Part shown: positions 1 to 64,000 of the stretch, piece by piece
Numbering within the stretch: the first letter of the stretch is position 1
Layout of the letters: each line of letters starts with the position of its first letter
Origin: Thermoflexibacter ruber
Lineage (GTDB): Bacteria; Bacteroidota; Bacteroidia; Cytophagales; Thermoflexibacteraceae
DNA: 64,000 nt
NCBI RefSeq assembly: GCF_900113045.1
Contig: NZ_FONY01000007.1
Location: 66,755 to 130,754, forward strand
Direction of reading: 5' to 3'
Made by a program: the position numbers and the translations under genes
Notes under the pieces: generated by a model
Seen by the model: only the letters and a program-made list of their open reading frames with translations
What the model was told of the DNA's origin: nothing
Databases searched by the model: none

Positions 1-1
1 G

Positions 2-1351
2 ACAGAGTGGGCGTTGCAGTCTTACATGGGTAGAGTAAATTATAGCTATAATGATAAGTACTTACTTACTTTTACAGCAAGGGTAGATGGCTCGTCCCGA
101 TTAGCCGAAGGAAAAAAATATAGCCTTTTTCCCTCGGTAGCCGTAGGTTGGAATCTCTCAAATGAAGCCTTCTTAAAAGGAAGTAGCACTATTTCCAACT
201 TAAAATTAAGAGCGAGCTACGGCAGAACAGGAAATCAGGCGATTAATCCTTATCAGACCCAAGGAGGGCTGGCAAGAACGGTTTACGCTTTTGGTAATGC
301 TGGTGCATTTGGCTATCGTCCTAATGCTATTCCTAATAGTGATTTGCGTTGGGAAACTTCGGCTACCCTAAACATAGGCTTGGATTTTGGCTTGTTCAAC
401 GACCGTATTTCTGGCTCACTTGAATACTACATTACCAATACTACCGACTTACTTTTAGCAAGACAGCTACCTATTACAAGCGGTTTCTCAAGTGTTACCC
501 AAAACATCGGAGCAACACGCAACAAAGGCGTAGAGCTTACACTTTCTACCGTCAATATAGATACAGATGGGGGCTTCCAGTGGACTACAGACTTCAATAT
601 TTTTGCTAACAGGGAGGCTATCATAGATTTGTACGGCGACAAGAAAAGCGATGTAGGCAACTTGTGGTTTATTGGGCAACCCGTAACTGTATTTTTTGAT
701 TATGAAAAAATCGGTATCTGGCAGTTGAATGAAGTTGATGAAGCCAAAAAATATTCCCAAGTGCCGGGGCAGATTAAGGTAAAAGACCAAAACAACGATG
801 GAAGAATCAACTCTGATGATAGAATTATTTTAGGCTCTGATGTACCTAAGTGGAGCGGAGGCATGACTAACCGCTTTGAATACAAAGGTTTTGATTTGTC
901 TATTTTTGCTTTTGCTAGGGTAGGAGGCATGATTCGCAGTAGATTCCACGACAGCAATAACACGCTTTTTGGTCGTTACAATAACCTCAATGTGGACTAT
1001 TGGACACCCGAGAATCCCACCAATGCCAATCCAAGACCTAACCAGAATCAAGAGTTTCCTATTTATGGATCGACTTTATCCTATTTTGATGGCTCATTTT
1101 TAAAAATTCGCAACATTGCCATAGGCTATAATTTTAAGTCTTCTGTACTTTCTAAACTCAAAATAGAAGGGCTAAGGATTTATGCAAGTGCGCAACAACC
1201 CTTCATTTTTGCCCCTTATCGTCAGAAGTATAAAGGCATAGACCCCGAAGCTGCAGGCATAAGAAGTAATAACAGAGAAAACGCCGCAGAGTTAGCAGGT
1301 GATACACCAAGTTCTCGCTTGATTATCTTTGGAGTAAATGTGAGGTTTTAG
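2..1351 (+). CDS. SusC/RagA-type TonB-dependent outer-membrane transporter, C-terminal part
   Basis: The reading frame is open from the first bases of the window, so the N-terminal signal peptide, carboxypeptidase-regulatory-like domain and plug lie upstream. About 449 residues of the beta-barrel remain. They align by eye with the C-terminal half of the complete SusC at 58978-62514: shared phrases include YNDKYLLTFTARVDGSS, SNLKLRASYGRTGNQ, a DVPKWSGGM stretch and a final aromatic residue after VNVRF, the usual barrel end. SusC proteins carry sugars or peptides across the outer membrane, using TonB energy, with a SusD lid. A SusD gene follows 63 bases downstream, which supports the call. The substrate cannot be told. 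It is unusual that several residues near the end (PYRQKYKGIDPEAAG) keep the SusC consensus GYDPE only loosely. Confidence 0.95.
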   Translation, partial: TEWALQSYMGRVNYSYNDKYLLTFTARVDGSSRLAEGKKYSLFPSVAVGWNLSNEAFLKGSSTISNLKLRASYGRTGNQAINPYQTQGGLARTVYAFGNAGAFGYRPNAIPNSDLRWETSATLNIGLDFGLFNDRISGSLEYYITNTTDLLLARQLPITSGFSSVTQNIGATRNKGVELTLSTVNIDTDGGFQWTTDFNIFANREAIIDLYGDKKSDVGNLWFIGQPVTVFFDYEKIGIWQLNEVDEAKKYSQVPGQIKVKDQNNDGRINSDDRIILGSDVPKWSGGMTNRFEYKGFDLSIFAFARVGGMIRSRFHDSNNTLFGRYNNLNVDYWTPENPTNANPRPNQNQEFPIYGSTLSYFDGSFLKIRNIAIGYNFKSSVLSKLKIEGLRIYASAQQPFIFAPYRQKYKGIDPEAAGIRSNNRENAAELAGDTPSSRLIIFGVNVRF

Positions 1352-1414
1352 TCATGATTTAGTAGCCATAAATTACACAAATTGATACGAATGTACTTTA
1401 AAATTATTTTGATT

Positions 1415-3052
1415 ATGAAACATTTAAAAATATATAGCTTTTTCCTTTTTTCCCTTTTTGTAGTATCTTCTTGCGGGAAAAAATATTTAGAAGAAAGAAT
1501 GGTGTCCAATATTGGAGACGGATACCTTAGCACAAGAGCAGGTTTTGAGGACGCACTCAAAGCTGCTTACTCATCTTTCCGTAGCTTTTATGCTACCGAA
1601 AGAGGAATGTCTTTGACTGTTTTTGGTACAGATACTTATACGAGAGGTTCTGATGGCAGCTGGAAATTTGTCAATGACTACACAGCTCAGTTAGACGCAA
1701 GGACGGGCATCATCAACGAAGTATGGTCAGACTTTTACCGAGCTATCAACACAGCAAATGCAGTCATAGGGCGAGCCGACCAAATACCTAATATAGACCA
1801 AGCCACCAAAGAACGCAGAGTAGCGGAAGCCAAATTTATTAGAGCGCATCATTATTTTATTTTGTTACAACTTTTTGGAGGGGTGCATTTGTCTTTGGAA
1901 GAAGTACGCTCCGTTACCAACAAAGCGAGCCGTGCTTCTATCAAACAAGTCTATGATGCCATCACCAAAGACTTGGAGTCTGCTATTCCCAAGTTAGAGC
2001 CTGACGTAAAGAAAACAGATTGGGGACGAGCCACAAAACCTGCCGCAGAGCATCTATTGGCAAGGGTCTATCTGACAAAAGCTACTTCAGAAGCCAAAGC
2101 CCCAGACGATTACGCTAAAGCCCTCCAGTATGCCAAAAGTGTCATTAATAATTATGCTTTCAAACTACTACCTGACTATGCTAAAGTATTCGAGCAAGGG
2201 GCTGGAGAAATCAACGATGAGGTAATTTGGTCTGTTCAATATACCTCTGACCCTATTACGAATAGTACAGGAAACAATGCCCACGTTTTCTTTTTGATGG
2301 AATACGATGTCCAGCCCGGAATGCAAAGAGATGTAGCTAATGGTCGTCCTTTCAAACGATTTATGCCTACTACTTTTGGGCTTAGCCTGTGGGATAGAAG
2401 CATAGATAGCCGCTACGAGAAAAACTTTAAAATGACATTTTTCTGTAATAGACCGGGAACTTATACCATAGAAGGAAGAAGCGTAACGCTCAATGCGGGT
2501 GATACAGCTATTCACTTGCCAAGCAGAGAACTGACAAGAGAGGAAATCCTAAAGCGTCCTTACTTAGTCATTACTCCGAGCAGATATACTGAAAAATTAT
2601 ATCCTACACTTACTAAATTTTTAGACCCCTTGCGTCCTGACCGTACTACTTTTGAGGGGTCAAGGGATTTCTTAGCCTTCCGCTTAGCAGAAACATACCT
2701 GATAGCTTCGGAAGCGGCTATGTATGTGGGAAATATGGCAGAAGCAGCAAACTTTGTCAATGCTGTTCGCAGGCGAGCTGCTTACCCTGGAAAAGAGAAA
2801 GCAATGGAAGTAACGCCCTCTCAAATAGATATAGATTTCCTTTTAGATGAAAGAGAAAGAGAACTCATGGGCGAGCAGCTTCGTTGGTTTGACTTGGTAA
2901 GAACAGGCAAACTTTTAGAAAGAGTGAGAAAGCACAATCCACAAGCGGCACCAGGTATCAAAGATTTCCACGTAAGGCGACCTATTCCGCAAACACAGAT
3001 TGACTTGACTGACGGTGGAGCAGCGAGTTTTCCCCAAAATCCGGGATACTAA
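1415..3052 (+). CDS. SusD/RagB family nutrient-binding outer-membrane lipoprotein
   Basis: SusD proteins are surface lipoproteins that cap the SusC barrel and bind the nutrient. The chosen ATG at 1415 gives MKHLKIYSFFLFSLFVVSSC, a lipoprotein signal with the modified Cys at about residue 20; an upstream TTG at 1382 would only add 11 residues before it. Family features are visible: the N-terminal KKYLEER region, TPR-like helices with AKFIRAHHYFILLQLFGGV (typical SusD R-A-x-x-Y-F-x-L pattern), DYAKALQYAKSVINN, and the C-terminal block FLLDERERELMGEQLRWFDLVRTGKL. It ends in NPGY, the common SusD terminus. About 545 residues, normal for the family. It pairs with the SusC gene ending at 1351. A hairpin terminator follows at 3091. 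Confidence 0.95.
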   Translation: MKHLKIYSFFLFSLFVVSSCGKKYLEERMVSNIGDGYLSTRAGFEDALKAAYSSFRSFYATERGMSLTVFGTDTYTRGSDGSWKFVNDYTAQLDARTGIINEVWSDFYRAINTANAVIGRADQIPNIDQATKERRVAEAKFIRAHHYFILLQLFGGVHLSLEEVRSVTNKASRASIKQVYDAITKDLESAIPKLEPDVKKTDWGRATKPAAEHLLARVYLTKATSEAKAPDDYAKALQYAKSVINNYAFKLLPDYAKVFEQGAGEINDEVIWSVQYTSDPITNSTGNNAHVFFLMEYDVQPGMQRDVANGRPFKRFMPTTFGLSLWDRSIDSRYEKNFKMTFFCNRPGTYTIEGRSVTLNAGDTAIHLPSRELTREEILKRPYLVITPSRYTEKLYPTLTKFLDPLRPDRTTFEGSRDFLAFRLAETYLIASEAAMYVGNMAEAANFVNAVRRRAAYPGKEKAMEVTPSQIDIDFLLDERERELMGEQLRWFDLVRTGKLLERVRKHNPQAAPGIKDFHVRRPIPQTQIDLTDGGAASFPQNPGY

Positions 3053-3090
3053 AATCTTCAATCTACTTTTTAATTGAATAAATGGTAGCA

Positions 3091-3121
3091 AAGGTCGGTA
3101 GCAATTCCTACCGACTTTTCT
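3091..3121 (+). terminator. Rho-independent terminator after susCD pair
   Basis: GTCGGTAG (3094-3101) pairs with CTACCGAC (3108-3115) across a 6-base loop, extended by A/T pairs and followed by a short T run (TTTTC). It sits 40 bases after the SusD stop and before the oxidoreductase gene, so the SusCD transcript probably ends or is attenuated here. Confidence 0.7.
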
Positions 3122-3174
3122 TTCAAAACTAAGATAAGAATTTTTGTACTTTAATCTTCTAAAATAAGAAAACG

Positions 3175-4515
3175 ATGTCAGAAACTATGAATCGCCGTGA
3201 TTTTATTAGAACCACCTCTTTAGTTGGTACAGGGGCATTGCTCGCTCCCTCTCTTTCTGCTATGCCTATTTTCAAAGGCTCTCCTAATGAAAAAGTAATT
3301 ATAGGAGCCATGGGAACAAACAGTCGTGGCTTTTTTGTGGCACGTATGTTTGCCAAACTGCCCAATGTTGAGATAGCCTATGTTTGTGATGTAGATAGTA
3401 AAGTTTTGGAGAAAACCATTGCAGACATTGAGAAAGTTTCAGGCAAGCGTCCCAAAGGCTATACAGATGTTCGCAAGATGTTGGAAGAAAAAGACTTAGA
3501 TGCCATTATGGTTGCTACTCCTGACCATTGGCACGCTCCTGCGGCTCTCATGGCTGTCAAAGCAGGTAAGCACGTGTACTTAGAAAAACCCTGTTCGCAC
3601 AATCCCGCAGAAGGCGAAATTTTAGTAGAGGCAAGTGCCAAGTACAACAAACTTATTCAGATGGGGAGTCAGCGTAGGTCTTTCCCAAAAGTAATACAAG
3701 CCATGCAAGAACTCAAAGAAGGCATCATTGGCAGACCTTACTTTGCAAAAGGCTGGTATGCCAATGCTCGAAAACCTATAGGAGTAGGCAAAGTAACTGC
3801 TGTTCCAAGCCATATTGATTTTGAGCTATGGCAAGGTCCCGCTCCTCGCAGAGAGTTCAAAGATAACCTTATTCACTACAATTGGCATTGGTTTTGGCAT
3901 TGGGGAACAGGCGAAGCCCTAAACAATGGCACACATGAATTGGACGTAATGCGTTGGGGTTTGGGCGTAGATTTCCCTACCCAAGTCATATCCGCAGGAG
4001 GTAGATTTGCCTACAATGACGATTGGGAAACACCAGATACCCAAACCGCTACTTTTAACTTTGCCAATAACACCGCCATTACTTGGGAAAGTAGAAGTTG
4101 CAACGGCTACCCTGTCGAAGGTGCAGGGCGAGGCGTAATTTTTTATGGTGAAAAAGGCACAATAGTTATTCCGGGAGGCGATGCTTACAAAGTATATGAT
4201 TTAGACAATAAACTTGTCAAAGAGGTAAAAACCGAGTTACAAGAAGCACAGGCTACCAATACTATGGGTATGGGAGAACTTTTAGATAGCTTGCATCTAA
4301 AAAATTTTGTGGAAGCTATCAGAGGAAAGGAAAAATTAACCTGCCCTATTTCCGAAGGACATAAGTCCACCCTCTTGCCACAGTTAGCCAATATTGCCTT
4401 CCGAGTAGGTAGAACGCTTTATTGCGACCCTACCAACGGGCATATCCTGAAAGACAAAAAAGCCATGAAACTTTGGAAAAGAGATTACGAAAAAGGCTGG
4501 GAAATGAAACTATAA
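3175..4515 (+). CDS. Gfo/Idh/MocA family oxidoreductase with Tat signal
   Basis: NAD(P)-dependent sugar or sugar-acid oxidoreductase family. The N-terminus has a twin-arginine signal, MNRRDFIRTTSLVGTGALL, so export in folded form with its cofactor is expected. A Rossmann fold follows, with GAMGTNSRG in place of the classical GxGxxG, then the family motif YLEKPCSHNPAE, where the Lys is the conserved catalytic/cofactor-contacting residue of the EKP motif. A C-terminal alpha/beta domain contains NWHWFWHWGTGEALNNGTHELD, with a conserved His in the active-site region. The length (446 aa) fits exported Bacteroidota members. It lies between the SusCD pair and an unknown exported protein on the same strand, suggesting that it modifies a substrate brought in by the locus. 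The exact sugar is unknown. A start at residue 5 (MNRRDF) is also possible. Confidence 0.9.
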   Translation: MSETMNRRDFIRTTSLVGTGALLAPSLSAMPIFKGSPNEKVIIGAMGTNSRGFFVARMFAKLPNVEIAYVCDVDSKVLEKTIADIEKVSGKRPKGYTDVRKMLEEKDLDAIMVATPDHWHAPAALMAVKAGKHVYLEKPCSHNPAEGEILVEASAKYNKLIQMGSQRRSFPKVIQAMQELKEGIIGRPYFAKGWYANARKPIGVGKVTAVPSHIDFELWQGPAPRREFKDNLIHYNWHWFWHWGTGEALNNGTHELDVMRWGLGVDFPTQVISAGGRFAYNDDWETPDTQTATFNFANNTAITWESRSCNGYPVEGAGRGVIFYGEKGTIVIPGGDAYKVYDLDNKLVKEVKTELQEAQATNTMGMGELLDSLHLKNFVEAIRGKEKLTCPISEGHKSTLLPQLANIAFRVGRTLYCDPTNGHILKDKKAMKLWKRDYEKGWEMKL

Positions 4516-4545
4516 ATTTTTTTATCTATCTGAATCTATGAAGTA

Positions 4546-5556
4546 ATGACGAAAAAAAATAAGAACTTACTTTTTATTTATCTTTGTTTACATTGTGCAA
4601 CTGCTTACCCTCAATACTACAAGGGATTAAAAGTTAGTTTAGACCAAAGACCTCCCGTGCAAAATGTTGTGCTTTTTTATGATAAGTACGATAAAGGGCA
4701 AGGCAATACTTCTATTGCGCATGATGACGAAAATATTTACAAGTGGTCAGGAGAAACTCCTTATAAGCATGAATCTTGGGGCTATTTTGACAAGGAGGGT
4801 AAAGAAGTACCCTATATCAAGCGCGACCGCGATTTAGGACAAACTTTTACTTATACACAAACAGATAAAAAATACTTGAAGGCAATTACCGTACAGCTTG
4901 GCTTTGGTACAAATGTAGTTCGTAGTAACATGTATGGACAACCTCTTTCTATCCAAATCATGGAAGTAACAGGCGCAGCAAGGGTAAACAATAATGGTTC
5001 AGACTCCACTATGGAGGCTTTTCATGGTTTTCCACACGACAGAAATGGCAAAGAAATACTATCTATGAGAGATGACTATTTAGAAGGAGAAACCTATCAG
5101 ACTGTGGCTATTTTCTCAGGGGGCAGGTTTCCTTCTAAGTCTGACTTTGGATTTACCAAAGGTGATACTATTGCTCCTAATGATGCAAAGCTAAAAGGAC
5201 ATTATCTAACTTTTACACTTCCCAGCGAGCCAAGAATTAGGCTTGAGCCTAATAAAAACTATGCTTTTTTGATTATGATAGATAAAAAGGGCAAAGAAGT
5301 AGGATTTGCCTTAGCAAATGAGTATTTTGGTTCCTATCCATTTGGACATGGGATTCGCAGAGACGGCAATGGTATTTTTCCGCCTGTACCAGCCAATGTA
5401 AGCAAAAATTTTACTCACTCTGCGAATAGGAAAGCATACCAAGCGGCACATTTTCCCAAAAACTTCAAAAAGAGAACGGCTATTTCACCTTCCACTAATG
5501 GCTATCCCGATGTAGATACTTGGCGAGATTTGGTTTTTTATGTAGTCTGTGAGTAG
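4546..5556 (+). CDS. Exported protein of unknown function in susCD locus
   Basis: I do not recognise a named family. The 336-residue product begins with a charged and hydrophobic segment ending in ATAYPQYYK, read as a signal peptide. The mature part has alternating aromatic and polar residues and many short hydrophobic runs, as in a beta-sandwich, for example DLGQTFTYTQTDKKYLKAITVQLG. This resembles the beta-sandwich modules of carbohydrate-associated proteins, but no catalytic motif can be pointed to. It starts 30 bases after the Gfo/Idh/MocA gene on the same strand, so co-transcription is likely. That context suggests a periplasmic or surface accessory for the same substrate. Length and composition look intact. 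Confidence 0.75.
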   Translation: MTKKNKNLLFIYLCLHCATAYPQYYKGLKVSLDQRPPVQNVVLFYDKYDKGQGNTSIAHDDENIYKWSGETPYKHESWGYFDKEGKEVPYIKRDRDLGQTFTYTQTDKKYLKAITVQLGFGTNVVRSNMYGQPLSIQIMEVTGAARVNNNGSDSTMEAFHGFPHDRNGKEILSMRDDYLEGETYQTVAIFSGGRFPSKSDFGFTKGDTIAPNDAKLKGHYLTFTLPSEPRIRLEPNKNYAFLIMIDKKGKEVGFALANEYFGSYPFGHGIRRDGNGIFPPVPANVSKNFTHSANRKAYQAAHFPKNFKKRTAISPSTNGYPDVDTWRDLVFYVVCE

Positions 5557-5593
5557 TAAAAAGTTGTTGTAACTAAAATAAATGTGCCGCCTC

Positions 5594-6361
5594 TTAGCCT
5601 TTGCTTAGCTCAACAAGTTTTTTTTCTATTTTAGCAAGTAAATCATTTTTGTTGGAGCGGTTCAAGACGGTTTTACCACCCTCATACCAAAGGGCATCTC
5701 CCAAATTAATATAAAAACCATGCTTAGTAGGTTCGTGTACCTGTGCGTCTTCCATGAGGTAATCAGGTTTGAAGATTAGTTCTAAAAACTTTTTACCTTC
5801 TCCCCAAGTCATACTAATTTCCTTGCCTTTCCCTTTTTTAGGCTTGCACTTCAAAAGTACTTGACGCTTGCTAAATTCAATCATCAAATAGTAATCAATA
5901 CTTTCCAAAGGGCTAATTTTTTTAAAATGTATTTGCAGCGGTCGTTCCACTTGTCTTTCTTCTAAGAGTGCTTGGCTAAGCTCTTCGCAGAGGTACTCCC
6001 ATTCCTCTTGGTTATGAGGGAAAATTTTTTCCTCTTTGCTATCTTTATTTTTTAAAATGATTTCAAAAAAATTCAAATGATCAGACTCTATGTATTTGCT
6101 TGGTTTGGTTTTACTAAGTAATAAATGTACCTGTTCTGCCCAATCTTTGCTTACTGCACCGTCTAATTCCAAGTCATCATTAGGAGAAAAGCCCTCTCCC
6201 ACAATCTCCTCCAAAGACAAATCTTCGCGGTGTGTGTATTGGATTTGGTAGTGCAAATGCAAGTTTTCCTTGATTTCTCCTTTCAGTATATAGGCATAGC
6301 TATACGGTGGAGGCGTATTGTCTGAGGTTTCAAAGTGTATTTCAAATGATTGGATTTCCAT
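5594..6361 (-). CDS. Hypothetical cytoplasmic protein
   Basis: A 255-residue protein with no signal peptide, no membrane segment and no motif I recognise. It is acidic in the first half (DLSLEEIVGEGFSPNDDLELDG) and basic in a central stretch (KCKPKKGKGKE). It is a plausible real gene: it has good Bacteroidota-like codon use, no competing frame, and sits between a convergent gene on one side and a minus-strand unit on the other. About 60 bases separate it from the acyltransferase gene upstream on the same strand. Function unknown. Confidence 0.7.
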   Translation of the reverse strand: MEIQSFEIHFETSDNTPPPYSYAYILKGEIKENLHLHYQIQYTHREDLSLEEIVGEGFSPNDDLELDGAVSKDWAEQVHLLLSKTKPSKYIESDHLNFFEIILKNKDSKEEKIFPHNQEEWEYLCEELSQALLEERQVERPLQIHFKKISPLESIDYYLMIEFSKRQVLLKCKPKKGKGKEISMTWGEGKKFLELIFKPDYLMEDAQVHEPTKHGFYINLGDALWYEGGKTVLNRSNKNDLLAKIEKKLVELSKG

Positions 6362-6423
6362 AATACCTATGATTGATGAAGTATAAGTACCATAAAATTA
6401 GCATTTTTCTCCTTATTCAAACC

Positions 6424-7611
6424 TCAAATCTTGATAAATATCTTTTTGCGATAAAGCCATAGTAAGAAAAGCCATTCTACCAATAAAATCGCACTTCCCA
6501 GCACCAGAGGGGCGTATGCATCTCCTAAGATACGCGGGAAATTTTCGCCAAAATGAATCAATAGCATTTTTCTGATGTACCCTATCATAGTTTCAGCTAT
6601 TACGTAAGCGGCTATGGAGTTCGTACCTATGACTAAAAGTGGGAAAGCCCAACGTTTTTTTCCCAAAATTTCTATCACAAAGTAGAAAAAAGAAAGTAAC
6701 AAAAAACACCACCCTCCGCTAAAAATTACCCAAGTAGGAGTCCAAATTCTTTTAACATTGGGGCATATCCCCAAAGCATCAATAAGCCAACCCAAGACAA
6801 GTCCACCTATCCCCAAAAGTAGAAATATTTTGAGCTTGTCTTTGGTGAATTGCTTGCTTTTCAGAATATTACCTGCTAACAAGCCTAAAAGCATCGTCCC
6901 AAGAGTAGGGATAAAACTTAGCGTAGCATAGCCACCTCCATTGTATAGGAATGGACTTTCTCGGGGAAAAAGATTTAAAAACCAAGTATCAAACCACCAC
7001 GCTAAGTTAGAGTTTTTATTCCAATGTGCCGCAAAACCCGACAAGTGATGCTCCCAATTTTGTGGAACACCTACTTGAGTATAGTCAAAATCTGCATCAG
7101 GCAAAGGAAAAAGGGCAAAGGCAGTGAAATAACCCACTAAGATAAGAACAAGTGCTACGATTTGAACTTTCATAGATTGAAAGCCAAGTATAAACAAAAA
7201 AGTATAACCTAAACCTATTTGAGTAAGTGTGTCCTCAAAAGTGAAATAGGTCATTTTACCATACTGAGAACGCAGAAAAATACCTAAGAAAATAAGTATT
7301 AGGGAACGCCAAAGAGCATGGAGCAGAAGTTGCCTGAAAGAACTTCCTTTGGCAAGGCGATTGGCGATAGAGTAAGGCAGCACTACCCCTACTAAAAAAG
7401 AAAAAGAAGGCTGAATCAAGTCATGCAAGGAGCAGCCTACCCACTCCACATGGCTTTGGTGAAAGTCTAAAAATGCCCAAAAGGCACTTTCAGGGAGATT
7501 TTTAGCTACTTGGTGAAAATGCAGGACTTCTGCCATCATCAGTAGCATTACAAAGCCGCGATACGCATCTGCCGAAGTTAATCTTACAGGTTCACTTAGT
7601 TTTTTTTCCAT
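6424..7611 (-). CDS. DUF5009/COG4299 membrane acyltransferase (heparan-alpha-glucosaminide acetyltransferase-like)
   Basis: A 395-residue polytopic membrane protein of the family that includes human HGSNAT and bacterial NagX, which move an acyl group onto a sugar amine across the membrane. The diagnostic N-terminal motif is present: [15 protein letters not shown], then [27 protein letters not shown] (family pattern H-x-x-W-x-G-x-x-x-x-D-x-x-x-P-x-F-x-F). About ten hydrophobic segments follow. The ATG at 7611 lies only 6 bases after the stop of the sensor kinase gene upstream, so the two form one transcriptional unit. The natural substrate in bacteria is usually a cell-wall or glycan amino sugar; that is inference here. 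Confidence 0.85.
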
Positions 7612-7617
7612 ATTTAC

Positions 7618-8904
7618 TTAGTTTAATGTGGGGATTTCAATGGTAAACTTGCACCCTTGCCCAAGGCTACTTTCCAAGCTCATCTTCCACTTGTGGGCTT
7701 GGACTACACTTTTTACATAGTTCAAGCCTAAGCCAAAACCTTTGACATCGTGTAAGTTACCTGTGGGGACTCTAAAAAACTTCTCAAAAATGCGTTTCTG
7801 ATATTTTTTATCTATACCTATGCCATTGTCTTTGACCGAAAGTAACAACTTATTGGCTTTATTTTTGGTAACTATCTCTATATGAGGTGCTTTATTACAA
7901 TATTTTACTCCATTGTCCAATAAGTTGTATAGAAGATTAGTCAAATGAACCTTATCTGCTTGTATTTGATAATGAGTAGCTTGTAAGTCATAAATCAATT
8001 CTCCTGCTTTGTTACCGATTTTCCCTTCTTTGATTTTTAAAGCGAAACTTGCGGTAGTTTCTTTGATAAACTCATGCAAATCGATTTTTTCCTTTTTGAG
8101 TTCAAGCTCTTTTTTTTCTAATTTAGCTAACTGCAACACTCTCTCTACTTGACTTTTAAGTCGGTTGTTTTCATTTTTGATGATGCTCACATAGTTGCTT
8201 AGTCGTTCAGGTGAGTGGACTATGTGAGGGTTACTTAGTACATCAGCCGAGATAGAAATAGTTGCGATGGGTGTTTTGAACTCATGCGTCATATTATTGA
8301 TGAAGTCTTTTTGAATCTCTGCTAAGCGTTTTTGCTTAAAGATGGCAAAAAGTGTATAACCAAAAAAAATAACAACTACCAACAAGATAAAAGAAGAGAA
8401 AATCCAAATTTCCATTTCAGAAGCCAAGTAAGTATTCCGATTAGGAAAGCGAACTCCAAAGTAGTAGGTAAATTTGTCCCATTTGGGTAGTTCTGTTTTG
8501 AGTTTTTCATCAAGGATTTTATTGGTGGTAGTCAAGTAATTGCCATACACCATTTTATCTGTATTGCAGTCATAAATACCGTACTCAAAGTCCGCTTCAA
8601 TCTGGTGCTTAGTAAATTCTGTTTTTAAATAATATTCTAACAAATTAGCATCTATAACATCGTTGATGTGAACAACGTAATAGTCCGAAGAGACTTGGGT
8701 AACGACATTGGCACTTGGTAGGGAAGTTTTGTTATAAGCCGATATTTTTTCTGCTACATCTTGCAAAGCAATATGCACTGCTTGGTTAAACTGCTTTTCT
8801 TTCAGGTCAAAAGCCTTTCTTACCCAATATACTTGGGTAATGACAATGCCTCCAATAGAAATCACAGCTAATATGATGATTAATCTGAATGTATTGTGTG
8901 TCAT
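7618..8904 (-). CDS. Membrane-bound sensor histidine kinase (orphan)
   Basis: A 428-residue two-component sensor. A membrane segment lies near residues 7-24 (LIIILAVISIGGIVITQVYWV) and another near 165-190 (FILLVVVIFFGYTLFAIF), leaving a periplasmic sensor domain of about 140 residues. The HisKA box NNMTHEFKTPIATISISADVL holds the phospho-acceptor His. The ATPase domain shows the N box LLYNLLDNGVKYC, G1 DNGIGI, an F box KRIFEKFFRV and G2 GFGLGLNYV. No HAMP domain is evident. No response regulator lies in this window. The only co-transcribed partner is the acyltransferase downstream, 6 bases away, which makes envelope or cell-wall sensing a reasonable guess. Confidence 0.95.
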   Translation of the reverse strand: MTHNTFRLIIILAVISIGGIVITQVYWVRKAFDLKEKQFNQAVHIALQDVAEKISAYNKTSLPSANVVTQVSSDYYVVHINDVIDANLLEYYLKTEFTKHQIEADFEYGIYDCNTDKMVYGNYLTTTNKILDEKLKTELPKWDKFTYYFGVRFPNRNTYLASEMEIWIFSSFILLVVVIFFGYTLFAIFKQKRLAEIQKDFINNMTHEFKTPIATISISADVLSNPHIVHSPERLSNYVSIIKNENNRLKSQVERVLQLAKLEKKELELKKEKIDLHEFIKETTASFALKIKEGKIGNKAGELIYDLQATHYQIQADKVHLTNLLYNLLDNGVKYCNKAPHIEIVTKNKANKLLLSVKDNGIGIDKKYQKRIFEKFFRVPTGNLHDVKGFGLGLNYVKSVVQAHKWKMSLESSLGQGCKFTIEIPTLN

Positions 8905-9052
8905 TGATTAAAAACTCCTCTGCAATCTAAATAGATAATAACCGTAATCCTATGAGAAAACAGCTAATTATGCAAATTTATTCATCTTCGCTATATTTTT
9001 GTATTTTTGCCGAGAAGTAAAAATATATTTAATTTTATACTGTTGCTTTCAA

Positions 9053-9361
9053 ATGAAAAAAACAAACTTCTTACACCGCTTGCAAGAACGCTGGCAACTC
9101 AAAGACCTTAAACAAGTAATTATCGTACTGATTGTATTTGCTCTTACAGGCACTACTGCTATGTTTGTAAAAAGACCTATTTTCGCTCTTTTAGGTATTA
9201 CCAGCGACATGGCTTGGTGGGTGCGAGCTGTGGTTTGGTGTCTTACTATCTTGCCGATTTACAATGTTTTATTACTCATTTATGGGTTTATTTTTGGACA
9301 GTTTACCTTTTTCTGGAACTTTGAAAAAAAGTTTTTCCGTCGTCTTTTTGGCATAAAGTAA
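9053..9361 (+). CDS. Small membrane protein, DUF6787-like
   Basis: The ATG at 9053 gives a 102-residue protein. It has a basic amphipathic N-terminus (LHRLQERWQLKDLKQ), two or three hydrophobic segments (VIIVLIVFALTGTTAMFV, AVVWCLTILPIYNVLLLIYGFIFG) and a basic tail after WNFEKKFFRRLFG. This layout matches a small conserved Bacteroidota membrane family that I believe is DUF6787; the family name is from memory. An in-frame extension upstream to 8999 adds residues with no sign of being coding. Its role is unknown. It precedes the ThiF/MoeB gene on the same strand by 49 bases, so it may share its transcript. Confidence 0.7.
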   Translation: MKKTNFLHRLQERWQLKDLKQVIIVLIVFALTGTTAMFVKRPIFALLGITSDMAWWVRAVVWCLTILPIYNVLLLIYGFIFGQFTFFWNFEKKFFRRLFGIK

Positions 9362-9410
9362 TATTTGAGGCTTTTTACGGGTAAGTAAAAGAATATTAAA
9401 CCAAAAATCT

Positions 9411-10550
9411 ATGCTTTCTATACAAGAACTTCGGCGATACCATCGCCAAATTATCCTCCCTAAAGTAGGCGTTGCTGGGCAAAACAGCTTAAAAAATGCC
9501 CGAGTATTGGTCATAGGGGCAGGAGGGCTGGGCTGTCCCCTGTTAGAATACCTCACTGCTGCGGGAGTAGGTAGGATAGGCATAGTAGATAGCGATAGCG
9601 TTGATGTAACAAACCTCCAACGTCAAGTGATTTATCGTACTCAAGACGAAGGAAAGCCCAAAGCCCCTACAAGTGCAGAACTACTCCAACAGCGAAATCC
9701 TCACGTACAGTTTGATATTTTTCAGATGCAACTCAATAGTCAAAATGCCTTGCAAATCATTGAAAACTACGATATTGTGGCAGACTGCTCTGATAATTTT
9801 CCTACGCGCTACTTGGTCAATGATGCGTGCATACTGCTCAAAAAGCCTTTTGTCTATGGAGCTATCTATCAGTTTGAAGGTCAGGTAAGTGTGTTTAATT
9901 TGCACGATGCCTCGCCTACTTATCGCTGCCTATTCCCTAAGCCTCCTTCTGCTGAGGAAGCCCCTAACTGTGCTACCGCAGGTGTCTTTGGTTTGTTAGC
10001 GGGTATGATAGGACTCTACCAAGCCAATGAAGTATTGAAAATTATCTTGGGTGTAGGAGAGGTATTAGATGGAAAGTTGCTCATGATAAATATGCTTGAT
10101 GCTACCTCTCGTACTATCAAGATTAAACAGCGATTTGACAAAAACAGTATAACAGAACTTATTGATTATGATGTGTTTTGCAATAGTTACTCTACTGAAG
10201 TAACTTCTTCTGATGCTATTCATTTGTCTTTGAAAAGCATCACTGTCCAAGAGTTGAAAGAGGCGTTGGATAGGGGAGAGGATATTTTTCTTTTAGACGT
10301 AAGGGAAGCGCATGAATACGAAATTTGCCATTTGGAGGAGGCTGTACAGATTCCTATGAGTAGTATTTCTGAACACGTAGATTTGATTCCTCAAAACAAA
10401 AAGGTAGTGGTTTACTGCCATCATGGAATGCGTAGTGCCAACGTTATCAAATACTTAGAAAAAAAAATACAACATCGCCACCTCTACAATCTTGCGGGAG
10501 GGATTCACCAATGGGCAAGTGAAATAGACCTCGCTATGCCTACCTACTAA
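9411..10550 (+). CDS. ThiF/MoeB/HesA-type E1-like adenylyltransferase fused to a rhodanese domain
   Basis: These enzymes adenylate the C-terminal glycine of a ubiquitin-like sulfur carrier (MoaD or ThiS). The nucleotide-binding loop GAGGLG is at residues 36-41, the catalytic Asp region DCSDNFPTR near 125-133, and a cysteine at 187 in the usual PNCATAGV block. From about 275 to 375 is a rhodanese domain with the active-site loop CHHGMR (Cys336), which can carry the persulfide sulfur. Both zinc Cys-x-x-Cys pairs seen in classical MoeB are missing: the first is TYRC instead of CYRC and the second is absent. MoeB and ThiF cannot be separated from sequence alone. No moa or thi genes lie nearby. 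Confidence 0.9.
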   Translation: MLSIQELRRYHRQIILPKVGVAGQNSLKNARVLVIGAGGLGCPLLEYLTAAGVGRIGIVDSDSVDVTNLQRQVIYRTQDEGKPKAPTSAELLQQRNPHVQFDIFQMQLNSQNALQIIENYDIVADCSDNFPTRYLVNDACILLKKPFVYGAIYQFEGQVSVFNLHDASPTYRCLFPKPPSAEEAPNCATAGVFGLLAGMIGLYQANEVLKIILGVGEVLDGKLLMINMLDATSRTIKIKQRFDKNSITELIDYDVFCNSYSTEVTSSDAIHLSLKSITVQELKEALDRGEDIFLLDVREAHEYEICHLEEAVQIPMSSISEHVDLIPQNKKVVVYCHHGMRSANVIKYLEKKIQHRHLYNLAGGIHQWASEIDLAMPTY

Positions 10551-10668
10551 ACAAGGATAAAAAATTGTCTATGAATTTTTATGTTAGTCTTGGTGCAAAA
10601 CTTATTTTTTATTCTATTTTTGTTTTCATAATTTACTTTTTTCATACATCATCTAAAACCCATACAAA

Positions 10669-11907
10669 ATGGAAATATTTGGCTTTTTTTCTATTCTTAT
10701 CTCAATATCAGCCATTTTTGCCTATTTTAATCATCGTTACCTGCGCCTTCCTACTGCTATTGGCTTAATGGTCTTAGGGCTACTTATGAGCGTAATTATT
10801 CTTATTATTAATATATTCATTCCTACGGTAGAGCAAAAAGTAGAAGTCGTATTACGGGAAATAGACTTTTCTGCTTTTCTCTTAGATACTATTTTGTGTT
10901 TTTTGCTTTTTGCAGGCTCTTTGCACGTAAAGTTACCGATGCTTTTTTCTCTGAAAAAGCAAATTGCTTCTTATGCAACCTTAGGGGTGCTTATTTCTAC
11001 TTTTCTCATTGGTGGACTTATCTATTATATTTTCCCACTTTTCGGCTTACAAGTCAGTTTTATTACTTGCTTGCTTTTTGGTGCTTTGATTTCCCCTACT
11101 GACCCTATTGCGGTATTAGGAATTTTAACCAAAGCCAATGTACCTAAAAAAGTAGAAACAGAAATAGTGGGCGAATCTCTTTTTAACGATGGCACTGGAG
11201 TAGTTGCTTTTCTGACCATCTTACAAATCATACAAAGTAAAGGACAAGAAATACAAACTTCACAAATAGCCCTACTTATTTTAGAGGAAGTAGGTGGGGG
11301 GCTTTTGCTTGGTTTCGCATTGGGATACATAGGGTATTGGTTGCTTAAAAGCATAGACCATTACCAAACAGAAGTATTGATTACTTTAGCCTTAGTCATG
11401 GGCGGCTACTCGCTTGCCCAAGAGATTCATTTTTCAGGACCTTTGGCAATGGTAGTAGCAGGACTTTTCATAGGAAATAAAGGAAGAATGAGTGCAATGT
11501 CAGACGTAACAGAGGAATATGTAGATAAGTTTTGGGAACTTATCGATGAGATTCTTAATGCTTTACTTTTTGTGTTGATAGGCTTGGAATTTTTGTTGAT
11601 TCCCTTCGAGATTAGCTATGTAGTCGCTGGCTTAGCAGCAGTTTTTGTAGTGCTTTTTGCGAGAGTGGTAGCTGTGGGGATTCCCTTATATATTTTTAAT
11701 CCTAAAGAAAAAAACAATGGAAAAACACTAATTTTACTTACTTGGGGCGGGTTACGGGGCGGTATTTCTGTAGCTTTGGCACTATTGGCATACAATAAAG
11801 TGCCAGAGGGCAGTTTCTTAATCGTAGCCACTTATGTAGTGGTTTTGTTTTCTATTATTTTTCAAGGTTTGACCATAGAACGATTGATAAAAAAACTGAA
11901 TATATGA
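10669..11907 (+). CDS. CPA1-family Na+(K+)/H+ antiporter (NhaP-like)
   Basis: A 412-residue protein with about twelve membrane helices. CPA1 signatures are present: the ion-site helix LFGALISPTDPIAVLGIL (acidic residue in the TDP motif) and VGESLFNDGTGVVAFLTIL, the family's FNDG motif. Further segments such as LTWGGLRGGISVALALLAY also match NhaP/NHE proteins. Family members swap cytoplasmic sodium or potassium for protons at the inner membrane and help with pH and salt tolerance. The ATG at 10669 begins directly in the first helix (MEIFGFFSILISISAIFAYF), as is normal. There is a gap of about 120 bases after the ThiF/MoeB gene, so its own promoter is possible. Confidence 0.9.
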   Translation: MEIFGFFSILISISAIFAYFNHRYLRLPTAIGLMVLGLLMSVIILIINIFIPTVEQKVEVVLREIDFSAFLLDTILCFLLFAGSLHVKLPMLFSLKKQIASYATLGVLISTFLIGGLIYYIFPLFGLQVSFITCLLFGALISPTDPIAVLGILTKANVPKKVETEIVGESLFNDGTGVVAFLTILQIIQSKGQEIQTSQIALLILEEVGGGLLLGFALGYIGYWLLKSIDHYQTEVLITLALVMGGYSLAQEIHFSGPLAMVVAGLFIGNKGRMSAMSDVTEEYVDKFWELIDEILNALLFVLIGLEFLLIPFEISYVVAGLAAVFVVLFARVVAVGIPLYIFNPKEKNNGKTLILLTWGGLRGGISVALALLAYNKVPEGSFLIVATYVVVLFSIIFQGLTIERLIKKLNI

Positions 11908-11992
11908 GAGATTTGTGTGTAAAAGAGCAAATCATACCTCAATTATAAATTTAAAAAAATGAGTTTTTAGTACAATAAACCTGATTTTTCTG

Positions 11993-12247
11993 ATGATGAA
12001 GAATAACGGTGAAAAAATAAGATGCCCTAAATGCGAATGGGAGCCTGACGGGGGAAAGTATTGGAGCTGTCACTGTGGGTGTGTATGGAATACTTTTGAT
12101 ACCTACGGTCAATGTCCACAGTGTAGTTTTGTGCATCGGCAGACCCAATGCCCTGAGTGTGCAGAATGGTCACCTCATGCAGACTGGTACGTGGATTTGC
12201 CACGCATTAAGATTACTTTTGAAGAAACCTCTAACATAGGGAACTAA
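11993..12247 (+). CDS. Small zinc-ribbon protein
   Basis: An 84-residue protein with nine cysteines: a CPKC pair, a CHCGC cluster, then CPQC and CPEC knuckles, interleaved with conserved-looking tryptophans (CEWEPDGGKYWSC, CVWNTFDTYGQ). It ends in HADWYVDLPRI. Four-cysteine sets of this kind bind structural zinc, so two ribbons are probable. The layout matches a widespread small protein in Bacteroidota, but I know no proven role. Two adjacent ATGs (11993 and 11996) serve as start. It stands alone, followed by the repeat element at 12298-12564. Confidence 0.7.
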   Translation: MMKNNGEKIRCPKCEWEPDGGKYWSCHCGCVWNTFDTYGQCPQCSFVHRQTQCPECAEWSPHADWYVDLPRIKITFEETSNIGN

Positions 12248-12297
12248 GGATAGTAATGTTATACTCCATCAAAAGTGTTTTTGAAATTTTCTTTACT

Positions 12298-12564
12298 CCA
12301 AAGTCCCTGTTCTCTGACACTTCCTGTGTAAAACTTAGGTAAGCATTGGACTTTCAGACCAACACCGTAGGTGTGCTATTTTTGTAGAAAATAATACATA
12401 TACCCACATAAAACCGCGTAGCGGTGGCATATTTCACGCCTATGGCGTTGCTGAATGTTAGGCTTACTTTTTTCTACCAAGATGACAGCCCTACGGGCTT
12501 AAAGTTAGATGTAGTATTGTTCATTGGCTGACCATACAAAAAGTGTCAGAGAACCAAAGTTCCT
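12298..12564. mobile_element. MITE-like palindromic intergenic element
   Basis: Perfect 14-bp terminal inverted repeats (12309-12322 GTTCTCTGACACTT; complement at 12541-12554) enclose about 218 bp with no gene. Directly outside are near-identical direct repeats, CCAAAGTCCCT (12298-12308) and CCAAAGTTCCT (12554-12564, sharing one base with the inverted repeat), as after target-site duplication. Inside are four 13-nt palindromes with 5-bp arms and 3-nt loops: 12362-12374, 12413-12425, 12436-12448 and 12487-12499. They are spaced 51, 23 and 51 bases start to start, symmetric around the 10-nt core GGCATATTTC (12426-12435). The two 38-nt arms are also partly complementary (GTAGAAAA blocks). The rest of the 12248-12765 gap holds no gene that I can see. 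Confidence 0.75.
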
Positions 12565-12765
12565 TTCTCAGCAAAAGAAAGGGATTGAAAAATCATTTTA
12601 TTTTGAGTATAATAATCTAAATCAAAGGTTTTGTCATTTTGCTGACACTTGTTTCCCTAATTATGCACTTGCTTTGTAGCGTATTTGATACTGTGAGATT
12701 AAGAAACTCATAGATTTCCAAATTAAGTTTTCACTGTGTATAATTTAAACGAACAGGTAAAGTCA

Positions 12766-13236
12766 ATGCTAAAACAAGTCTTTTTATTTACTGTAATTAT
12801 TTTTCTCTTGACGCAAAGCAAGATGACTTTGGCTCAAGATGAGTTAGCAAAGCGAAAGTCCCACTTCAACTTAGAAAAAGGAATCGCCCTGCAAGGATAT
12901 GACCCTGTATCTTATTTTGATGGAAAACCTACCAAAGGTAATACAAGTATTAAACATACTCACAAAGGAGTAGCTTATTATTTTGTAAATCAAGCTAATG
13001 CAGATAAGTTTAAATCAAATCCTGACAAATACGAGCCTGCTTACGGAGGCTGGTGTGCCTATGCGATGGGAGCAAAAGGAGAAAAAGTAAGCATAGACCC
13101 TGAGACCTACAAGATTACTAATGGAAAACTTTTTCTATTCTATAATAAGTTTTTTAACAATACATTAAAGGAGTGGAACAAAGACGAAATCAATCTTGGC
13201 AAGAAAGCAGATGAAAATTGGAGTAAAATATTTTAA
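12766..13236 (+). CDS. Exported YHS-domain protein
   Basis: The ATG at 12766 gives MLKQVFLFTVIIFLLTQSK followed by LAQ, a good signal peptide; an upstream GTG at 12736 would spoil it. The mature protein carries the YHS domain: IALQGYDPVSYFDGKPTKG, KGVAYYFVNQANADKFKSNPDKYEPAYGGWCAYAM. YHS domains are thought to bind metal, and exported forms are common near copper or other redox genes. About 157 residues, normal for this type. It is the first of three genes on one strand, with a DM13 lipoprotein 21 bases downstream and a DoxX-type gene after that, a recurrent Bacteroidota grouping whose role is not settled. Confidence 0.88.
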   Translation: MLKQVFLFTVIIFLLTQSKMTLAQDELAKRKSHFNLEKGIALQGYDPVSYFDGKPTKGNTSIKHTHKGVAYYFVNQANADKFKSNPDKYEPAYGGWCAYAMGAKGEKVSIDPETYKITNGKLFLFYNKFFNNTLKEWNKDEINLGKKADENWSKIF

Positions 13237-13257
13237 CTACCTAATTACTAAATACTT

Positions 13258-13671
13258 ATGAAAAAACTAAGAATAATATTTTTGCTACTGATACTTTTGC
13301 TCAATGCGTGTAAGACAAAGGAAACACTGTTGGACGAAATGTTAGATAAATCTAATGCTACTATTGTTTTCAAAGGGAGTTTCCAAAATGCAGTTCACCC
13401 TACTTCTGGCATAGCTAAGGTAATTAGGCAAGAAAACAAGAGGTTACTTGTTTTTGAAAACTTCAGAACTGACCCCGGTCCCGATTTGAGGGTTTACTTA
13501 GCCACAAGTACCAGCCCTACGGACTTTGTAGAAATTGGTACGCTCAAGGCAAGTAGCGGTAATTTTAGCTACGAACTTGATAGTAATATCAATATTGAAC
13601 AGAGAAATCATGTCCTGATTTGGTGCAAGCGATTTTCTGTACTTTTTGGTAATGCTAAGTTAGAAAAATAA
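13258..13671 (+). CDS. DM13-domain lipoprotein
   Basis: A 137-residue lipoprotein: MKKLRIIFLLLILLLNAC gives the lipobox Cys near residue 18. The mature part fits the DM13 domain: FKGSFQNAVHPTSGIAKVIR, LLVFENFRTDPGPDLRVYLAT, then IGTLKASSGNFSYEL and the end block HVLIWCKRFSVLFGNAKL with its conserved Cys. DM13 is predicted to have a redox or electron-transfer role in exported proteins; direct proof is limited. It sits 21 bases after the YHS gene and 38 before the DoxX-type gene, so the three were probably one operon. Confidence 0.88.
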   Translation: MKKLRIIFLLLILLLNACKTKETLLDEMLDKSNATIVFKGSFQNAVHPTSGIAKVIRQENKRLLVFENFRTDPGPDLRVYLATSTSPTDFVEIGTLKASSGNFSYELDSNINIEQRNHVLIWCKRFSVLFGNAKLEK

Positions 13672-13709
13672 ATACTGCTATTCTTCATTTTTTTAATCAA
13701 TATTAGTTT

Positions 13710-14108
13710 ATGGACAAAAAACAAAATATAGTTGCTTGAGTAGCCCAAGTCATAGCCGCTATCATCTTATTACAAACCCTCTTTTTCAAGTTTACTGCCG
13801 CTTCGGAGTCCGTGTACATCTTCTCCACCTTAGGCATAGAACCAGAGGGACGCATAGGTAGCGGAATAGCCGAGTTAATTGCCGCAGTACTCCTGCTCAT
13901 ACCCCAAGTAGCATGGGCAGGCGGACTGCTCGCTATGGGGGTCATGGCTGGGGCTATTTTCTCTCATCTTACCAAGTTAGGCATTGAGGTTCAGGGAGAT
14001 GGAGGACAGTTATTTTTCTTGGCTATCATTGTTTTTGTTGCATGTGCGGTGGTAGTCTTTTTGAGAAAAAAGCAAATCCCTATTTTAAATAAATTTCTTA
14101 GTAAGTAA
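13710..14108 (+). pseudogene. DoxX-family membrane protein interrupted by an in-frame TGA
   Basis: From the ATG at 13710 the frame reads nine residues (MDKKQNIVA), meets TGA at 13737-13739, then runs open to 14108 with a clear DoxX-type sequence: VAQVIAAIILLQTLFFKFTAA, GRIGSGIAELIAAVLLLIPQ, WAGGLLAMGVMAGAIFSHL. The interrupted position is usually Trp in such proteins, so a single TGG to TGA change explains it. Downstream in-frame starts exist only as GTG at 13812, after the first helix. TGA is used as a normal stop by neighbours (for example the genes ending at 11907 and 18237), so recoding is unlikely. The interruption may be a real mutation or an assembly error. Genes of this type make a four-helix inner-membrane protein, often with redox partners. 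Confidence 0.7.
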
Positions 14109-14201
14109 TTTCTACTTTCTTTACATTAGGATATATGAAGAATTTTTCTTTACTTTGGAATGTGAAAGAAAAAGAAAGTACTCAGAAGTAGAATAAATAG
14201 T

Positions 14202-14552
14202 ATGAAAATACCGTCAATAGTCAAGTTGCCAAAGCATAAGCGATTCGAGTATATCCCTCGTTACTACGACCCTATCAAAGATGAGATAAACCAAAAAATC
14301 GCACAAGCAAAAAGAGAATTAGAAGCAGAGCAAAATGGCACTTTGAACGGAGAACATTATGTGGGTCGCATACGCGGTAGTTTTCGCAAAAACAGCAGAA
14401 CTACACGGCAAAGAGCCGACATTTCTCAACCTTTTTTCGTCATGTCGGTCTTAGGTGCGGCTATTGCTTATTATTATTACGGAAATGCGGCTGTCTGGAT
14501 ATTGGCAGTAATGTTCCCGCTCTATTTGTTGATGAAACTTAGAAATAGATAA
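14202..14552 (+). CDS. Small membrane-anchored hypothetical protein
   Basis: A 116-residue protein. Its first 75 residues are charged and rich in Lys and Arg (KLPKHKRFEYIPRYYDPIKDE, then a helical KREL-EAEQ stretch). Its end has one or two hydrophobic segments (FFVMSVLGAAIAYYYYG, AVWILAVMFPLYLLM) closing with KLRNR. The YIPRYYDP phrase occurs in small Bacteroidota proteins of unknown function. The topology suggests a cytoplasmic tail anchored by a C-terminal hairpin. A strong terminator follows at 14592, so this gene probably ends its transcript. Confidence 0.7.
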   Translation: MKIPSIVKLPKHKRFEYIPRYYDPIKDEINQKIAQAKRELEAEQNGTLNGEHYVGRIRGSFRKNSRTTRQRADISQPFFVMSVLGAAIAYYYYGNAAVWILAVMFPLYLLMKLRNR

Positions 14553-14591
14553 AATCCTACCCTTAATTCGGTGAAATAAATTGGCTTTGTC

Positions 14592-14632
14592 AAAGTAAAA
14601 TCGTGTCAATGCGATTTTACTTTTATTTTTTG
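14592..14632 (+). terminator. Rho-independent terminator
   Basis: AAAGTAAAATCG (14592-14603) pairs perfectly over 12 bp with CGATTTTACTTT (14612-14623) around an 8-base loop and is followed by a T-rich tract (ATTTTTTG). It ends the transcript of the gene stopping at 14552. Confidence 0.75.
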
Positions 14633-14661
14633 TACTTTTAAGGACAAAATTATATTAGCCA

Positions 14662-16863
14662 ATGAAATACAAAAAACTGCTGATTATCATTTTTTTATAT
14701 TTGATTTTTCTCTCATCTTGCCAAAAGGAAGTGGGTTTAAAAAATAGCCTGATTATCTCGCAAAACAGCGTGATTAAAAGAGATATTTACCAACTCAACG
14801 GCAAGAATTCCCTCCAAGAAAGCGTGATTACCATTGAGGGAGAAAACTTAGTAGTTGATTTTCAAGGAGCTACCTTGCAAGGGTCCAATGATATACCTTT
14901 GACCTCTCCCGAGAAGTTTTATGGCTTAGGTATTTTGGTCAAAGGCAAAAACATCATGATTAAAAACTTGACTGTCAAAGGCTTTAAGGTAGCTTTGATG
15001 GCAATAGATGTAGAAGGTTTGACTATTAGCCATTGCGATTTCAGCTATAACTATCGCCCTCGTTTGTTTAGCAACCAAGAAAGAGAAGACGTAGCCGATT
15101 GGATGAGTTATCACCAAAACGAAAAAGATGAATGGTTGCGATATGGGGCTGGTATCTATCTGAAAAATTGCAACAAAGCCCAGATAGATAACTGCACCAT
15201 TACCAATGGGCAAAATGCCTTGATGATGACTAACTGCCATGATGGACTTTTTTACAACAACAATTTTTCTTTTAACTCTGGCATTGGGATAGGAATGTAC
15301 CGTTCCAGTCGCAATCAAATCCTATACAATAAGTTAGATTGGAACGTAAGAGGGTATAGCCATGAGGTTTATCAGAGAGGGCAGGACTCCGCAGGGATTT
15401 TGGTTTATGAACAAAGCAATGAAAATACCTTTGCTTATAACTCAGTAACACACTCTGGCGATGGATTTTTCCTCTGGGCAGGGCAAAGCACGATGGACAC
15501 TGGCGAAGGCGGTTGTAACGATAACTTGCTCTACGGTAATGATTTTTCCCATGCGCCTACCAACGGCGTAGAAGTTACTTTTAGTCGTAACAAAATCATT
15601 AACAATAGGATAGAAGAATGTAATCATGGTATCTGGGGAGGGTATAGCTACGAAACTTTGATGCTGGGCAATACTTTTAAAAACAACCAAAAATCCATTG
15701 CGATTGAACATGGACAAAAAAATGAAATTGCCTATAATCTTTTTGAAAATGAGGCAATAGGCATACACTTGTGGAGCAGGAAAGAACAACCCAAAGACTG
15801 GGGCTACGCTCAAAACAGAGATGTCAGGAGTATGGATTATCAAATCTTTGAAAATCAGTTTGTAAGCGTAAGAACTCCTTTTCAAATCTTTGGAAGCGAA
15901 AACCTGACTATTAAGAACAATTTGATTAAAAATGCAGGAGATATTCTTAAAAAAGATGATTTGGTGCAGCACTTGACCTTTGAAATGAACGATTCAAGCG
16001 TAGTCTTGGCTGAGGCGAGTGAAAAATGGAAAAAGTTTGCTCCTAATATAACTGTCAGTGTCCCCACTGACCGTTCTAATCCCATGCTTCCAGATAATCA
16101 CCCAAGAGGCAGAAAATACATCATGATGACCGAATACGGAGCTTACAATTTTCAGTACCCTATGTTGTGGTTGAGAAAGCAAGACAGCACGGGGAGGTTA
16201 CACTTTGAAGTTTTTGGCAAAGAGGGAAATTGGAAAATCAAGAATTTCAAGGGCTTGCAAAAAATCTCGGCAGTCAGTGGCACGATGCCAAGTAGCTTTA
16301 CTGCGGAAATGGTAAAAAATGAAATGGAAACAGACATAGAGATAGAAGCGGAATACATTGGCAGTGAGGTAGTTTCTCCCTTTGGAGAAATTACCCCCAA
16401 AGGACAGCCTTACACATTTGTTTTCAAAAAATATTTTCTCCCTATTGTTTGGCAGGTGAAGTTTTTTGGTTATGAGGAAAAAATAGACTTAGCACATCAG
16501 CCGCAAGAGTTAAGCAACATATTGAAAAACAAGCCTTTGAAAGAAGAAAAAACAGATAGATTGGAATATAGATGGTGGAGAAGCATTGGAGAAAACCTGC
16601 CTGCTGACTATTTTGTAACTACGGCAGAGGGAGAAGTGGAGGTTACAGGGGAGTTTGAAATTGGGGTAACTGCCGATGACGGGGTGCGGGTGTACGTAGA
16701 TGACAAATTGGTGATAGATGCTTGGCAACAACGCTTGGGACAGTACGATGAGGCACAGCACTACTTAGCTACCGTCCAACTCAATGGAAAACATAAAATT
16801 CGCATCGAGCATTTTGAGAAAACAGGCTTCGCTACGCTGATGTTGAGTATAAATAAATTTTGA
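14662..16863 (+). CDS. Lipoprotein with right-handed beta-helix and C-terminal PA14 domain
   Basis: A 733-residue lipoprotein (MKYKKLLIIIFLYLIFLSSC, modified Cys near residue 20). Residues about 60-430 show the repeating N-rich ladder of NosD/pectate-lyase-like helices: MIKNLTVKGFKVALMAID, LTISHCDFSYN, IDNCTITNGQNALMMTNC, NRIEECNHGIWGG, ENLTIKNNLIKN. The final 90 residues form a PA14 domain: EFEIGVTADDGVRVYVDDKLVIDAW, ending in KIRIEHFEKTGFATLMLS. Such pairs bind or cut polysaccharide. No clear catalytic set can be assigned, so hydrolase, lyase and binding protein all remain open. It stands alone between a terminator and a repeat-rich gap. Confidence 0.85.
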   Translation: MKYKKLLIIIFLYLIFLSSCQKEVGLKNSLIISQNSVIKRDIYQLNGKNSLQESVITIEGENLVVDFQGATLQGSNDIPLTSPEKFYGLGILVKGKNIMIKNLTVKGFKVALMAIDVEGLTISHCDFSYNYRPRLFSNQEREDVADWMSYHQNEKDEWLRYGAGIYLKNCNKAQIDNCTITNGQNALMMTNCHDGLFYNNNFSFNSGIGIGMYRSSRNQILYNKLDWNVRGYSHEVYQRGQDSAGILVYEQSNENTFAYNSVTHSGDGFFLWAGQSTMDTGEGGCNDNLLYGNDFSHAPTNGVEVTFSRNKIINNRIEECNHGIWGGYSYETLMLGNTFKNNQKSIAIEHGQKNEIAYNLFENEAIGIHLWSRKEQPKDWGYAQNRDVRSMDYQIFENQFVSVRTPFQIFGSENLTIKNNLIKNAGDILKKDDLVQHLTFEMNDSSVVLAEASEKWKKFAPNITVSVPTDRSNPMLPDNHPRGRKYIMMTEYGAYNFQYPMLWLRKQDSTGRLHFEVFGKEGNWKIKNFKGLQKISAVSGTMPSSFTAEMVKNEMETDIEIEAEYIGSEVVSPFGEITPKGQPYTFVFKKYFLPIVWQVKFFGYEEKIDLAHQPQELSNILKNKPLKEEKTDRLEYRWWRSIGENLPADYFVTTAEGEVEVTGEFEIGVTADDGVRVYVDDKLVIDAWQQRLGQYDEAQHYLATVQLNGKHKIRIEHFEKTGFATLMLSINKF

Positions 16864-16948
16864 TTTTCAAGTAGTTGTGCAAATTAAAATAGCCTTCTTA
16901 TTTTTTCTAACAGTTTTTTCTTTGGTCATTGCAAAGGGAAATATAGCT

Positions 16949-16977
16949 TTTCCAAAAATTTATTTAATTTTTGGAAA
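16949..16977. repeat. 12-bp perfect hairpin
   Basis: TTTCCAAAAATT (16949-16960) and AATTTTTGGAAA (16966-16977) are perfect complements around a 5-base loop. It is AT-rich and lacks a T tract, so it is a poor terminator. It adjoins the palindromic element at 16980. Confidence 0.55.
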
Positions 16978-16979
16978 CT

Positions 16980-17145
16980 GTTTGAATTAACTCCATAGGA
17001 GTAGAATATTGGTAGGAAATAGATTTTTGAGATAAAAAAAACGTAGGAGTGAAATATGCCACTCTGACGGAGTTATTTTAGCCTAATTATTTTAAGAATT
17101 TCTACCAGCATACCATTCCTAACGGAATTAAATATTAACTCAAAC
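16980..17145. repeat. Palindromic intergenic repeat, second family member
   Basis: It is related to the element at 12298-12564. The core GAAATATGCC (17051-17060) is the exact complement of the core there. Palindromes: ACTCC-ATA-GGAGT at 16990-17002, a decayed one at 17038-17050, ACTCT-GAC-GGAGT at 17061-17073, and ATTCC-TAAC-GGAAT at 17115-17128. Its ends differ from the first copy: GTTTGAATTAA (16980-16990) opposite TTAACTCAAAC (17135-17145), 10 of 11 complementary. The rest of the gap from 16864 to 17268 holds only the adjoining hairpin and the xerD promoter. Confidence 0.7.
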
Positions 17146-17210
17146 AACGTTTAAGATTTTAAATTTGCTAATAGAAAATATAATTTATTGATTTTTCATT
17201 TAATAAATTA

Positions 17211-17241
17211 TTTGAAATTAAATTTTTATGTATTATCTTTG
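17211..17241 (+). promoter_or_regulatory. Bacteroidota-type promoter for xerD
   Basis: TTTG at 17211-17214 and TATCTTTG at 17234-17241 are separated by 19 bases. This matches the Bacteroidota primary-sigma consensus, TTTG, 19-21 bases, TAnnTTTG. Transcription would begin near 17248, giving a 5' leader of about 20 bases before the ATG at 17269. Confidence 0.75.
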
Positions 17242-17268
17242 TAAAAGCAAACCTTTTATGCTGCATAA

Positions 17269-18237
17269 ATGGAATATACTCAAGAACCAAAGTCCATAGA
17301 TACTAAAAAAGTACAACAAAGCTGGCATCGCTACATTAAGCAGTTTGAAAATTACTTACGCTTAGAAAAAGCAATGTCTGAAAACTCCATTGAGGCTTAT
17401 CTCCGAGATATTCAAAAACTCTCTCAGTTTGCTTTTTCACAACTTCCTGATATAGCACCAACTGCTATCACCCCAGACCATTTAGGACAGTTTGTTAAGC
17501 ATCTACACAGTTTTTCTGTCGCTGACAATTCGCAAGCACGCATTTTAGCAGGTATTCGCTCTTTTTATAAGTTTTTGGAAGAGGAAAATGCAATAAGTGA
17601 TAATCCTACTGACCACATCGTTAGACCTCAACTCAAACAAACACTTCCCGATGTCTTGGATTTTTGGGAGATAGAAAAGATGCTTAACAGCATAAATCTT
17701 TCTACTAACGAAGGAATGAGAAATAGAGCCATTTTAGAAACTTTGTATAGTTGTGGGTTGAGGGTAAGCGAACTAATAAACTTGCGACTGACCGATTTGT
17801 TTTTTGAGGTAGGTTTTCTGAAAGTTTTTGGCAAAGGAAGCAAAGAGCGTTTAATCCCTTTGGGCAAAGATGCTACTAAGTTTTTGCAGATTTATATAGA
17901 GCAGATTCGCTGCCACATCAAGCCCAAGTCAGGGCAGGAAAATATCGTTTTCCTTAATAAACGAGGTACAGCCTATACGCGTATGACCATTTTTAACATA
18001 GTCAAAGCCATAGCAGAGGAAGCAGGGGTCAAAAAAACAGTAAGCCCACATACTTTTCGCCATTCCTTTGCTACTCACCTCATAGAAGGAGGAGCAGACT
18101 TGCGTGCTGTTCAGGAGATGCTTGGGCATGAGTCCATAGTTACTACGGGCATTTACACGCACTTAGACCGCGAATACCTCCGCCAAATTATCCAAGAGCA
18201 TCACCCAAGAGCCAAGCGCAAAAGCAAAGAAGGGTGA
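17269..18237 (+). CDS. xerD: Tyrosine site-specific recombinase XerD
   Basis: A 322-residue integrase-family recombinase that, with XerC, resolves chromosome dimers at dif. The N-terminal SAM-like core-binding domain spans roughly residues 20-110 (QFENYLRLEKAMSENSIEAYLRD). Catalytic residues are visible: Arg165 (SCGLRVSEL), Lys in GKGSKER (about 189), His261 and Arg264 (HTFRHSFATH), His287 (GHES) and Tyr296 (TTGIYTHL). The end phrase EHHPRAK is typical of Bacteroidota XerD. The length fits a housekeeping recombinase rather than an integrative element's integrase, and no attachment sites or phage genes adjoin it. It has its own promoter at 17211. Confidence 0.93.
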   Translation: MEYTQEPKSIDTKKVQQSWHRYIKQFENYLRLEKAMSENSIEAYLRDIQKLSQFAFSQLPDIAPTAITPDHLGQFVKHLHSFSVADNSQARILAGIRSFYKFLEEENAISDNPTDHIVRPQLKQTLPDVLDFWEIEKMLNSINLSTNEGMRNRAILETLYSCGLRVSELINLRLTDLFFEVGFLKVFGKGSKERLIPLGKDATKFLQIYIEQIRCHIKPKSGQENIVFLNKRGTAYTRMTIFNIVKAIAEEAGVKKTVSPHTFRHSFATHLIEGGADLRAVQEMLGHESIVTTGIYTHLDREYLRQIIQEHHPRAKRKSKEG

Positions 18238-18328
18238 ATTTACACGATTGACTTTGGCGTATTATTTGAAATAAAGGAGTAGTAAAGTGTATTACATGAT
18301 TTCTTAGACTAATTTATTTTTTTATAAT

Positions 18329-18952
18329 ATGTTGAGAATAAGTTTTTTATCTCTTATTGTGCTGATATTGTCATCATTTGTCAGTGATACTCCTAAGATG
18401 GTGCGTAAAACGCTGGCTCGTAACATTACCGCACTAATGCCAGAGGATTTTCGCCCTATGACTGATGCTGAGATGGCTTCTAAATATTTCACTTACCGCA
18501 AACCTGTGGCGATGTTTACCAACCAAGATGCTACGGTGGACTTCGGTTTTAATGTAGCAGCGACCACTTGGAAATATGAAGACTTGGCTCTTTTGCAAAA
18601 GTTTTACAAAGCCTCTATCCAAAATCTTTATACAAGCGTAGATGGCAATGCCTCCTCTAAAACGCAGGACAATAAGCCTACTACCTCCAGCGGTAAACCT
18701 ACAGAAAGTATCCACATGATTCAAGAGGGTATCAAAGAAATTAATAAGCGAAAATTTATCGTTTTTGAATTTGTTGGGGAAACCAAAACAGATGCCAATA
18801 GCCCTATTCAAAGAGCTAAAAGAGTTTATACTTATATCCAATATACCATAGTAGATGAGGAAGTATATATTTTTAACTTCTCTGCTCCTGCTCATTTACA
18901 GAAATACTGGTCGCCTATCGCTAAGCAAATGATGGAAAGTTTGAAAATGTAG
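18329..18952 (+). CDS. Exported hypothetical protein
   Basis: A 207-residue protein with an N-terminal hydrophobic signal (MLRISFLSLIVLILSSFVSD). The mature part contains LMPEDFRPMTDAEMASKYFTYRKPVAMFTNQDATVDFGF and a later KRVYTYIQYTIVDEEVYIFNFSAPA. This is the layout of a conserved Bacteroidota exported family of unknown role, something like a lipid- or stress-associated periplasmic protein with a mixed alpha/beta fold. A Ser/Thr-rich linker lies near residues 100-125. A bidirectional terminator at 18991 separates it from the convergent S9 peptidase gene. Confidence 0.75.
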   Translation: MLRISFLSLIVLILSSFVSDTPKMVRKTLARNITALMPEDFRPMTDAEMASKYFTYRKPVAMFTNQDATVDFGFNVAATTWKYEDLALLQKFYKASIQNLYTSVDGNASSKTQDNKPTTSSGKPTESIHMIQEGIKEINKRKFIVFEFVGETKTDANSPIQRAKRVYTYIQYTIVDEEVYIFNFSAPAHLQKYWSPIAKQMMESLKM

Positions 18953-18990
18953 AAACAGCTTTTCAAAAGGTACTTGAAAGCTGAAATATA

Positions 18991-19025
18991 AAAAAGCCCT
19001 CATAGCTAAAAATGAGGGCTTTTTT
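18991..19025. terminator. Bidirectional rho-independent terminator
   Basis: AAAAAGCCCTCAT (18991-19003) pairs with ATGAGGGCTTTTT (19012-19025) around an 8-base loop, with A and T tracts on either side. It lies between convergent genes ending at 18952 (+) and 19036 (-) and can serve both. Confidence 0.88.
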
Positions 19026-19035
19026 ATAGCGTTTA

Positions 19036-21213
19036 TTAGAGATTTTTTAAAATAAAATCAGTCATCAATTGGTGGCGGTGCATGGTAGCATTGTTCCCTC
19101 CTATGCCGTGATTGCGGTCAGGATAGTAAAAAGACTGAAACTGCTTACCTGACCTAATGAGTGCCTCTTGGAGAGCTACTGCATTTTGGAAGTGAACGTT
19201 ATCGTCGCCTGTTCCATGCATGATGAGGTACGCCCCTTTGAGTTTACTTGCATGATACACAGGTGAATACTGGTCGTAGCCGTCAGGGTTGTCTTGAGGG
19301 CGTTTTAGGTATCGCTCCGTATAAATGGTATCGTAGTACCTCCAATTAGTTACGGGCGCACCTGCTATGGCGGCTTTGAAAACATCTGCCCCTAATAGTA
19401 AGCAAAGGGTACTCATATAGCCACCGTAGCTATGTCCGTAAATACCAATGCGGTCTTTGTCTATGTAAGGCAGTGAGCCTAAATACTTTGCGGCATCTAT
19501 TTGGTCTTGAACTTCATACTTGCCTAAGTTAGCATAGGTTACTTTTTTGAAATCAGCCCCTCTGAAGCCTGTGCCTCTATTGTCCACACAAGCTACAATG
19601 TAGCCTTCTTGATTGAGCAAATTGAACCAACTGACTGCACTCCAATTGTCTGCTACTTGTTGCGAACCTGGTCCCCCGTAAACAAACATTAATACAGGAT
19701 ATTTTCTGCTCGCATCAAAATTGGAGGGTTTGAGCATATAACCGTTCAGTTCTGTTCCGTCAGGGGTTTTGAATTGGAAAAACTCTTTGGTGCTGATACC
19801 ATATTCTTTGTATTTTTCCAAGAGATGGCTGTTATTTTTGAGTTCTTTGATGAGGGTATTTTTGCTGGTTTCCCAGAGGGTAATGCGCAGTGGACTTTGA
19901 GCGTTGCTGTGATAAAGCATATAGTATTTGAAATCACGGCTAAGGTTAGGCGTATTCGTTCCCTTTTCTGTACTTAATTTTTTCTTGTTTTTACCTTGAA
20001 TATCAATGCTATAAAAATGTCTTTCTAAGGGAGAAATCTCCGTAGAAGTGTAGTAAAGCACAGGCACTTTGGGCTTTTCATCTATGCCCAAGAAGTTTAC
20101 TACTTCCCACTTGCCCGTAGTGATTTGCCTTACCAATTTCCCTGTAAGTTCGTACAAGTATAAGTGCTTAAAACCGTCTTTTTCAGAAGAATAAATAAAA
20201 TGCTTGCCATCTTTGAGGTAAACTACATCATCAAAAAAGTCTGCTTCTAAGTATTGTGGGCTTTCTTCGGTAAGGATAGCTTTGGTTGCGCCTGTACCGG
20301 CATCGGTGTGTAGTATTTCCATTTTATTTTGTAAGCGGTTCATTCTCAACACTGCCAATACATTGCTGTCATTTGTCCACTTGATTCTTGGAATGTAAAT
20401 ATCTTTTTCCGTCCCAATGTCGACCTTGACAGATTTTTCGCTTTTGAGGTCATAAATGGAAATAGTGATTTCTGAATTAGCCTCTCCTGCCTTGGGGTAT
20501 TTGAATTTGTAGTCTTCTGGATAGAGTTTTCCGTTCTTCCACATTTGCATATTGTACTCTTTGACTTTGCTCTCATCAAAGGTATAAAAAGCAATTTTTT
20601 GACCGTCGGGCGACCAAAAAAAGGCTTTAGCAAAGCTAAATTCTTCCTCATACACCCAATCTGCACTACCGTTGATTATAAAATTCCACTTGCCGTCAGT
20701 AGTGATTTGCGTTTCTTTATTGCTTTGCAAATCAACAAAAAAGAGGTTGTTATCTCGGCAGAAAGCTACCTTTGAGCCATCAGGAGAAAAAGTAGCATAA
20801 GACTGCTTGCCTCCTTTGGAAAGTTGCTTTAACTGTTTGGTAGCCAAATCATAAACATAATAATTTGCCTTGAAAGAGCGTCTGTAGATAGACTCAAAAC
20901 TCGTCATGAATAGGATTTGCTTTTCGTCAGCACTGAACTCGTATGCGATAAAATCAATAGCAGGAGCAAGGTCTGCCCCGCTTACAATCGTAGCTACTTT
21001 CTGTCCCGTAGTAACATCGTATTTAACTATGTCATTCCCCTCTTGGGCAGAGTAAAATTTACCATCATTCATCCAATTTACCCCTGCTACGGACTGTGCC
21101 CTAAAAGTCCCTCGCTCAAAAATATCAGAAAGGGTAATTTTTTTTTGTGCAAATAGGTGGTCCGCTAATAGCAATAAGCAAAGTAGCTGTATGAGTAAGA
21201 ATCGTCTTTTCAT
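19036..21213 (-). CDS. Dipeptidyl-peptidase IV-type S9 serine peptidase
   Basis: A 725-residue periplasmic or secreted peptidase that removes X-Pro or X-Ala dipeptides. The signal peptide is MKRRFLLIQLLCLLLLADHLFAQ. Residues about 40-460 form the eight-bladed propeller, with the double-Glu selectivity motif in SADWVYEEEFSF, as in true DPP IV enzymes. The hydrolase domain holds the nucleophile in GIYGHSYGGYMS, the Asp in HGTGDDNVHF and His702 in DRNHGIGG. The length matches bacterial DPP IV. It is a lone gene with its own upstream gap of about 60 bases before a flippase-like gene on the same strand. Confidence 0.94.
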   Translation of the reverse strand: MKRRFLLIQLLCLLLLADHLFAQKKITLSDIFERGTFRAQSVAGVNWMNDGKFYSAQEGNDIVKYDVTTGQKVATIVSGADLAPAIDFIAYEFSADEKQILFMTSFESIYRRSFKANYYVYDLATKQLKQLSKGGKQSYATFSPDGSKVAFCRDNNLFFVDLQSNKETQITTDGKWNFIINGSADWVYEEEFSFAKAFFWSPDGQKIAFYTFDESKVKEYNMQMWKNGKLYPEDYKFKYPKAGEANSEITISIYDLKSEKSVKVDIGTEKDIYIPRIKWTNDSNVLAVLRMNRLQNKMEILHTDAGTGATKAILTEESPQYLEADFFDDVVYLKDGKHFIYSSEKDGFKHLYLYELTGKLVRQITTGKWEVVNFLGIDEKPKVPVLYYTSTEISPLERHFYSIDIQGKNKKKLSTEKGTNTPNLSRDFKYYMLYHSNAQSPLRITLWETSKNTLIKELKNNSHLLEKYKEYGISTKEFFQFKTPDGTELNGYMLKPSNFDASRKYPVLMFVYGGPGSQQVADNWSAVSWFNLLNQEGYIVACVDNRGTGFRGADFKKVTYANLGKYEVQDQIDAAKYLGSLPYIDKDRIGIYGHSYGGYMSTLCLLLGADVFKAAIAGAPVTNWRYYDTIYTERYLKRPQDNPDGYDQYSPVYHASKLKGAYLIMHGTGDDNVHFQNAVALQEALIRSGKQFQSFYYPDRNHGIGGNNATMHRHQLMTDFILKNL

Positions 21214-21274
21214 ATTTATATGTATTTTAAATGATATTTTCTAAACCTTATTCACAAGGGCAGAGAGTATTTAT

Positions 21275-22372
21275 CTAATTTGAAGAAGTTTCTTTATGTA
21301 TTTGCTTTTTTTGTCGCAAGCCTGTTTTTATTAGCCACCTTGGCAACACGATAGCACCGACTAAAAGATAGGGATAGTAAGTAAACAATCTCCAAAACTG
21401 CGCAACAGCATTGCTAAATGAGCCAATAAATTCATAGAAAAAGCGTCCAAAAACCAATTCTGCTAAGCCTGCCGCCCCGGGCGTAGGTGAAATAAGCATG
21501 ATTATCCACATGAGGATATGGCGAGCAAAAATGAGCCAATGCCCTGATACAGAAATATCTGTAAAGGCTTCTAATAAGCAGTTCACCATTAGATAACGCG
21601 CCGCCCATACAAAGAGCGTAGAAAGCCCTGCCTTCCACCAATAGCCACCACCTACTCCCTTGAGTTCGGCAGAGGCGATAATGACCTCATCTCCGCTTTC
21701 TGCTGCTGCTTTTTGCCACCTTTTCAGGAAAGGAATGGAAGTTACTTTTATCAAAAACCACTTAAAGGCTTCTGGTTTGACTAACAATCCTATGGCAAAA
21801 AAGACATTATAAACAAAAATTAGAAAATAACTTGCCCAAAAAGTAACCTTCAGCCCCATAGAAAGAAAGCCAAAATCTCCAAACTGACTCTCGTTGGGAA
21901 ACACTGTGCCGTCGGTCAGTAACAGAGCTAAAGGAGCAGCTATCAAAAAAAAGGAATTATCCAATAACGCTGTTACCATGACATACGCCAAGGATTTGCC
22001 AAAGGAAATGCCTTCTCTATTGAGTATGAATACTGCTACTGCCGTTCCCCCAATGGCGGAGGGTGTTACCGCAGAAGAAAATTCCCAAAGTAAAATAACA
22101 TAAATGCTTGATGACCAACTGAGTGCTTTTTGGGTAACATGTCGAATACGATATATATAGCCTGCATCTCTCACTACCAACACCACTACTGCCATCGCAA
22201 TCCAAAAGGCACTTGCTTGGCTAAAGCGGGTAATGAGTTCGCTTGCGTCCATGTTGGTAGAGAAATCATATACCACATAAGACAAACCTATCAAAATAGG
22301 AATAATTACTCTGGTGGGGCTTAGGGTTTGGAGTACCTTTTTTTGTTCTTTTTCCGACTGATGTGCTTCCAT
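21275..22372 (-). CDS. Flippase-like membrane protein (lysylphosphatidylglycerol synthase TM / UPF0104 family)
   Basis: A 365-residue membrane protein with about eight hydrophobic segments (IIPILIGLSYVVYDF, FWIAMAVVVLVVRDAGYIYR, VILLWEFSSAVTPSAIGG, LISPTPGAAGLAELVFGRFF). The motifs SAVTPSAIGGTA and SPTPGAAGLAE are typical of the MprF N-terminal/AglD flippase-like domain. Such proteins may move lipids or lipid-linked sugars; there is no aminoacyltransferase domain here, so MprF itself is excluded. It lies 101 bases downstream of a membrane glycosyltransferase gene on the same strand, which suggests work on lipid-linked sugars; this is inference. Confidence 0.82.
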   Translation of the reverse strand: MEAHQSEKEQKKVLQTLSPTRVIIPILIGLSYVVYDFSTNMDASELITRFSQASAFWIAMAVVVLVVRDAGYIYRIRHVTQKALSWSSSIYVILLWEFSSAVTPSAIGGTAVAVFILNREGISFGKSLAYVMVTALLDNSFFLIAAPLALLLTDGTVFPNESQFGDFGFLSMGLKVTFWASYFLIFVYNVFFAIGLLVKPEAFKWFLIKVTSIPFLKRWQKAAAESGDEVIIASAELKGVGGGYWWKAGLSTLFVWAARYLMVNCLLEAFTDISVSGHWLIFARHILMWIIMLISPTPGAAGLAELVFGRFFYEFIGSFSNAVAQFWRLFTYYPYLLVGAIVLPRWLIKTGLRQKKQIHKETSSN

Positions 22373-22473
22373 TTAAACGGTTTTTAGTATCTAACGTTCC
22401 ATTCTTAGATAATTTTATCTTGAAAACGACAAATTTACCAATAAATACTTCACAAGGCAAGATTCTTATTCAA

Positions 22474-24147
22474 TCATTTCTTTTCAAAAACCAAAATACC
22501 AAAACTTTGGTCAGCGGCAACAATCTGATTGAGGGTTTCGTACTGATTGGGCTTTTCTGTAAAATAATTATACATCAGGCTCTCTGCACGCATCTTAGGG
22601 CGATACGAGTAATGAGAATCCCAGATAATCACACTGCCTTTGGGGGCATCTTTCAAAAACTTTTCTTCTATGGCTTTAGGTTTGGTTTGGAAATCGTAAG
22701 GGGTTCGCCCTAAATAATAGTAAAACATTTCATGATGCACAAATAGCTGAGGTGGCTCTCCCTTAGCGAGTTCGTACTGCTCGTACCACTTTGCCAAATT
22801 TTTACAAGCCTTGTCCTCTTCAGAAAGTTTAATAGGACGCACTGTAACCAAGACAATAAAAAAAGCGACTACACTTAGCCCAATCAGGTCTTGTTTCAAC
22901 TTCAAAGGCAAAATCATCAGAAACAGACTTGCAATTACCCCTATCAAAGGAATCCAATCTCTTTCTTCTTCATTGAAAATCACAAAGTTATGCGGGTGAG
23001 TCATAAAGATAGCTACCAATAAGGTAAACACGCTCATCAAAATCAAAATCTGAGGTTTATAAAGACTTAGCTTGAATTTTTCTACTTGCAAAGTTCCCAA
23101 AATGGCTACCAAAGGCGAAATGATTAGCAAATAACGCAAATTTCCGCCCGTAGCGGGACCAATCTGTAAAGTTTGGGAATTAAAAATACAATTCATTAGA
23201 AAATAAAGTACACTCACTGCCAAGATTAGGTTTGCTTTGTCTTTTAGCCCTGCGTAAAAGCCTGTTTTACTTCTCCAATTACTTACCCGTTCAAATAACC
23301 AAGTCCAGAGATAAGCCACCCCAAGCGTAACGGCTACACTTCCAAAAATAGTAATAGACATTTTGAAATAGTGCATAAATCCTTTCCGAGGGTACTGCCC
23401 TGCAATCTGCTCGCTTGTGCCAAGAATTTGATTTAGCAAATAGAGTGGGTCGCCTGTTACTGCCATGCCCCAAACCTGATGCACCAAAGGGAACACACCT
23501 AACAAAAGTGCAGGGATAAATCGCTTATTTACTACTAAATAAAGGAAATAAAGCCCCAAAATAGGATAAAATTCCTGCCTAATAAAAGCGATATAACTTG
23601 CTGATAAAGAAGCAAAAATATGTTTTTCTTTGTAATGAAAATAGATAGTGATGGAAAGTAACAAAGCAGTAATCAATTCGGAATAATTTCTAAAAGCCAA
23701 GTTAATCCAAAGCGGCTGAGTAGCTGTAAGTACAAATGCCAAAATCGCTATCTTGCTACCTAATAATTTAGCGATTTGGTAAGCAAAAAAGCAAGTAAAG
23801 GCGGCAACCAGACAGTTGATAAGCATGACAAAATCACTCCCTAAGAGCGAAGGCAAGGCATACAATAGCTTGTATCCGGGTTTTGCCCAGTTACTCAATA
23901 CAGAATTAGGGTTGTGCCAAAACCCTTTCATAGAAACAAAATGTGCCGCTTCGTCTTGCTGATAAAAGCCATCTGCACTGCGAGAGTACAAGAAATAAAG
24001 CCCCGCCAAAGCCAAAGTAATCCCTAACATCTGTTGGGCAGAGAAGGCAAAAATAGGAGAGGAGTGAATAGAAGACGGTTGAGCAATCGCTTGCTTCTTA
24101 TTTTCAGTTTTTATTTGCAGTGTTTGTTTATTTTGTTTCTTAGCCAT
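22474..24147 (-). CDS. Polytopic membrane glycosyltransferase (ArnT/PMT-like)
   Basis: The ATG at 24147 gives MAKKQNKQTLQIKTENKKQ, a basic cytoplasmic tail; the 30 residues upstream to 24237 look non-coding. About 557 residues with some eleven membrane helices follow. The first periplasmic loop has GFYQQDEAAHFVSMKGFW, resembling the acidic loop that catalyses transfer in GT39/GT83-type enzymes (an Asp-Glu near the first helix). Then comes YLLWINL-type helical repeats, for example ATQPLWINLAFRNYSELITALLLS. A soluble C-terminal part (VRPIKLSEEDKACKNLAKWYEQYELAKG to the end) is periplasmic. Such enzymes move sugars from a polyprenyl phosphate donor. Donor and acceptor are unknown. Confidence 0.78.
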   Translation of the reverse strand: MAKKQNKQTLQIKTENKKQAIAQPSSIHSSPIFAFSAQQMLGITLALAGLYFLYSRSADGFYQQDEAAHFVSMKGFWHNPNSVLSNWAKPGYKLLYALPSLLGSDFVMLINCLVAAFTCFFAYQIAKLLGSKIAILAFVLTATQPLWINLAFRNYSELITALLLSITIYFHYKEKHIFASLSASYIAFIRQEFYPILGLYFLYLVVNKRFIPALLLGVFPLVHQVWGMAVTGDPLYLLNQILGTSEQIAGQYPRKGFMHYFKMSITIFGSVAVTLGVAYLWTWLFERVSNWRSKTGFYAGLKDKANLILAVSVLYFLMNCIFNSQTLQIGPATGGNLRYLLIISPLVAILGTLQVEKFKLSLYKPQILILMSVFTLLVAIFMTHPHNFVIFNEEERDWIPLIGVIASLFLMILPLKLKQDLIGLSVVAFFIVLVTVRPIKLSEEDKACKNLAKWYEQYELAKGEPPQLFVHHEMFYYYLGRTPYDFQTKPKAIEEKFLKDAPKGSVIIWDSHYSYRPKMRAESLMYNYFTEKPNQYETLNQIVAADQSFGILVFEKK

Positions 24148-24351
24148 GTTAGACAAATTTGGCTCTAAAAATAGGCATTTTAAGTAAATTTTTTCTGATT
24201 CCTCCAAAAATTTCGCTGAACTCAGTGATTTATACACCCAAACCCTATAAATTCACAGCTAAAAATATCAAACAGGTAAAACTTCCAATTTCTCAGAAGA
24301 TAGAAAGTTTTAGAAAAAGTATTTTTTAAATCAAATTTTTATTTTTAAACT

Positions 24352-25647
24352 TTGGAAATCAAAGACTTAGAATTTCGCAGTGAGGAAGCACAAGAGGTGC
24401 TGACGCGTATGCCCTCGTGGATTATCCGTTGGGGCATGACGGTCGTCTTTGCGGCGGTTGCGATTCTGCTAATTATCTCTTTTTTAGTCAAATATCCTGA
24501 CACTATCCAGTCAAAAGTCAATATTACTACTCAGCATCTTCCTGCCAATATCATTGCTAAGTACAATGGAAAGATAGAAAAACTTTTTGTGAGAGAAAAC
24601 CAAGTAGTCAAAGCAGGTGAGCATTTGGTTTTATTGGAAAATCCTGCGGACTACGAGGACATGCTCAAAGTCCAAGAATGGTTCAAAAGGTTTCATAATC
24701 AGCTAATTAAAACTAATATTTTGACCTCTCCCTTGCCAGACAAGGTGAATTTGGGCATGGCACAGAATAGCTACGCCAGCTTGCTCAAAGCCATGCGAGA
24801 GTACAAGTTTTTTGTAGTCAAAGATTTTGATGTGAGCAAGATTGCCCGCCTCAACGAGCAGATTAACTCCCACGAAGTTTTGAAGTCGCGCCTCATAGAG
24901 CAGAAAAAAATCATGCAAGCCGCTTTTAAACTCACTGCCAATAAATACGAAAACGATAAACTTTTTCTTAAAAAAGAGGTCATTTCGCAGTTGGAGTTTG
25001 ATAACAATGAAAAGCAGTACCTGAAAGAAAAATATGACTTAGAAAATATTGAAATTCAAATCATTAATACGCAAATTAAAATTCAAGAGTTAGAGAAACA
25101 AATTTTAGAACTTTCCCAGCACCAAGAGCAAAGCGATAATGATAAACTTGACGATTTGAAAAAATTAGCCTTGAACTTAGAGGCAGACTTGGCAAGTTGG
25201 GAAGAGCATTACCTTATCAAAGCACCCGTAGATGGGCAAGTTTCCTTTTTTAAGTTTTGGGCAGAAAAGCAATACGTAAATGAAGGGGCAGAAATTTTAT
25301 ACATTAAGCCTGACAATCAAGAGCTTTTTGCTTACGCTTATGTAAACTCTGATAATTTTGGGAAAATAAAAGTAGGGCAAGAAGCCCGTATTCGCTTAGA
25401 CGGTTATCCTTTCAAAGAGTTTGGCGTAGTCAATGCCATAGTTACCTCTAAGTCCGAATTTGCCAGAGAGGGCAAATACATGGTCAAACTCTCCCTACCG
25501 CAAGGGTTAAAAACAAGCTATGGCAAAGTCTTGGATTTTACCCAAGATATGCAAGGTGAGGTGCGCATCATCACAGAGGATTTGCGGCTCATAGAAAGGA
25601 TTTTTTATCAATTCAGATACCTCATAGAAGGTGAATACAGTGGATAG
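24352..25647 (+). CDS. HlyD-type membrane fusion protein (periplasmic adaptor)
   Basis: A 431-residue adaptor for type I export. A short cytoplasmic N-terminus (IKDLEFRSEEAQEVLTRMPSW) precedes one membrane segment (near 29-48, VVFAAVAILLIISFLV). Then comes a lipoyl/barrel half-motif (NIIAKYNGKIEKLFVRENQVVKAGEHLVLL), a coiled coil of about 110 residues (HEVLKSRLIEQKKIMQ to ILELSQHQEQSDNDK) and the second barrel half (LIKAPVDGQVSFFKFW, RIRLDGYPFKEFGVV). The likely start is the TTG at 24352; no ATG gives a complete N-terminus. Its usual partner, a peptidase-containing ABC exporter, is not within the window: the next gene is convergent, 1 base away. It could serve an exporter encoded elsewhere. 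Confidence 0.9.
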   Translation: MEIKDLEFRSEEAQEVLTRMPSWIIRWGMTVVFAAVAILLIISFLVKYPDTIQSKVNITTQHLPANIIAKYNGKIEKLFVRENQVVKAGEHLVLLENPADYEDMLKVQEWFKRFHNQLIKTNILTSPLPDKVNLGMAQNSYASLLKAMREYKFFVVKDFDVSKIARLNEQINSHEVLKSRLIEQKKIMQAAFKLTANKYENDKLFLKKEVISQLEFDNNEKQYLKEKYDLENIEIQIINTQIKIQELEKQILELSQHQEQSDNDKLDDLKKLALNLEADLASWEEHYLIKAPVDGQVSFFKFWAEKQYVNEGAEILYIKPDNQELFAYAYVNSDNFGKIKVGQEARIRLDGYPFKEFGVVNAIVTSKSEFAREGKYMVKLSLPQGLKTSYGKVLDFTQDMQGEVRIITEDLRLIERIFYQFRYLIEGEYSG

Positions 25648-25648
25648 T

Positions 25649-26377
25649 TTACCACTTGCGACTTCTTAGCACCAAATACGTAGCATATAAAAAGAGTACA
25701 ATTAGGCTCAAAAAATAAGCTAAATCGCGAGAATCTATCAGCCCCCTACTTACAGAAATGTAGTGATAGTCTATGCCTAACTGACTGATGAAGTAAGCCC
25801 CACTTCCCCAAAAACTCAGGCTCGCCAAAGAAGATATACCTGTATAGAGAATAAAGCAAAAAAATACTGCTAAGATAAAAGCAACTACTTGGTTGTCTGT
25901 AAGAATAGAAGCAAAAACGCCAATAGCAGTAAAAACGCCTCCTAACAAAATGAGTCCGATATAAGAGCCAATCACTGCGGCAGTATCTATGTTGCCTTGT
26001 GGAGAACCTAACTCGACAATGGTGTAATAGTAAATCAGCGTAGGCAGTAGAGAAAAAAGCACCAATACCAAACTTGCCAAGTATTTGCCTACGATGAGTT
26101 GCAGGTCGGTCAGAGGACGAGTAAGCAATAGTTCCATAGTCCCAGATTTGCGTTCTTCGGCAAAAGTTCGCATCGTAATGGCAGGAATGAGAAATAAATA
26201 TACAAAAGGAGTCACAGAAAACAGGGTTTCCATAGTAGCAAAACCGTAGTTAAGCACTTCTGTTTCAGGGAAAACCCACATGAATAAACCTATTCCTGTT
26301 AGGAAAATAATAAGGACAATGTAGCCCACCAAGGAGCTAAAAAAGCTATTGAGTTCTTTGGCAAGAATAGCAAGCAT
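25649..26377 (-). CDS. gldF: Gliding-motility ABC transporter permease GldF
   Basis: A 242-residue permease with six membrane segments. Diagnostic phrases are LFMWVFPETEVLNYGFATMETLFSVTPFVYLFLIPAITMRTFAEERKSGTMELLLTRP and the FYTGISSL-type late helix (FILYTGISSLASLSFWG). The EERKSGTMELLLTRP motif is common to GldF and to ABC-2 permeases. GldF with GldG and GldA forms an ABC complex linked to gliding in Flavobacterium johnsoniae. gldG normally follows gldF; here the next bases belong to a convergent gene, so gldG is not adjacent. The upstream neighbour is a TPR protein, 22 bases away on the same strand. Confidence 0.85.
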   Translation of the reverse strand: MLAILAKELNSFFSSLVGYIVLIIFLTGIGLFMWVFPETEVLNYGFATMETLFSVTPFVYLFLIPAITMRTFAEERKSGTMELLLTRPLTDLQLIVGKYLASLVLVLFSLLPTLIYYYTIVELGSPQGNIDTAAVIGSYIGLILLGGVFTAIGVFASILTDNQVVAFILAVFFCFILYTGISSLASLSFWGSGAYFISQLGIDYHYISVSRGLIDSRDLAYFLSLIVLFLYATYLVLRSRKW

Positions 26378-26399
26378 AGATTAGAATAATTTGGAAACT

Positions 26400-27011
26400 C
26401 TACTTTTTCTTTTTCAATACAAAGCTAACAAATTCTTGGAAAACTTCTTTGGAAGAAAAAACTTGTTTGGAAATACTCAGGAAATACGAAAGACTAAACT
26501 TGTTAGAAGCTTTCTTTGCTTTTGCTTTTTCAACTCCTTGATTTTCTATTTTTTGCGTTTTTTCTTCTTGTTTTTCTTCTAATCCAAAGGCAAAACCATA
26601 TTTTTCAACTAAGTCATCTGCCTGCTTAAATTTTTGCTCTGCGGCTTGCTTATACCCCAATTTTTCCTCTAAAAGACCGAGATTGTTATAAGCCACCATG
26701 TCCTCTGGGTCAAGGGCTATAGCTTTCTGGTAATCCTCGATAGCCCCCGCCAAATCTCCCAAAGCCTCTTTGATAAAGGCGCGACTTGAGTAGCGATAGG
26801 GATTGTTAGGTTCTAAGTTTTGCGCTTGGTCGAGCAGTTCCAACGCCTCCAATTTCCTGTTTAAGTGAAAGAGTGTTACCGCCTTATCGCTGATGATAGT
26901 AGCGTTGTAGGTTTGTTCTTTCAGTGCCTTTTCAAAACTTTGCAAAGCTAACTCATACTTTCTTTGATGCAAATAATTCAGTCCTTGTTGATAAAATGCT
27001 TCTGATGACAT
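26400..27011 (-). CDS. Tetratricopeptide-repeat protein
   Basis: The ATG at 27011 gives MSSEAFYQQGLNYLHQRKYELALQSFEKAL, a classic TPR start; the 16 residues upstream to 27059 do not look coding. About 203 residues. Three to four TPR units follow with A-x-x-x-L-G/Y periodicity: YNATIISDKAVTLFHLNRKLEALELLD, YRYSSRAFIKEALGDLAGAIEDYQKAIAL, VAYNNLGLLEEKLGYKQAAEQKFKQAD. The C-terminus is Lys/Glu-rich and ends KKKK. TPRs mediate protein contacts; the partner is unknown. It lies just upstream of gldF and may be co-transcribed. Confidence 0.85.
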   Translation of the reverse strand: MSSEAFYQQGLNYLHQRKYELALQSFEKALKEQTYNATIISDKAVTLFHLNRKLEALELLDQAQNLEPNNPYRYSSRAFIKEALGDLAGAIEDYQKAIALDPEDMVAYNNLGLLEEKLGYKQAAEQKFKQADDLVEKYGFAFGLEEKQEEKTQKIENQGVEKAKAKKASNKFSLSYFLSISKQVFSSKEVFQEFVSFVLKKKK

Positions 27012-27260
27012 GGCGTAATTTTGTTTGTATGCGTTAGTATTGACTGCACTTTTCTGCAAATCTCCTTCTGTTTTTATATCCTATGAAAATCATATACTTC
27101 CGATTTGAAAACTTTACACTTGCTTTTTTAAAATAACCTTAATGGCTACCAATAACTAATAATCTTGTTTTTTTTTGACCAATAAGGATATAGGTTGGTA
27201 AGTAAGAGGTTTGCAAGTTTTTTCATAAAGTATCAAACTTTTCAAAAATTTGGCTTTCCA

Positions 27261-29048
27261 CTAATCTATCTTTAGCACCGCCATAAACGCCTCTTGGGGA
27301 ACTTCTACGCTACCGATTTGACGCATACGCTTTTTCCCTTTTTTCTGCTTTTCTAAGAGTTTGCGCTTACGAGAAATATCCCCACCGTAGCACTTTGCCA
27401 ATACGTTTTTACGCATGGCACTGATAGTTTCGCGGGCAATGATTTTTCCGCCTATTGCCGCTTGGATAGCGATTTCGAACTGCTGCCTTGGTACGAGTTC
27501 TTTGAGTTTTTCGCAAAGCCTTTTGCCCCATTCGTATGCCTTATCTTTGTGCACTATGGCAGAGAGGGCATCTACCCTGTCCCCGTTGAGCATGATGTCC
27601 AACTTCACCATTTTGCTTTCTTTCATTCCTATCAGCTCGTAGTCAAGGGAAGCATAGCCTCTCGAGATACTTTTCAGTTTATCAAAAAAATCAAAGACAA
27701 TTTCTGATAAAGGCATTTCAAAAATCAACTCTACTCTGTCGGCGGTGATATAAGATTGATTTTTCAAAATTCCTCTTTTGTCCATACAAAGTTTCATGAT
27801 AGCCCCTATATAGTCCGATTTGCTAATGATTTGGGCTTTTACATAGGGTTCTTCTATGTGGTCTATATAACTTGCGTCGGGCATCTCTGAAGGAGCACTT
27901 ACTTTGACTACTTCTTTGTTAGTCAAATAGACATCGAACTGCACAGAGGGAACGGTCGTGATGACTGTCATATCAAACTCTCTCTCGAGGCGTTCCTGCA
28001 CTATTTCCATGTGCAACATTCCCAAGAAACCACAACGGAAGCCAAAGCCCAAAGCGGCAGAAGTTTCAGGCTCCCAAACCAAAGAAGCATCATTGAGTTG
28101 GAGTTTTTCCATAGAGGCTCTTAGCTCCTCAAACTCGCTGGTTTCCACAGGGTAAATCCCTGCAAAGACCATAGGTTTTACGTCCTCAAAACCTTTGATA
28201 GCTTCTGCACAAGGTCTTTCTACGTGGGTAATCGTATCCCCTACCTTGACCTCTTTGGCATTTTTAATCCCTGAAATCAAATAGCCTACATCGCCGCACC
28301 CAATCTCCATTTTAGGCACTTGCTCAAACTTCAAAGTTCCTACTTCATCAGCAAAGTAGGTTTTATCCGTAGCTACGAATTTTACCTTGTCATTCTTGCG
28401 AATTTTGCCATTCATTACTCTGAAATACACCTCTATACCTCTGTAAGAGTTAAATACAGAATCAAAAATCAGGGCTTGCAGGGGAGCATCAGGGTCGCCA
28501 TCTGGGGCAGGGATTCGCTCTACTACGGCATCTAAAATTTCCTTGATGCCTATGCCTTCTTTCCCACTTGCGGGAATAATGTCTTCTCTTTTGCAACCAA
28601 TAAGTTCTACTATTTGGTCTTTCACTTCCTCTGGCATGGCACCGGGAAGGTCTATTTTATTCATGACAGGGATAATCTCCAAGTCTTGCCCAATCGCCAT
28701 GTAGAGATTGGAAATAGTCTGTGCCTCTACTCCCTGAGCTGCATCTACCAAAAGCAAAGCCCCTTCGCAAGCGGCAATGGAACGAGATACTTCGTAGGCA
28801 AAGTCCACGTGTCCCGGTGTATCTATCAGGTTTAAAATATATTCTTCACCATTATAGTTGTAAGTCATTTGGATAGCATGGCTTTTGATAGTAATGCCTC
28901 GTTCGCGTTCCAAGTCCATGTTGTCCAATAGCTGGTCTTGCATTTCTCTTTTGGAAATGGTATTAGTATATTCCAATAACCTATCGGCAAGGGTACTTTT
29001 GCCGTGGTCTATGTGTGCAATGATACAAAAATTGCGTATGTTTTTCAT
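27261..29048 (-). CDS. lepA: Elongation factor 4 (LepA), ribosomal back-translocase
   Basis: A 595-residue translation GTPase that acts on stalled ribosomes. The GTP-binding domain shows [15 protein letters not shown] near residue 10, the switch [16 protein letters not shown] and NKIDLPGA. The later domains II, III and V and the LepA-specific C-terminal domain are intact, with the ending [22 protein letters not shown] normal for LepA. Length matches the family (about 600 aa). An ATG at 29048 gives [16 protein letters not shown], the standard start. It is flanked upstream by mgtA on the same strand with a 97-base gap. Confidence 0.98.
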
Positions 29049-29144
29049 ATATAATTACTTACCTATAATAGGTATGAATGAATTTGTCTTTTAACTTGCA
29101 AAATTACAAAATAAATTGTATAAAGAAAATGTTTAGACTATTGC

Positions 29145-31658
29145 TTATAACAATTTCCTATAAAACCACAGTTTTAAGAGTTCGGCACAAGCCAAATACC
29201 CTAATACAATCAGCACTATTGCCCAATAAAGCGAAGTAGGCAGGGCAACAAAGCCAAAAGAACTCGCCAGAGGACTAAACGGAAGGTAGAAAACAACTAA
29301 AACCGTAAGCAAAATCATCAAAGCCAGAGGACGACTCGGCTTGCTACGAAGGAAAAAAGTGCGAGTTCGCACTACGAAAACGATGCAAGTTGCTGAGGCT
29401 ATAGACTCCACAAACCACCCTGTTTGGAATAGTTTTTCGTTTGCCTCGAAAATGAATAGTAACACAGCAAAACTCAAATAGTCAAAAACAGAACTAAGCA
29501 AGCCAAAGTAAATCATAAATCGGCGAATAAATTTTAAATCCCATTGAGCAGGTCTGTTTATCATTTCCTTTTCTACATGGTCAGAAGCTATCATCATTTC
29601 TGGCATATCGGTAAGCAAATTGGTCAGAAGGATTTGCTTAGGCAAGAGTGGCAGAAAGGGCAGAAATAGCGAAGCCCCTGCTACGCTGAACATATTGCCA
29701 AAATTGGCACTTGTTGCCATGAAAACATATTTCATGGTATTGGCAAAAGTTTTCCTTCCTTCTTTTACTCCATTGATAAGCACATTCAAATCGCTTTCCA
29801 ATAGCACCATATCTGCCGACTCTTTGGCAACATCTACGGCGGTATCTACTGAAATCCCCACATCTGCCGCATGGAGCGCAGAAGCATCGTTAATCCCATC
29901 GCCCATGTATCCAACTACAAAACCTGCTTTTTTCAGTGCCAAAACGATGCTTTCTTTTTGGTTAGGCTCTATTTCTGCAAAAACATTAGTATCGCTAACC
30001 TTGTGAAGTAATGCCTCATTTGAGAGTTGGCGAATTTCTGTACCTGTCAATATCTTTACTTGTTCAAAACCAATATTTTGTGCTACACTTTGTGCTACTA
30101 AAAGGTTATCGCCTGTAATCATTTTTAGGCTAATTCCCAAATGTTTTAATTCGCTGATTGTTTGAGTAATGTCTTCTTTGGGTGGGTCTAAAAGGGTAAT
30201 GAATCCCAAGAAAATCAATTCATTTTCATCTTGGGGAGAAATCGTCGTTTTTTCTAATTTCTTATAGGCTATGCCCAATGTCCGCAGCCCACTATGGCTA
30301 AATTTTTCAAACTTTTCTTGAATAGTATTTTGATAATCGCCTAAATCTTTTAGCTCACCGTCAGTTTCTATTTTTGAACAAACTGAAAGGATATTTTTGA
30401 GTGCGCCCTTGCTTATTAGTATATTGCCCTCTTGGCTTGAAACCAAGACCGAAAGACGTTTGCGAATAAAATCGTAGGGAATTTCATCTTGCTTAGCATA
30501 GGAGGAAAAATTAGGAAAACTAAATACTTGAATGGCTTGGTCTATGGGATTTTTGAAACCTTGTTGGAGAGAAGCATTGAGAACGGCATATTGAAGGATT
30601 TTTTCACTTTGAACCTCATGCACATCTACGAATTGACTTACTTTTACTTGTCCTTCGGTGAGTGTGCCTGTTTTGTCAGAGCAAAGTACATTCATGCTTC
30701 CAAAATTCTCGATGGCAGAAAGCCGCTTGACTATTACTTTTTTCTGTGCCATTCGCCTTGCGCCCTTAGAGAGATTGACGCTGATGATAGCAGGAAGCAA
30801 CTGAGGAGTAAGCCCAACGGCAATAGCGAGAGAAAACAAAAAAGCATCGAGCATGGGTTTTTGCAGGGCTACGTTTAGAGCAAAAATGATAAACACCAAG
30901 ATAAGCGTAACTTCCGTAAGCAAGAATCCAAAATGCCTAATCCCTTTTTCAAAATCGGTTTCAGGAGGCAGTAGATTGATACTGTGAGCTATTTTGCCCA
31001 ACTCTGTATTTTTTCCTGTGCTAACTACTAAGGCTTTCCCACTTCCGCTGATGACGTTTGAACCCATGAAAAGTGAGTTAGTTCGCTTTGCTAAAGGAGT
31101 TTCCACTGGTAGTTTCCCTGTAGATTTATCTATGGGAAAAGACTCTCCTGTAAGGCTAACTTCATTAACTATCAGGTTATTGGATTCTAAAATCAAGCAA
31201 TCTGCAGGAATAACATCTCCTGCACTTAGCCAGAGGACATCTCCCTTGACTACCTCCTCGAGAGGAATGGCAGTTTTTTGCTTATCTCGGTAAACCGTAG
31301 CGGTAACTTTGACAGCAGAAAGTAGCTTTTGCATAGCAGAAGATGCCCTTTTTTCCTGCCAAAAACTCAACAAACCGCTCAACAAAATAATGATGAAAAT
31401 AATCACTGCATCAGTTGGGTCATTGAGTAAAAAAGACAGAATTGCTGCAAATATTAGCAACAGGGAAATAGGACTTTTGAACTGATTGATGAGGAGCAGA
31501 AAAGTGCTTGCTCTTTGGCTTTCTTTGATGCTATTTTTCCCAAACTGTCTGAGGCGATTCTTTGCTTCTGCGGAGCTAAGTCCCTCAGCTTTACTTTGTA
31601 CTTGGGTAAAGGCTTCTTCTAACGAAAAACTCCAAAAGGGTAAATGATTGATTGGCAT
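29145..31658 (-). CDS. mgtA: Magnesium-importing P-type ATPase (P3B, MgtA-like)
   Basis: An 837-residue inner-membrane ATPase that takes up Mg2+ under low magnesium. Domains in order: N-terminal cation-ATPase segment, two helices, actuator domain with VNEVSLTGESFP, phosphorylation loop CSDKTGTLTEG, nucleotide domain, hinge KMITGDN and VGYMGDGINDASALHAADVGIS, then six C-terminal helices. DxxK and MGDGINDA sets are complete. The phrases SVAGASLFLPFLPLLPKQILLTNLLTDMPEM match MgtA/MgtB rather than a calcium or copper pump. It is slightly shorter than the enteric MgtA (about 900). There is no M-box or MgtL-type leader that I can see in the upstream gap, which instead holds an inverted repeat. Confidence 0.93.
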   Translation of the reverse strand: MPINHLPFWSFSLEEAFTQVQSKAEGLSSAEAKNRLRQFGKNSIKESQRASTFLLLINQFKSPISLLLIFAAILSFLLNDPTDAVIIFIIILLSGLLSFWQEKRASSAMQKLLSAVKVTATVYRDKQKTAIPLEEVVKGDVLWLSAGDVIPADCLILESNNLIVNEVSLTGESFPIDKSTGKLPVETPLAKRTNSLFMGSNVISGSGKALVVSTGKNTELGKIAHSINLLPPETDFEKGIRHFGFLLTEVTLILVFIIFALNVALQKPMLDAFLFSLAIAVGLTPQLLPAIISVNLSKGARRMAQKKVIVKRLSAIENFGSMNVLCSDKTGTLTEGQVKVSQFVDVHEVQSEKILQYAVLNASLQQGFKNPIDQAIQVFSFPNFSSYAKQDEIPYDFIRKRLSVLVSSQEGNILISKGALKNILSVCSKIETDGELKDLGDYQNTIQEKFEKFSHSGLRTLGIAYKKLEKTTISPQDENELIFLGFITLLDPPKEDITQTISELKHLGISLKMITGDNLLVAQSVAQNIGFEQVKILTGTEIRQLSNEALLHKVSDTNVFAEIEPNQKESIVLALKKAGFVVGYMGDGINDASALHAADVGISVDTAVDVAKESADMVLLESDLNVLINGVKEGRKTFANTMKYVFMATSANFGNMFSVAGASLFLPFLPLLPKQILLTNLLTDMPEMMIASDHVEKEMINRPAQWDLKFIRRFMIYFGLLSSVFDYLSFAVLLFIFEANEKLFQTGWFVESIASATCIVFVVRTRTFFLRSKPSRPLALMILLTVLVVFYLPFSPLASSFGFVALPTSLYWAIVLIVLGYLACAELLKLWFYRKLL

Positions 31659-31698
31659 AAGAGATGAAGATAAAACATAAAAATAGCATAATTATTTA

Positions 31699-31760
31699 CC
31701 ACAAGAACACAAATGCCACAAGTTTTATTATTTACCCTTGTGAATCTTGTGAACTTATGG
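31699..31760. repeat. Imperfect 24-bp inverted repeat between divergent genes
   Basis: 31699-31722 and 31737-31760 are complementary at about 17 of 24 positions around a 14-base loop, with CACAAG twice on the left and CTTGTG twice on the right. It sits between the divergent mgtA and surface-protein genes, so it is not a terminator for either. The rest of the gap 31659-31931 holds a -7-like TATCTTTG at 31841-31848 without a matching upstream TTTG. Confidence 0.5.
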
Positions 31761-31931
31761 TTATAAAATCACTGAAGGAATTTAATGCGAGTACAATAGT
31801 GTTTGGTATAAATCCAAGATAATATGTGAAAAAAACGTATTATCTTTGTTTTTCGTTAAGGTAGTATTCACTCAGAGTTGCAAAAGGTAGAGTTTTTACA
31901 CAGTTTCATGTTTTGAAAATATTTAAAAAAA

Positions 31932-34900
31932 ATGAATATAAAGTTTTACGAAAAGATAGATTTCAAAAACATATACGTATTGATTTTTATTGGGCTATTA
32001 TTTAGCATTAGTGATAAAAGCTATGGACAGTTACTCATGCAAAATTTTAGCAGTTCTGCAACGGTCAGTGATTACGTAAGTACTACCCCCAACAATACCC
32101 AATTTACAAGCATCAATGCGACCACAGGCTCTACCGTAAGTATAGTAGGAGAAAGATTAGAATTTGCGAGGACATCAGGTGGCGAAGGGTGGTTTTCTCG
32201 TTCTGTAAGTTTTTCTACCGTACCCACTACGCTCATGGTACAGTTCAACATGGAGGCAATGACTACAGGAGGGACGCAGACAACCGCCTGCTTAGTAAAA
32301 GTAGGCGACGGCTTAAACGATATAGGCACTCCCTTAGATGCCAATACGACTATTTTTGCACGTTTTGGCATTAATTTTACAGCCACGGCAGGACAGTTTT
32401 CCCTTAGAAACATTGACGCAGGAATGAATAGCGGCAACTTTACAGGAAAGCAAACCATTACTTTTGTCATGAATAAGTCTGGAGCAAATCTGACCTATGT
32501 TGCCCCGACAGGAACTAACCGAACTTTAGCCAATAATGCTTATGATGTTTACATAGGGACAACTTTATTTATCAATGCAGCAGCGGCACTGACTCCTACG
32601 GTTGATTTGGCTAACTTCAAATTTAACTTTCGTTCTACTATCAATAATACCTCTCTGAGAATAGATAATATCTACATCAATAGCCTTAATGGTACAGGTA
32701 GCTTACCCTCAGGGACTTTTTCTATAGGGGAAAATACTGGTAACTTCACAAGCATAACTAACCCTGGCGGTATTTTTAATGTGCTAAACAATCTGGGCAG
32801 TATCCCTACAGGTGGCTACACTTTTCAAGTTACAGAAAATCTTATTGCTGAAACAGGGTTAAATCCTTTGCTTCAGATTAGTGGTATGGTATCGGGGAAT
32901 GAGGTGAAGATAGTGCCAAACTCTGCTGATAATAGACTAATCTCTGGAAATGTAAATGCTAACGATGGCTTGATAAGACTAAACGGGGCTGATTATGTAA
33001 TCTTTGATGGAAGTTTTAATTGTGTAAGTAATAGCACGAGTAGATGTACTGAATACCTTACTTTTAGAAATACTAACAATTCAAACTCTACTAACAATGC
33101 TGTTTTTTCATTTAGGAACGAAGCTACTTATAACATTATCAGGAACTGCATTATAGAGGGAGCAACTCAGTCAAGTAGCAACAATGCAGGAATTATTGGA
33201 TTCAAAGGCAGTAGCAGTGGTACTGAGGGCAATAGCTACAATACAATCCAATTCAATAGAATAAAAAACGCTCCAAGCAATCTACCAATGCAGTGTATTA
33301 CCTCTTCTAATAACGGCGGAGCAGTCATCAATAAAGATAATCTAATAGATAACAATTACATCTATAACTTTTTTGGAAATACAACAACAGCTAATGTAAC
33401 GAGTAGTGCCATCAATATCAGTAATGCAGACAATTGGACAATATCTAATAATCACGTTTATCAAGAAACTACTTTAATTACAGGCACTGCTGGTTCTCCA
33501 AGTAGCTATACAACGATTTTCTTCATTAATAGCGGAGCGCATAGCATTACAGGTAATTATTTGGGAGGGAGTCAGCCCTATTGTGGTGGTACGCCTTGGA
33601 CGTTTAATAGTGGTGGTAGTACAACGGTTTATTTTAGAATCCAAGCAATCAGATTAGCTGTAAGCAACTCTGCCATTACTACTATACAAAATAATGTAAT
33701 TCAGAATTTTTCAATGACAAGCCAAACAGTAGATAACATCAATGATGTAAGTTGGGTAGGTATTACAGGAGGAGGCAGACTAAGCATCTTAAACAATACA
33801 TTTGGCATACAAAACTCAACAGGCTCTATTACTTTCAATAATACCGCTTCTCGTACAAATATAAGCATTAGAGTTATTGATTTGACGACAACGAGTCAAG
33901 GTGTAGCTATTAACAACAATGCTATAGGAGGAATCACTGCCAATAATACAGCTAACGGAAGTATAGACGTAATGGCTATTCGGGTAGCTTACTCAGGGAC
34001 AGATATAGTTAATATCAATAACAATGTCATAGGCTCTCAGACTACAATCAATAGTATTCAAGTACCTGCTACTATCTCTGCCTGTTTTATTCGTGGTATT
34101 ATTAACAACTCTACCAATGGGATAGTATTTATTCAAGGAAATCAAATTGTGAATTTAACGAATCATTCTACTAATTCAACTGCTTTCGTCAATGGGATTG
34201 AGCAAGTGAATAATAGTAATGCTGTAATTTCTAACAACCTAATTTATCAATTATCAAGTGAAAGCACAGCGACAGGTGTAAGTGATAATACTTGTGCCGT
34301 TAGTGGTTTATACTTAGTAGCTACCACAAATCCAAATTTTACGGCAAATGATAATACAATTTATTCGCTCGCCGCAAATAATTCCACTAATACAAGTTCA
34401 ACAGCAACAGGTATTTTTCTTTCAGGTGGAGTTAATGGACATATCTATAACAATAAAATTTATAATATCATTAACAAAGCGACAGGTACTGCACCCATCG
34501 CCGCAGGCATCATCGCAAGAAACATAGGTACAGGCTTATACATTTACAACAACCGTATTTCTTTGGGCTTACAACCCGTAGTAGGAAGTGGCACTTCCAA
34601 CCCTGACCCTGCCATGTACATAGGTATTTGGAATAACTTTAGCAGTGCCAACAGGTTATATGTCATTTTCAACTCCGTCAATATTGGAGGAGCAGCAAGT
34701 GGCGGGGTTTACAAGACTTTTGGTTTTTTCAGAGGAAATAATCCTTGGGACGCTATGCCTGATGCTTCTTTGGTTACTACTCCTCTGCAAGTGTATAACA
34801 ACATTTTCCAAAATGCTCGAACAGGAGGGACTGGTTCACACTATGCCATCGGTATCCAAGATATTACTGCTCCTGACCAAGCTCCTTGCCCTACTTTTAC

Positions 34901-37277
34901 CACCGATTACTCTCCTGATTACAATGTTTACTATGCTTCCACCGCTACTAACTTAGGCGAAGCAGGGGGAGTAGCCAAAAACTTCGCCAGCTGGCAGACA
35001 AGTTTTACTCCTAACATAGATACACATTCTTTTGATGCCTCGCCTTCGGGTGTACCTATTGCCTTTGTAGATGTAGGTATTGCCGATATGCACTTGACGG
35101 TCAATGACCAACGTCCTGATGGGAAGGCACTGCCCATAGCTACTGAATTAGGCTTCCCTTTGACAATTGATTTTGACATAGATGGAGAGTTTCGCCGCTC
35201 TACCGATGCGGGAGCAGATGAGTTGGAGCAGACCATGACTTTCATAGGTACTTCACCTAACGACAATTGGCACGACCCTAACAATTGGTTGGTAGTGGGT
35301 TCTATGCCTGAGAGAAATATCGTCCCTAACTGCGCTGACAACGTGATAGTTCCAAGTGGGAAAACAGTAAGGGTATATAACGGCGGAACGCAAAACCCTA
35401 CCAACGAACCCGCTTTGTTTTATACCTTGACTATTCAAAATGGAGCAACAATAGAACTGCAAAATGGTACAGTAATGAATAGCTGTTGGTATAACGATGA
35501 GCTTGCTATGAATCAGGTGCATAAAGGAGAATTTCAAAACAACGGGGTTTTCATAGCCAATGGAGGAACGCTTAACATCGCAGGTAGATTTACTGACAAT
35601 GGTAATTTCCAAAAAGGTACAAGTACAGTAGTCATGAACAAAGACCGACCTACGCTCAATTTAGAGTGTTTAGAAAAATATATTCATGCAAGAAATGACG
35701 ACTCCAAAGTAAGCAACATTAGAGGTACAGCTCATACTAACTTTTATAACTTAGTGATTTACTCCAATGAAAGTTTGGCAAGTAATAACACCACCAAAGA
35801 CGATGCTTTTAGTGGAAATACCACCATTGTAGGCTCAAAAAATGTCTTTGTGGGCGATGCTACCAGCGACTTGGGCTATTTGGATATTCAAGGGGTAAAC
35901 TTAGGCTCAGGAGGCTGGCTTAACCTCAATGGAAATAAACTCACCTTAGAAGGAGATTTGACAGAAAACAATGGAACTATCACAGGTTCAACTACTTCAA
36001 AATTGCATATCTTTGGCAAAGGAAATCTGACAGGTACATTGAAGTTCACTGACATAGACACTGACGGATTTGAGGATTTTGAGGAGGTGGTGATGAACCG
36101 TACTAACAACGGCTTGGCAGTTTTAGGAAATAAAAGTGTGCGAATCAGCAATATAGGTTTTTTAGACCTAACTGCGGGAAGGCTAAAAACAGGAGTAGTA
36201 CCTACAACCTTTGAGGTAAATGTAACCAATACCAATGCAGGAAGTTCCGTAATCAATTACAACCCTTTGGGATACAACAATAGCGGTTGGGTTTGGGGCA
36301 GACTAAGGCGTTCTATCTTAGGAACGGCAAGCTATAAATACCCTATTGGCGATGGCACTCGCTACCAACTCATTGATATTGATATTACTATGGCTTTGGG
36401 GACTACCTCCAATATCTTAGGCTACTTTAACCCCAATGATGCGCCGGGAAGCGTAAACCTCACCGAAGGTGGTATTACCTACAATAGCCTCTGTACCAAC
36501 GGCTTTTGGGAAATGACGCCTAACATACAGCCCAGTAGCGGGAGTTTCAATATCAATCTTTTCCCAGTGAATATTACTTGTATAGGCGCGCCCATAAACT
36601 TTGCGAAAAGTCCGTCAGGAGCGGGAACGTACAGTTTTGGAGGGAGTTTGCCTGTTACTCCTATTAGGCGAAGTGGATTTACTAATTTCTCGGATATTAC
36701 ACTTATTTCGCCTTCTGTAATTCTGCCTGTGGAGTTGATTTCTTTCCAAGCCCTTGCCCAAGAAAACGCTGCTTTGCTCACTTGGGAAACCGTTTGGGAA
36801 AGAGGTAATGATTACTTCGAGGTACAAAAAAGTACAAATGGCAAAAACTTCTTTGGCATTGGCAGAGTGCAAGGAAAAGGCACATCACAAAACAAAAACT
36901 TTTACCAACTCATAGACAATGAACCTTTTAAAGGAATCAACTATTACCGATTGAAACAAGTGGACTTAGACGGCAAAGTCAATTACTCAAAAATTATTAG
37001 CTTGTATTTTAGTGGCGGTGAGGAGATATTTAATATTTTCCCTAATCCTTCCACCGACTTAGATATTGCTATTTTGCTCTCAGCAAAAGCAGGTAACTTG
37101 CTTCATATCAAAGTAATAGACGCTAATGGAAAAAATATATTTGCAGAAAATCAGGTCTATATGGGAGATAAAATATCCTTGCAATCAGATAGGCAGATTG
37201 CCAAAGGCATTTATTTGGTAGTGGTTCAGAATATTACGACGGGTAGCATACAAAGCAAAAAGCTAATAGTGGAGTAA
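31932..37277 (+). CDS. Very large cell-surface beta-helix protein with T9SS sorting domain
   Basis: A 1,781-residue protein exported by the type IX system. The N-terminus has a signal ending in SYGQ (YVLIFIGLLFSISDKSYGQ). Residues about 20-270 look like a beta-sandwich module. Residues about 330-1100 are a long right-handed beta-helix rich in Asn, Thr and Ser, with NN-V/I ladders such as NNYIYNFFGN, NNVIQNFSM, NNAIGGITANN and NNTIYSLAANNS. A middle part (about 1120-1580) continues in shorter repeats. Near the end is a domain beginning LPVELISFQALAQENAALLTW (fibronectin-III-like), then the sorting domain FNIFPNPSTDLDIA to GIYLVVVQN. Known relatives are adhesins or polysaccharide-binding proteins. 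The ligand is unknown. Confidence 0.88.
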   Translation: MNIKFYEKIDFKNIYVLIFIGLLFSISDKSYGQLLMQNFSSSATVSDYVSTTPNNTQFTSINATTGSTVSIVGERLEFARTSGGEGWFSRSVSFSTVPTTLMVQFNMEAMTTGGTQTTACLVKVGDGLNDIGTPLDANTTIFARFGINFTATAGQFSLRNIDAGMNSGNFTGKQTITFVMNKSGANLTYVAPTGTNRTLANNAYDVYIGTTLFINAAAALTPTVDLANFKFNFRSTINNTSLRIDNIYINSLNGTGSLPSGTFSIGENTGNFTSITNPGGIFNVLNNLGSIPTGGYTFQVTENLIAETGLNPLLQISGMVSGNEVKIVPNSADNRLISGNVNANDGLIRLNGADYVIFDGSFNCVSNSTSRCTEYLTFRNTNNSNSTNNAVFSFRNEATYNIIRNCIIEGATQSSSNNAGIIGFKGSSSGTEGNSYNTIQFNRIKNAPSNLPMQCITSSNNGGAVINKDNLIDNNYIYNFFGNTTTANVTSSAINISNADNWTISNNHVYQETTLITGTAGSPSSYTTIFFINSGAHSITGNYLGGSQPYCGGTPWTFNSGGSTTVYFRIQAIRLAVSNSAITTIQNNVIQNFSMTSQTVDNINDVSWVGITGGGRLSILNNTFGIQNSTGSITFNNTASRTNISIRVIDLTTTSQGVAINNNAIGGITANNTANGSIDVMAIRVAYSGTDIVNINNNVIGSQTTINSIQVPATISACFIRGIINNSTNGIVFIQGNQIVNLTNHSTNSTAFVNGIEQVNNSNAVISNNLIYQLSSESTATGVSDNTCAVSGLYLVATTNPNFTANDNTIYSLAANNSTNTSSTATGIFLSGGVNGHIYNNKIYNIINKATGTAPIAAGIIARNIGTGLYIYNNRISLGLQPVVGSGTSNPDPAMYIGIWNNFSSANRLYVIFNSVNIGGAASGGVYKTFGFFRGNNPWDAMPDASLVTTPLQVYNNIFQNARTGGTGSHYAIGIQDITAPDQAPCPTFTTDYSPDYNVYYASTATNLGEAGGVAKNFASWQTSFTPNIDTHSFDASPSGVPIAFVDVGIADMHLTVNDQRPDGKALPIATELGFPLTIDFDIDGEFRRSTDAGADELEQTMTFIGTSPNDNWHDPNNWLVVGSMPERNIVPNCADNVIVPSGKTVRVYNGGTQNPTNEPALFYTLTIQNGATIELQNGTVMNSCWYNDELAMNQVHKGEFQNNGVFIANGGTLNIAGRFTDNGNFQKGTSTVVMNKDRPTLNLECLEKYIHARNDDSKVSNIRGTAHTNFYNLVIYSNESLASNNTTKDDAFSGNTTIVGSKNVFVGDATSDLGYLDIQGVNLGSGGWLNLNGNKLTLEGDLTENNGTITGSTTSKLHIFGKGNLTGTLKFTDIDTDGFEDFEEVVMNRTNNGLAVLGNKSVRISNIGFLDLTAGRLKTGVVPTTFEVNVTNTNAGSSVINYNPLGYNNSGWVWGRLRRSILGTASYKYPIGDGTRYQLIDIDITMALGTTSNILGYFNPNDAPGSVNLTEGGITYNSLCTNGFWEMTPNIQPSSGSFNINLFPVNITCIGAPINFAKSPSGAGTYSFGGSLPVTPIRRSGFTNFSDITLISPSVILPVELISFQALAQENAALLTWETVWERGNDYFEVQKSTNGKNFFGIGRVQGKGTSQNKNFYQLIDNEPFKGINYYRLKQVDLDGKVNYSKIISLYFSGGEEIFNIFPNPSTDLDIAILLSAKAGNLLHIKVIDANGKNIFAENQVYMGDKISLQSDRQIAKGIYLVVVQNITTGSIQSKKLIVE

Positions 37278-37370
37278 GACTAAAAAACTTTAACTAAATT
37301 CACTATTTTTGGAAAAGTAGGTATTAATTTTGGGAAAGGTTTATCAAGCAAATTTCTAAATTTTTAACCA

Positions 37371-38144
37371 ATGGATTTTATAAACTATTCATTATTAGAA
37401 AGCAAAAAAGAACAACTACACAAGGAATGGCATAATGCTCAACCTTTTCACTATATTGTATTCGAGGATTTTTTTACTCCCGAAGCCGCAGAACTCATTT
37501 TACAAAACTACCCTACTACCGAGCAAGACGGCTGGGATAATACGACCTATATCAATCAGCGCAACAAATTTAGCATGACTAAGTTCACTAACTCTGTTAT
37601 ACAGCAAGCATTCAACGAGTTAAATTCAGCGAAACTTCTGCAAATAGTGGAGTACATTACAGGTATTCAAAACTTAGTGCCTGATGAGAAACTCTTTGGA
37701 GGCGGTTTGCACCAATCTATCAATGGCGCATTTTTAGATGTTCACGTGGATTTTAACTATCACCCCGAAACTAAGTACCATCGCCGTATGAATATCTTGG
37801 TCTATATGAACAAAGATTGGAAAACAGAATACAACGGCTACTTAGAACTTTGGGACATGGAAGCCAAAAAACAGTTAGCTTATGTAGCCCCAAATTTCAA
37901 CCGTTGTGTTATTTTTGAAACCAATGAGATTTCGTTTCACGGACACCCTAAACCACTGAATACACCAGCAGGTATCAGTAGAAAATCCTTAGCAGCTTAT
38001 TATTATACCAAAGAGCGTCCTGAGAATGAGGTTGCTAACGACCACAATACCATTTATGTAAATACAGAAGGCACAGGTGGGCTATTGAAAAACCTGAAAT
38101 CGGGATTAAAAGCTTTGGTAGAAAGAGTAACACCTAAAAAATAA
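37371..38144 (+). CDS. 2OG-Fe(II) oxygenase superfamily protein (prolyl 4-hydroxylase-like)
   Basis: A 257-residue iron- and 2-oxoglutarate-dependent dioxygenase. The metal and cosubstrate residues are visible: His125-x-Asp127 (FLDVHVDFNYH), a distal His near 190 (ISFHGHPKPL) and Arg204 (GISRKSLAAYYY) for the oxoglutarate carboxylate. The fold region YHRRMNILVYMNKDWKTEYNGYLELWD matches the EGL9/P4Hc core of bacterial relatives, which often act on sugars or nucleotide-linked glycans in surface-polysaccharide loci. No signal peptide, so cytoplasmic. It starts 93 bases after the T9SS surface protein gene, on the same strand; a functional tie to that protein is only a guess. Substrate unknown. 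Confidence 0.82.
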   Translation: MDFINYSLLESKKEQLHKEWHNAQPFHYIVFEDFFTPEAAELILQNYPTTEQDGWDNTTYINQRNKFSMTKFTNSVIQQAFNELNSAKLLQIVEYITGIQNLVPDEKLFGGGLHQSINGAFLDVHVDFNYHPETKYHRRMNILVYMNKDWKTEYNGYLELWDMEAKKQLAYVAPNFNRCVIFETNEISFHGHPKPLNTPAGISRKSLAAYYYTKERPENEVANDHNTIYVNTEGTGGLLKNLKSGLKALVERVTPKK

Positions 38145-38232
38145 ATAATAGATTTGTGTCCACCTTATTGGGTTGCGTGCAAGTAAGTTGTATGAAAACC
38201 CGATTTTGTATCCGTATTACGCTTAAACTTTT

Positions 38233-39285
38233 TTGTTTAGATTGATAAAGTTCATGGGTTTTCTTGTGCTTTTTTTAGTTTTTTTCTTGGAATTAAAAGC
38301 TCAAGAATCTGCTACAACAAAGAAACCTACTTACTACGACACAACCTATATTCGCCAATATCGTAACAAGTGGTGCATTACGTTTATTGGCAGTAAAAGA
38401 GATTTTTTTATAAATATTACCAATCCACTTTCTTCTAAGCAAACCTTGACCTATTCTCCTAAAAATCATTATGGCTGGGGCATAGGGCTTGACTATAAAT
38501 GGTTTACCTTAGAGTTTGTAAAAAGAGTAAACCTGAATACTTCGCCTGCTCAAAACTATCTTTGGAAAAACAATTTTGGGATTCGCTTAGGGCTAACTCG
38601 CCAAAAAATATGGTTCAATTCATTTTACCAACAGTATAAGGGAATGAATGTAAACTTTGTAGGTGATTCTTTGGATAAAGTTAGTATAGCCAATCTACCT
38701 ACCTCTCGGAATGATATTTTTACCTATTCTCTGCACCTTTCGCTCAATTATGGATTCAATCACCGCAAATATTCGCAAATGGCGGCACTTTGGCAGATAG
38801 ATAGACAACTAAAAAGTGCAGGCACGGTAATAGCCGGGTTATCGAGTTTTATTTATCACATCAAGGCAGATTCTACTTTAGTCCCTACCAAACTCAATCG
38901 GTATTTTAACCGAGAGTCGCAAGTAGTGAAGTCTGTTACTAAAAAGATAGGTATAAATATAGGTTATGCTCATAATTTTATTATTCGAGAGCAGTTTTTT
39001 ATTCATTTGAGTTTTATCCCTTCTATAGCCTACCAATATAGGCGATATGATTTAGTGAAAAGCGAAGACCTCATAGCCAAAGGCTTATCACTTTCTACAG
39101 AAGCCCGCTTTATTATAGGATATAATGGGGAAAAATGGTATGGAGGCTTTGCCCTCACCAATTACTCCTTTACGGAAAATAGCCCCGTCAAAGGAGCAGG
39201 AGCAGTGCTTACTTATAACTTTTTTAGATGGTTTATTGGTTTTCGCTTCAAGCCTTTGTTTAAAACACCTATTTTGGATAGATAG
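38233..39285 (+). CDS. DUF4421 family exported protein
   Basis: A 350-residue exported protein that matches the DUF4421 pattern: after a hydrophobic signal (FMGFLVLFLVFFLELKAQES) comes PTYYDTTYIRQYRNKWCITFIGSKRDFF, then many amphipathic strands ending in aromatic residues (YGWGIGLDYKWFTLEFV, FGIRLGLTRQKIWFNSFYQQYKG, GAGAVLTYNFFRWFIGFRFKP). The layout is an outer-membrane beta-barrel. No ATG gives a fully charged signal start; TTG at 38233 or 38242, or the ATG at 38254, are all possible. Function unknown. It follows the 2OG oxygenase by 88 bases. Confidence 0.8.
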   Translation: MFRLIKFMGFLVLFLVFFLELKAQESATTKKPTYYDTTYIRQYRNKWCITFIGSKRDFFINITNPLSSKQTLTYSPKNHYGWGIGLDYKWFTLEFVKRVNLNTSPAQNYLWKNNFGIRLGLTRQKIWFNSFYQQYKGMNVNFVGDSLDKVSIANLPTSRNDIFTYSLHLSLNYGFNHRKYSQMAALWQIDRQLKSAGTVIAGLSSFIYHIKADSTLVPTKLNRYFNRESQVVKSVTKKIGINIGYAHNFIIREQFFIHLSFIPSIAYQYRRYDLVKSEDLIAKGLSLSTEARFIIGYNGEKWYGGFALTNYSFTENSPVKGAGAVLTYNFFRWFIGFRFKPLFKTPILDR

Positions 39286-39462
39286 CAACTATGATTCCTT
39301 TTTTGTAAGGTCAAAGATGCTTAGAGTGTTCATCTTAATAGAATTTACAACTTTAGGCTTAGTAACGACATGAGGTTACAATATTGCCTCTGTTGAGGTC
39401 TGTGTGCTTTTTATAAAAATCCTCAGCCAACAAACTATCTTACTAATATGGTGATATTTTAC

Positions 39463-40992
39463 CTACTTTACCTGCAAAACTCTTTCTACAGCCTTAGCAG
39501 GTTGGATAAAGTTTCCTGTTTTCTCTGTATCTTGCGTAGCTATACCAGTTTCTTTGAGTATCTGGTAAGCAGTAGAAGTATCTAAGTCAGGATAGATAGC
39601 CTTCATCAAACCTAATAAGCCAGCCACATAAGGCGTAGCCATAGAGGTTCCACTCAAAAACTTGTACTCATTTTTAGGGAAAGTAGAGTAGATATTTACT
39701 CCGGGTGCAGCGATTCCCATTTTCAAGTCTGTAATATAATTAGAAAATTCTGCTTTTTTCAATCCGTCTTCTACTGCTGACACAGCAATCACCCCTTCAG
39801 CATTAGCAGGAGAAAACTCTATGGCGTTCTCATCTGAATTTCCCGCTGCTACTACTACGACTGCTCCAGCTTTATTTGCGTATTTGATAGCTTCATTGTA
39901 GGCTTTTTGGCTTCTATCGTCTGAAGGTCCGCCCAAAGACATAGAAATTACGTCTGCCCCTTTGTCAGCCGCCTCTATGATACCACCAATTACGCTTTCT
40001 TGTGTTCCTCCACCCCAGTCATTCAGTACTTTGATACTTGTAACTTTGACAAACTCATTGGTAGGGGAGAAAGAAGCTATCCCTTTGGCATTGTTAGAAA
40101 CAGCGTTGGCAATACCTGCGCAGTGCGTGCCATGACCTACTACGTCCTCATTATAGCTATTATCAGTAGAAACAAAATTGGCATTTAGGTCTTCGTGTTC
40201 GCTATCTACCCCTGTATCCAAAATAGCAATTTTTGCTACCTTCTTTGGCTTTAAATCGTTATCTTTCAGTACTTTGTAAAGAGCGTCCATCTGCATTGCC
40301 TTAAAACTCCAAAGATTTGAAAGAGCGGGGTCATTGATACCATAGTCATTGTTGTTTCTTTTTGCTTCATATCCTTTAATTGGGGAAGTTTGTATTACTT
40401 CATTCTGCTCTACCCAATCTGCATAGCCACTTGTCATCAATCTTTGTGAAATTTCTTGGAGTTTGTCTTCATATTTTTCAGGAACGTCCAATACATAGTA
40501 ATCATCTAAGGTAGAATATTCGTTATGGCGAAGGTGAGGGAAGGCTTTGCGATAGGAAATTTGATACTCGTCAAAAAATGCTTTAAGTTCATAAATTTTT
40601 CTATCATCTCCTAAATCCATAAGTAGTTCGCCGTCTGAATCAAGTTTGACAGACGAGTTGATAGAATGATACATTTTAAGTGAAATATCAAAGACAAAAA
40701 ACTTAATTATCAAAAGTACAATCCCGAAAAGCGTGAACAACACCTTAGATTTAGTAACAAAATTGTTGAACAAAATCACCAATATCACAAAAATCGCTAC
40801 ATCTAAGGGTACTAAGAAAAGTAGTTCGAACAGTAACCCCCATTTACCGAAAACTAAGGAAATAAGGTAAGAAATTAAGGCAAGCCAGAAACCCTTGCCC
40901 ACAAAAGAGGTAGAAATGTTCCTTTCCTTAAACAAGAACCAAAGTCCTGTGAAAAGAACAAGAGCGGAGAAAGTGATAAAATGAAATATCAT
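39463..40992 (-). CDS. Membrane-anchored subtilisin-type (S8) serine peptidase
   Basis: A 509-residue protein with an unusual N-terminal membrane part: about four helices in residues 1-110 (FITFSALVLFTGLWFLF, GFWLALISYLISLVFG, LDVAIFVILVILFNNFV, VLFTLFGIVLLIIKFFVF). A linker of about 100 residues may act as inhibitor. The S8 domain begins near residue 210: catalytic Asp in IAILDTGVDSEHEDL, His in VGHGTHCAGIAN and Ser in LSGTSMATPYVAGL, so the triad is complete. The oxyanion Asn is in VVVAAGNSDENA. There is no cleaved signal peptide or T9SS tail; the protease domain is likely tethered at the inner membrane. Its target is unknown. Confidence 0.9.
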   Translation of the reverse strand: MIFHFITFSALVLFTGLWFLFKERNISTSFVGKGFWLALISYLISLVFGKWGLLFELLFLVPLDVAIFVILVILFNNFVTKSKVLFTLFGIVLLIIKFFVFDISLKMYHSINSSVKLDSDGELLMDLGDDRKIYELKAFFDEYQISYRKAFPHLRHNEYSTLDDYYVLDVPEKYEDKLQEISQRLMTSGYADWVEQNEVIQTSPIKGYEAKRNNNDYGINDPALSNLWSFKAMQMDALYKVLKDNDLKPKKVAKIAILDTGVDSEHEDLNANFVSTDNSYNEDVVGHGTHCAGIANAVSNNAKGIASFSPTNEFVKVTSIKVLNDWGGGTQESVIGGIIEAADKGADVISMSLGGPSDDRSQKAYNEAIKYANKAGAVVVVAAGNSDENAIEFSPANAEGVIAVSAVEDGLKKAEFSNYITDLKMGIAAPGVNIYSTFPKNEYKFLSGTSMATPYVAGLLGLMKAIYPDLDTSTAYQILKETGIATQDTEKTGNFIQPAKAVERVLQVK

Positions 40993-41082
40993 GTTATTTT
41001 ATGTTTAATATTTTTTGAATCTTAGCTGAATAACTAACGTATTAAAAATGACTATTCTTATTAAATGGTAAAAAAAATTAAC

Positions 41083-41295
41083 TCATAACTCATAACTCAC
41101 CACTCTTATTGGTTTTCCCCACATAAAAATTGAAAATCCTTCTTCTACTTTCTCAGCAATAACTTTGACTTGTAAACCTTCTTTTTGCAACTGGGCGGGC
41201 ATATTGGTAACGCGCCACTTGCCATTATTTCCATCTATAATTCCCCAACAACCAGTGGCAATATTTTGATAAACTACTTTTCCCTTGATTTCCAT
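41083..41295 (-). CDS. Small hypothetical protein with GCWGI motif
   Basis: A 70-residue protein: GKVVYQNIATGCWGIIDGNNGKWRVTNMPAQLQKEGLQVKVIAEKVEE then SIFMWGKPIRV. This pattern (I-x-G-x-V, GCWGI, N-x-P, EGL-x-V) is a small beta-barrel-like domain found alone or in lipoproteins in many bacteria. No signal here, so probably cytoplasmic. Its function is unknown. The last codons lie in the short direct repeats AACTCATAACTCAT, which may have moved the stop. Confidence 0.6.
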   Translation of the reverse strand: MEIKGKVVYQNIATGCWGIIDGNNGKWRVTNMPAQLQKEGLQVKVIAEKVEEGFSIFMWGKPIRVVSYEL

Positions 41296-41635
41296 ATAGT
41301 TTTAAGTATGAATATTAGTTAATTTTTAAAACTTGTAAAAGTAAGTCCAATAGTCATAATGATTTAACGCAATTTATTGAAAAATGATTTAAAAAAATCC
41401 AATTTATTCACTAACTTTTTCAAAATTAGGCATAAGGCTTAATAATTTAAGCAATTATATGAGCAAATTGAAACGTGCTTTTATTCAGTGCGGTAGGCAT
41501 GCCGGCTTGTAGTGAATAGCTTACATAAAAAAATAACTTGTTGATTCCTATTTCTAAGCCTAAAATTGTATCTTGCAAACGATTGACGTAATACAGATAG
41601 TTCAAAGATTTATCTCAACTAAAAGTTAGTAAAAT

Positions 41636-42967
41636 ATGAAGGAAAAATTGAAAATGAATGTAGAAAACTATACGCGCAGGGATTTTGTAAAAACTTCTGC
41701 TTTGGTAGCAGGTGGAATCTTGACCTTAGGGGTAGAAAAAAGTGCGTATGCGGCTGGTAATGATGTTATTAAAGTAGCCCTGATAGGTTGCGGTGGTAGA
41801 GGCACAGGGGCGGCAGTGCAGGCGTTGCGTAGCAAGCAAAACGTAAAGTTAGTAGCTATGGCTGATGCCTTCAAAGACCGTTTAGACGAAAGTTTTGCCA
41901 ATATTCAAAAGTCTTTCGGAGGCGATAAGAACAGAGTAGATGTCCCCGATGCTAATAAATTTGTAGGTTTTGATGCTTACAAAAAGGCAATTCCTTTGGC
42001 AGATGTGGTGATTTTGGCAACGCCTCCGGGCTTTAGACCTGCTCATTTTGAGGAGGCTATCAACGCAGGGAAGCACGTTTTTATGGAGAAACCCGTAGCT
42101 ACTGATGTGCCGGGAGTACGTAAAGTATTGGAAATGGCTGAGATAGCCAAGCAGAAAAAACTAAACGTAGTAGTCGGCTTGCAAAGGCATTATCAAACCA
42201 ACTATCGCGAAATGATGAAGCGTATCCAAGACGGAATGATAGGGGAAATTACCTCTGCTCAGGTATATTGGAACAATGATGGCGTGTGGGTAAAAGAACG
42301 ACAAGCGGGACAAACCGAAATGGAATACCAAATGCGTAATTGGTACTATTTCAACTGGCTGTGTGGCGACCACATCGTAGAGCAACACATTCATAACATA
42401 GATGTTGTAAACTGGGCAAAAAATGCTTACCCTATCAAAGCACAAGGTATGGGGGGAAGGCAAGTTCGCAACGGAAAAGACCATGGGGAAATTTATGACC
42501 ACCACTACGTAGAGTTCGAGTATGCTGACGGGACTATTATGAATAGCCAATGCCGACATATTCCGGGTACAATGTCCAGAGTATCAGAATTTTTACAAGG
42601 AACAAAAGGTAAAGCTACTACCAACGGTGGTACAATTATCATGGACTTGAAGGGAAATAAACTTTGGGAACACAGAGGCAAAAGCGACCCTGACCCTTAC
42701 CAACAAGAACATGACGAGCTTTTTGCGGCTATCGCCAAAGGCGAGTTCCTGTTCCAAGATGCGGAAAACGGAGCAAAAAGTACTATGACAGCTATTATGG
42801 GAAGATTAGCCACTTATTCAGGGCAAGTTATTGTTTGGGAAGAGGCTATGAAATCAGAAATCAGCCTGATGCCCAAAGAACTCTCTTGGAATGCTAAACC
42901 TTTGGTACTCCCTGATGAAAATGGATTCTATCCAATAGCCGTACCAGGTAAAAGTAAGGTGATTTAG
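41636..42967 (+). CDS. Gfo/Idh/MocA family oxidoreductase with Tat signal, second copy
   Basis: A 443-residue exported NAD(P)-dependent oxidoreductase. The Tat signal is YTRRDFVKTSALVAGGILTLG; the real start may be the ATG at 41654. The Rossmann loop is IGCGGRGTG (GxGxxG), followed by MEKPVATDVPG with the conserved EKP Lys, and a C-terminal domain with DHIVEQHIHNIDVVNWAKNAYP, where the His is at the active-site position of this family. About 30 percent of the motif residues agree by eye with the protein at 3175-4515, so they are paralogues, not a recent duplication. It stands alone; the substrate, probably a sugar derivative, is unknown. The 340-base gap upstream holds nothing that I recognise. 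Confidence 0.9.
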   Translation: MKEKLKMNVENYTRRDFVKTSALVAGGILTLGVEKSAYAAGNDVIKVALIGCGGRGTGAAVQALRSKQNVKLVAMADAFKDRLDESFANIQKSFGGDKNRVDVPDANKFVGFDAYKKAIPLADVVILATPPGFRPAHFEEAINAGKHVFMEKPVATDVPGVRKVLEMAEIAKQKKLNVVVGLQRHYQTNYREMMKRIQDGMIGEITSAQVYWNNDGVWVKERQAGQTEMEYQMRNWYYFNWLCGDHIVEQHIHNIDVVNWAKNAYPIKAQGMGGRQVRNGKDHGEIYDHHYVEFEYADGTIMNSQCRHIPGTMSRVSEFLQGTKGKATTNGGTIIMDLKGNKLWEHRGKSDPDPYQQEHDELFAAIAKGEFLFQDAENGAKSTMTAIMGRLATYSGQVIVWEEAMKSEISLMPKELSWNAKPLVLPDENGFYPIAVPGKSKVI

Positions 42968-42989
42968 AAGTTTTTTTAACCTTTTTAAA

Positions 42990-43098
42990 ATAACTCTGTA
43001 AGGAGAAATAGGCTACTTCTTGCGGAGTTATTTCACCATAAGTTATTTTAGAAATTTCTACTACTATTTTTCTAACTGAATTGAAAATTAACTCAAAC
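42990..43098. repeat. Palindromic intergenic repeat, third family member (decayed)
   Basis: The right half aligns with 17070-17145 over about 85 bases at roughly 70 percent: AGTTATTTC, the AATTTCTAC block, and the identical end TTAACTCAAAC (43088-43098). The core is altered (GAAATAGGCT, 43005-43014) and the palindromes are degraded, for example ACTCT-GTA-AGGAG at 42993-43005. The left terminal repeat is missing; the Gfo/Idh/MocA stop lies where it should be. Confidence 0.6.
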
Positions 43099-43141
43099 AA
43101 CTTCTAAGATATACCGATTGAACTAATTTTTCAGTTATTTT

Positions 43142-43594
43142 ATGCAGTTATACCTCGAAATTACAGTCCGTTACATTCACTTTATCAGCGTATTTACCAT
43201 TGTAGGTACGCTTGCCGCAGAGTGGGTATTGCTAAAAAAGGAAATGCTGCCCCAAGAGATTGCTCGTATAGGGAAAATAGATGCGCTCTATGGGCTAAGT
43301 GCCATTACACTTTTAGCCGCAGGGCTGACACTTTGGTTTTGGATAGGCAAACCTGCTGATTTTTACAGCCAAAATTGGATTTTTTGGATTAAAATAGGCT
43401 TGTTTTCTACCATAGGCATACTTTCCATTTATCCTACTGTATTTTTTATCAAAAATGGGAGAAAGACTTTGCCTAATACGCCTATCCCGATTCCCCCACT
43501 TGTCCGCCAGTTGGTTTTGATAGAACTTTTGCTTTTATTGCTTATTCCTATCTGCGCTTCTTTGATGGCAAAGGGAGTAGGTTACACTCCTTAA
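43142..43594 (+). CDS. DUF2214 family membrane protein
   Basis: A 150-residue protein with four membrane helices: YIHFISVFTIVGTLAAEWVLL, LYGLSAITLLAAGLTLWFW, FWIKIGLFSTIGILSIYP and LVLIELLLLLLIPICASLMA. Conserved charged residues sit in the loops (AEWVLLKKE, RIGKIDALYG). This matches the DUF2214 pattern. It starts 21 bases before the FAD oxidoreductase gene, giving a probable two-gene unit. Function unknown. Confidence 0.8.
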   Translation: MQLYLEITVRYIHFISVFTIVGTLAAEWVLLKKEMLPQEIARIGKIDALYGLSAITLLAAGLTLWFWIGKPADFYSQNWIFWIKIGLFSTIGILSIYPTVFFIKNGRKTLPNTPIPIPPLVRQLVLIELLLLLLIPICASLMAKGVGYTP

Positions 43595-43615
43595 ATTATT
43601 CAAAATAAAATAGTT

Positions 43616-44725
43616 ATGGAATACGATGTGCTGATTGTAGGTGGAGGTTTGGCAGGTTTAGTCAATGCTAATTTACTTGCCCAAGCAGGTTTAAAAGTTG
43701 GCTTAGTAGAAAAAAACGAGTATCCTTTCCACAGGGTTTGCGGGGAGTATGTTTCCAATGAAACCCTCCCTTTTTTGCAAAGCATTGGTTTTAATCCCTT
43801 TGACTATGGGGCGGTAGCCATCAAATACTTTTGGCTGACTTCGCCCAGAGGGAGTGAATTGAAAATGAGCTTAGACATGGGCGGTTTTGGGCTAAGCCGA
43901 TATGTGTTTGATGAAGCCTTGTATCAATTGGCATTGCAAAAAGGCACTCATTTTTTGTTGAAAACCAATGTGCTAAATATTAGAAAAGAAAATGAAATTT
44001 TTATTTGTCAAACCAGCACCAAAGGTGAAATCAAGGCAAAAATGCTTATTGCCGCTCATGGAAAACGAGCAAACTTGGACAAAGAAAGAGCTTTTTTCAA
44101 ACAGCGTTCTCCCTATATTGGGGTGAAATACCACCTTCAGACCGATTTTCCAGAAGATTGGATTGCCTTGCATAACTTCAAAGATGGTTATTGTGGCATC
44201 TCGCGAATAGAAAACGGGAAATATTGCCTTTGCTACCTGACTACGAGAGAGAACTTGAAGGAGTGCGGAACGATAGAGGAAATGCAGGATAAAATTCTGA
44301 AGCAAAACCACTTTTTGAAAGAAATCTTAGAAAAAGCCACATTTTTATACGACGCTCCCAAAGTAATTAATGAAATTTCCTTTGCTCCTAAAACTTTGAT
44401 AGAAAATGACTTACTCATGTGCGGGGATTCCGCAGGCATGATAGCTCCTCTTTGCGGAAACGGCATGGCGATGGCGATTCACTCAGCAAAAATTTTATCA
44501 AACTTATTGATTCAATACTTTGATAAGCAAGTAGATAAACTTACTTTGTTTGCAAAGTATCAATCTGAGTGGAATACACATTTTAAGTTTCGCTTAGCTT
44601 TGGGCAGAACCGTGCAACGTTTTTTTGGTAGCCCTTTACTTACCGAAGCAATGGTCAGATTTTTTAAAAATAGTAGCTTTTTAGCAAGGCAATTGGTAAA
44701 ACAAACGCATGGAGAGGTTTTTTAA
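43616..44725 (+). CDS. FAD-dependent oxidoreductase (geranylgeranyl-reductase-like)
   Basis: A 369-residue flavoprotein of the PHBH-fold family. The N-terminal FAD loop is DVLIVGGGLAGLVNANLLAQ (GxGxxG) with an Arg/Glu pair in VEKNEYPFHRVCGEYV. The second FAD motif is MCGDSAGMIAPLCGNGMAMA, with GD and the following Gly. The family includes geranylgeranyl and other prenyl reductases and hydroxylases for aryl polyenes. The C-terminal region is helical (FRLALGRTVQRFFG). No polyketide, pigment or isoprenoid genes lie nearby, so the reaction cannot be named. It probably shares a transcript with the DUF2214 gene. Confidence 0.85.
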   Translation: MEYDVLIVGGGLAGLVNANLLAQAGLKVGLVEKNEYPFHRVCGEYVSNETLPFLQSIGFNPFDYGAVAIKYFWLTSPRGSELKMSLDMGGFGLSRYVFDEALYQLALQKGTHFLLKTNVLNIRKENEIFICQTSTKGEIKAKMLIAAHGKRANLDKERAFFKQRSPYIGVKYHLQTDFPEDWIALHNFKDGYCGISRIENGKYCLCYLTTRENLKECGTIEEMQDKILKQNHFLKEILEKATFLYDAPKVINEISFAPKTLIENDLLMCGDSAGMIAPLCGNGMAMAIHSAKILSNLLIQYFDKQVDKLTLFAKYQSEWNTHFKFRLALGRTVQRFFGSPLLTEAMVRFFKNSSFLARQLVKQTHGEVF

Positions 44726-44731
44726 AGTTTT

Positions 44732-45304
44732 TTAGGTAAGCGAAATGCGTCTGGAAATTTCATCATTGATTTTTTGGAAAAGTTTGAGCGGGTGCATAGT
44801 TCGCCAATTGACCGTTTCCAAAGCCCCTCCAAAGTTGATGTAATAATCTATGTTGTATTTTTTCCACTCCTCCAAGACAAAATCCCTGAACCCAATCGCC
44901 GTAATCCACCCATCTTCTACATCGTCAAACCATTCTTCGTAGTAGCAATCGTCAGAGCCGTGAAAGTTCAGGATATTTTCTCCAATGATGATAAAATACT
45001 TAATTCCTTGCTTGGTAAGGTAATCTATCACATTGCGTTTGAGGTGCATGATGTCATTGTGCAGGGTATCGTTCCACTCACCCATCAGTTCGATGATAGC
45101 CACGTTATGCCTGTAATCGGTGTAAAGAACCTTCAGATACAGTGTTTCTGAGCCTATCTCGTCCCAGTAAGGGTGAATATAATATCCATAAATATCATTT
45201 TTGTACTCTGTAAAGTCGTAATGCTTTCCATAGAAAGGGGAACGCTTGTCATCAGCAGCAGAGTAAATACTTTCCCACCGATAAAATGGCTCTATATCGT
45301 GCAT
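44732..45304 (-). CDS. Conserved hypothetical protein
   Basis: A 190-residue soluble protein, rich in aromatic and acidic residues: HDIEPFYRWESIYSAADDKRSPFYGKHYDF at the start, YYEEWFDDVEDGWITAIGFRDFVLEEW in the middle and a helical end PLKLFQKINDEISRRI. No signal or membrane segment. I recognise it only as a type of conserved Bacteroidota hypothetical protein; possible Rossmann-like elements are seen in VAIIELMGEWNDT and KYFIIIGENILN. It is convergent with the oxidoreductase, 6 bases away. Function unknown. Confidence 0.75.
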   Translation of the reverse strand: MHDIEPFYRWESIYSAADDKRSPFYGKHYDFTEYKNDIYGYYIHPYWDEIGSETLYLKVLYTDYRHNVAIIELMGEWNDTLHNDIMHLKRNVIDYLTKQGIKYFIIIGENILNFHGSDDCYYEEWFDDVEDGWITAIGFRDFVLEEWKKYNIDYYINFGGALETVNWRTMHPLKLFQKINDEISRRISLT

Positions 45305-45339
45305 AGGTACTTTTTTCTAAAAATAATCCAAACAAAAGT

Positions 45340-45597
45340 TTACTTAGTATAGGTACTGCTCCCTATTTTCAACAAGTCCAAATCGATTCCCCCCACAATT
45401 GTTTCTACATTTCCTACTCTTTCTTTAAGTTCTTGATTTTCCGCTTCTAACTTATTAATTTTTTCCAAGAGCATCTGTTTTTCTCCTGCACCTAAGTTCT
45501 CTATTTTCATCTTTTGAATTTTCACGTAAGTACCGCAAATAATTGCAATAATCCCCGTCATAATGCCTAAAATTGGAATAAGAATGCCCATAATCAT
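45340..45597 (-). CDS. Small membrane-anchored coiled-coil protein
   Basis: An 85-residue protein. One hydrophobic segment at residues 3-25 (MGILIPILGIMTGIIAIICG) is followed by a coiled coil (MLLEKINKLEAENQELKERVGNVE) and a short tail. The layout recalls PspB-like phage-shock proteins, but the likeness is in shape and not in sequence, so I do not name it. ATG at 45597 or at 45591 can start it. It lies 35 bases upstream of the hypothetical gene on the same strand. Confidence 0.65.
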   Translation of the reverse strand: MIMGILIPILGIMTGIIAIICGTYVKIQKMKIENLGAGEKQMLLEKINKLEAENQELKERVGNVETIVGGIDLDLLKIGSSTYTK

Positions 45598-45701
45598 CTT
45601 ATTTTTATATAAAAAATTAATTTTAGGGTAAAGGTACTAAATATTTTTCACCTAATTTTGATTTTTTGGGCATGAATTTGCTGTTAAATTTGATAAAAAG
45701 T

Positions 45702-45733
45702 TGTTTTACAAATAGGTATTTTTTTTAGTTTTG
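45702..45733 (+). promoter_or_regulatory. Possible promoter for mrdA
   Basis: TTG at 45702-45704 and TAGTTTTG at 45726-45733, 21 bases apart, approximate the Bacteroidota TTTG/TAnnTTTG consensus. The upstream box lacks its first T. Confidence 0.4.
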
Positions 45734-45813
45734 CACAAAACAAAGAAGCAAGCCCGAAAAAGGAATAAAATAATTTTTTTACTTGTACGTTAGATATTTA
45801 AAATCTTTTAACC

Positions 45814-47796
45814 TTGGACTCTTCCTACAGACGATATATCATTCAGGTAGTTACTGTTTTAGTAGCTGTAGTATTCCTAACTAAATTGTTTTTCCTCCAA
45901 GTTCTTGATGAAAACTACAAGTTGGAGGCGGCAGGTAATGCTATACGAAAAATCATAGAACACCCTGACAGAGGACTTATCAAAGACCGTACAGGCAAGC
46001 TAATCGTTGCGAATATGCCTGTGCATGACATTTACATTATTCCCAAAGATTTTAAGATAGAGGATACTCTTCGCTTTTGCGAATTATTTGATTTGACCAA
46101 GGAAGAACTCATTAGTAGATACCAAAAACTAAGGAAAAGTAAAGACTATTCTTATTACAGCCCCATGCTTTTTATTAAGCACCTTCCTGAAAGCCAATAT
46201 CTTAAAATAGCGGATAAATTAGATGAGTTTGCAGGTTTGGAAGCAAGAGTACGTACTTTGAGGCAATATCCCCATCAGAGTTTGGCAAATGCCTTAGGCT
46301 ATGTAAGTGAGATAGACGAGGCTATGCTAAAAAGAGATACTTCCCAATATTACAAACAGGGAGATATGATAGGAAGAACAGGCATAGAACTTAGCTACGA
46401 GCAGGAATTAAGAGGCGTAAGAGGCATAAAGCATGTAATGGTCAATGCAAGACATATTATCAAAGACCGTTTCGAGGAAGGCAGACATGATATAGACTCC
46501 GAAGTAGGCGATAGCCTGATTTCCTCTATTGATTTGGATTTGCAACAGTTTGGCGAAAAACTCATGAGTCATAAGATTGGAAGTATCGTAGCGATAGAAC
46601 CTGCCACGGGCGAGATTTTAGCTATGGTTTCTGCACCTTCTTATGACCCTAATGCACTGATTGGCAGCGAGAAAGAATTTACAAAGGAGTACTTCAAATT
46701 AGCGAGTAATAGACTAAAACCGCTATATAACCGTCCTGCTATGGCTTTCTATCCACCGGGGTCTATTTTTAAAATCGTCCAAGCATTGATAGGTTTGCAA
46801 GAAGGCGTGATAGACTCTGCTACTACCCGCATTGCTTGTGTCCAAGATGTAGTAAAGTGCCACGGTCACCCTTCCCCCTTAGATGTAAAAAGTTCTATTC
46901 AGTACTCGTGCAATCCCTTTTATCTCAAAGTTTTCAACCGCATTATTATCCAAGACAAGTCTAAGGACTACTACGAAGATACCAAAATTGGCTTGGCAAA
47001 GTGGCATGACTACGTTACCAAATTTGGTTTTGGGCATAAATTAGGTTCTGATATATTAGAAGAAAAAGCAGGGAATATGCCTTCCGTAGCTTACTATGAC
47101 AAGCGTTTTAAAGGTAGGAAATGGAAATTTGGGAATATCTACTCTTTGAGCATCGGGCAAGGGGAAATGGGCGTTACTCCCTTACAAATGGCAAATATGG
47201 CAGCTATTATTGCTAACAGAGGATATTATTATATCCCACACATTATCAAAGACATCAATGGGCAAGGAGCTTTGCCCAAGTTCAGAGAAAAGCACGAAAC
47301 GGGCATCAAAAAAGAGTACTTTAATTTGATAGTCAATGCCATGGCTGATGTGGTAAGGGCAGGTACGGCACGTAGAGCGCAAGTACAAGGCATTACTGTC
47401 TGCGGAAAAACAGGAACTGCACAAAACCCGCATGGTGAAGACCACTCTGTATTTGTGGCTTTTGCCCCCAAAGATAACCCCAAAATCGCGATTGCTGTTT
47501 ACGTAGAAAATGCAGGTTGGGGTGGCTCATGGGCAGCACCTATTGCAGGTTTGATGATAGAAAAATATTTGAAAGGCTCTATAGACGACCCCGCAAGACA
47601 GCAACTGATAGAGCAGATTAGTCAAAAAGATTTTATTACGCCTATAGAAAATAAAATTAGAAAGATAGAAGCAAGCAAAGAAGCCGCAGCCACCGCTACT
47701 CGTCGTACCAATAATGCAGACAAAGGCAAAGAAAAAGAAAGCAAATCCAGCGAGCCTGTTATCTCCTCGGCTAACAAAGGAGATGGAGGACATTAG
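45814..47796 (+). CDS. mrdA: Penicillin-binding protein 2 (cell-elongation transpeptidase)
   Basis: A 660-residue class B PBP that cross-links peptidoglycan during cell elongation. One N-terminal membrane helix lies at about residues 9-30 (IIQVVTVLVAVVFLTKLFFLQV), then the dimerisation domain (PDRGLIKDRTGKLIVANMPVHDIYIIP). The transpeptidase domain has the nucleophile motif Ser317-I-F-Lys320, the SxN motif Ser365-C-N and Lys532-Thr-Gly, all intact. A Lys/Glu/Ser-rich tail of about 40 residues closes the protein. The start is a TTG at 45814 (LDSSYRRYII), with a possible promoter at 45702. rodA, mreC and mreD, its usual operon partners, are not adjacent; 3' of it lies a 42-bp repeat and an insertion sequence. 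Confidence 0.94.
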   Translation: MDSSYRRYIIQVVTVLVAVVFLTKLFFLQVLDENYKLEAAGNAIRKIIEHPDRGLIKDRTGKLIVANMPVHDIYIIPKDFKIEDTLRFCELFDLTKEELISRYQKLRKSKDYSYYSPMLFIKHLPESQYLKIADKLDEFAGLEARVRTLRQYPHQSLANALGYVSEIDEAMLKRDTSQYYKQGDMIGRTGIELSYEQELRGVRGIKHVMVNARHIIKDRFEEGRHDIDSEVGDSLISSIDLDLQQFGEKLMSHKIGSIVAIEPATGEILAMVSAPSYDPNALIGSEKEFTKEYFKLASNRLKPLYNRPAMAFYPPGSIFKIVQALIGLQEGVIDSATTRIACVQDVVKCHGHPSPLDVKSSIQYSCNPFYLKVFNRIIIQDKSKDYYEDTKIGLAKWHDYVTKFGFGHKLGSDILEEKAGNMPSVAYYDKRFKGRKWKFGNIYSLSIGQGEMGVTPLQMANMAAIIANRGYYYIPHIIKDINGQGALPKFREKHETGIKKEYFNLIVNAMADVVRAGTARRAQVQGITVCGKTGTAQNPHGEDHSVFVAFAPKDNPKIAIAVYVENAGWGGSWAAPIAGLMIEKYLKGSIDDPARQQLIEQISQKDFITPIENKIRKIEASKEAAATATRRTNNADKGKEKESKSSEPVISSANKGDGGH

Positions 47797-47800
47797 CTAT

Positions 47801-47842
47801 AAAAATACCAAACTTCCCTACTTCTCACTGATAATTCGCTTA
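47801..47842. repeat. 42-bp direct repeat, left copy
   Basis: Identical base for base to 52141-52182. It begins 5 bases after the mrdA stop and its last base is the first base of the insertion sequence's left inverted repeat. Flanking bases differ on both sides. The two copies bracket about 4.3 kb of accessory DNA. Confidence 0.9.
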
Positions 47843-49050
47843 ATATTAATAGACAAATTGTAGCAAGTTTTTGAAAATGAGGAGCTAAAGATAGACTTTT
47901 GAGTTTTCCACAACATAAAAGTAACCTTTATGACTCCTTATATAAACAAATTTAGTACACAATATAAAGAAATTCGCCCTATTGTAGTTAAAAATTTATT
48001 TGTTTTCATAGCCTGCCTTATTCAAGGTAAAACAGTAAGCCTTTATACACTCAGAGATGAGGTGGGGAAAATCACGGAAAAGTACAAAACTACATCTGGT
48101 GGTCATTACAAAAGATTAAGTCGCTTTTTACAAGCTAATTCCAGCAGTAAACTTTGGTATTATGTATTACAGTATGGGATTTCTTTGCTCCAGAAAAATA
48201 TCCGTTTCTGTTATTTGGACGCTACAGAGTGGGAAATAGGGAGCTTTAAGCGGATCGCCGCCCGACTACACATTCTTACTTTGGCTGTGGACTATCAAGC
48301 GTAGCTATTCCTATTTATTTTCAGATTTATGAGCATAAAGGGGTGCTTTCTGAAAAAGAACGAATTAAATTTTTGAAAGTAGCTTGTGCTTACTTCCCTT
48401 TACAAAAAACTATCATTATTGCAGACCGAGAATTGATAGGCAAAGCTTGGTTTGCAGAAATAGAAGAATTAGGGCTTCATTTTATTTGTCGGGTCAGGCG
48501 GGGTATGTTCACAAACCAGTTGATAGCAGGGCGTAGCTATGAAAAATTGCAAGCAAGAGCGCGTAAAAAGAAAAAAGCCTCTGCCTTAGTTCACAGTGAA
48601 GGAAGACAGTTTAGACTAACAAACAAGACAATACAAGCAATGAAGAATGTATTTACATTACTAATGTAGTTGATAAACGTCAAATCCCTAATCTATATCG
48701 TTTAAGATGGAAAATAGAATTACTTTTCAAACATTTAAAAACGAATGAGTACAATTTGGAAGATTTGAGAATCAAGGATTTAAATAAAATTAGGTTGATT
48801 TTTGCAATGCTTACCCTTGCGTATATTTTTGCTATCTTGACTGCTCTTAATGAGCGAAAGAATAAGCCAATGAAGCAAAACAAATATGCTGACCAAAGAT
48901 ATTTTGATATGGAATCGGTCTTCAGACAAGGGCAATCTTTATGCAAACAAAGGTTTATTTCCTTAAAAGGGTTTCTTTGTTTAGTACTATTTTTAGAAAA
49001 CTCTATTTATTGTTATCAACCTATCAATTTAATTTTTGTCCATTAATATT
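47842..49050 (+). mobile_element. Degenerate IS4-family insertion sequence
   Basis: About 1.2 kb bounded by near-perfect inverted repeats: AATATTAATAGACAAA (47842-47857) and the complement of AATATTAATGGACAAA (49035-49050), 15 of 16 matching. It contains a broken DDE transposase (next entry). No direct target duplication is visible outside the ends: the left flank is the end of the 42-bp repeat, and the right flank is the inside of a metallopeptidase gene. The element therefore sits at a rearrangement junction. Confidence 0.75.
47930..49046 (+). pseudogene. IS4-family DDE transposase, broken by two frameshifts
   Basis: Three frames together give one transposase. Frame 1 (47930-48304) has the N-terminal domain and the first catalytic Asp in CYLDATEWEIG. 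A one-base loss near 48300 moves the reading to another frame, which continues VAIPIYFQIYEHKGVLSEKER and holds the second Asp in IIADRELIGKAW. A further shift near 48636-48654 leads to the third frame, NVVDKRQIPNLYRLRWKIELLFKHLK, with the IS4 signature Y-x2-R-x3-E-x6-K and the catalytic Glu. The C-terminus to 49046 is intact. With both frames corrected it would be about 370 residues, usual for this group. It cannot make active transposase as it stands. Confidence 0.85.
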
Positions 49051-49594
49051 TAAATGATTATACTTGATATGACCTAACTCGTGGAGAATGATTGTCTTCT
49101 GCTCCTCTTCTTTCATCTGTTCTATCAAAGGCTTTCCTATCTCTATGACTTGCTTGAAAGGCTTAATTCCCATAGCAAAAGCATTTTTAAGGTCTTTGTT
49201 CAAGATGCCCGCCTCAATATTATTTAGTCCTGAGTAGGTTCGTAGCCAGTGAGTAAGTTCAGTATCTACTTTATAATCACTACTGATATAGCGATAGAAC
49301 ATAGGTTTTATGATAAAATCTGGAAGGAAGTAAAGAAAGAGATAAAACTGCAACTATAGCTTTAATTTCAGCAGCTGTACCAATTTCATATATCAAAGAG
49401 CCAACATAAAAAACTACAAAAAATATAACCCAATAAAATAATATTTCTTTTAAAAACTCACTCCAGCGAAATAAGTTAATGGCTTCTTTACGTTTTTTGC
49501 CTGCAAGTATGGTATTAATACTCCATGGAATTATTATCTTGATTAAAGCAGCAAATAAAAAACTTAGTCATATAGTTTTTAAAAGCATATTCAT
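49024..49594 (-). pseudogene. M48-type membrane metallopeptidase, broken and truncated
   Basis: From an ATG at 49594 the frame reads MNMLLKTI, then a TGA at 49568-49570 (Trp expected), then a membrane protein part (FLFAALIKIIIPWSINTIL, EILFYWVIFFVVFYVG). Around 49320-49345 the coding switches frame into DFIIKPMFYRYISSDYKVDTEL and on to NAFAMGIKPFKQVIEIG and the zinc site TIILHELGHIKYNH. The gene then runs into the right end of the insertion sequence: the last eight codons before the stop at 49024 come from it. The third zinc ligand, normally about 60 residues further on, is lost. Three separate lesions make an active peptidase very unlikely. A second fragment of the gene is not seen in the window. 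Confidence 0.7.
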
Positions 49595-49648
49595 TGTTAG
49601 ATGTTTTTTAACTTGCAATATTAAAAATAAAAAGAATAAGGAGTTTTA

Positions 49649-49876
49649 TTAGCCTTCAGGCAGTCTAATGTCCCACATGTCTGTATAGCAGTAAGAAATG
49701 GAAAAATGACAGTATTTAATTGGCGCACCTAATTCTTTCAAATATTCAATATAGTTTTGAGCGGTGCGTTTACATACACCTAATTTTTCTGCTAATTGTT
49801 CAGGGCTCCCTGTGCTTTTGTGCTTGATAAGGTAATGCAAATAAGATAAAGTTTTTAATTTATCGTTAGCTTTCAT
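49649..49876 (-). CDS. Small helix-turn-helix protein
   Basis: A 75-residue protein: LKTLSYLHYLIKHKSTGSPEQLAEKLGVCKRTAQNYIEYLKELGAPIKY. This is a winged-helix (HTH_11/DeoR-like) pattern, with the recognition helix CKRTAQNYIEYLKEL. It ends in CYTDMWDIRLPEG with no ligand domain. It lies just upstream, on the same strand, of the ruined metallopeptidase gene. It may be a local regulator whose target was the membrane peptidase, in a layout like BlaI/BlaR. That tie is a guess. An imperfect hairpin sits 25 bases upstream of its start. Confidence 0.75.
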   Translation of the reverse strand: MKANDKLKTLSYLHYLIKHKSTGSPEQLAEKLGVCKRTAQNYIEYLKELGAPIKYCHFSISYCYTDMWDIRLPEG

Positions 49877-49900
49877 AGGTTTGGTAGTTTAAAGCAGGCT

Positions 49901-49956
49901 AATGCTAATAAGGGGTAATAAATCTTTATGAAAAGAATTACTCTCCTTTTAGCATT
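49901..49956. promoter_or_regulatory. Dyad-symmetric hairpin upstream of the HTH gene
   Basis: AATGCTAATAAGGGGTAAT (49901-49919) opposes ATTACTCTCCTTTTAGCATT (49937-49956); AATGCTAA and GTAAT blocks pair. It sits between the beta-barrel gene and the HTH gene (-), starting 25 bases upstream of the HTH start. It could be an operator for autoregulation or the terminator of the beta-barrel gene. Confidence 0.4.
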
Positions 49957-50022
49957 TAAGACAAATATAGCAAAGCTTGCTGATATAAATAAAAAAAATG
50001 ATGGTTTCTTGTGAGAGAAAAC

Positions 50023-50592
50023 TTATAATTTTACTCCAAACTTTAAATTAAAACCAACCAAAATATCTGTATTACTATATGGTTGCATAATAGCTTTCAT
50101 ACCCAATAAATATCGAGTTCCTACGCTGATTTCATGCTCAACGATGATACTAAATCCCGTAGTTCTACGAACTTCAGTTGTGATATTTTCTATAACAGTA
50201 AAAGTGTTTAAATCACTGTCATAGATGGAGCGTCTTCCTTGTGAGGCGGTGATATTGGCATAAATACCTGTTAGCCCTGTACCTATTTTAAAGTTGTGTG
50301 TACGATGATTTCCAAAAGGCGACAAAAACACGTTCAAATCTGTTCCTACCGCATTGACCTGTCGCAAAAAAAGTGTATTGTCATAGCCTACTCCTATATA
50401 AATGGCTACAGATGCACTTACCCACTGAGTTATCTTTTTAGTAAGCTCACTTTCAAAGCGATACATCTGGTAATCTCCAGTTCCTAAGACAGCACGCCCT
50501 ACCCCTAATTTGAGGTCAGTCGTTAAGACTTTTTCTTGGGCAAAAGCAAAATTGCTTAATAGCAACAAATATAAAATAAATAATTTTTTCAT
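50023..50592 (-). CDS. Outer-membrane beta-barrel protein (hypothetical)
   Basis: A 189-residue protein with a good signal peptide (MKKLFILYLLLLSNFAFAQ). The mature part alternates strands with aromatic girdle residues and ends in a strand: DLKLGVGRAVLGTGDYQMYRFE, WVSASVAIYIGVGYDNTLFL, TGFSIIVEHEISVGTRYLLGMKAIM, DILVGFNLKFGVKL. About eight strands are expected, so a small barrel of OmpW/OmpA-like type. Within the island it is followed by the HTH gene and preceded by a lipoprotein gene 84 bases away. Function unknown. Confidence 0.75.
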   Translation of the reverse strand: MKKLFILYLLLLSNFAFAQEKVLTTDLKLGVGRAVLGTGDYQMYRFESELTKKITQWVSASVAIYIGVGYDNTLFLRQVNAVGTDLNVFLSPFGNHRTHNFKIGTGLTGIYANITASQGRRSIYDSDLNTFTVIENITTEVRRTTGFSIIVEHEISVGTRYLLGMKAIMQPYSNTDILVGFNLKFGVKL

Positions 50593-50676
50593 GGTGTTAA
50601 AAAAAAAGTAGTAATCAAGATATGAGGTTAAAGTACATACATAGAGATTACATTTTCTATATATGTACTTTGAGTA

Positions 50677-51789
50677 TTAAAAGAATATTCTAAAAGAAAA
50701 GATAGAACCGCCTCCATATTCTGTATTTGAGGCTTCGCCTCTCCAAACTGTACTTTGATTTGCGTGTTCGTCCCAAGTACTTCTATTTATTGTTCTTGAT
50801 ATAGTCGAGGTAATCCCACTATTAGGAGGCGCATATGATACGGAAAAAGTTAATGTATCTAATCCTCCTCCATCATATTCTATCCAAGTATAGGTAATTG
50901 TTTGCCCATAGCTTGGAAGCCATGTAAACAAAAAGTTTCCAAAATAACAACCATGTTGCCCATTAGAGTGTTGTTCTGAGATACAAGTTCTTGATGCGTT
51001 GTATATGGCATCAATCACACTTGTAGGAGTACCTCCATTAGGACGTACAGAAACTACAAGTCTCATTTCCAGATTACTATCCCACCATGCCTCAAGTGCG
51101 CTTGGATTGGGTGCATATATTCTGCCAAGATACTCTGCACTATTTTCTAAACGTCCGTTTGATAGATTCCTATTTGTTGATAAAACTAAGTTTTCAAGTA
51201 AATTTCCGTTTTCATCAGTACGTTCACTTTCATTCAATACAACTACAGGCTCATTAGGTACTTTTTTAGCATCTAAAAAATGTATATTACCTTTATAGTC
51301 AATTGCTTTTAGTCGTGATATTTCTTTATCACTTTTTCCTTGTGGTATGATGACTACAAGTGGGATATGATTTTCTGTATCCCAACTTTCGCAGTTTATA
51401 GGTACAGAAAGTTGAAATTTAGGTATTTTAGTAGCTTGTGCATGAATATTTTTGTTCTTAAGCATCAATTTTTCTCCTATTGATTTTCCATCTTTGGTTT
51501 TTATGTTTTTTAAATGATTGTAAAGAATATCATAATCTCCATCAAATTGCTTTAATGCTTCATCTTTAATAATTTTACGAATCTCAGGGTCATTCATTTG
51601 TGCCGCAAGCGAGAAAGCTACCTTTTCAAGATTCTGATTAATTTCATCATAATCAAAACTTTTGTACTCAAGCCTCATATTAGTATTTATTAGACTATTA
51701 TCACTTTCAGGAGAAATATTTACCCCTTTATTACACGCAGAGAAAAAAGCAATGCAAAATATTGATACAAAAATTTGCAACTTTCGCAA
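50677..51789 (-). CDS. Lipoprotein of unknown function
   Basis: A 370-residue lipoprotein: RKLQIFVSIFCIAFFSAC gives the modified Cys near residue 19. A TTG at 51789 is the only start that keeps the whole signal; ATGs further up are out of frame or meet a stop. The middle part has ENHIPLVVIIPQGKSDKEI and PNEPVVVLNESERTDENGN. The end is rich in Gly, Ser and aromatic residues (WIEYDGGGLDTLTFSVSYAPP, GGGSIFSFRIFF), as in a beta domain. Two cysteines near residue 285-298 may form a disulfide. I do not recognise the family. An 8-bp tandem repeat lies 15-61 bases upstream of the start. Confidence 0.72.
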   Translation of the reverse strand: MRKLQIFVSIFCIAFFSACNKGVNISPESDNSLINTNMRLEYKSFDYDEINQNLEKVAFSLAAQMNDPEIRKIIKDEALKQFDGDYDILYNHLKNIKTKDGKSIGEKLMLKNKNIHAQATKIPKFQLSVPINCESWDTENHIPLVVIIPQGKSDKEISRLKAIDYKGNIHFLDAKKVPNEPVVVLNESERTDENGNLLENLVLSTNRNLSNGRLENSAEYLGRIYAPNPSALEAWWDSNLEMRLVVSVRPNGGTPTSVIDAIYNASRTCISEQHSNGQHGCYFGNFLFTWLPSYGQTITYTWIEYDGGGLDTLTFSVSYAPPNSGITSTISRTINRSTWDEHANQSTVWRGEASNTEYGGGSIFSFRIFF

Positions 51790-51803
51790 AAAAACTTTGC
51801 CAG

Positions 51804-51850
51804 AAAATTTGGAAATTTGGAAATTTGGAAATTTGGAAATTTGGAAATTT
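51804..51850. repeat. 8-bp tandem repeat upstream of lipoprotein gene
   Basis: Five perfect copies of GGAAATTT (51811-51850) follow a partial copy (AAAATTT, 51804-51810). The tract lies just upstream of the minus-strand lipoprotein gene starting at 51789. Eight is not a multiple of three, so a change in copy number would also shift any reading frame that crosses it. The remainder of the 51790-52223 gap holds the 42-bp repeat and no gene that I see. Confidence 0.85.
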
Positions 51851-52140
51851 TCCTTTTAATTCATTCAACATAAAATTTCAAGTTTTAGATTAATAAATAA
51901 GTCAAATGAGTATTAATGTAGCTACATGATTATATTAGGCAAACAAGCAATAATTATTACTTATATGTCTGATTTCACGCAAAGGAAAATAAAGAGGATG
52001 CAAAAAACTTGCATCGGTAGTTAAAAAATGTTAAATATTGTTTAGAAAATTTGATATTAATTTCTCCTTCTACCCTACTACATTTCCAATTTAATCTTTT
52101 CCCAAAACAAATTTTAAATCTAATTTTTACCCCCCTACAA

Positions 52141-52182
52141 AAAAATACCAAACTTCCCTACTTCTCACTGATAATTCGCTTA
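52141..52182. repeat. 42-bp direct repeat, right copy
   Basis: Identical to 47801-47842. It lies 41 bases before the ATG of the S41 protease gene at 52224, so it is in that gene's leader or promoter region. No -33/-7 promoter pattern was found within it. Confidence 0.9.
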
Positions 52183-52223
52183 CTTTGTTTTTCTAATTTC
52201 ATCTTATTCTTTAACTTAAACTT

Positions 52224-55200
52224 ATGAGAAAAACGTTATTTTTCATTACTTGGCTTTGTTGCCACTGTCTTTTTGCCCAAACTAACCCCAATTGGTTTAG
52301 GTATGCGGCTATTTCGCCTGACGGCACTAAAATCGCTTTCACTTTCAAGGGGGACTTGTATGTAGTGCCTACGGCAGGGGGAACAGCACAGCCACTGACT
52401 TTTCATGAGGCGCATGACTTTATGCCTGTTTGGAGCAAGGACGGCACGAAGATAGCCTTTGCCTCTGACCGCTTTGGCAATTTTGATGTCTTTGTGATAG
52501 ATGCTTTAGGCGGAGAACCTACTCGCCTCACCTATCATTCCAATTCTGAGTATCCTTATACTTTTAGTGCTGATGACAAATTTGTACTTTTGGGAGGACA
52601 GCGATTAGATGCGGTTAGTCATCGTCAGTACCCTACTGCCTCTCAACCAGAGCTTTATCAAGTAGCTGTTAATGGGAGCAGGGTGCAACAGGTTTGGACT
52701 GTACCAGCCGAGGACGTACAGGTGAGCAAGAATGGGCAATTTTACATTTACCACGACAAGAAAGGGGGAGAAAATGCTTGGCGAAAGCATCACCTCTCTG
52801 CTATTGCCCGAGACATTTGGATTTTTGACAAAAATACGGGCAAGCATCAAATGCTGACTTCTTTTGCAGGAGAAGACCGCAACCCCGTTTTTTCTCCCGA
52901 TGGGAAAAGCATTTATTACCTCAGCGAGGAGAGTGGAAACTTCAATGTTCATTCATTGAATATTCAGAATCCTTCTCAAAAACAGCAAATTACTTCTTTT
53001 AAACCGCACCCTGTTCGCTTTTTGAGCATAGCTAATGAGGGTACACTTTGCTTTACCTACGATGGAGAAATTTACACCCTCAAAGCAGGGGGAAAACCTA
53101 CAAAAGTAAATATCACGATTCGTACCGAAGGGAAAAAAAACAATCAGCAAATCATCCCTATCAGTGGGAATATCAGCGAGATGTCCGTTTCTCCTAATGG
53201 AAAAGAAATAGCCTATATCGTCAGGGGGGAGGTTTTTGCCTCTTCAGTAGAAGGAGGAGTAACCAAACGCATTACCAATACGCCTGAGCAAGAACGCTTT
53301 GTGAGTTTTTCTCCTGATGGCAATGCCATTATGTATGCCAGCGAACGCAACGGCTTGTGGAGCATTTATGAAACTAAAAAAGTAAAAAGCGATGAGCCAT
53401 ATTTTTATGCTTCTACTTTGCTGAAGGAGGAGGCACTGATTAAAAATCAGAATGAAAACTACCAGCCCCAATATTCTCCTGACGGAAAGGAAGTTGCCTT
53501 CATAGAAAACAGAACTTCGCTCAAAATCCTCAACCTCGCTTCTAAGCAGGTACGTACCTTGCTTACTCCCAACGAGTTATACTATATGTCAGACGGCGAC
53601 CAATATTTTAGCTGGAGTCCTGACGGAAAGTGGATATTGGCAGAGTACAATCCCGTCATGGCTAACTCGGAAATTGTGCTAATACCAAGTGACGGCAAGG
53701 GCAAAATGGTAAACTTGACCGAGAGCGGCTATTCCGATTTTCGCCCTAAGTGGGTAAGTGAGGGCAAGCAAATGCTTTGGTTTAGCGACAGAGATGGCTT
53801 GCGTAGCTATGCCAACAGTGGTGCGCGCCAGTCAGACGTATATGCTACATTTTTTACCCAAGACAGTTGGGATAGGTTCAGAATGAGCAAAGAGGACTAT
53901 GCCTTGCTTAAGGAAATAGAGGAAAAAGCTAAGAAAGACAAGGAAAAAGAAAGCAAAGACAAGAAAACAGAAGTAAAAAAAGATAGTTCTTTAGTCATTG
54001 ATTTAGAGGGAATTAAAGATAGAAAAGCCCGCTTGACTATCCACTCCTCTGCTTTGAGCGATGCAGTTTTGTCCAAAGATGGAGAAACGCTCTATTATTT
54101 AGCAAGATTTGAAAAAGGCTTAAATCTTTGGAGTACCAAATTGCGAACCAAAGAAACCAAAATGGAAATAGAATTAGGAGCAAACTTTGGCAGGCTGACT
54201 TGGGACAAGGAAATGAAAAACTTGTTCTTATTAGCTGATGGGAGCATATCCAAAATCAATCCTGAGTCCAAAAAGAGAGAATCGGTAAGTATCAGAAGCG
54301 AACTAAACCTCAATGCCGCTGCGGAACGCCAATATATGTTTGACCATGTGTGGAGGCGTACTAAATCCATGTTTTACATTTCCAATTTTCATGGAGCAAA
54401 CTGGGACGAGCTGAAGAAAGTCTATGAAGCCAAGTTGCCTGCGATAGGTACAGGTTACGAGTTTGCGGAGTTGCTTTCTGAGATGTTAGGAGAGCTAAAT
54501 GTTTCGCACTCAGGGGCAAGCTATCGCTCTTTTTCTCCCAATGAGGACAATACGGCTTCTTTGGGCATTTTGATAGATTATGACTATACAGGAGAAGGCG
54601 TAAAGATAGCAGAAATTCTTAAAGGTAGTCCCTTGGATAAAGAGAACATCAAGGTTCGCAGTGGAATGATTATAGAGCAAATAGACGGCGAAGCCCTCAC
54701 TGCCAACATAGATTATGCTGCCTTCCTCAATCGCAAAGCAGGGAATTTTACTGCCTTGCAAGTCTATGACCCCGATACTAAGACTCGCCAGCAAATTACC
54801 GTCAAACCTATTTCGCTTGGAGAGGAAAATGCTTTGCTTTACATGCGTTGGGTTCGCAAAAACCAAGAAGAAGTAGAAAAACTCAGCAAGGGGCAGTTGG
54901 GTTACGTACATATACCCGGCATGAGCGATGCACCCTATCGCACTGTCTATGAGGAAGTCATGGGAAAGTACCACGATAAAAAAGGCATCATCGTAGATAC
55001 ACGCTTCAATGGCGGTGGCGACCTTGTTTCTGACTTAGCCATGTTTTTCACAGGGAAAAAATTTTTAGACTACGCCATAGAAAGCCGCTCAGTGGGCTAC
55101 GAACCAACTTTCCGTTGGACAAAACCAAGTTTGGCAATGTTCAACGAATCCAATTACAGTGATGGACATTGCTTTGCTTGTGGTTACAAGGACTTAGGTA

Positions 55201-55445
55201 TTGGCAAAACCGTAGGAATGCCCGTCCCAGGTACGTGTAGCTTTGCAGGTTGGGAACTCTTGCAAGACGGTTTTACGCGCTGGGGTGCGGTGCCTGTCAG
55301 TGCCAAAAACAGCAAGGGCGAATGGTTAGAAAACAACCAAACAGTACCTGATTTTCAAGTAAAAAATGAGCCTGAGCAGATTAGCAAAGGCAAAGACCAG
55401 CAGTTGGAAAAAGCAGTAGAGGAGTTGTTGAAGGTGGTGAAGTAA
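52224..55445 (+). CDS. Tricorn-type S41 serine peptidase
   Basis: A 1,073-residue exported protein in the tricorn family, which degrades peptides. The signal is MRKTLFFITWLCCHCLFAQ. Residues about 25-560 are WD-like beta-propeller blades with the repeated SPDG phrase (ISPDGTKIAFTFKG, WSKDGTKIAFASDRFG, FSPDGKSIYYLS). A Lys/Glu-rich linker lies near 565-590. Then come the C1 region (AAAERQYMFDHVWRRTKSMFYISNFHGANWDELKK), a PDZ-like module (DYTGEGVKIAEILKGSPLDKENIKVRSGM) and the C2 part with VDTRFNGGGDLVSDL and the expected nucleophile in NESNYSDGHCF. The length fits the family. The gene stands alone after the accessory island; a hairpin follows at 55467. Confidence 0.92.
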   Translation: MRKTLFFITWLCCHCLFAQTNPNWFRYAAISPDGTKIAFTFKGDLYVVPTAGGTAQPLTFHEAHDFMPVWSKDGTKIAFASDRFGNFDVFVIDALGGEPTRLTYHSNSEYPYTFSADDKFVLLGGQRLDAVSHRQYPTASQPELYQVAVNGSRVQQVWTVPAEDVQVSKNGQFYIYHDKKGGENAWRKHHLSAIARDIWIFDKNTGKHQMLTSFAGEDRNPVFSPDGKSIYYLSEESGNFNVHSLNIQNPSQKQQITSFKPHPVRFLSIANEGTLCFTYDGEIYTLKAGGKPTKVNITIRTEGKKNNQQIIPISGNISEMSVSPNGKEIAYIVRGEVFASSVEGGVTKRITNTPEQERFVSFSPDGNAIMYASERNGLWSIYETKKVKSDEPYFYASTLLKEEALIKNQNENYQPQYSPDGKEVAFIENRTSLKILNLASKQVRTLLTPNELYYMSDGDQYFSWSPDGKWILAEYNPVMANSEIVLIPSDGKGKMVNLTESGYSDFRPKWVSEGKQMLWFSDRDGLRSYANSGARQSDVYATFFTQDSWDRFRMSKEDYALLKEIEEKAKKDKEKESKDKKTEVKKDSSLVIDLEGIKDRKARLTIHSSALSDAVLSKDGETLYYLARFEKGLNLWSTKLRTKETKMEIELGANFGRLTWDKEMKNLFLLADGSISKINPESKKRESVSIRSELNLNAAAERQYMFDHVWRRTKSMFYISNFHGANWDELKKVYEAKLPAIGTGYEFAELLSEMLGELNVSHSGASYRSFSPNEDNTASLGILIDYDYTGEGVKIAEILKGSPLDKENIKVRSGMIIEQIDGEALTANIDYAAFLNRKAGNFTALQVYDPDTKTRQQITVKPISLGEENALLYMRWVRKNQEEVEKLSKGQLGYVHIPGMSDAPYRTVYEEVMGKYHDKKGIIVDTRFNGGGDLVSDLAMFFTGKKFLDYAIESRSVGYEPTFRWTKPSLAMFNESNYSDGHCFACGYKDLGIGKTVGMPVPGTCSFAGWELLQDGFTRWGAVPVSAKNSKGEWLENNQTVPDFQVKNEPEQISKGKDQQLEKAVEELLKVVK

Positions 55446-55466
55446 GAAAAACATTGGCAAGCAAAG

Positions 55467-55510
55467 ATTACCTGTTAGTACCGCGAACCTACTGACAGGT
55501 AATTTTATTT
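55467..55510. terminator. Bidirectional terminator hairpin
   Basis: ATTACCTGT (55467-55475) pairs perfectly with ACAGGTAAT (55495-55503), with a long loop and a T-rich tract (TTTTATTTTT) after it. It lies between convergent genes ending at 55445 (+) and 55511 (-). Confidence 0.65.
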
Positions 55511-56857
55511 TTAGTTGGCACTTTTAATTCTCAACTGATAAGACGCAAAGGCTTGGGGAAAGTTGAAAGTAGGAGAACGACAGTAATTGACCTCAGAAAA
55601 TATCAGTCTTTCATTAGGCATAAATGGCTCGTGTTTCAGGCTAATCAAAGGAATATCCTTAGAGGAAATGACTTTTCCCTCTAAATCAAGCCAATCCAAC
55701 TGTACTATCAGTTCCCTGCAAGGTGCTGTGCCTGTATGAGTAATTTCTACATTAAGCAGGTGAATAGTAGTTGCATCGTCTTGTTCTTCTATGCTTCTAT
55801 TTTGTCTTTCTTTTGCTTCAAATGTGAGATAGTCTGGTGGTACTGAAATCCATGAAAGCGGAATAGTAGGATAAACAGGATAGCTTGCTGGAGGCATATA
55901 ACGTTGAATGACATCTACTAACAGGCGCATTTTTTTGATTTCGGTAGGTGGTTGATTGTCTTTGAAATAAATCATTCCAAAACCTTCACCAAGCGACAAG
56001 GAAAGACGGTCTTGGGGGTGAATGGTAAATCCATCTTGATAGCGATTCATTGCATTGTTGGCATTGACTATCCACACATAGTCATCAGTCGCAACTACTT
56101 GTTGTTTTTCATTTAAAAATTCTGCTTTTAGGCGAAGTGTTTGTATTTCAAACTTTTGCGAAGTAATTTTTCCTAAGCAAGTATAGTCTATGGAGTTGCT
56201 TCCTGTATATTCACTATGCCTAATTTCGCAATAGTTCATAGCTATATTTACGCCTTCTGCCTCCGCATGAGGGACAAACTCTACGGGAATCTGATAAGTA
56301 CGCCCCTCAAAACCTGTGGGCGTAGGGTCAAAAATACCTATTTCATTCAAAAAAAATAGTGTCGTTACTGCCAAAAAAGGTAGAATAACTACCGCTAAGG
56401 CAATTTTGATTTTCCTGTTTCTTTGTTTTCTACGTTTTTCTGTGTCTAAATCCTTTAAAAGTTGGGTAGCAATGGCATGTCTTGGGGAGAGCGATAAGCA
56501 TTTCTCAATGTGTATTTCCATAGCTTGGAAATCTTCTGAGCGATGAAATTTTTTCCATTTCTCGAGGTAAAAACTCGCCAATAAAGATTCAATATTTGCA
56601 TCAAAGGGCTGGAGGTCTGCCGCTAACTGTAATTCTTTTTCTGCTTCTTTCCACCTTCCTGCTTCTTGGTAGGTTTGGCTACGTTGGATAGCATCTTTGA
56701 CCGTTTGTGTGGCTTCTGCTAAGTCCTGCTCTGTCAAGCCAATTTCTTTAGCTATCTCCTGTATTTCTGCTTGGGTGAGCTGCTCGGCAGAACGTTGTTG
56801 CAAGTCCAACAAACGAGTGATGTACTTCTCTAACAATGGATTACTGCTCTCTTTCAT
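55511..56857 (-). CDS. TPR membrane protein of unknown function
   Basis: ATG at 56857 gives MKESSNPLLEKYITRLLDLQQRSAEQLTQ; an ATG eight codons upstream is less typical. About 448 residues. The N-terminal 150 form helices, with a TPR-like block (YQEAGRWKEAEKELQLAADLQPFDANIESLLASFYLEKW). After a basic stretch (RRKQRNRKIK) comes one membrane segment (IALAVVILPFLAVTTLFFL) at about residues 161-180. The last 260 residues are a beta-rich domain on the other side, with EFVPHAEAEGVNIAMNY and ITHTGTAPCRELIVQLDWLDLEGKVI. The family is not recognised. It is divergent from the sigma-factor gene, with a gap of about 300 bases in which I see nothing notable. Confidence 0.7.
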   Translation of the reverse strand: MKESSNPLLEKYITRLLDLQQRSAEQLTQAEIQEIAKEIGLTEQDLAEATQTVKDAIQRSQTYQEAGRWKEAEKELQLAADLQPFDANIESLLASFYLEKWKKFHRSEDFQAMEIHIEKCLSLSPRHAIATQLLKDLDTEKRRKQRNRKIKIALAVVILPFLAVTTLFFLNEIGIFDPTPTGFEGRTYQIPVEFVPHAEAEGVNIAMNYCEIRHSEYTGSNSIDYTCLGKITSQKFEIQTLRLKAEFLNEKQQVVATDDYVWIVNANNAMNRYQDGFTIHPQDRLSLSLGEGFGMIYFKDNQPPTEIKKMRLLVDVIQRYMPPASYPVYPTIPLSWISVPPDYLTFEAKERQNRSIEEQDDATTIHLLNVEITHTGTAPCRELIVQLDWLDLEGKVISSKDIPLISLKHEPFMPNERLIFSEVNYCRSPTFNFPQAFASYQLRIKSAN

Positions 56858-57155
56858 GACTTTCTTGATGAATAGGTACAATCTATCAAACTTACAAAAC
56901 TTTTGGCTTTAAAGCAAAAAATCATTCTTTTTCGTCTAAAATCCAAGCTCTATATATTCATTAAGTCATTCACTTGGAGTATTTTTGCTTTTGGGCTATT
57001 TTTATTCTATAACTTAACACAAAAATAAGCTAAGCAAGTAGTTTAAATTTCTTAAAATTTGCATATCTCTCACAAAAAAATCTATTTTATTTGAGTACAA
57101 AAATAATTTGATATTTTATTCTTTCCACCTTAGAATTTATACGTTTGCAAATACA

Positions 57156-57740
57156 ATGGAAAATGACAGACAACTTTGGCAGGCATTTAAGCAGGGGGAC
57201 AGGCACGCTTACGAGCAGATTTACCGTCTGCACGTGAGGGTGCTTTATGAATATGCTTATCGCTTTGTAGTTGATAAACAGTTTATTAGCGACTGCCTGC
57301 AAGATGTCTTTGTAGATATTTGGGAAAAAAGAGAAAAACTTGCTGAGACAGACCGCATACAATTCTACTTGATAAAAGCACTCCGCAATCGTATTTTGCG
57401 TAGTTTGGAAAAGCATAAAAAATGGATAAATGCAGACGGTCAAGAAGAAAATTTACCCTTCCAACTCATTGCTTCTGTAGAAACCCTGCTCATAGAGGAG
57501 CAGCAAAGCCAAGAATTACAGCAGCGTCTGCAACAGGCAATCCAACAACTTTCTGAACGCCAAAAGGAAGCTATTTACTTGCGCTTCTACCAAAATATGA
57601 GCTACGAAGACATTGCTGCAATTTTGGGAGTAGAACAGCAATCCGCTTACAATCTTATTTTCAGGGCATTAGAAGTGTTGAGAAAAAAAATGAACCTCTC
57701 TATTTTAGCAATTCTTGTACTTTTGCATTTCAGATTTTAG
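57156..57740 (+). CDS. ECF (FecI-type) sigma factor
   Basis: A 194-residue sigma-70 family factor. The ATG at 57156 gives MENDRQLWQAFKQGDRHAYEQIYRLHVRVLYEYAYRFV, the typical ECF start; the frame is open further up to 57108 but that part is not conserved-looking. Region 2: CLQDVFVDIWEKREKLAETDRIQFYLIKALRNRILR. Region 4: QQAIQQLSERQKEAIYLRFYQNMSYEDIAAILGVEQQSAYNLIFRALEVLRKKM, with its HTH. The FecR gene follows, then SusC with an STN domain, so the factor is activated by signal from the outer-membrane transporter and drives the downstream uptake genes. Confidence 0.93.
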   Translation: MENDRQLWQAFKQGDRHAYEQIYRLHVRVLYEYAYRFVVDKQFISDCLQDVFVDIWEKREKLAETDRIQFYLIKALRNRILRSLEKHKKWINADGQEENLPFQLIASVETLLIEEQQSQELQQRLQQAIQQLSERQKEAIYLRFYQNMSYEDIAAILGVEQQSAYNLIFRALEVLRKKMNLSILAILVLLHFRF

Positions 57741-57904
57741 GTGAAACAATGCCTAAAAATCATATTCATTTGATTTAAAAAAAACTTTAAAAAATTTTTC
57801 TTGACAAGTGAGTAAGCACACCGACCTTCTGTACTTTATGGTTAGATAGAGGGCAAATTGGTAGTTGCAGTACACTTGTCTTCACAACAAAACAAACTAA
57901 GAAA

Positions 57905-58942
57905 ATGAAAGTCGACCCAAAAAACCTCGATGATTTTTTAGTAGCAAACGATTTTGCCTCATGGGTAAAAAATCCAACGCCTGAGCGAAATGCTTTTTGG
58001 CAAAATTGGCTTGCCGAGAATCCTGAACACCAACAGAGAGTAGAGCAAGTACGTTTGATGATTTTGATGATGAAAATAGAGATAACTGACTTTGATGCTA
58101 CCTCCGAAGAGGCATTGTGGCAAAAAATCCAACAGAATACAAATAAGTTGCAGGTAAGTCATAGAAAAACAGCAAAAAAAGAGACAAAAGTATTCAACAT
58201 TTTTTCCAAAAGACATTTACAAATAGCCGCAGCAATTACTGCACTGCTTTTAGTAAGTATTTTGGGCTTGCTTTATTTGCAAAATCCACAGCTAAAACAT
58301 ATCACCGCTTTTGGAGAAACAAAAACTATTACCTTGCCCGATGGCTCAAAAGTAATTCTCAATTCCAATTCTCAAATAGAGTATGCGCAGGTGTGGGAAG
58401 AGGGGACAGATAGGGAGGTTTTCCTAAAAGGAGAAGCGTTTTTTCAAGTCAATAAAAGAGGAACAGTACGAAAAGATAAGTTCATTGTTCATACCGAAGG
58501 GCTTGATGTAGAGGTATTAGGCACAGAGTTCAATGTGAATAGCTACCGCAAAAAGACCAAAGTTGTCTTACAATCAGGGAAAATCAAACTCATACAAACT
58601 GCAAGCTCACAGCCTAAAGAGGTCATCATGGCACCGGGAGAAATTGCCCAATACGATATAGTTACTAAGACGCTGAAGGTCAGAGAGGTAAAAACAGAAC
58701 TTCATACTTCTTGGAAAGATAGAAAACTCATCTTTGATGGAACATCGCTACGGGACATTGCTCAGATTTTGGAGGATACTTATGGCATTAAGGTAGTATT
58801 GGTAAACAAGGAATTGGCAGAAAGGCAGGTAACAGGGGAAATACCTATCAAGGATAAAGAGCTGCTTTTCAAAGCCTTAGCTGCTATGTATAACTTACAA
58901 ATAGAGGTTAAAAAAGACTCTTTGATAATTTCAAATAAATAA
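57905..58942 (+). CDS. FecR-type anti-sigma factor
   Basis: A 345-residue inner-membrane regulator that binds the ECF sigma factor and passes on the signal from the SusC transporter. N-terminal cytoplasmic part of about 100 residues with FWQNWLAENPEHQQRVEQVR (the usual W-x-x-W-L pattern), then a membrane segment near 103-122 (IAAAITALLLVSILGLLYL), then the FecR domain (FGETKTITLPDGSKVILNSNSQIEYAQVW, REVFLKGEAFFQV, VEVLGTEFNVNSY) and a C-terminal DUF4974-like part (LIFDGTSLRDIAQILEDTYGIKVVL). Length and layout are normal. It follows the sigma gene by 164 bases; the gap has an 8-bp inverted pair only. Confidence 0.94.
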   Translation: MKVDPKNLDDFLVANDFASWVKNPTPERNAFWQNWLAENPEHQQRVEQVRLMILMMKIEITDFDATSEEALWQKIQQNTNKLQVSHRKTAKKETKVFNIFSKRHLQIAAAITALLLVSILGLLYLQNPQLKHITAFGETKTITLPDGSKVILNSNSQIEYAQVWEEGTDREVFLKGEAFFQVNKRGTVRKDKFIVHTEGLDVEVLGTEFNVNSYRKKTKVVLQSGKIKLIQTASSQPKEVIMAPGEIAQYDIVTKTLKVREVKTELHTSWKDRKLIFDGTSLRDIAQILEDTYGIKVVLVNKELAERQVTGEIPIKDKELLFKALAAMYNLQIEVKKDSLIISNK

Positions 58943-58977
58943 AGGTATTATTTAAACACAAACCACTTATGTAGATT

Positions 58978-61900
58978 ATGAAAATGAAAACTAACAAAAC
59001 GATTAAACAATTGCTTATGGCAATTTGTGCATGGCTGGTCTTTTCTCCTACGTTTGCCCAAGACTACCCTGCAGTCTTGGTAAAAAATAGTGGGAAAAGC
59101 CTTACACAGGTGTATGCTCCTGCTTCTAAGATTTATTTGAATGAGGCTTTAGAAAAGTTGAAAAGTCGCTTTAAGATAAGTTTTTTCTACAATCCTCAAT
59201 TGGTCAATCACCAAATCGTCAAGTTTATGGAAACCGATGAGGACTTAGATAAGCAGTTAGAAGCACTCTTAACTCCCTTAGACCTGACTTTCCAAAAAAT
59301 TGACCAATCAGTGTATGTCATTACCCAAAAAAACTCACGTGGTACAAAGGCAAATCAGAAAAAGGAGGGAGAAATAGGACAGCAAAGGACACATGTTACT
59401 GACGACTTGATAGAAATGTTTACTCCCAAATCCGTGAAGTTTGGCATGAGAATGTCCAAACTGATTACAGGACGTGTAATAGATGAGGAAACAAACTTGC
59501 CTATGCCGGGGGTAAACGTAGTAGTGAAAAATACAACCGTAGGAACTACTACGGACAGCGATGGGAAGTTTAGCATTTCCGTTCCAGATGATGCCAAAGT
59601 ATTATTATTCTCCTCCATAGGGTACAAAACCTTAGAAGTGCCTATAGGTTCGCAAGTAGTAATGAACGTAAAACTCAGCCCTGACATTACGGCTTTGAAA
59701 GAAATCATAGTGGTAGGCTACGGCGAGCAGAAAAGAGAAGATGTAACAGGGTCTATTTCTTCTATCAAAGCACAGGAGTTGAAAACTGTACCTATGGCAG
59801 GTATTGACCAACTCATGCAGGGCAGGGCTTCAGGGGTAATGGTTACACAAAATACAGGGCAACCCGGAGGCGGTGTATCAGTGCGTATTCGTGGGATTAC
59901 CTCGCTTACAGGTAGCAATGAGCCTTTGTATGTAATTGATGGTGTGCCTTTTACAGGTGATGGGGTGCAGTCGCAGGCTTTTTCTGCCTTTGGTGGTGGC
60001 GGCGGGCAAACTTCCCAAAGTATTCTTTCTTCTATCAATCCTGCCGACATTGTTTCGGTAGATATTCTCAAAGATGCCTCTGCCACAGCTATTTATGGTT
60101 CAAGGGCATCTAATGGAGTGGTGCTTATCACCACCAAAAGAGGCAAGGCGAATGATTCTAAAATCAACTACGATACTTATTACGGCTTCCAACAAGTGCC
60201 TAAATACCTTCCTGTAATGAATTTGCAGGAGTACGCTTCCTTTATCAATCAAATACGTGCAGAAAATAGCCAACAACCCCAAGAGGAGTTCAGAGATGTA
60301 AGTCTGCTTGGAAAAGGTACAGATTGGCAACGTCAAATTTTCCGCACTGCTCCTATCGTAAATCACCAAATTGGGCTTTCTGGCGGGAAAGACAAGATTC
60401 AATATTATGTGTCAGGTGGATACTTCCAACAAGACGGCATCATTGTAGGCTCAAATTTTGACCGCTACACTATTAGGGTAAACTTAGACAACCAAGCCAA
60501 AGATTGGTTAAAAATAGGAACAAGTATTACTGCAAGCCGTACCAACCAAAGAGTTACGCTCACAGACGACGACAACGGGGTAGTGAGTGCCGCTCTCTTG
60601 CAAGCCCCCAATATTCCTGTAAGCTATCCTGACGGTTCTTGGGGAGGTCCTGAGGACATTAACTCTGGACTGCAAACGAATCCGGTAGCAATGGCATTGC
60701 TTAGAGATGTAAGAAGAATGCAAAATCGCTTTTTAGGAAACTTTTATGCAGACGTAAACTTGTATAAAGGCTTGACCTTCAGGAGTTCCTTTGGTGGGGA
60801 CATTACCTACTCTGAAAATACTGCCTATAATCCTACTTACCAGTGGGGAGCGGTTATCAATACGCAAAACAAATACATCAGAGGAAACAATCAGTCCTTT
60901 TTCTGGATGTGGCAAAATTATTTGACTTACAACAAAAGTATAGGCGAAGACCACAAGCTAACGGGAATGATTGGGCATGAGGCAATGAAATCCCAGTATG
61001 AATGGTTAAGTGGCACACGTACAGGGTTTTACTCTAACGATGTGCAAGCCCTTAATGCAGGTACAGCCATAAGTGCTACCAATGAAAACGGCAAGGGTGC
61101 ATCTACCTTGGAATCTGTTTTTGGTCGTGTAAACTATGGATTCAGAGATAAATATAACTTGACGGTTACTTACCGAATAGACGGCTCATCTAAATTCGGA
61201 CCCAGTAATCGTTGGGGGGCATTCCCTTCTGTGGCTGGTGCTTGGACTATTTCCAATGAAAGTTTCATGAAAGATATTAAATCTATCAGCAATTTGAAGT
61301 TAAGAGCAGGATACGGCGTAGTAGGAAATCAGAACATCAATAACTACGCATTTGGTGCAGCACTCAAACCTATCATTACTGCTTACGGCACAGGATTTTT
61401 CGTGGACAAAATCCCTAATTCAAGTGTGCGTTGGGAATCTGCCACTCAAACTAACTTAGGTTTAGACGTAGGTTTGTTCAACGACAGGATTACTTTCTCG
61501 GTAGATGTGTATGATAAAACTTCCAAAGACTTTCTTTATATTCTGCCTTTACCCGCCTATACAGGGGCAGGAAGTAATTGGGACGATATTCAAGCCCCTT
61601 ATGTAAACTTAGGGAAAATGCAGAATAAAGGGATTGACCTAACCGTTAATACTGAAAACATTAACGCTAATGGTTTTTCTTGGAGAAGCACACTGATTTT
61701 GTCTGCCTACAGAAATAAAGTATTGGAATTAGTAGATGATAAATCAGCCATATTCCGCAACGTGCAGTGGTTCAATACAGTAACTAAATCTGCGGTAGGG
61801 CAACCCGTAGGGCAATTTTATGGATTTGTAACCGATGGGATTTTCCAAACCTTAGACGAGGTAAATAGCGCACCAGCTCAAGCGGATAAAGTAGCACAAG

Positions 61901-62514
61901 GCAATGGGACTTGGGTAGGCGATATTCGCTTCAAAAACTTAGATGAAACCCCTGTAAATGGCAAGCAAGTTATTGACGGAAATGACCGTACCTACATTGG
62001 TAGCCCACATCCTAAGTTTACTTTTGGATTTACTAATAGCTTGACGTACAAAAACTTTGATATTTCTATCTTCTTGCAAGGTTCGTATGGTAACAAGATT
62101 TTTAACTTTACTCGCCGCCATACAGAAGGCATGAATGGGGTAGCCATGAATCAGTTGAGAAGTGTTACCAACCGCTGGACAACTGACAATCCAAGCAATA
62201 CGATGCCAAGAATGGTCTTAGGCGACCCTAACGGCAACAACAGGGTATCTGACCGCTTTGTAGAGGATGGCTCTTACTTGCGAATCCAAAACATCGCTTT
62301 TGGCTATGTATTACCTAATAACTTCCTTAATAGATTTAGACTAAGCAAGTTAAGATTATATGGTGCTATTCAAAACTTGTGGACATTTACCAAATACACA
62401 GGGTATGACCCTGAACTTGGGGCTTATAACCAAGATGCCTTGCTAATGAATGTGGACAACGGACACTATCCTAATCCACGCACCTATACACTTGGGCTTA
62501 ATATTGAATTTTAA
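58978..62514 (+). CDS. SusC/RagA TonB-dependent transporter with STN signalling domain
   Basis: A 1,178-residue outer-membrane transporter. Signal ending LVFSPTFAQ. Residues about 50-115 are an STN domain (YLNEALEKLKSRFKISFFYNPQLVN), which talks to FecR in the periplasm. Residues about 164-240 are a carboxypeptidase-regulatory-like beta-sandwich (ITGRVIDEETNLPMPGVNVVVKN). Then the TonB box and plug: EIIVVGYGEQKREDVTGSISS, VRIRGITSLTGSNEPLYVIDGVP, SIYGSRASNGVVLITTKRG-like. The C-terminal two thirds are the 22-strand barrel, ending LGLNIEF. Complete and intact. Together with FecI, FecR and the SusD after it, this is a transducing uptake locus. Substrate unknown. Confidence 0.97.
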   Translation: MKMKTNKTIKQLLMAICAWLVFSPTFAQDYPAVLVKNSGKSLTQVYAPASKIYLNEALEKLKSRFKISFFYNPQLVNHQIVKFMETDEDLDKQLEALLTPLDLTFQKIDQSVYVITQKNSRGTKANQKKEGEIGQQRTHVTDDLIEMFTPKSVKFGMRMSKLITGRVIDEETNLPMPGVNVVVKNTTVGTTTDSDGKFSISVPDDAKVLLFSSIGYKTLEVPIGSQVVMNVKLSPDITALKEIIVVGYGEQKREDVTGSISSIKAQELKTVPMAGIDQLMQGRASGVMVTQNTGQPGGGVSVRIRGITSLTGSNEPLYVIDGVPFTGDGVQSQAFSAFGGGGGQTSQSILSSINPADIVSVDILKDASATAIYGSRASNGVVLITTKRGKANDSKINYDTYYGFQQVPKYLPVMNLQEYASFINQIRAENSQQPQEEFRDVSLLGKGTDWQRQIFRTAPIVNHQIGLSGGKDKIQYYVSGGYFQQDGIIVGSNFDRYTIRVNLDNQAKDWLKIGTSITASRTNQRVTLTDDDNGVVSAALLQAPNIPVSYPDGSWGGPEDINSGLQTNPVAMALLRDVRRMQNRFLGNFYADVNLYKGLTFRSSFGGDITYSENTAYNPTYQWGAVINTQNKYIRGNNQSFFWMWQNYLTYNKSIGEDHKLTGMIGHEAMKSQYEWLSGTRTGFYSNDVQALNAGTAISATNENGKGASTLESVFGRVNYGFRDKYNLTVTYRIDGSSKFGPSNRWGAFPSVAGAWTISNESFMKDIKSISNLKLRAGYGVVGNQNINNYAFGAALKPIITAYGTGFFVDKIPNSSVRWESATQTNLGLDVGLFNDRITFSVDVYDKTSKDFLYILPLPAYTGAGSNWDDIQAPYVNLGKMQNKGIDLTVNTENINANGFSWRSTLILSAYRNKVLELVDDKSAIFRNVQWFNTVTKSAVGQPVGQFYGFVTDGIFQTLDEVNSAPAQADKVAQGNGTWVGDIRFKNLDETPVNGKQVIDGNDRTYIGSPHPKFTFGFTNSLTYKNFDISIFLQGSYGNKIFNFTRRHTEGMNGVAMNQLRSVTNRWTTDNPSNTMPRMVLGDPNGNNRVSDRFVEDGSYLRIQNIAFGYVLPNNFLNRFRLSKLRLYGAIQNLWTFTKYTGYDPELGAYNQDALLMNVDNGHYPNPRTYTLGLNIEF

Positions 62515-62530
62515 TGATGAATTATCAATA

Positions 62531-62611
62531 ATGAATTATAAATGTTTTCAAAAGATTTAAAAAGCAGTGTTCTTTGTTTAACTAAATCATAGTCAAATGT
62601 TTATAATTCAT
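62531..62611. repeat. Inverted repeat in the susC-susD gap
   Basis: ATGAATTATAAATGTT (62531-62546) and AATGTTTATAATTCAT (62596-62611) are complementary at 14 of 16 positions, giving an AT-rich stem with a 49-base loop. More fragments of the same sequence (AATGAATTAT and ATAATTCAT types) lie around it. The 165-base gap holds no gene. A stem here could alter the susD to susC mRNA ratio. Confidence 0.5.
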
Positions 62612-62679
62612 AAACTTTAATAACAAGATAGTTCACTCGACTCATAATTTTATCATTCATTATTCATAATTAGTAAAAT

Positions 62680-64000
62680 ATGAAAACAACAATATTAAAA
62701 TACTTTACTGCTATTTTCCTTTGCTTGGCAGTAATGGCTTGTAACAAAGATTTCTTGGAACAGCCTCCATTAGACCAAATTACAGTAGATAACTTTTACC
62801 AAACTCCAGAGCAAATCAATGCTTTTACGGCTTCTTTGTATGGTTTCCCTTGGTTCAATCTCAATGATAAAACTGTCTATGCCATAGGCGACCTCATGGG
62901 AGGCAACTTGCATACTTACGATGGGCAATACGACCCCTTTATGAAGTTTAGTGTACGCCAAGACAACCCAAGACTAAACGAGGCATGGAGTTCTCTTTTC
63001 AAAGTAATAGGAATGTCCAATAGCGTGATTAATATTTTGCCTCAAAAAGCCCCTGCAAGTATAGACCAAAACTTGGTGAAAAGAGCAGTAGGCGAGGGGA
63101 GATTTATGCGTGCTTTGGCTTACTTCTACTTGGTGCGTACTTGGGGGGCAGTGCCTATTATTGCCAACTCTGAGGCACTCGCAACAGGAGATTACCGTAT
63201 TCCACGCCATAATGTCGAGGACATTTATAAGTTTATCATCATGGATTTGGAATATGCAGAGCAAAACTGCCCGCTTAGATACGATGCCACTAATGCTGGC
63301 AGGGTAACAAGCGGGGCGGCAAAGGCTTTATTGGCAAAAGTGTATTTGTATCAAAAAAATTATGCAAAAGCACGCCAAAAGGCAGAGGAAGTTATCAACT
63401 CTGGCGTATATGATTTATTGCCAGACTACGCAGACATTTTTAGAACCAAAAATAATAACAACAGAGAGTCTATTTTTGCGTGGCAATGGGTTGCCTGCCC
63501 TGACTGCTGGGGACAGCAAAACACCAATCAGGCTTATTTTGCTCCTTTTGGGCAAGGCATCACCGAAACAGGCGATGGCTGGGGGTCGCTTACGCCTTCT
63601 ATTGATTTCATTAGAGCCTACGAACCTAATGATAAACGCAGAAAGCCCTCTATCATGACCCCAGGAGAGTTCTACCCTGAGCTAACCTCTAAAACAAATC
63701 CTAATGGCTATACCTATCCAAAGGACAATTTTATTTCGCCAACTCATGCCAACATTCGTAAATACATAGTTGGCTCGCCTACTTCTCCTGATGGTCCCGT
63801 TTACTTTATGCGTACAGGCATCAATACCAATATTTTACGTTTTGCAGAGGTTTTACTCATTCATGCAGAAGCTATTTTAGCAGGTGGCACAAGTACCACT
63901 GATGCCCAAGCACTTGCCTCATTTAACCGAGTAAGAGCAAGGGCAGGACTACCGCCTAAAGTATTACTTACCTTTGACGATATTTTACACGAAAGACGTA
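62680..64000 (+). CDS. SusD/RagB family lipoprotein, 5' part
   Basis: Starts at the ATG at 62680 with the lipoprotein signal MKTTILKYFTAIFLCLAVMAC (Cys near residue 21) and NKDFLEQPPLDQ, the usual SusD beginning. It is open to the window's last base, so the C-terminus is missing; about 440 residues are present. TPR-like helices follow: GEGRFMRALAYFYLVRTWGAVPI, then RVTSGAAKALLAKVYLYQKNYAKARQKAEEVINSG. The last part, LRFAEVLLIHAEAILAGG and FNRVRARAGLPPK, matches the second conserved SusD block. It binds substrate for the SusC at 58978-62514. Confidence 0.96.
   Translation, partial: MKTTILKYFTAIFLCLAVMACNKDFLEQPPLDQITVDNFYQTPEQINAFTASLYGFPWFNLNDKTVYAIGDLMGGNLHTYDGQYDPFMKFSVRQDNPRLNEAWSSLFKVIGMSNSVINILPQKAPASIDQNLVKRAVGEGRFMRALAYFYLVRTWGAVPIIANSEALATGDYRIPRHNVEDIYKFIIMDLEYAEQNCPLRYDATNAGRVTSGAAKALLAKVYLYQKNYAKARQKAEEVINSGVYDLLPDYADIFRTKNNNNRESIFAWQWVACPDCWGQQNTNQAYFAPFGQGITETGDGWGSLTPSIDFIRAYEPNDKRRKPSIMTPGEFYPELTSKTNPNGYTYPKDNFISPTHANIRKYIVGSPTSPDGPVYFMRTGINTNILRFAEVLLIHAEAILAGGTSTTDAQALASFNRVRARAGLPPKVLLTFDDILHERR

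Follow-up and report, generated by a model that had tools for sequence, protein, structure and literature searches.

In P. fluorescens SBW25, an insertion sequence (IS), IS481, that lacks a target duplication and lies between two duplicate segments has been observed directly (PMC11708052). Here we describe a locus in Thermoflexibacter ruber that probably has a related origin. Within the window (the whole 64,000-nt stretch of DNA that was analysed), two identical repeats stand on either side of an IS relic and several accessory-type genes. Our preferred explanation, which we consider probable, is that the pair is the scar of an IS rearrangement and does not delimit an integrated element.

The repeat pair and its borders

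Sequence comparison confirmed that the 42-mers at 47801-47842 and 52141-52182 are identical, as an earlier note on this DNA had claimed. The gene content that it gave for the interval between mrdA and the tricorn/S41 gene was also correct: an IS4-type relic, a cut M48-like peptidase gene, and HTH, barrel and lipoprotein genes. The features of the locus are as follows.

45814-47796, plus strand: mrdA (penicillin-binding protein 2), with Pfam Transpeptidase and PBP_dimer domains
47801-47842, plus strand: left repeat copy, identical to 52141-52182, starting 4 bp past the mrdA stop
47842-49050, plus strand: IS4-like insertion sequence, transposase split into three frames, no target-site duplication
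49024-49353, minus strand: M48/M56-like metallopeptidase fragment with HELGH (PF01435, 5e-9)
49649-49876, minus strand: HTH regulator (PF08279, 3e-9), with paralogues on contigs C91, C92, C94 and C97 of G000
50023-50592, minus strand: outer-membrane beta-barrel-like protein, with a signal peptide and a barrel-like sequence by reading; no Pfam family
50677-51789, minus strand: lipoprotein, DUF3103-like (PF11301, 6e-8)
51805-51850: array of 5.8 tandem 8-bp units (AAATTTGG), at the lipoprotein gene’s 5′ end
52054-52223, plus strand: S41 gene leader, poor in G (three in 170 nt), with the right repeat copy inside it
52141-52182, plus strand: right repeat copy, part of that G-poor leader; the first 29 nt belong to a continuous G-free run
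52224-55445, plus strand: tricorn-like S41 protease gene

The left copy was said to end exactly where the IS begins. It does abut the IS, but its 42nd base (47842) is already the first base of the element; counted without that base, which matches by chance, the repeat is 41 bp long (47801-47841 and 52141-52181). No third copy of the 42-mer occurs in the window (0 expected in shuffles), and none was found with up to three mismatches in the whole 5.5-Mb genome (99.6% complete, a draft of 123 contigs). The pair represents the only copies in this genome. A 30-nt core of the repeat, also with up to three mismatches, had no match in 58 relatives, and the repeat had no exact match in viral contigs.

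The earlier note held that the repeats bracket an inserted accessory island, and the right border argues against this. Positions 52054-52169 of the plus strand comprise 116 nt without a G, the longest such run on either strand of the window (the next is 65). The maximum in 30 simulated 128-kb sequences was 62, while other sequence of this genome that we examined contains G-free runs of up to 84 nt, so that long runs do occur, though rarely. The run begins 87 nt inside the supposed island and crosses 52140/52141 into the S41 leader. Because it spans this position, 52140/52141 is not an insertion border; were it a true junction between insert and host, both sides would need to be G-free by chance. 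The run is also not a trait of the lipoprotein module, since the upstream regions of three lipoprotein paralogues on contig C94 have G-free runs of at most 35 nt. We read the right copy as a native internal piece of the S41 gene’s leader, with no junction at 52140/52141. This argument rests on base composition and not on a homology match: alignment of the leader with the S41 upstream regions of relatives gave nothing beyond chance except one 16-nt match, which is just above shuffles and lies outside the repeat. The 116-nt stretch upstream of the tricorn/S41 gene is possibly an unstructured leader, and the search for RNA families gave no credible match at the locus.

The left copy has a different setting. 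It is wedged between the stop codon of mrdA, whose coding sequence is G-rich, and the first base of the IS, and G content shifts abruptly at its left edge. Given that the right copy lies within the G-free run and the left copy between G-rich mrdA and the IS, the left copy is the one that moved. We read it as a transplanted remnant of the S41 leader.

The insertion sequence and its missing target duplication

The window IS matches IS4-family models weakly, its transposase gene being fragmented by frameshifts. The NCBIfam model NF033591 (IS4 family) gave 8.5e-9 and 35 bits, far below the cut-off of 152, and Pfam DDE_Tnp_1 gave 2.6e-4. Terminal inverted repeats are present (AATATTAATAGACAAA at the left, AATATTAATGGACAAA at the right). 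This IS is a single copy in its genome. G009, a genome of the same family, carries many copies of a related IS whose transposase C-terminus is about 50% identical. Five of the right ends in G009 share ...TTTTGTCCAGTAATATT and then diverge. To derive the target duplication, 10 right ends and 15 left-end-like sites with their flanks were compared, yielding 8 left/right pairs. All eight pairs are flanked by exactly 9 identical bases, and the first base of the target site is A in seven of them and the last base T in six. From these right ends and 9-bp duplications, the window IS spans 47842-49050.

At this locus the two flanks of the IS differ (AATTCGCTT at the left and TAAATGATT at the right), and there is no target duplication. 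The left flank, which is the last 9 bp of the left copy, fits the A-N7-T pattern of the group’s target sites; it has the A...T shape common among them, as a genuine target would. The right end of the IS cuts the metallopeptidase frame just past the zinc motif HELGH, leaving the last 9 codons inside the IS. This frame is also frameshifted upstream and its other half is missing; no second copy of the cut gene was found in its own genome or in 7 relatives. The absence of a target duplication, together with the missing half of the peptidase gene, indicates that one IS flank was rearranged or replaced.

A side observation concerns the target sites in G009. On contigs C111, C139, C183 and C237, sequence around AGTGAAACT was seen both with an IS left end and with an IS right end, and the C183 version is apparently uninterrupted, beside a variant of the end-like motif. 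These varied states suggest either a repeated target or a mixture of strains.

A resident gene module and its neighbors

The HTH-barrel-lipoprotein module is resident, multi-copy chromosomal material and not phage or plasmid cargo. Contig C94 of this genome is built of repeated units and holds a lipoprotein paralogue (47% identical) in the same gene order. It has three lipoprotein/HTH units, and in two of these a barrel gene lies between the two genes. One further lipoprotein/HTH unit lies on C91, and HTH relatives also occur in the same-genus genomes G001 and G002. The segment showed no phage similarity, and its plasmid similarity was limited to weak DUF3103-type matches. We found no integrase or site-specific recombinase among the ORFs of the segment and no tRNA in the window. 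On contig C93 of G000, a relic 85 bp long (positions 277-361) is 91% identical to the beta-barrel gene and adjoins a transposase-like frame at the contig end, which suggests that module copies have been lost through IS-linked events.

The lipoprotein genes of this module family raise a separate point, of more biological interest than the repeat pair. Octanucleotide arrays (AAATTTCC, or AAAAATTC on C91) stand directly after the ATG in these genes, at 4157, 8664 and 10802 on C94, at 3308-3379 on C91, and at 6930 on C377 and 5034 on C145 of G002. The AAATTTCC array has no occurrence in the 5.5-Mb genome outside these lipoprotein genes. Its 8-bp unit is not divisible by three. Of the array genes on C94, one has an open frame (417 aa) and the other two meet a stop codon immediately past the array; the frame on C91 is also closed, and the ATG of the window copy has a stop directly behind it. 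Judged from sequence, the arrays look like a means of phase variation by strand slippage in a family of surface lipoproteins.

The genes outside the repeats are conserved in the genus with other neighbors. The mrdA orthologue of a same-genus genome is 70% identical and has a different downstream neighbor, and the S41 orthologue in the genus is 78% identical, again with other neighbors. An empty site was sought through these orthologues and none was found; mrdA and S41 are not adjacent in the relatives checked, whose proteins are about 70-78% identical. Likewise, neither an intermediate nor a pre-event gene order was seen in the nearest genomes, which stand at this same distance at the mrdA and S41 proteins.

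Origin of the repeat pair and comparison with known systems

Under the IS rearrangement that we favor, an IS4-type element would have made or captured a junction: its left end came to abut the S41 leader, which ran as far as the target AATTCGCTT, and beyond its right end followed a further copy of the stretch from the peptidase piece through the HTH, barrel and lipoprotein genes to the S41 leader. The result would be a tandem duplication centered on the IS. As one possible route, the leader of one sister chromosome and the peptidase gene of the other may each have carried an IS, and these two ISs recombined. Alternatively, transposition may have used ends on two sisters, or the IS may have been captured into the break that formed the duplication. 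All three routes would give the same junction and are indistinguishable here. The redundant upstream copy would later have been lost in a deletion that began 4 bp past the mrdA stop codon and halted 41 bp short of the IS. The left copy does start at this point next to mrdA, where such a deletion would have to halt; mrdA is probably essential. Since nothing but 41 bp is left of the upstream duplicate, the duplication, like the deletion, is a step that we infer. The repetition of the module family elsewhere in the genome counts in favor of this model. We suggest only tentatively, and think it rather doubtful, that the IS4-type element had an active part in how the duplication formed, beyond supplying homology for recombination; the locus would then be a natural fossil case of an IS-centered tandem duplication, of a kind recently proposed from laboratory evolution.

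The earlier note had offered three guesses about the pair, and the one that invoked a duplication at a rearrangement fits best. Its proposal that the repeats mark the ends of an integrated segment found no support, given the G-free run, the resident module and the lack of an integrase or tRNA. In the fullest form of that proposal, the copies would be the attachment-site repeats of an element that integrated here and whose integrase was lost afterwards, and the IS would later have deleted the left part up to the repeat. Long perfect direct repeats that are unique in the genome and surround accessory-type genes would suit such an element, and an IS-adjacent deletion would account for the missing peptidase half. 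Nevertheless, the segment has neither a recombinase nor phage similarity, the window has no tRNA, the cargo is a resident chromosomal module, the right border falls within a continuous G-free run, and the deletion would have had to halt exactly in the repeat; we regard this origin as quite unlikely. Slightly less unlikely is a one-step insertion of the IS with its neighboring genes between mrdA and S41, in which one end is the IS left end, placed by strand transfer, and the other was sealed when DNA repair went back into the target 41 bp upstream, by microhomology-mediated template switching. Such an event accounts for a left copy that stops precisely at the IS boundary and for a duplication of more than 9 bp, and the A run at the right joint (TACA/AAAAA) is in keeping with it. 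However, the inserted DNA would have to end by chance in 87 G-free nt beside a G-poor leader.

Some IS groups, such as IS1202-like elements, make target duplications well above 10 bp, which raises the question of whether the 41 bp is simply a target-site duplication of a family of this sort. We rejected this candidate as extremely improbable, since related ISs with the same ends give 9 bp in 8 of 8 pairs and the right copy lies 3.1 kb from the IS right end. The earlier note was thus right that plain IS insertion cannot explain 42 bp. It is also improbable, a little more so than the attachment-site origin, that the junction between mrdA and the 42-mer is a misjoin in the draft or reflects a mixed population. 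The assembly does consist of 123 contigs, C93 and C97 of G000 end inside a shared transposase-like frame, and G009 contigs break at IS copies; yet this genome has the IS and the segment only once each, which leaves no repeat there to provoke a misjoin. As for the suggestion that recombination between the copies would delete the island precisely, such an event may be possible in principle.

The IS rearrangement scar that we propose is of a known kind. It resembles the Dup-IS-Dup arrangement of SBW25 in having an IS without a target-site duplication, and the SBW25 duplicates were readily lost afterwards (PMC11708052); the SBW25 duplication, however, measures 60 kb, was seen in real time and involved IS481, whereas here only 41 bp of the first copy would remain and the element is IS4-type. 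The locus also shares with IS-adjacent deletions an IS end on a foreign flank, a lost target duplication and an interrupted gene whose half is missing, but a plain deletion makes no second 41-bp copy of sequence from 4.3 kb away. A DDE transposase that weakly matches IS4 models and the 9-bp duplications of the related group tentatively connect the element to the IS4 family; unlike an intact member, its transposase is frameshifted, with a best NCBIfam score far below the curated cut-off. In contrast to att-bounded integrative elements, the segment carries no recombinase gene and its repeats do not lie at both host junctions. Perfect direct repeats around accessory genes, then, need not mark an integrated island, and the base composition of the borders, together with the length of the IS target duplication, can separate an insertion from a duplication-deletion scar. 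If the IS-centered duplication is true, the locus would be a natural instance of a mechanism whose reports so far come from laboratory evolution.
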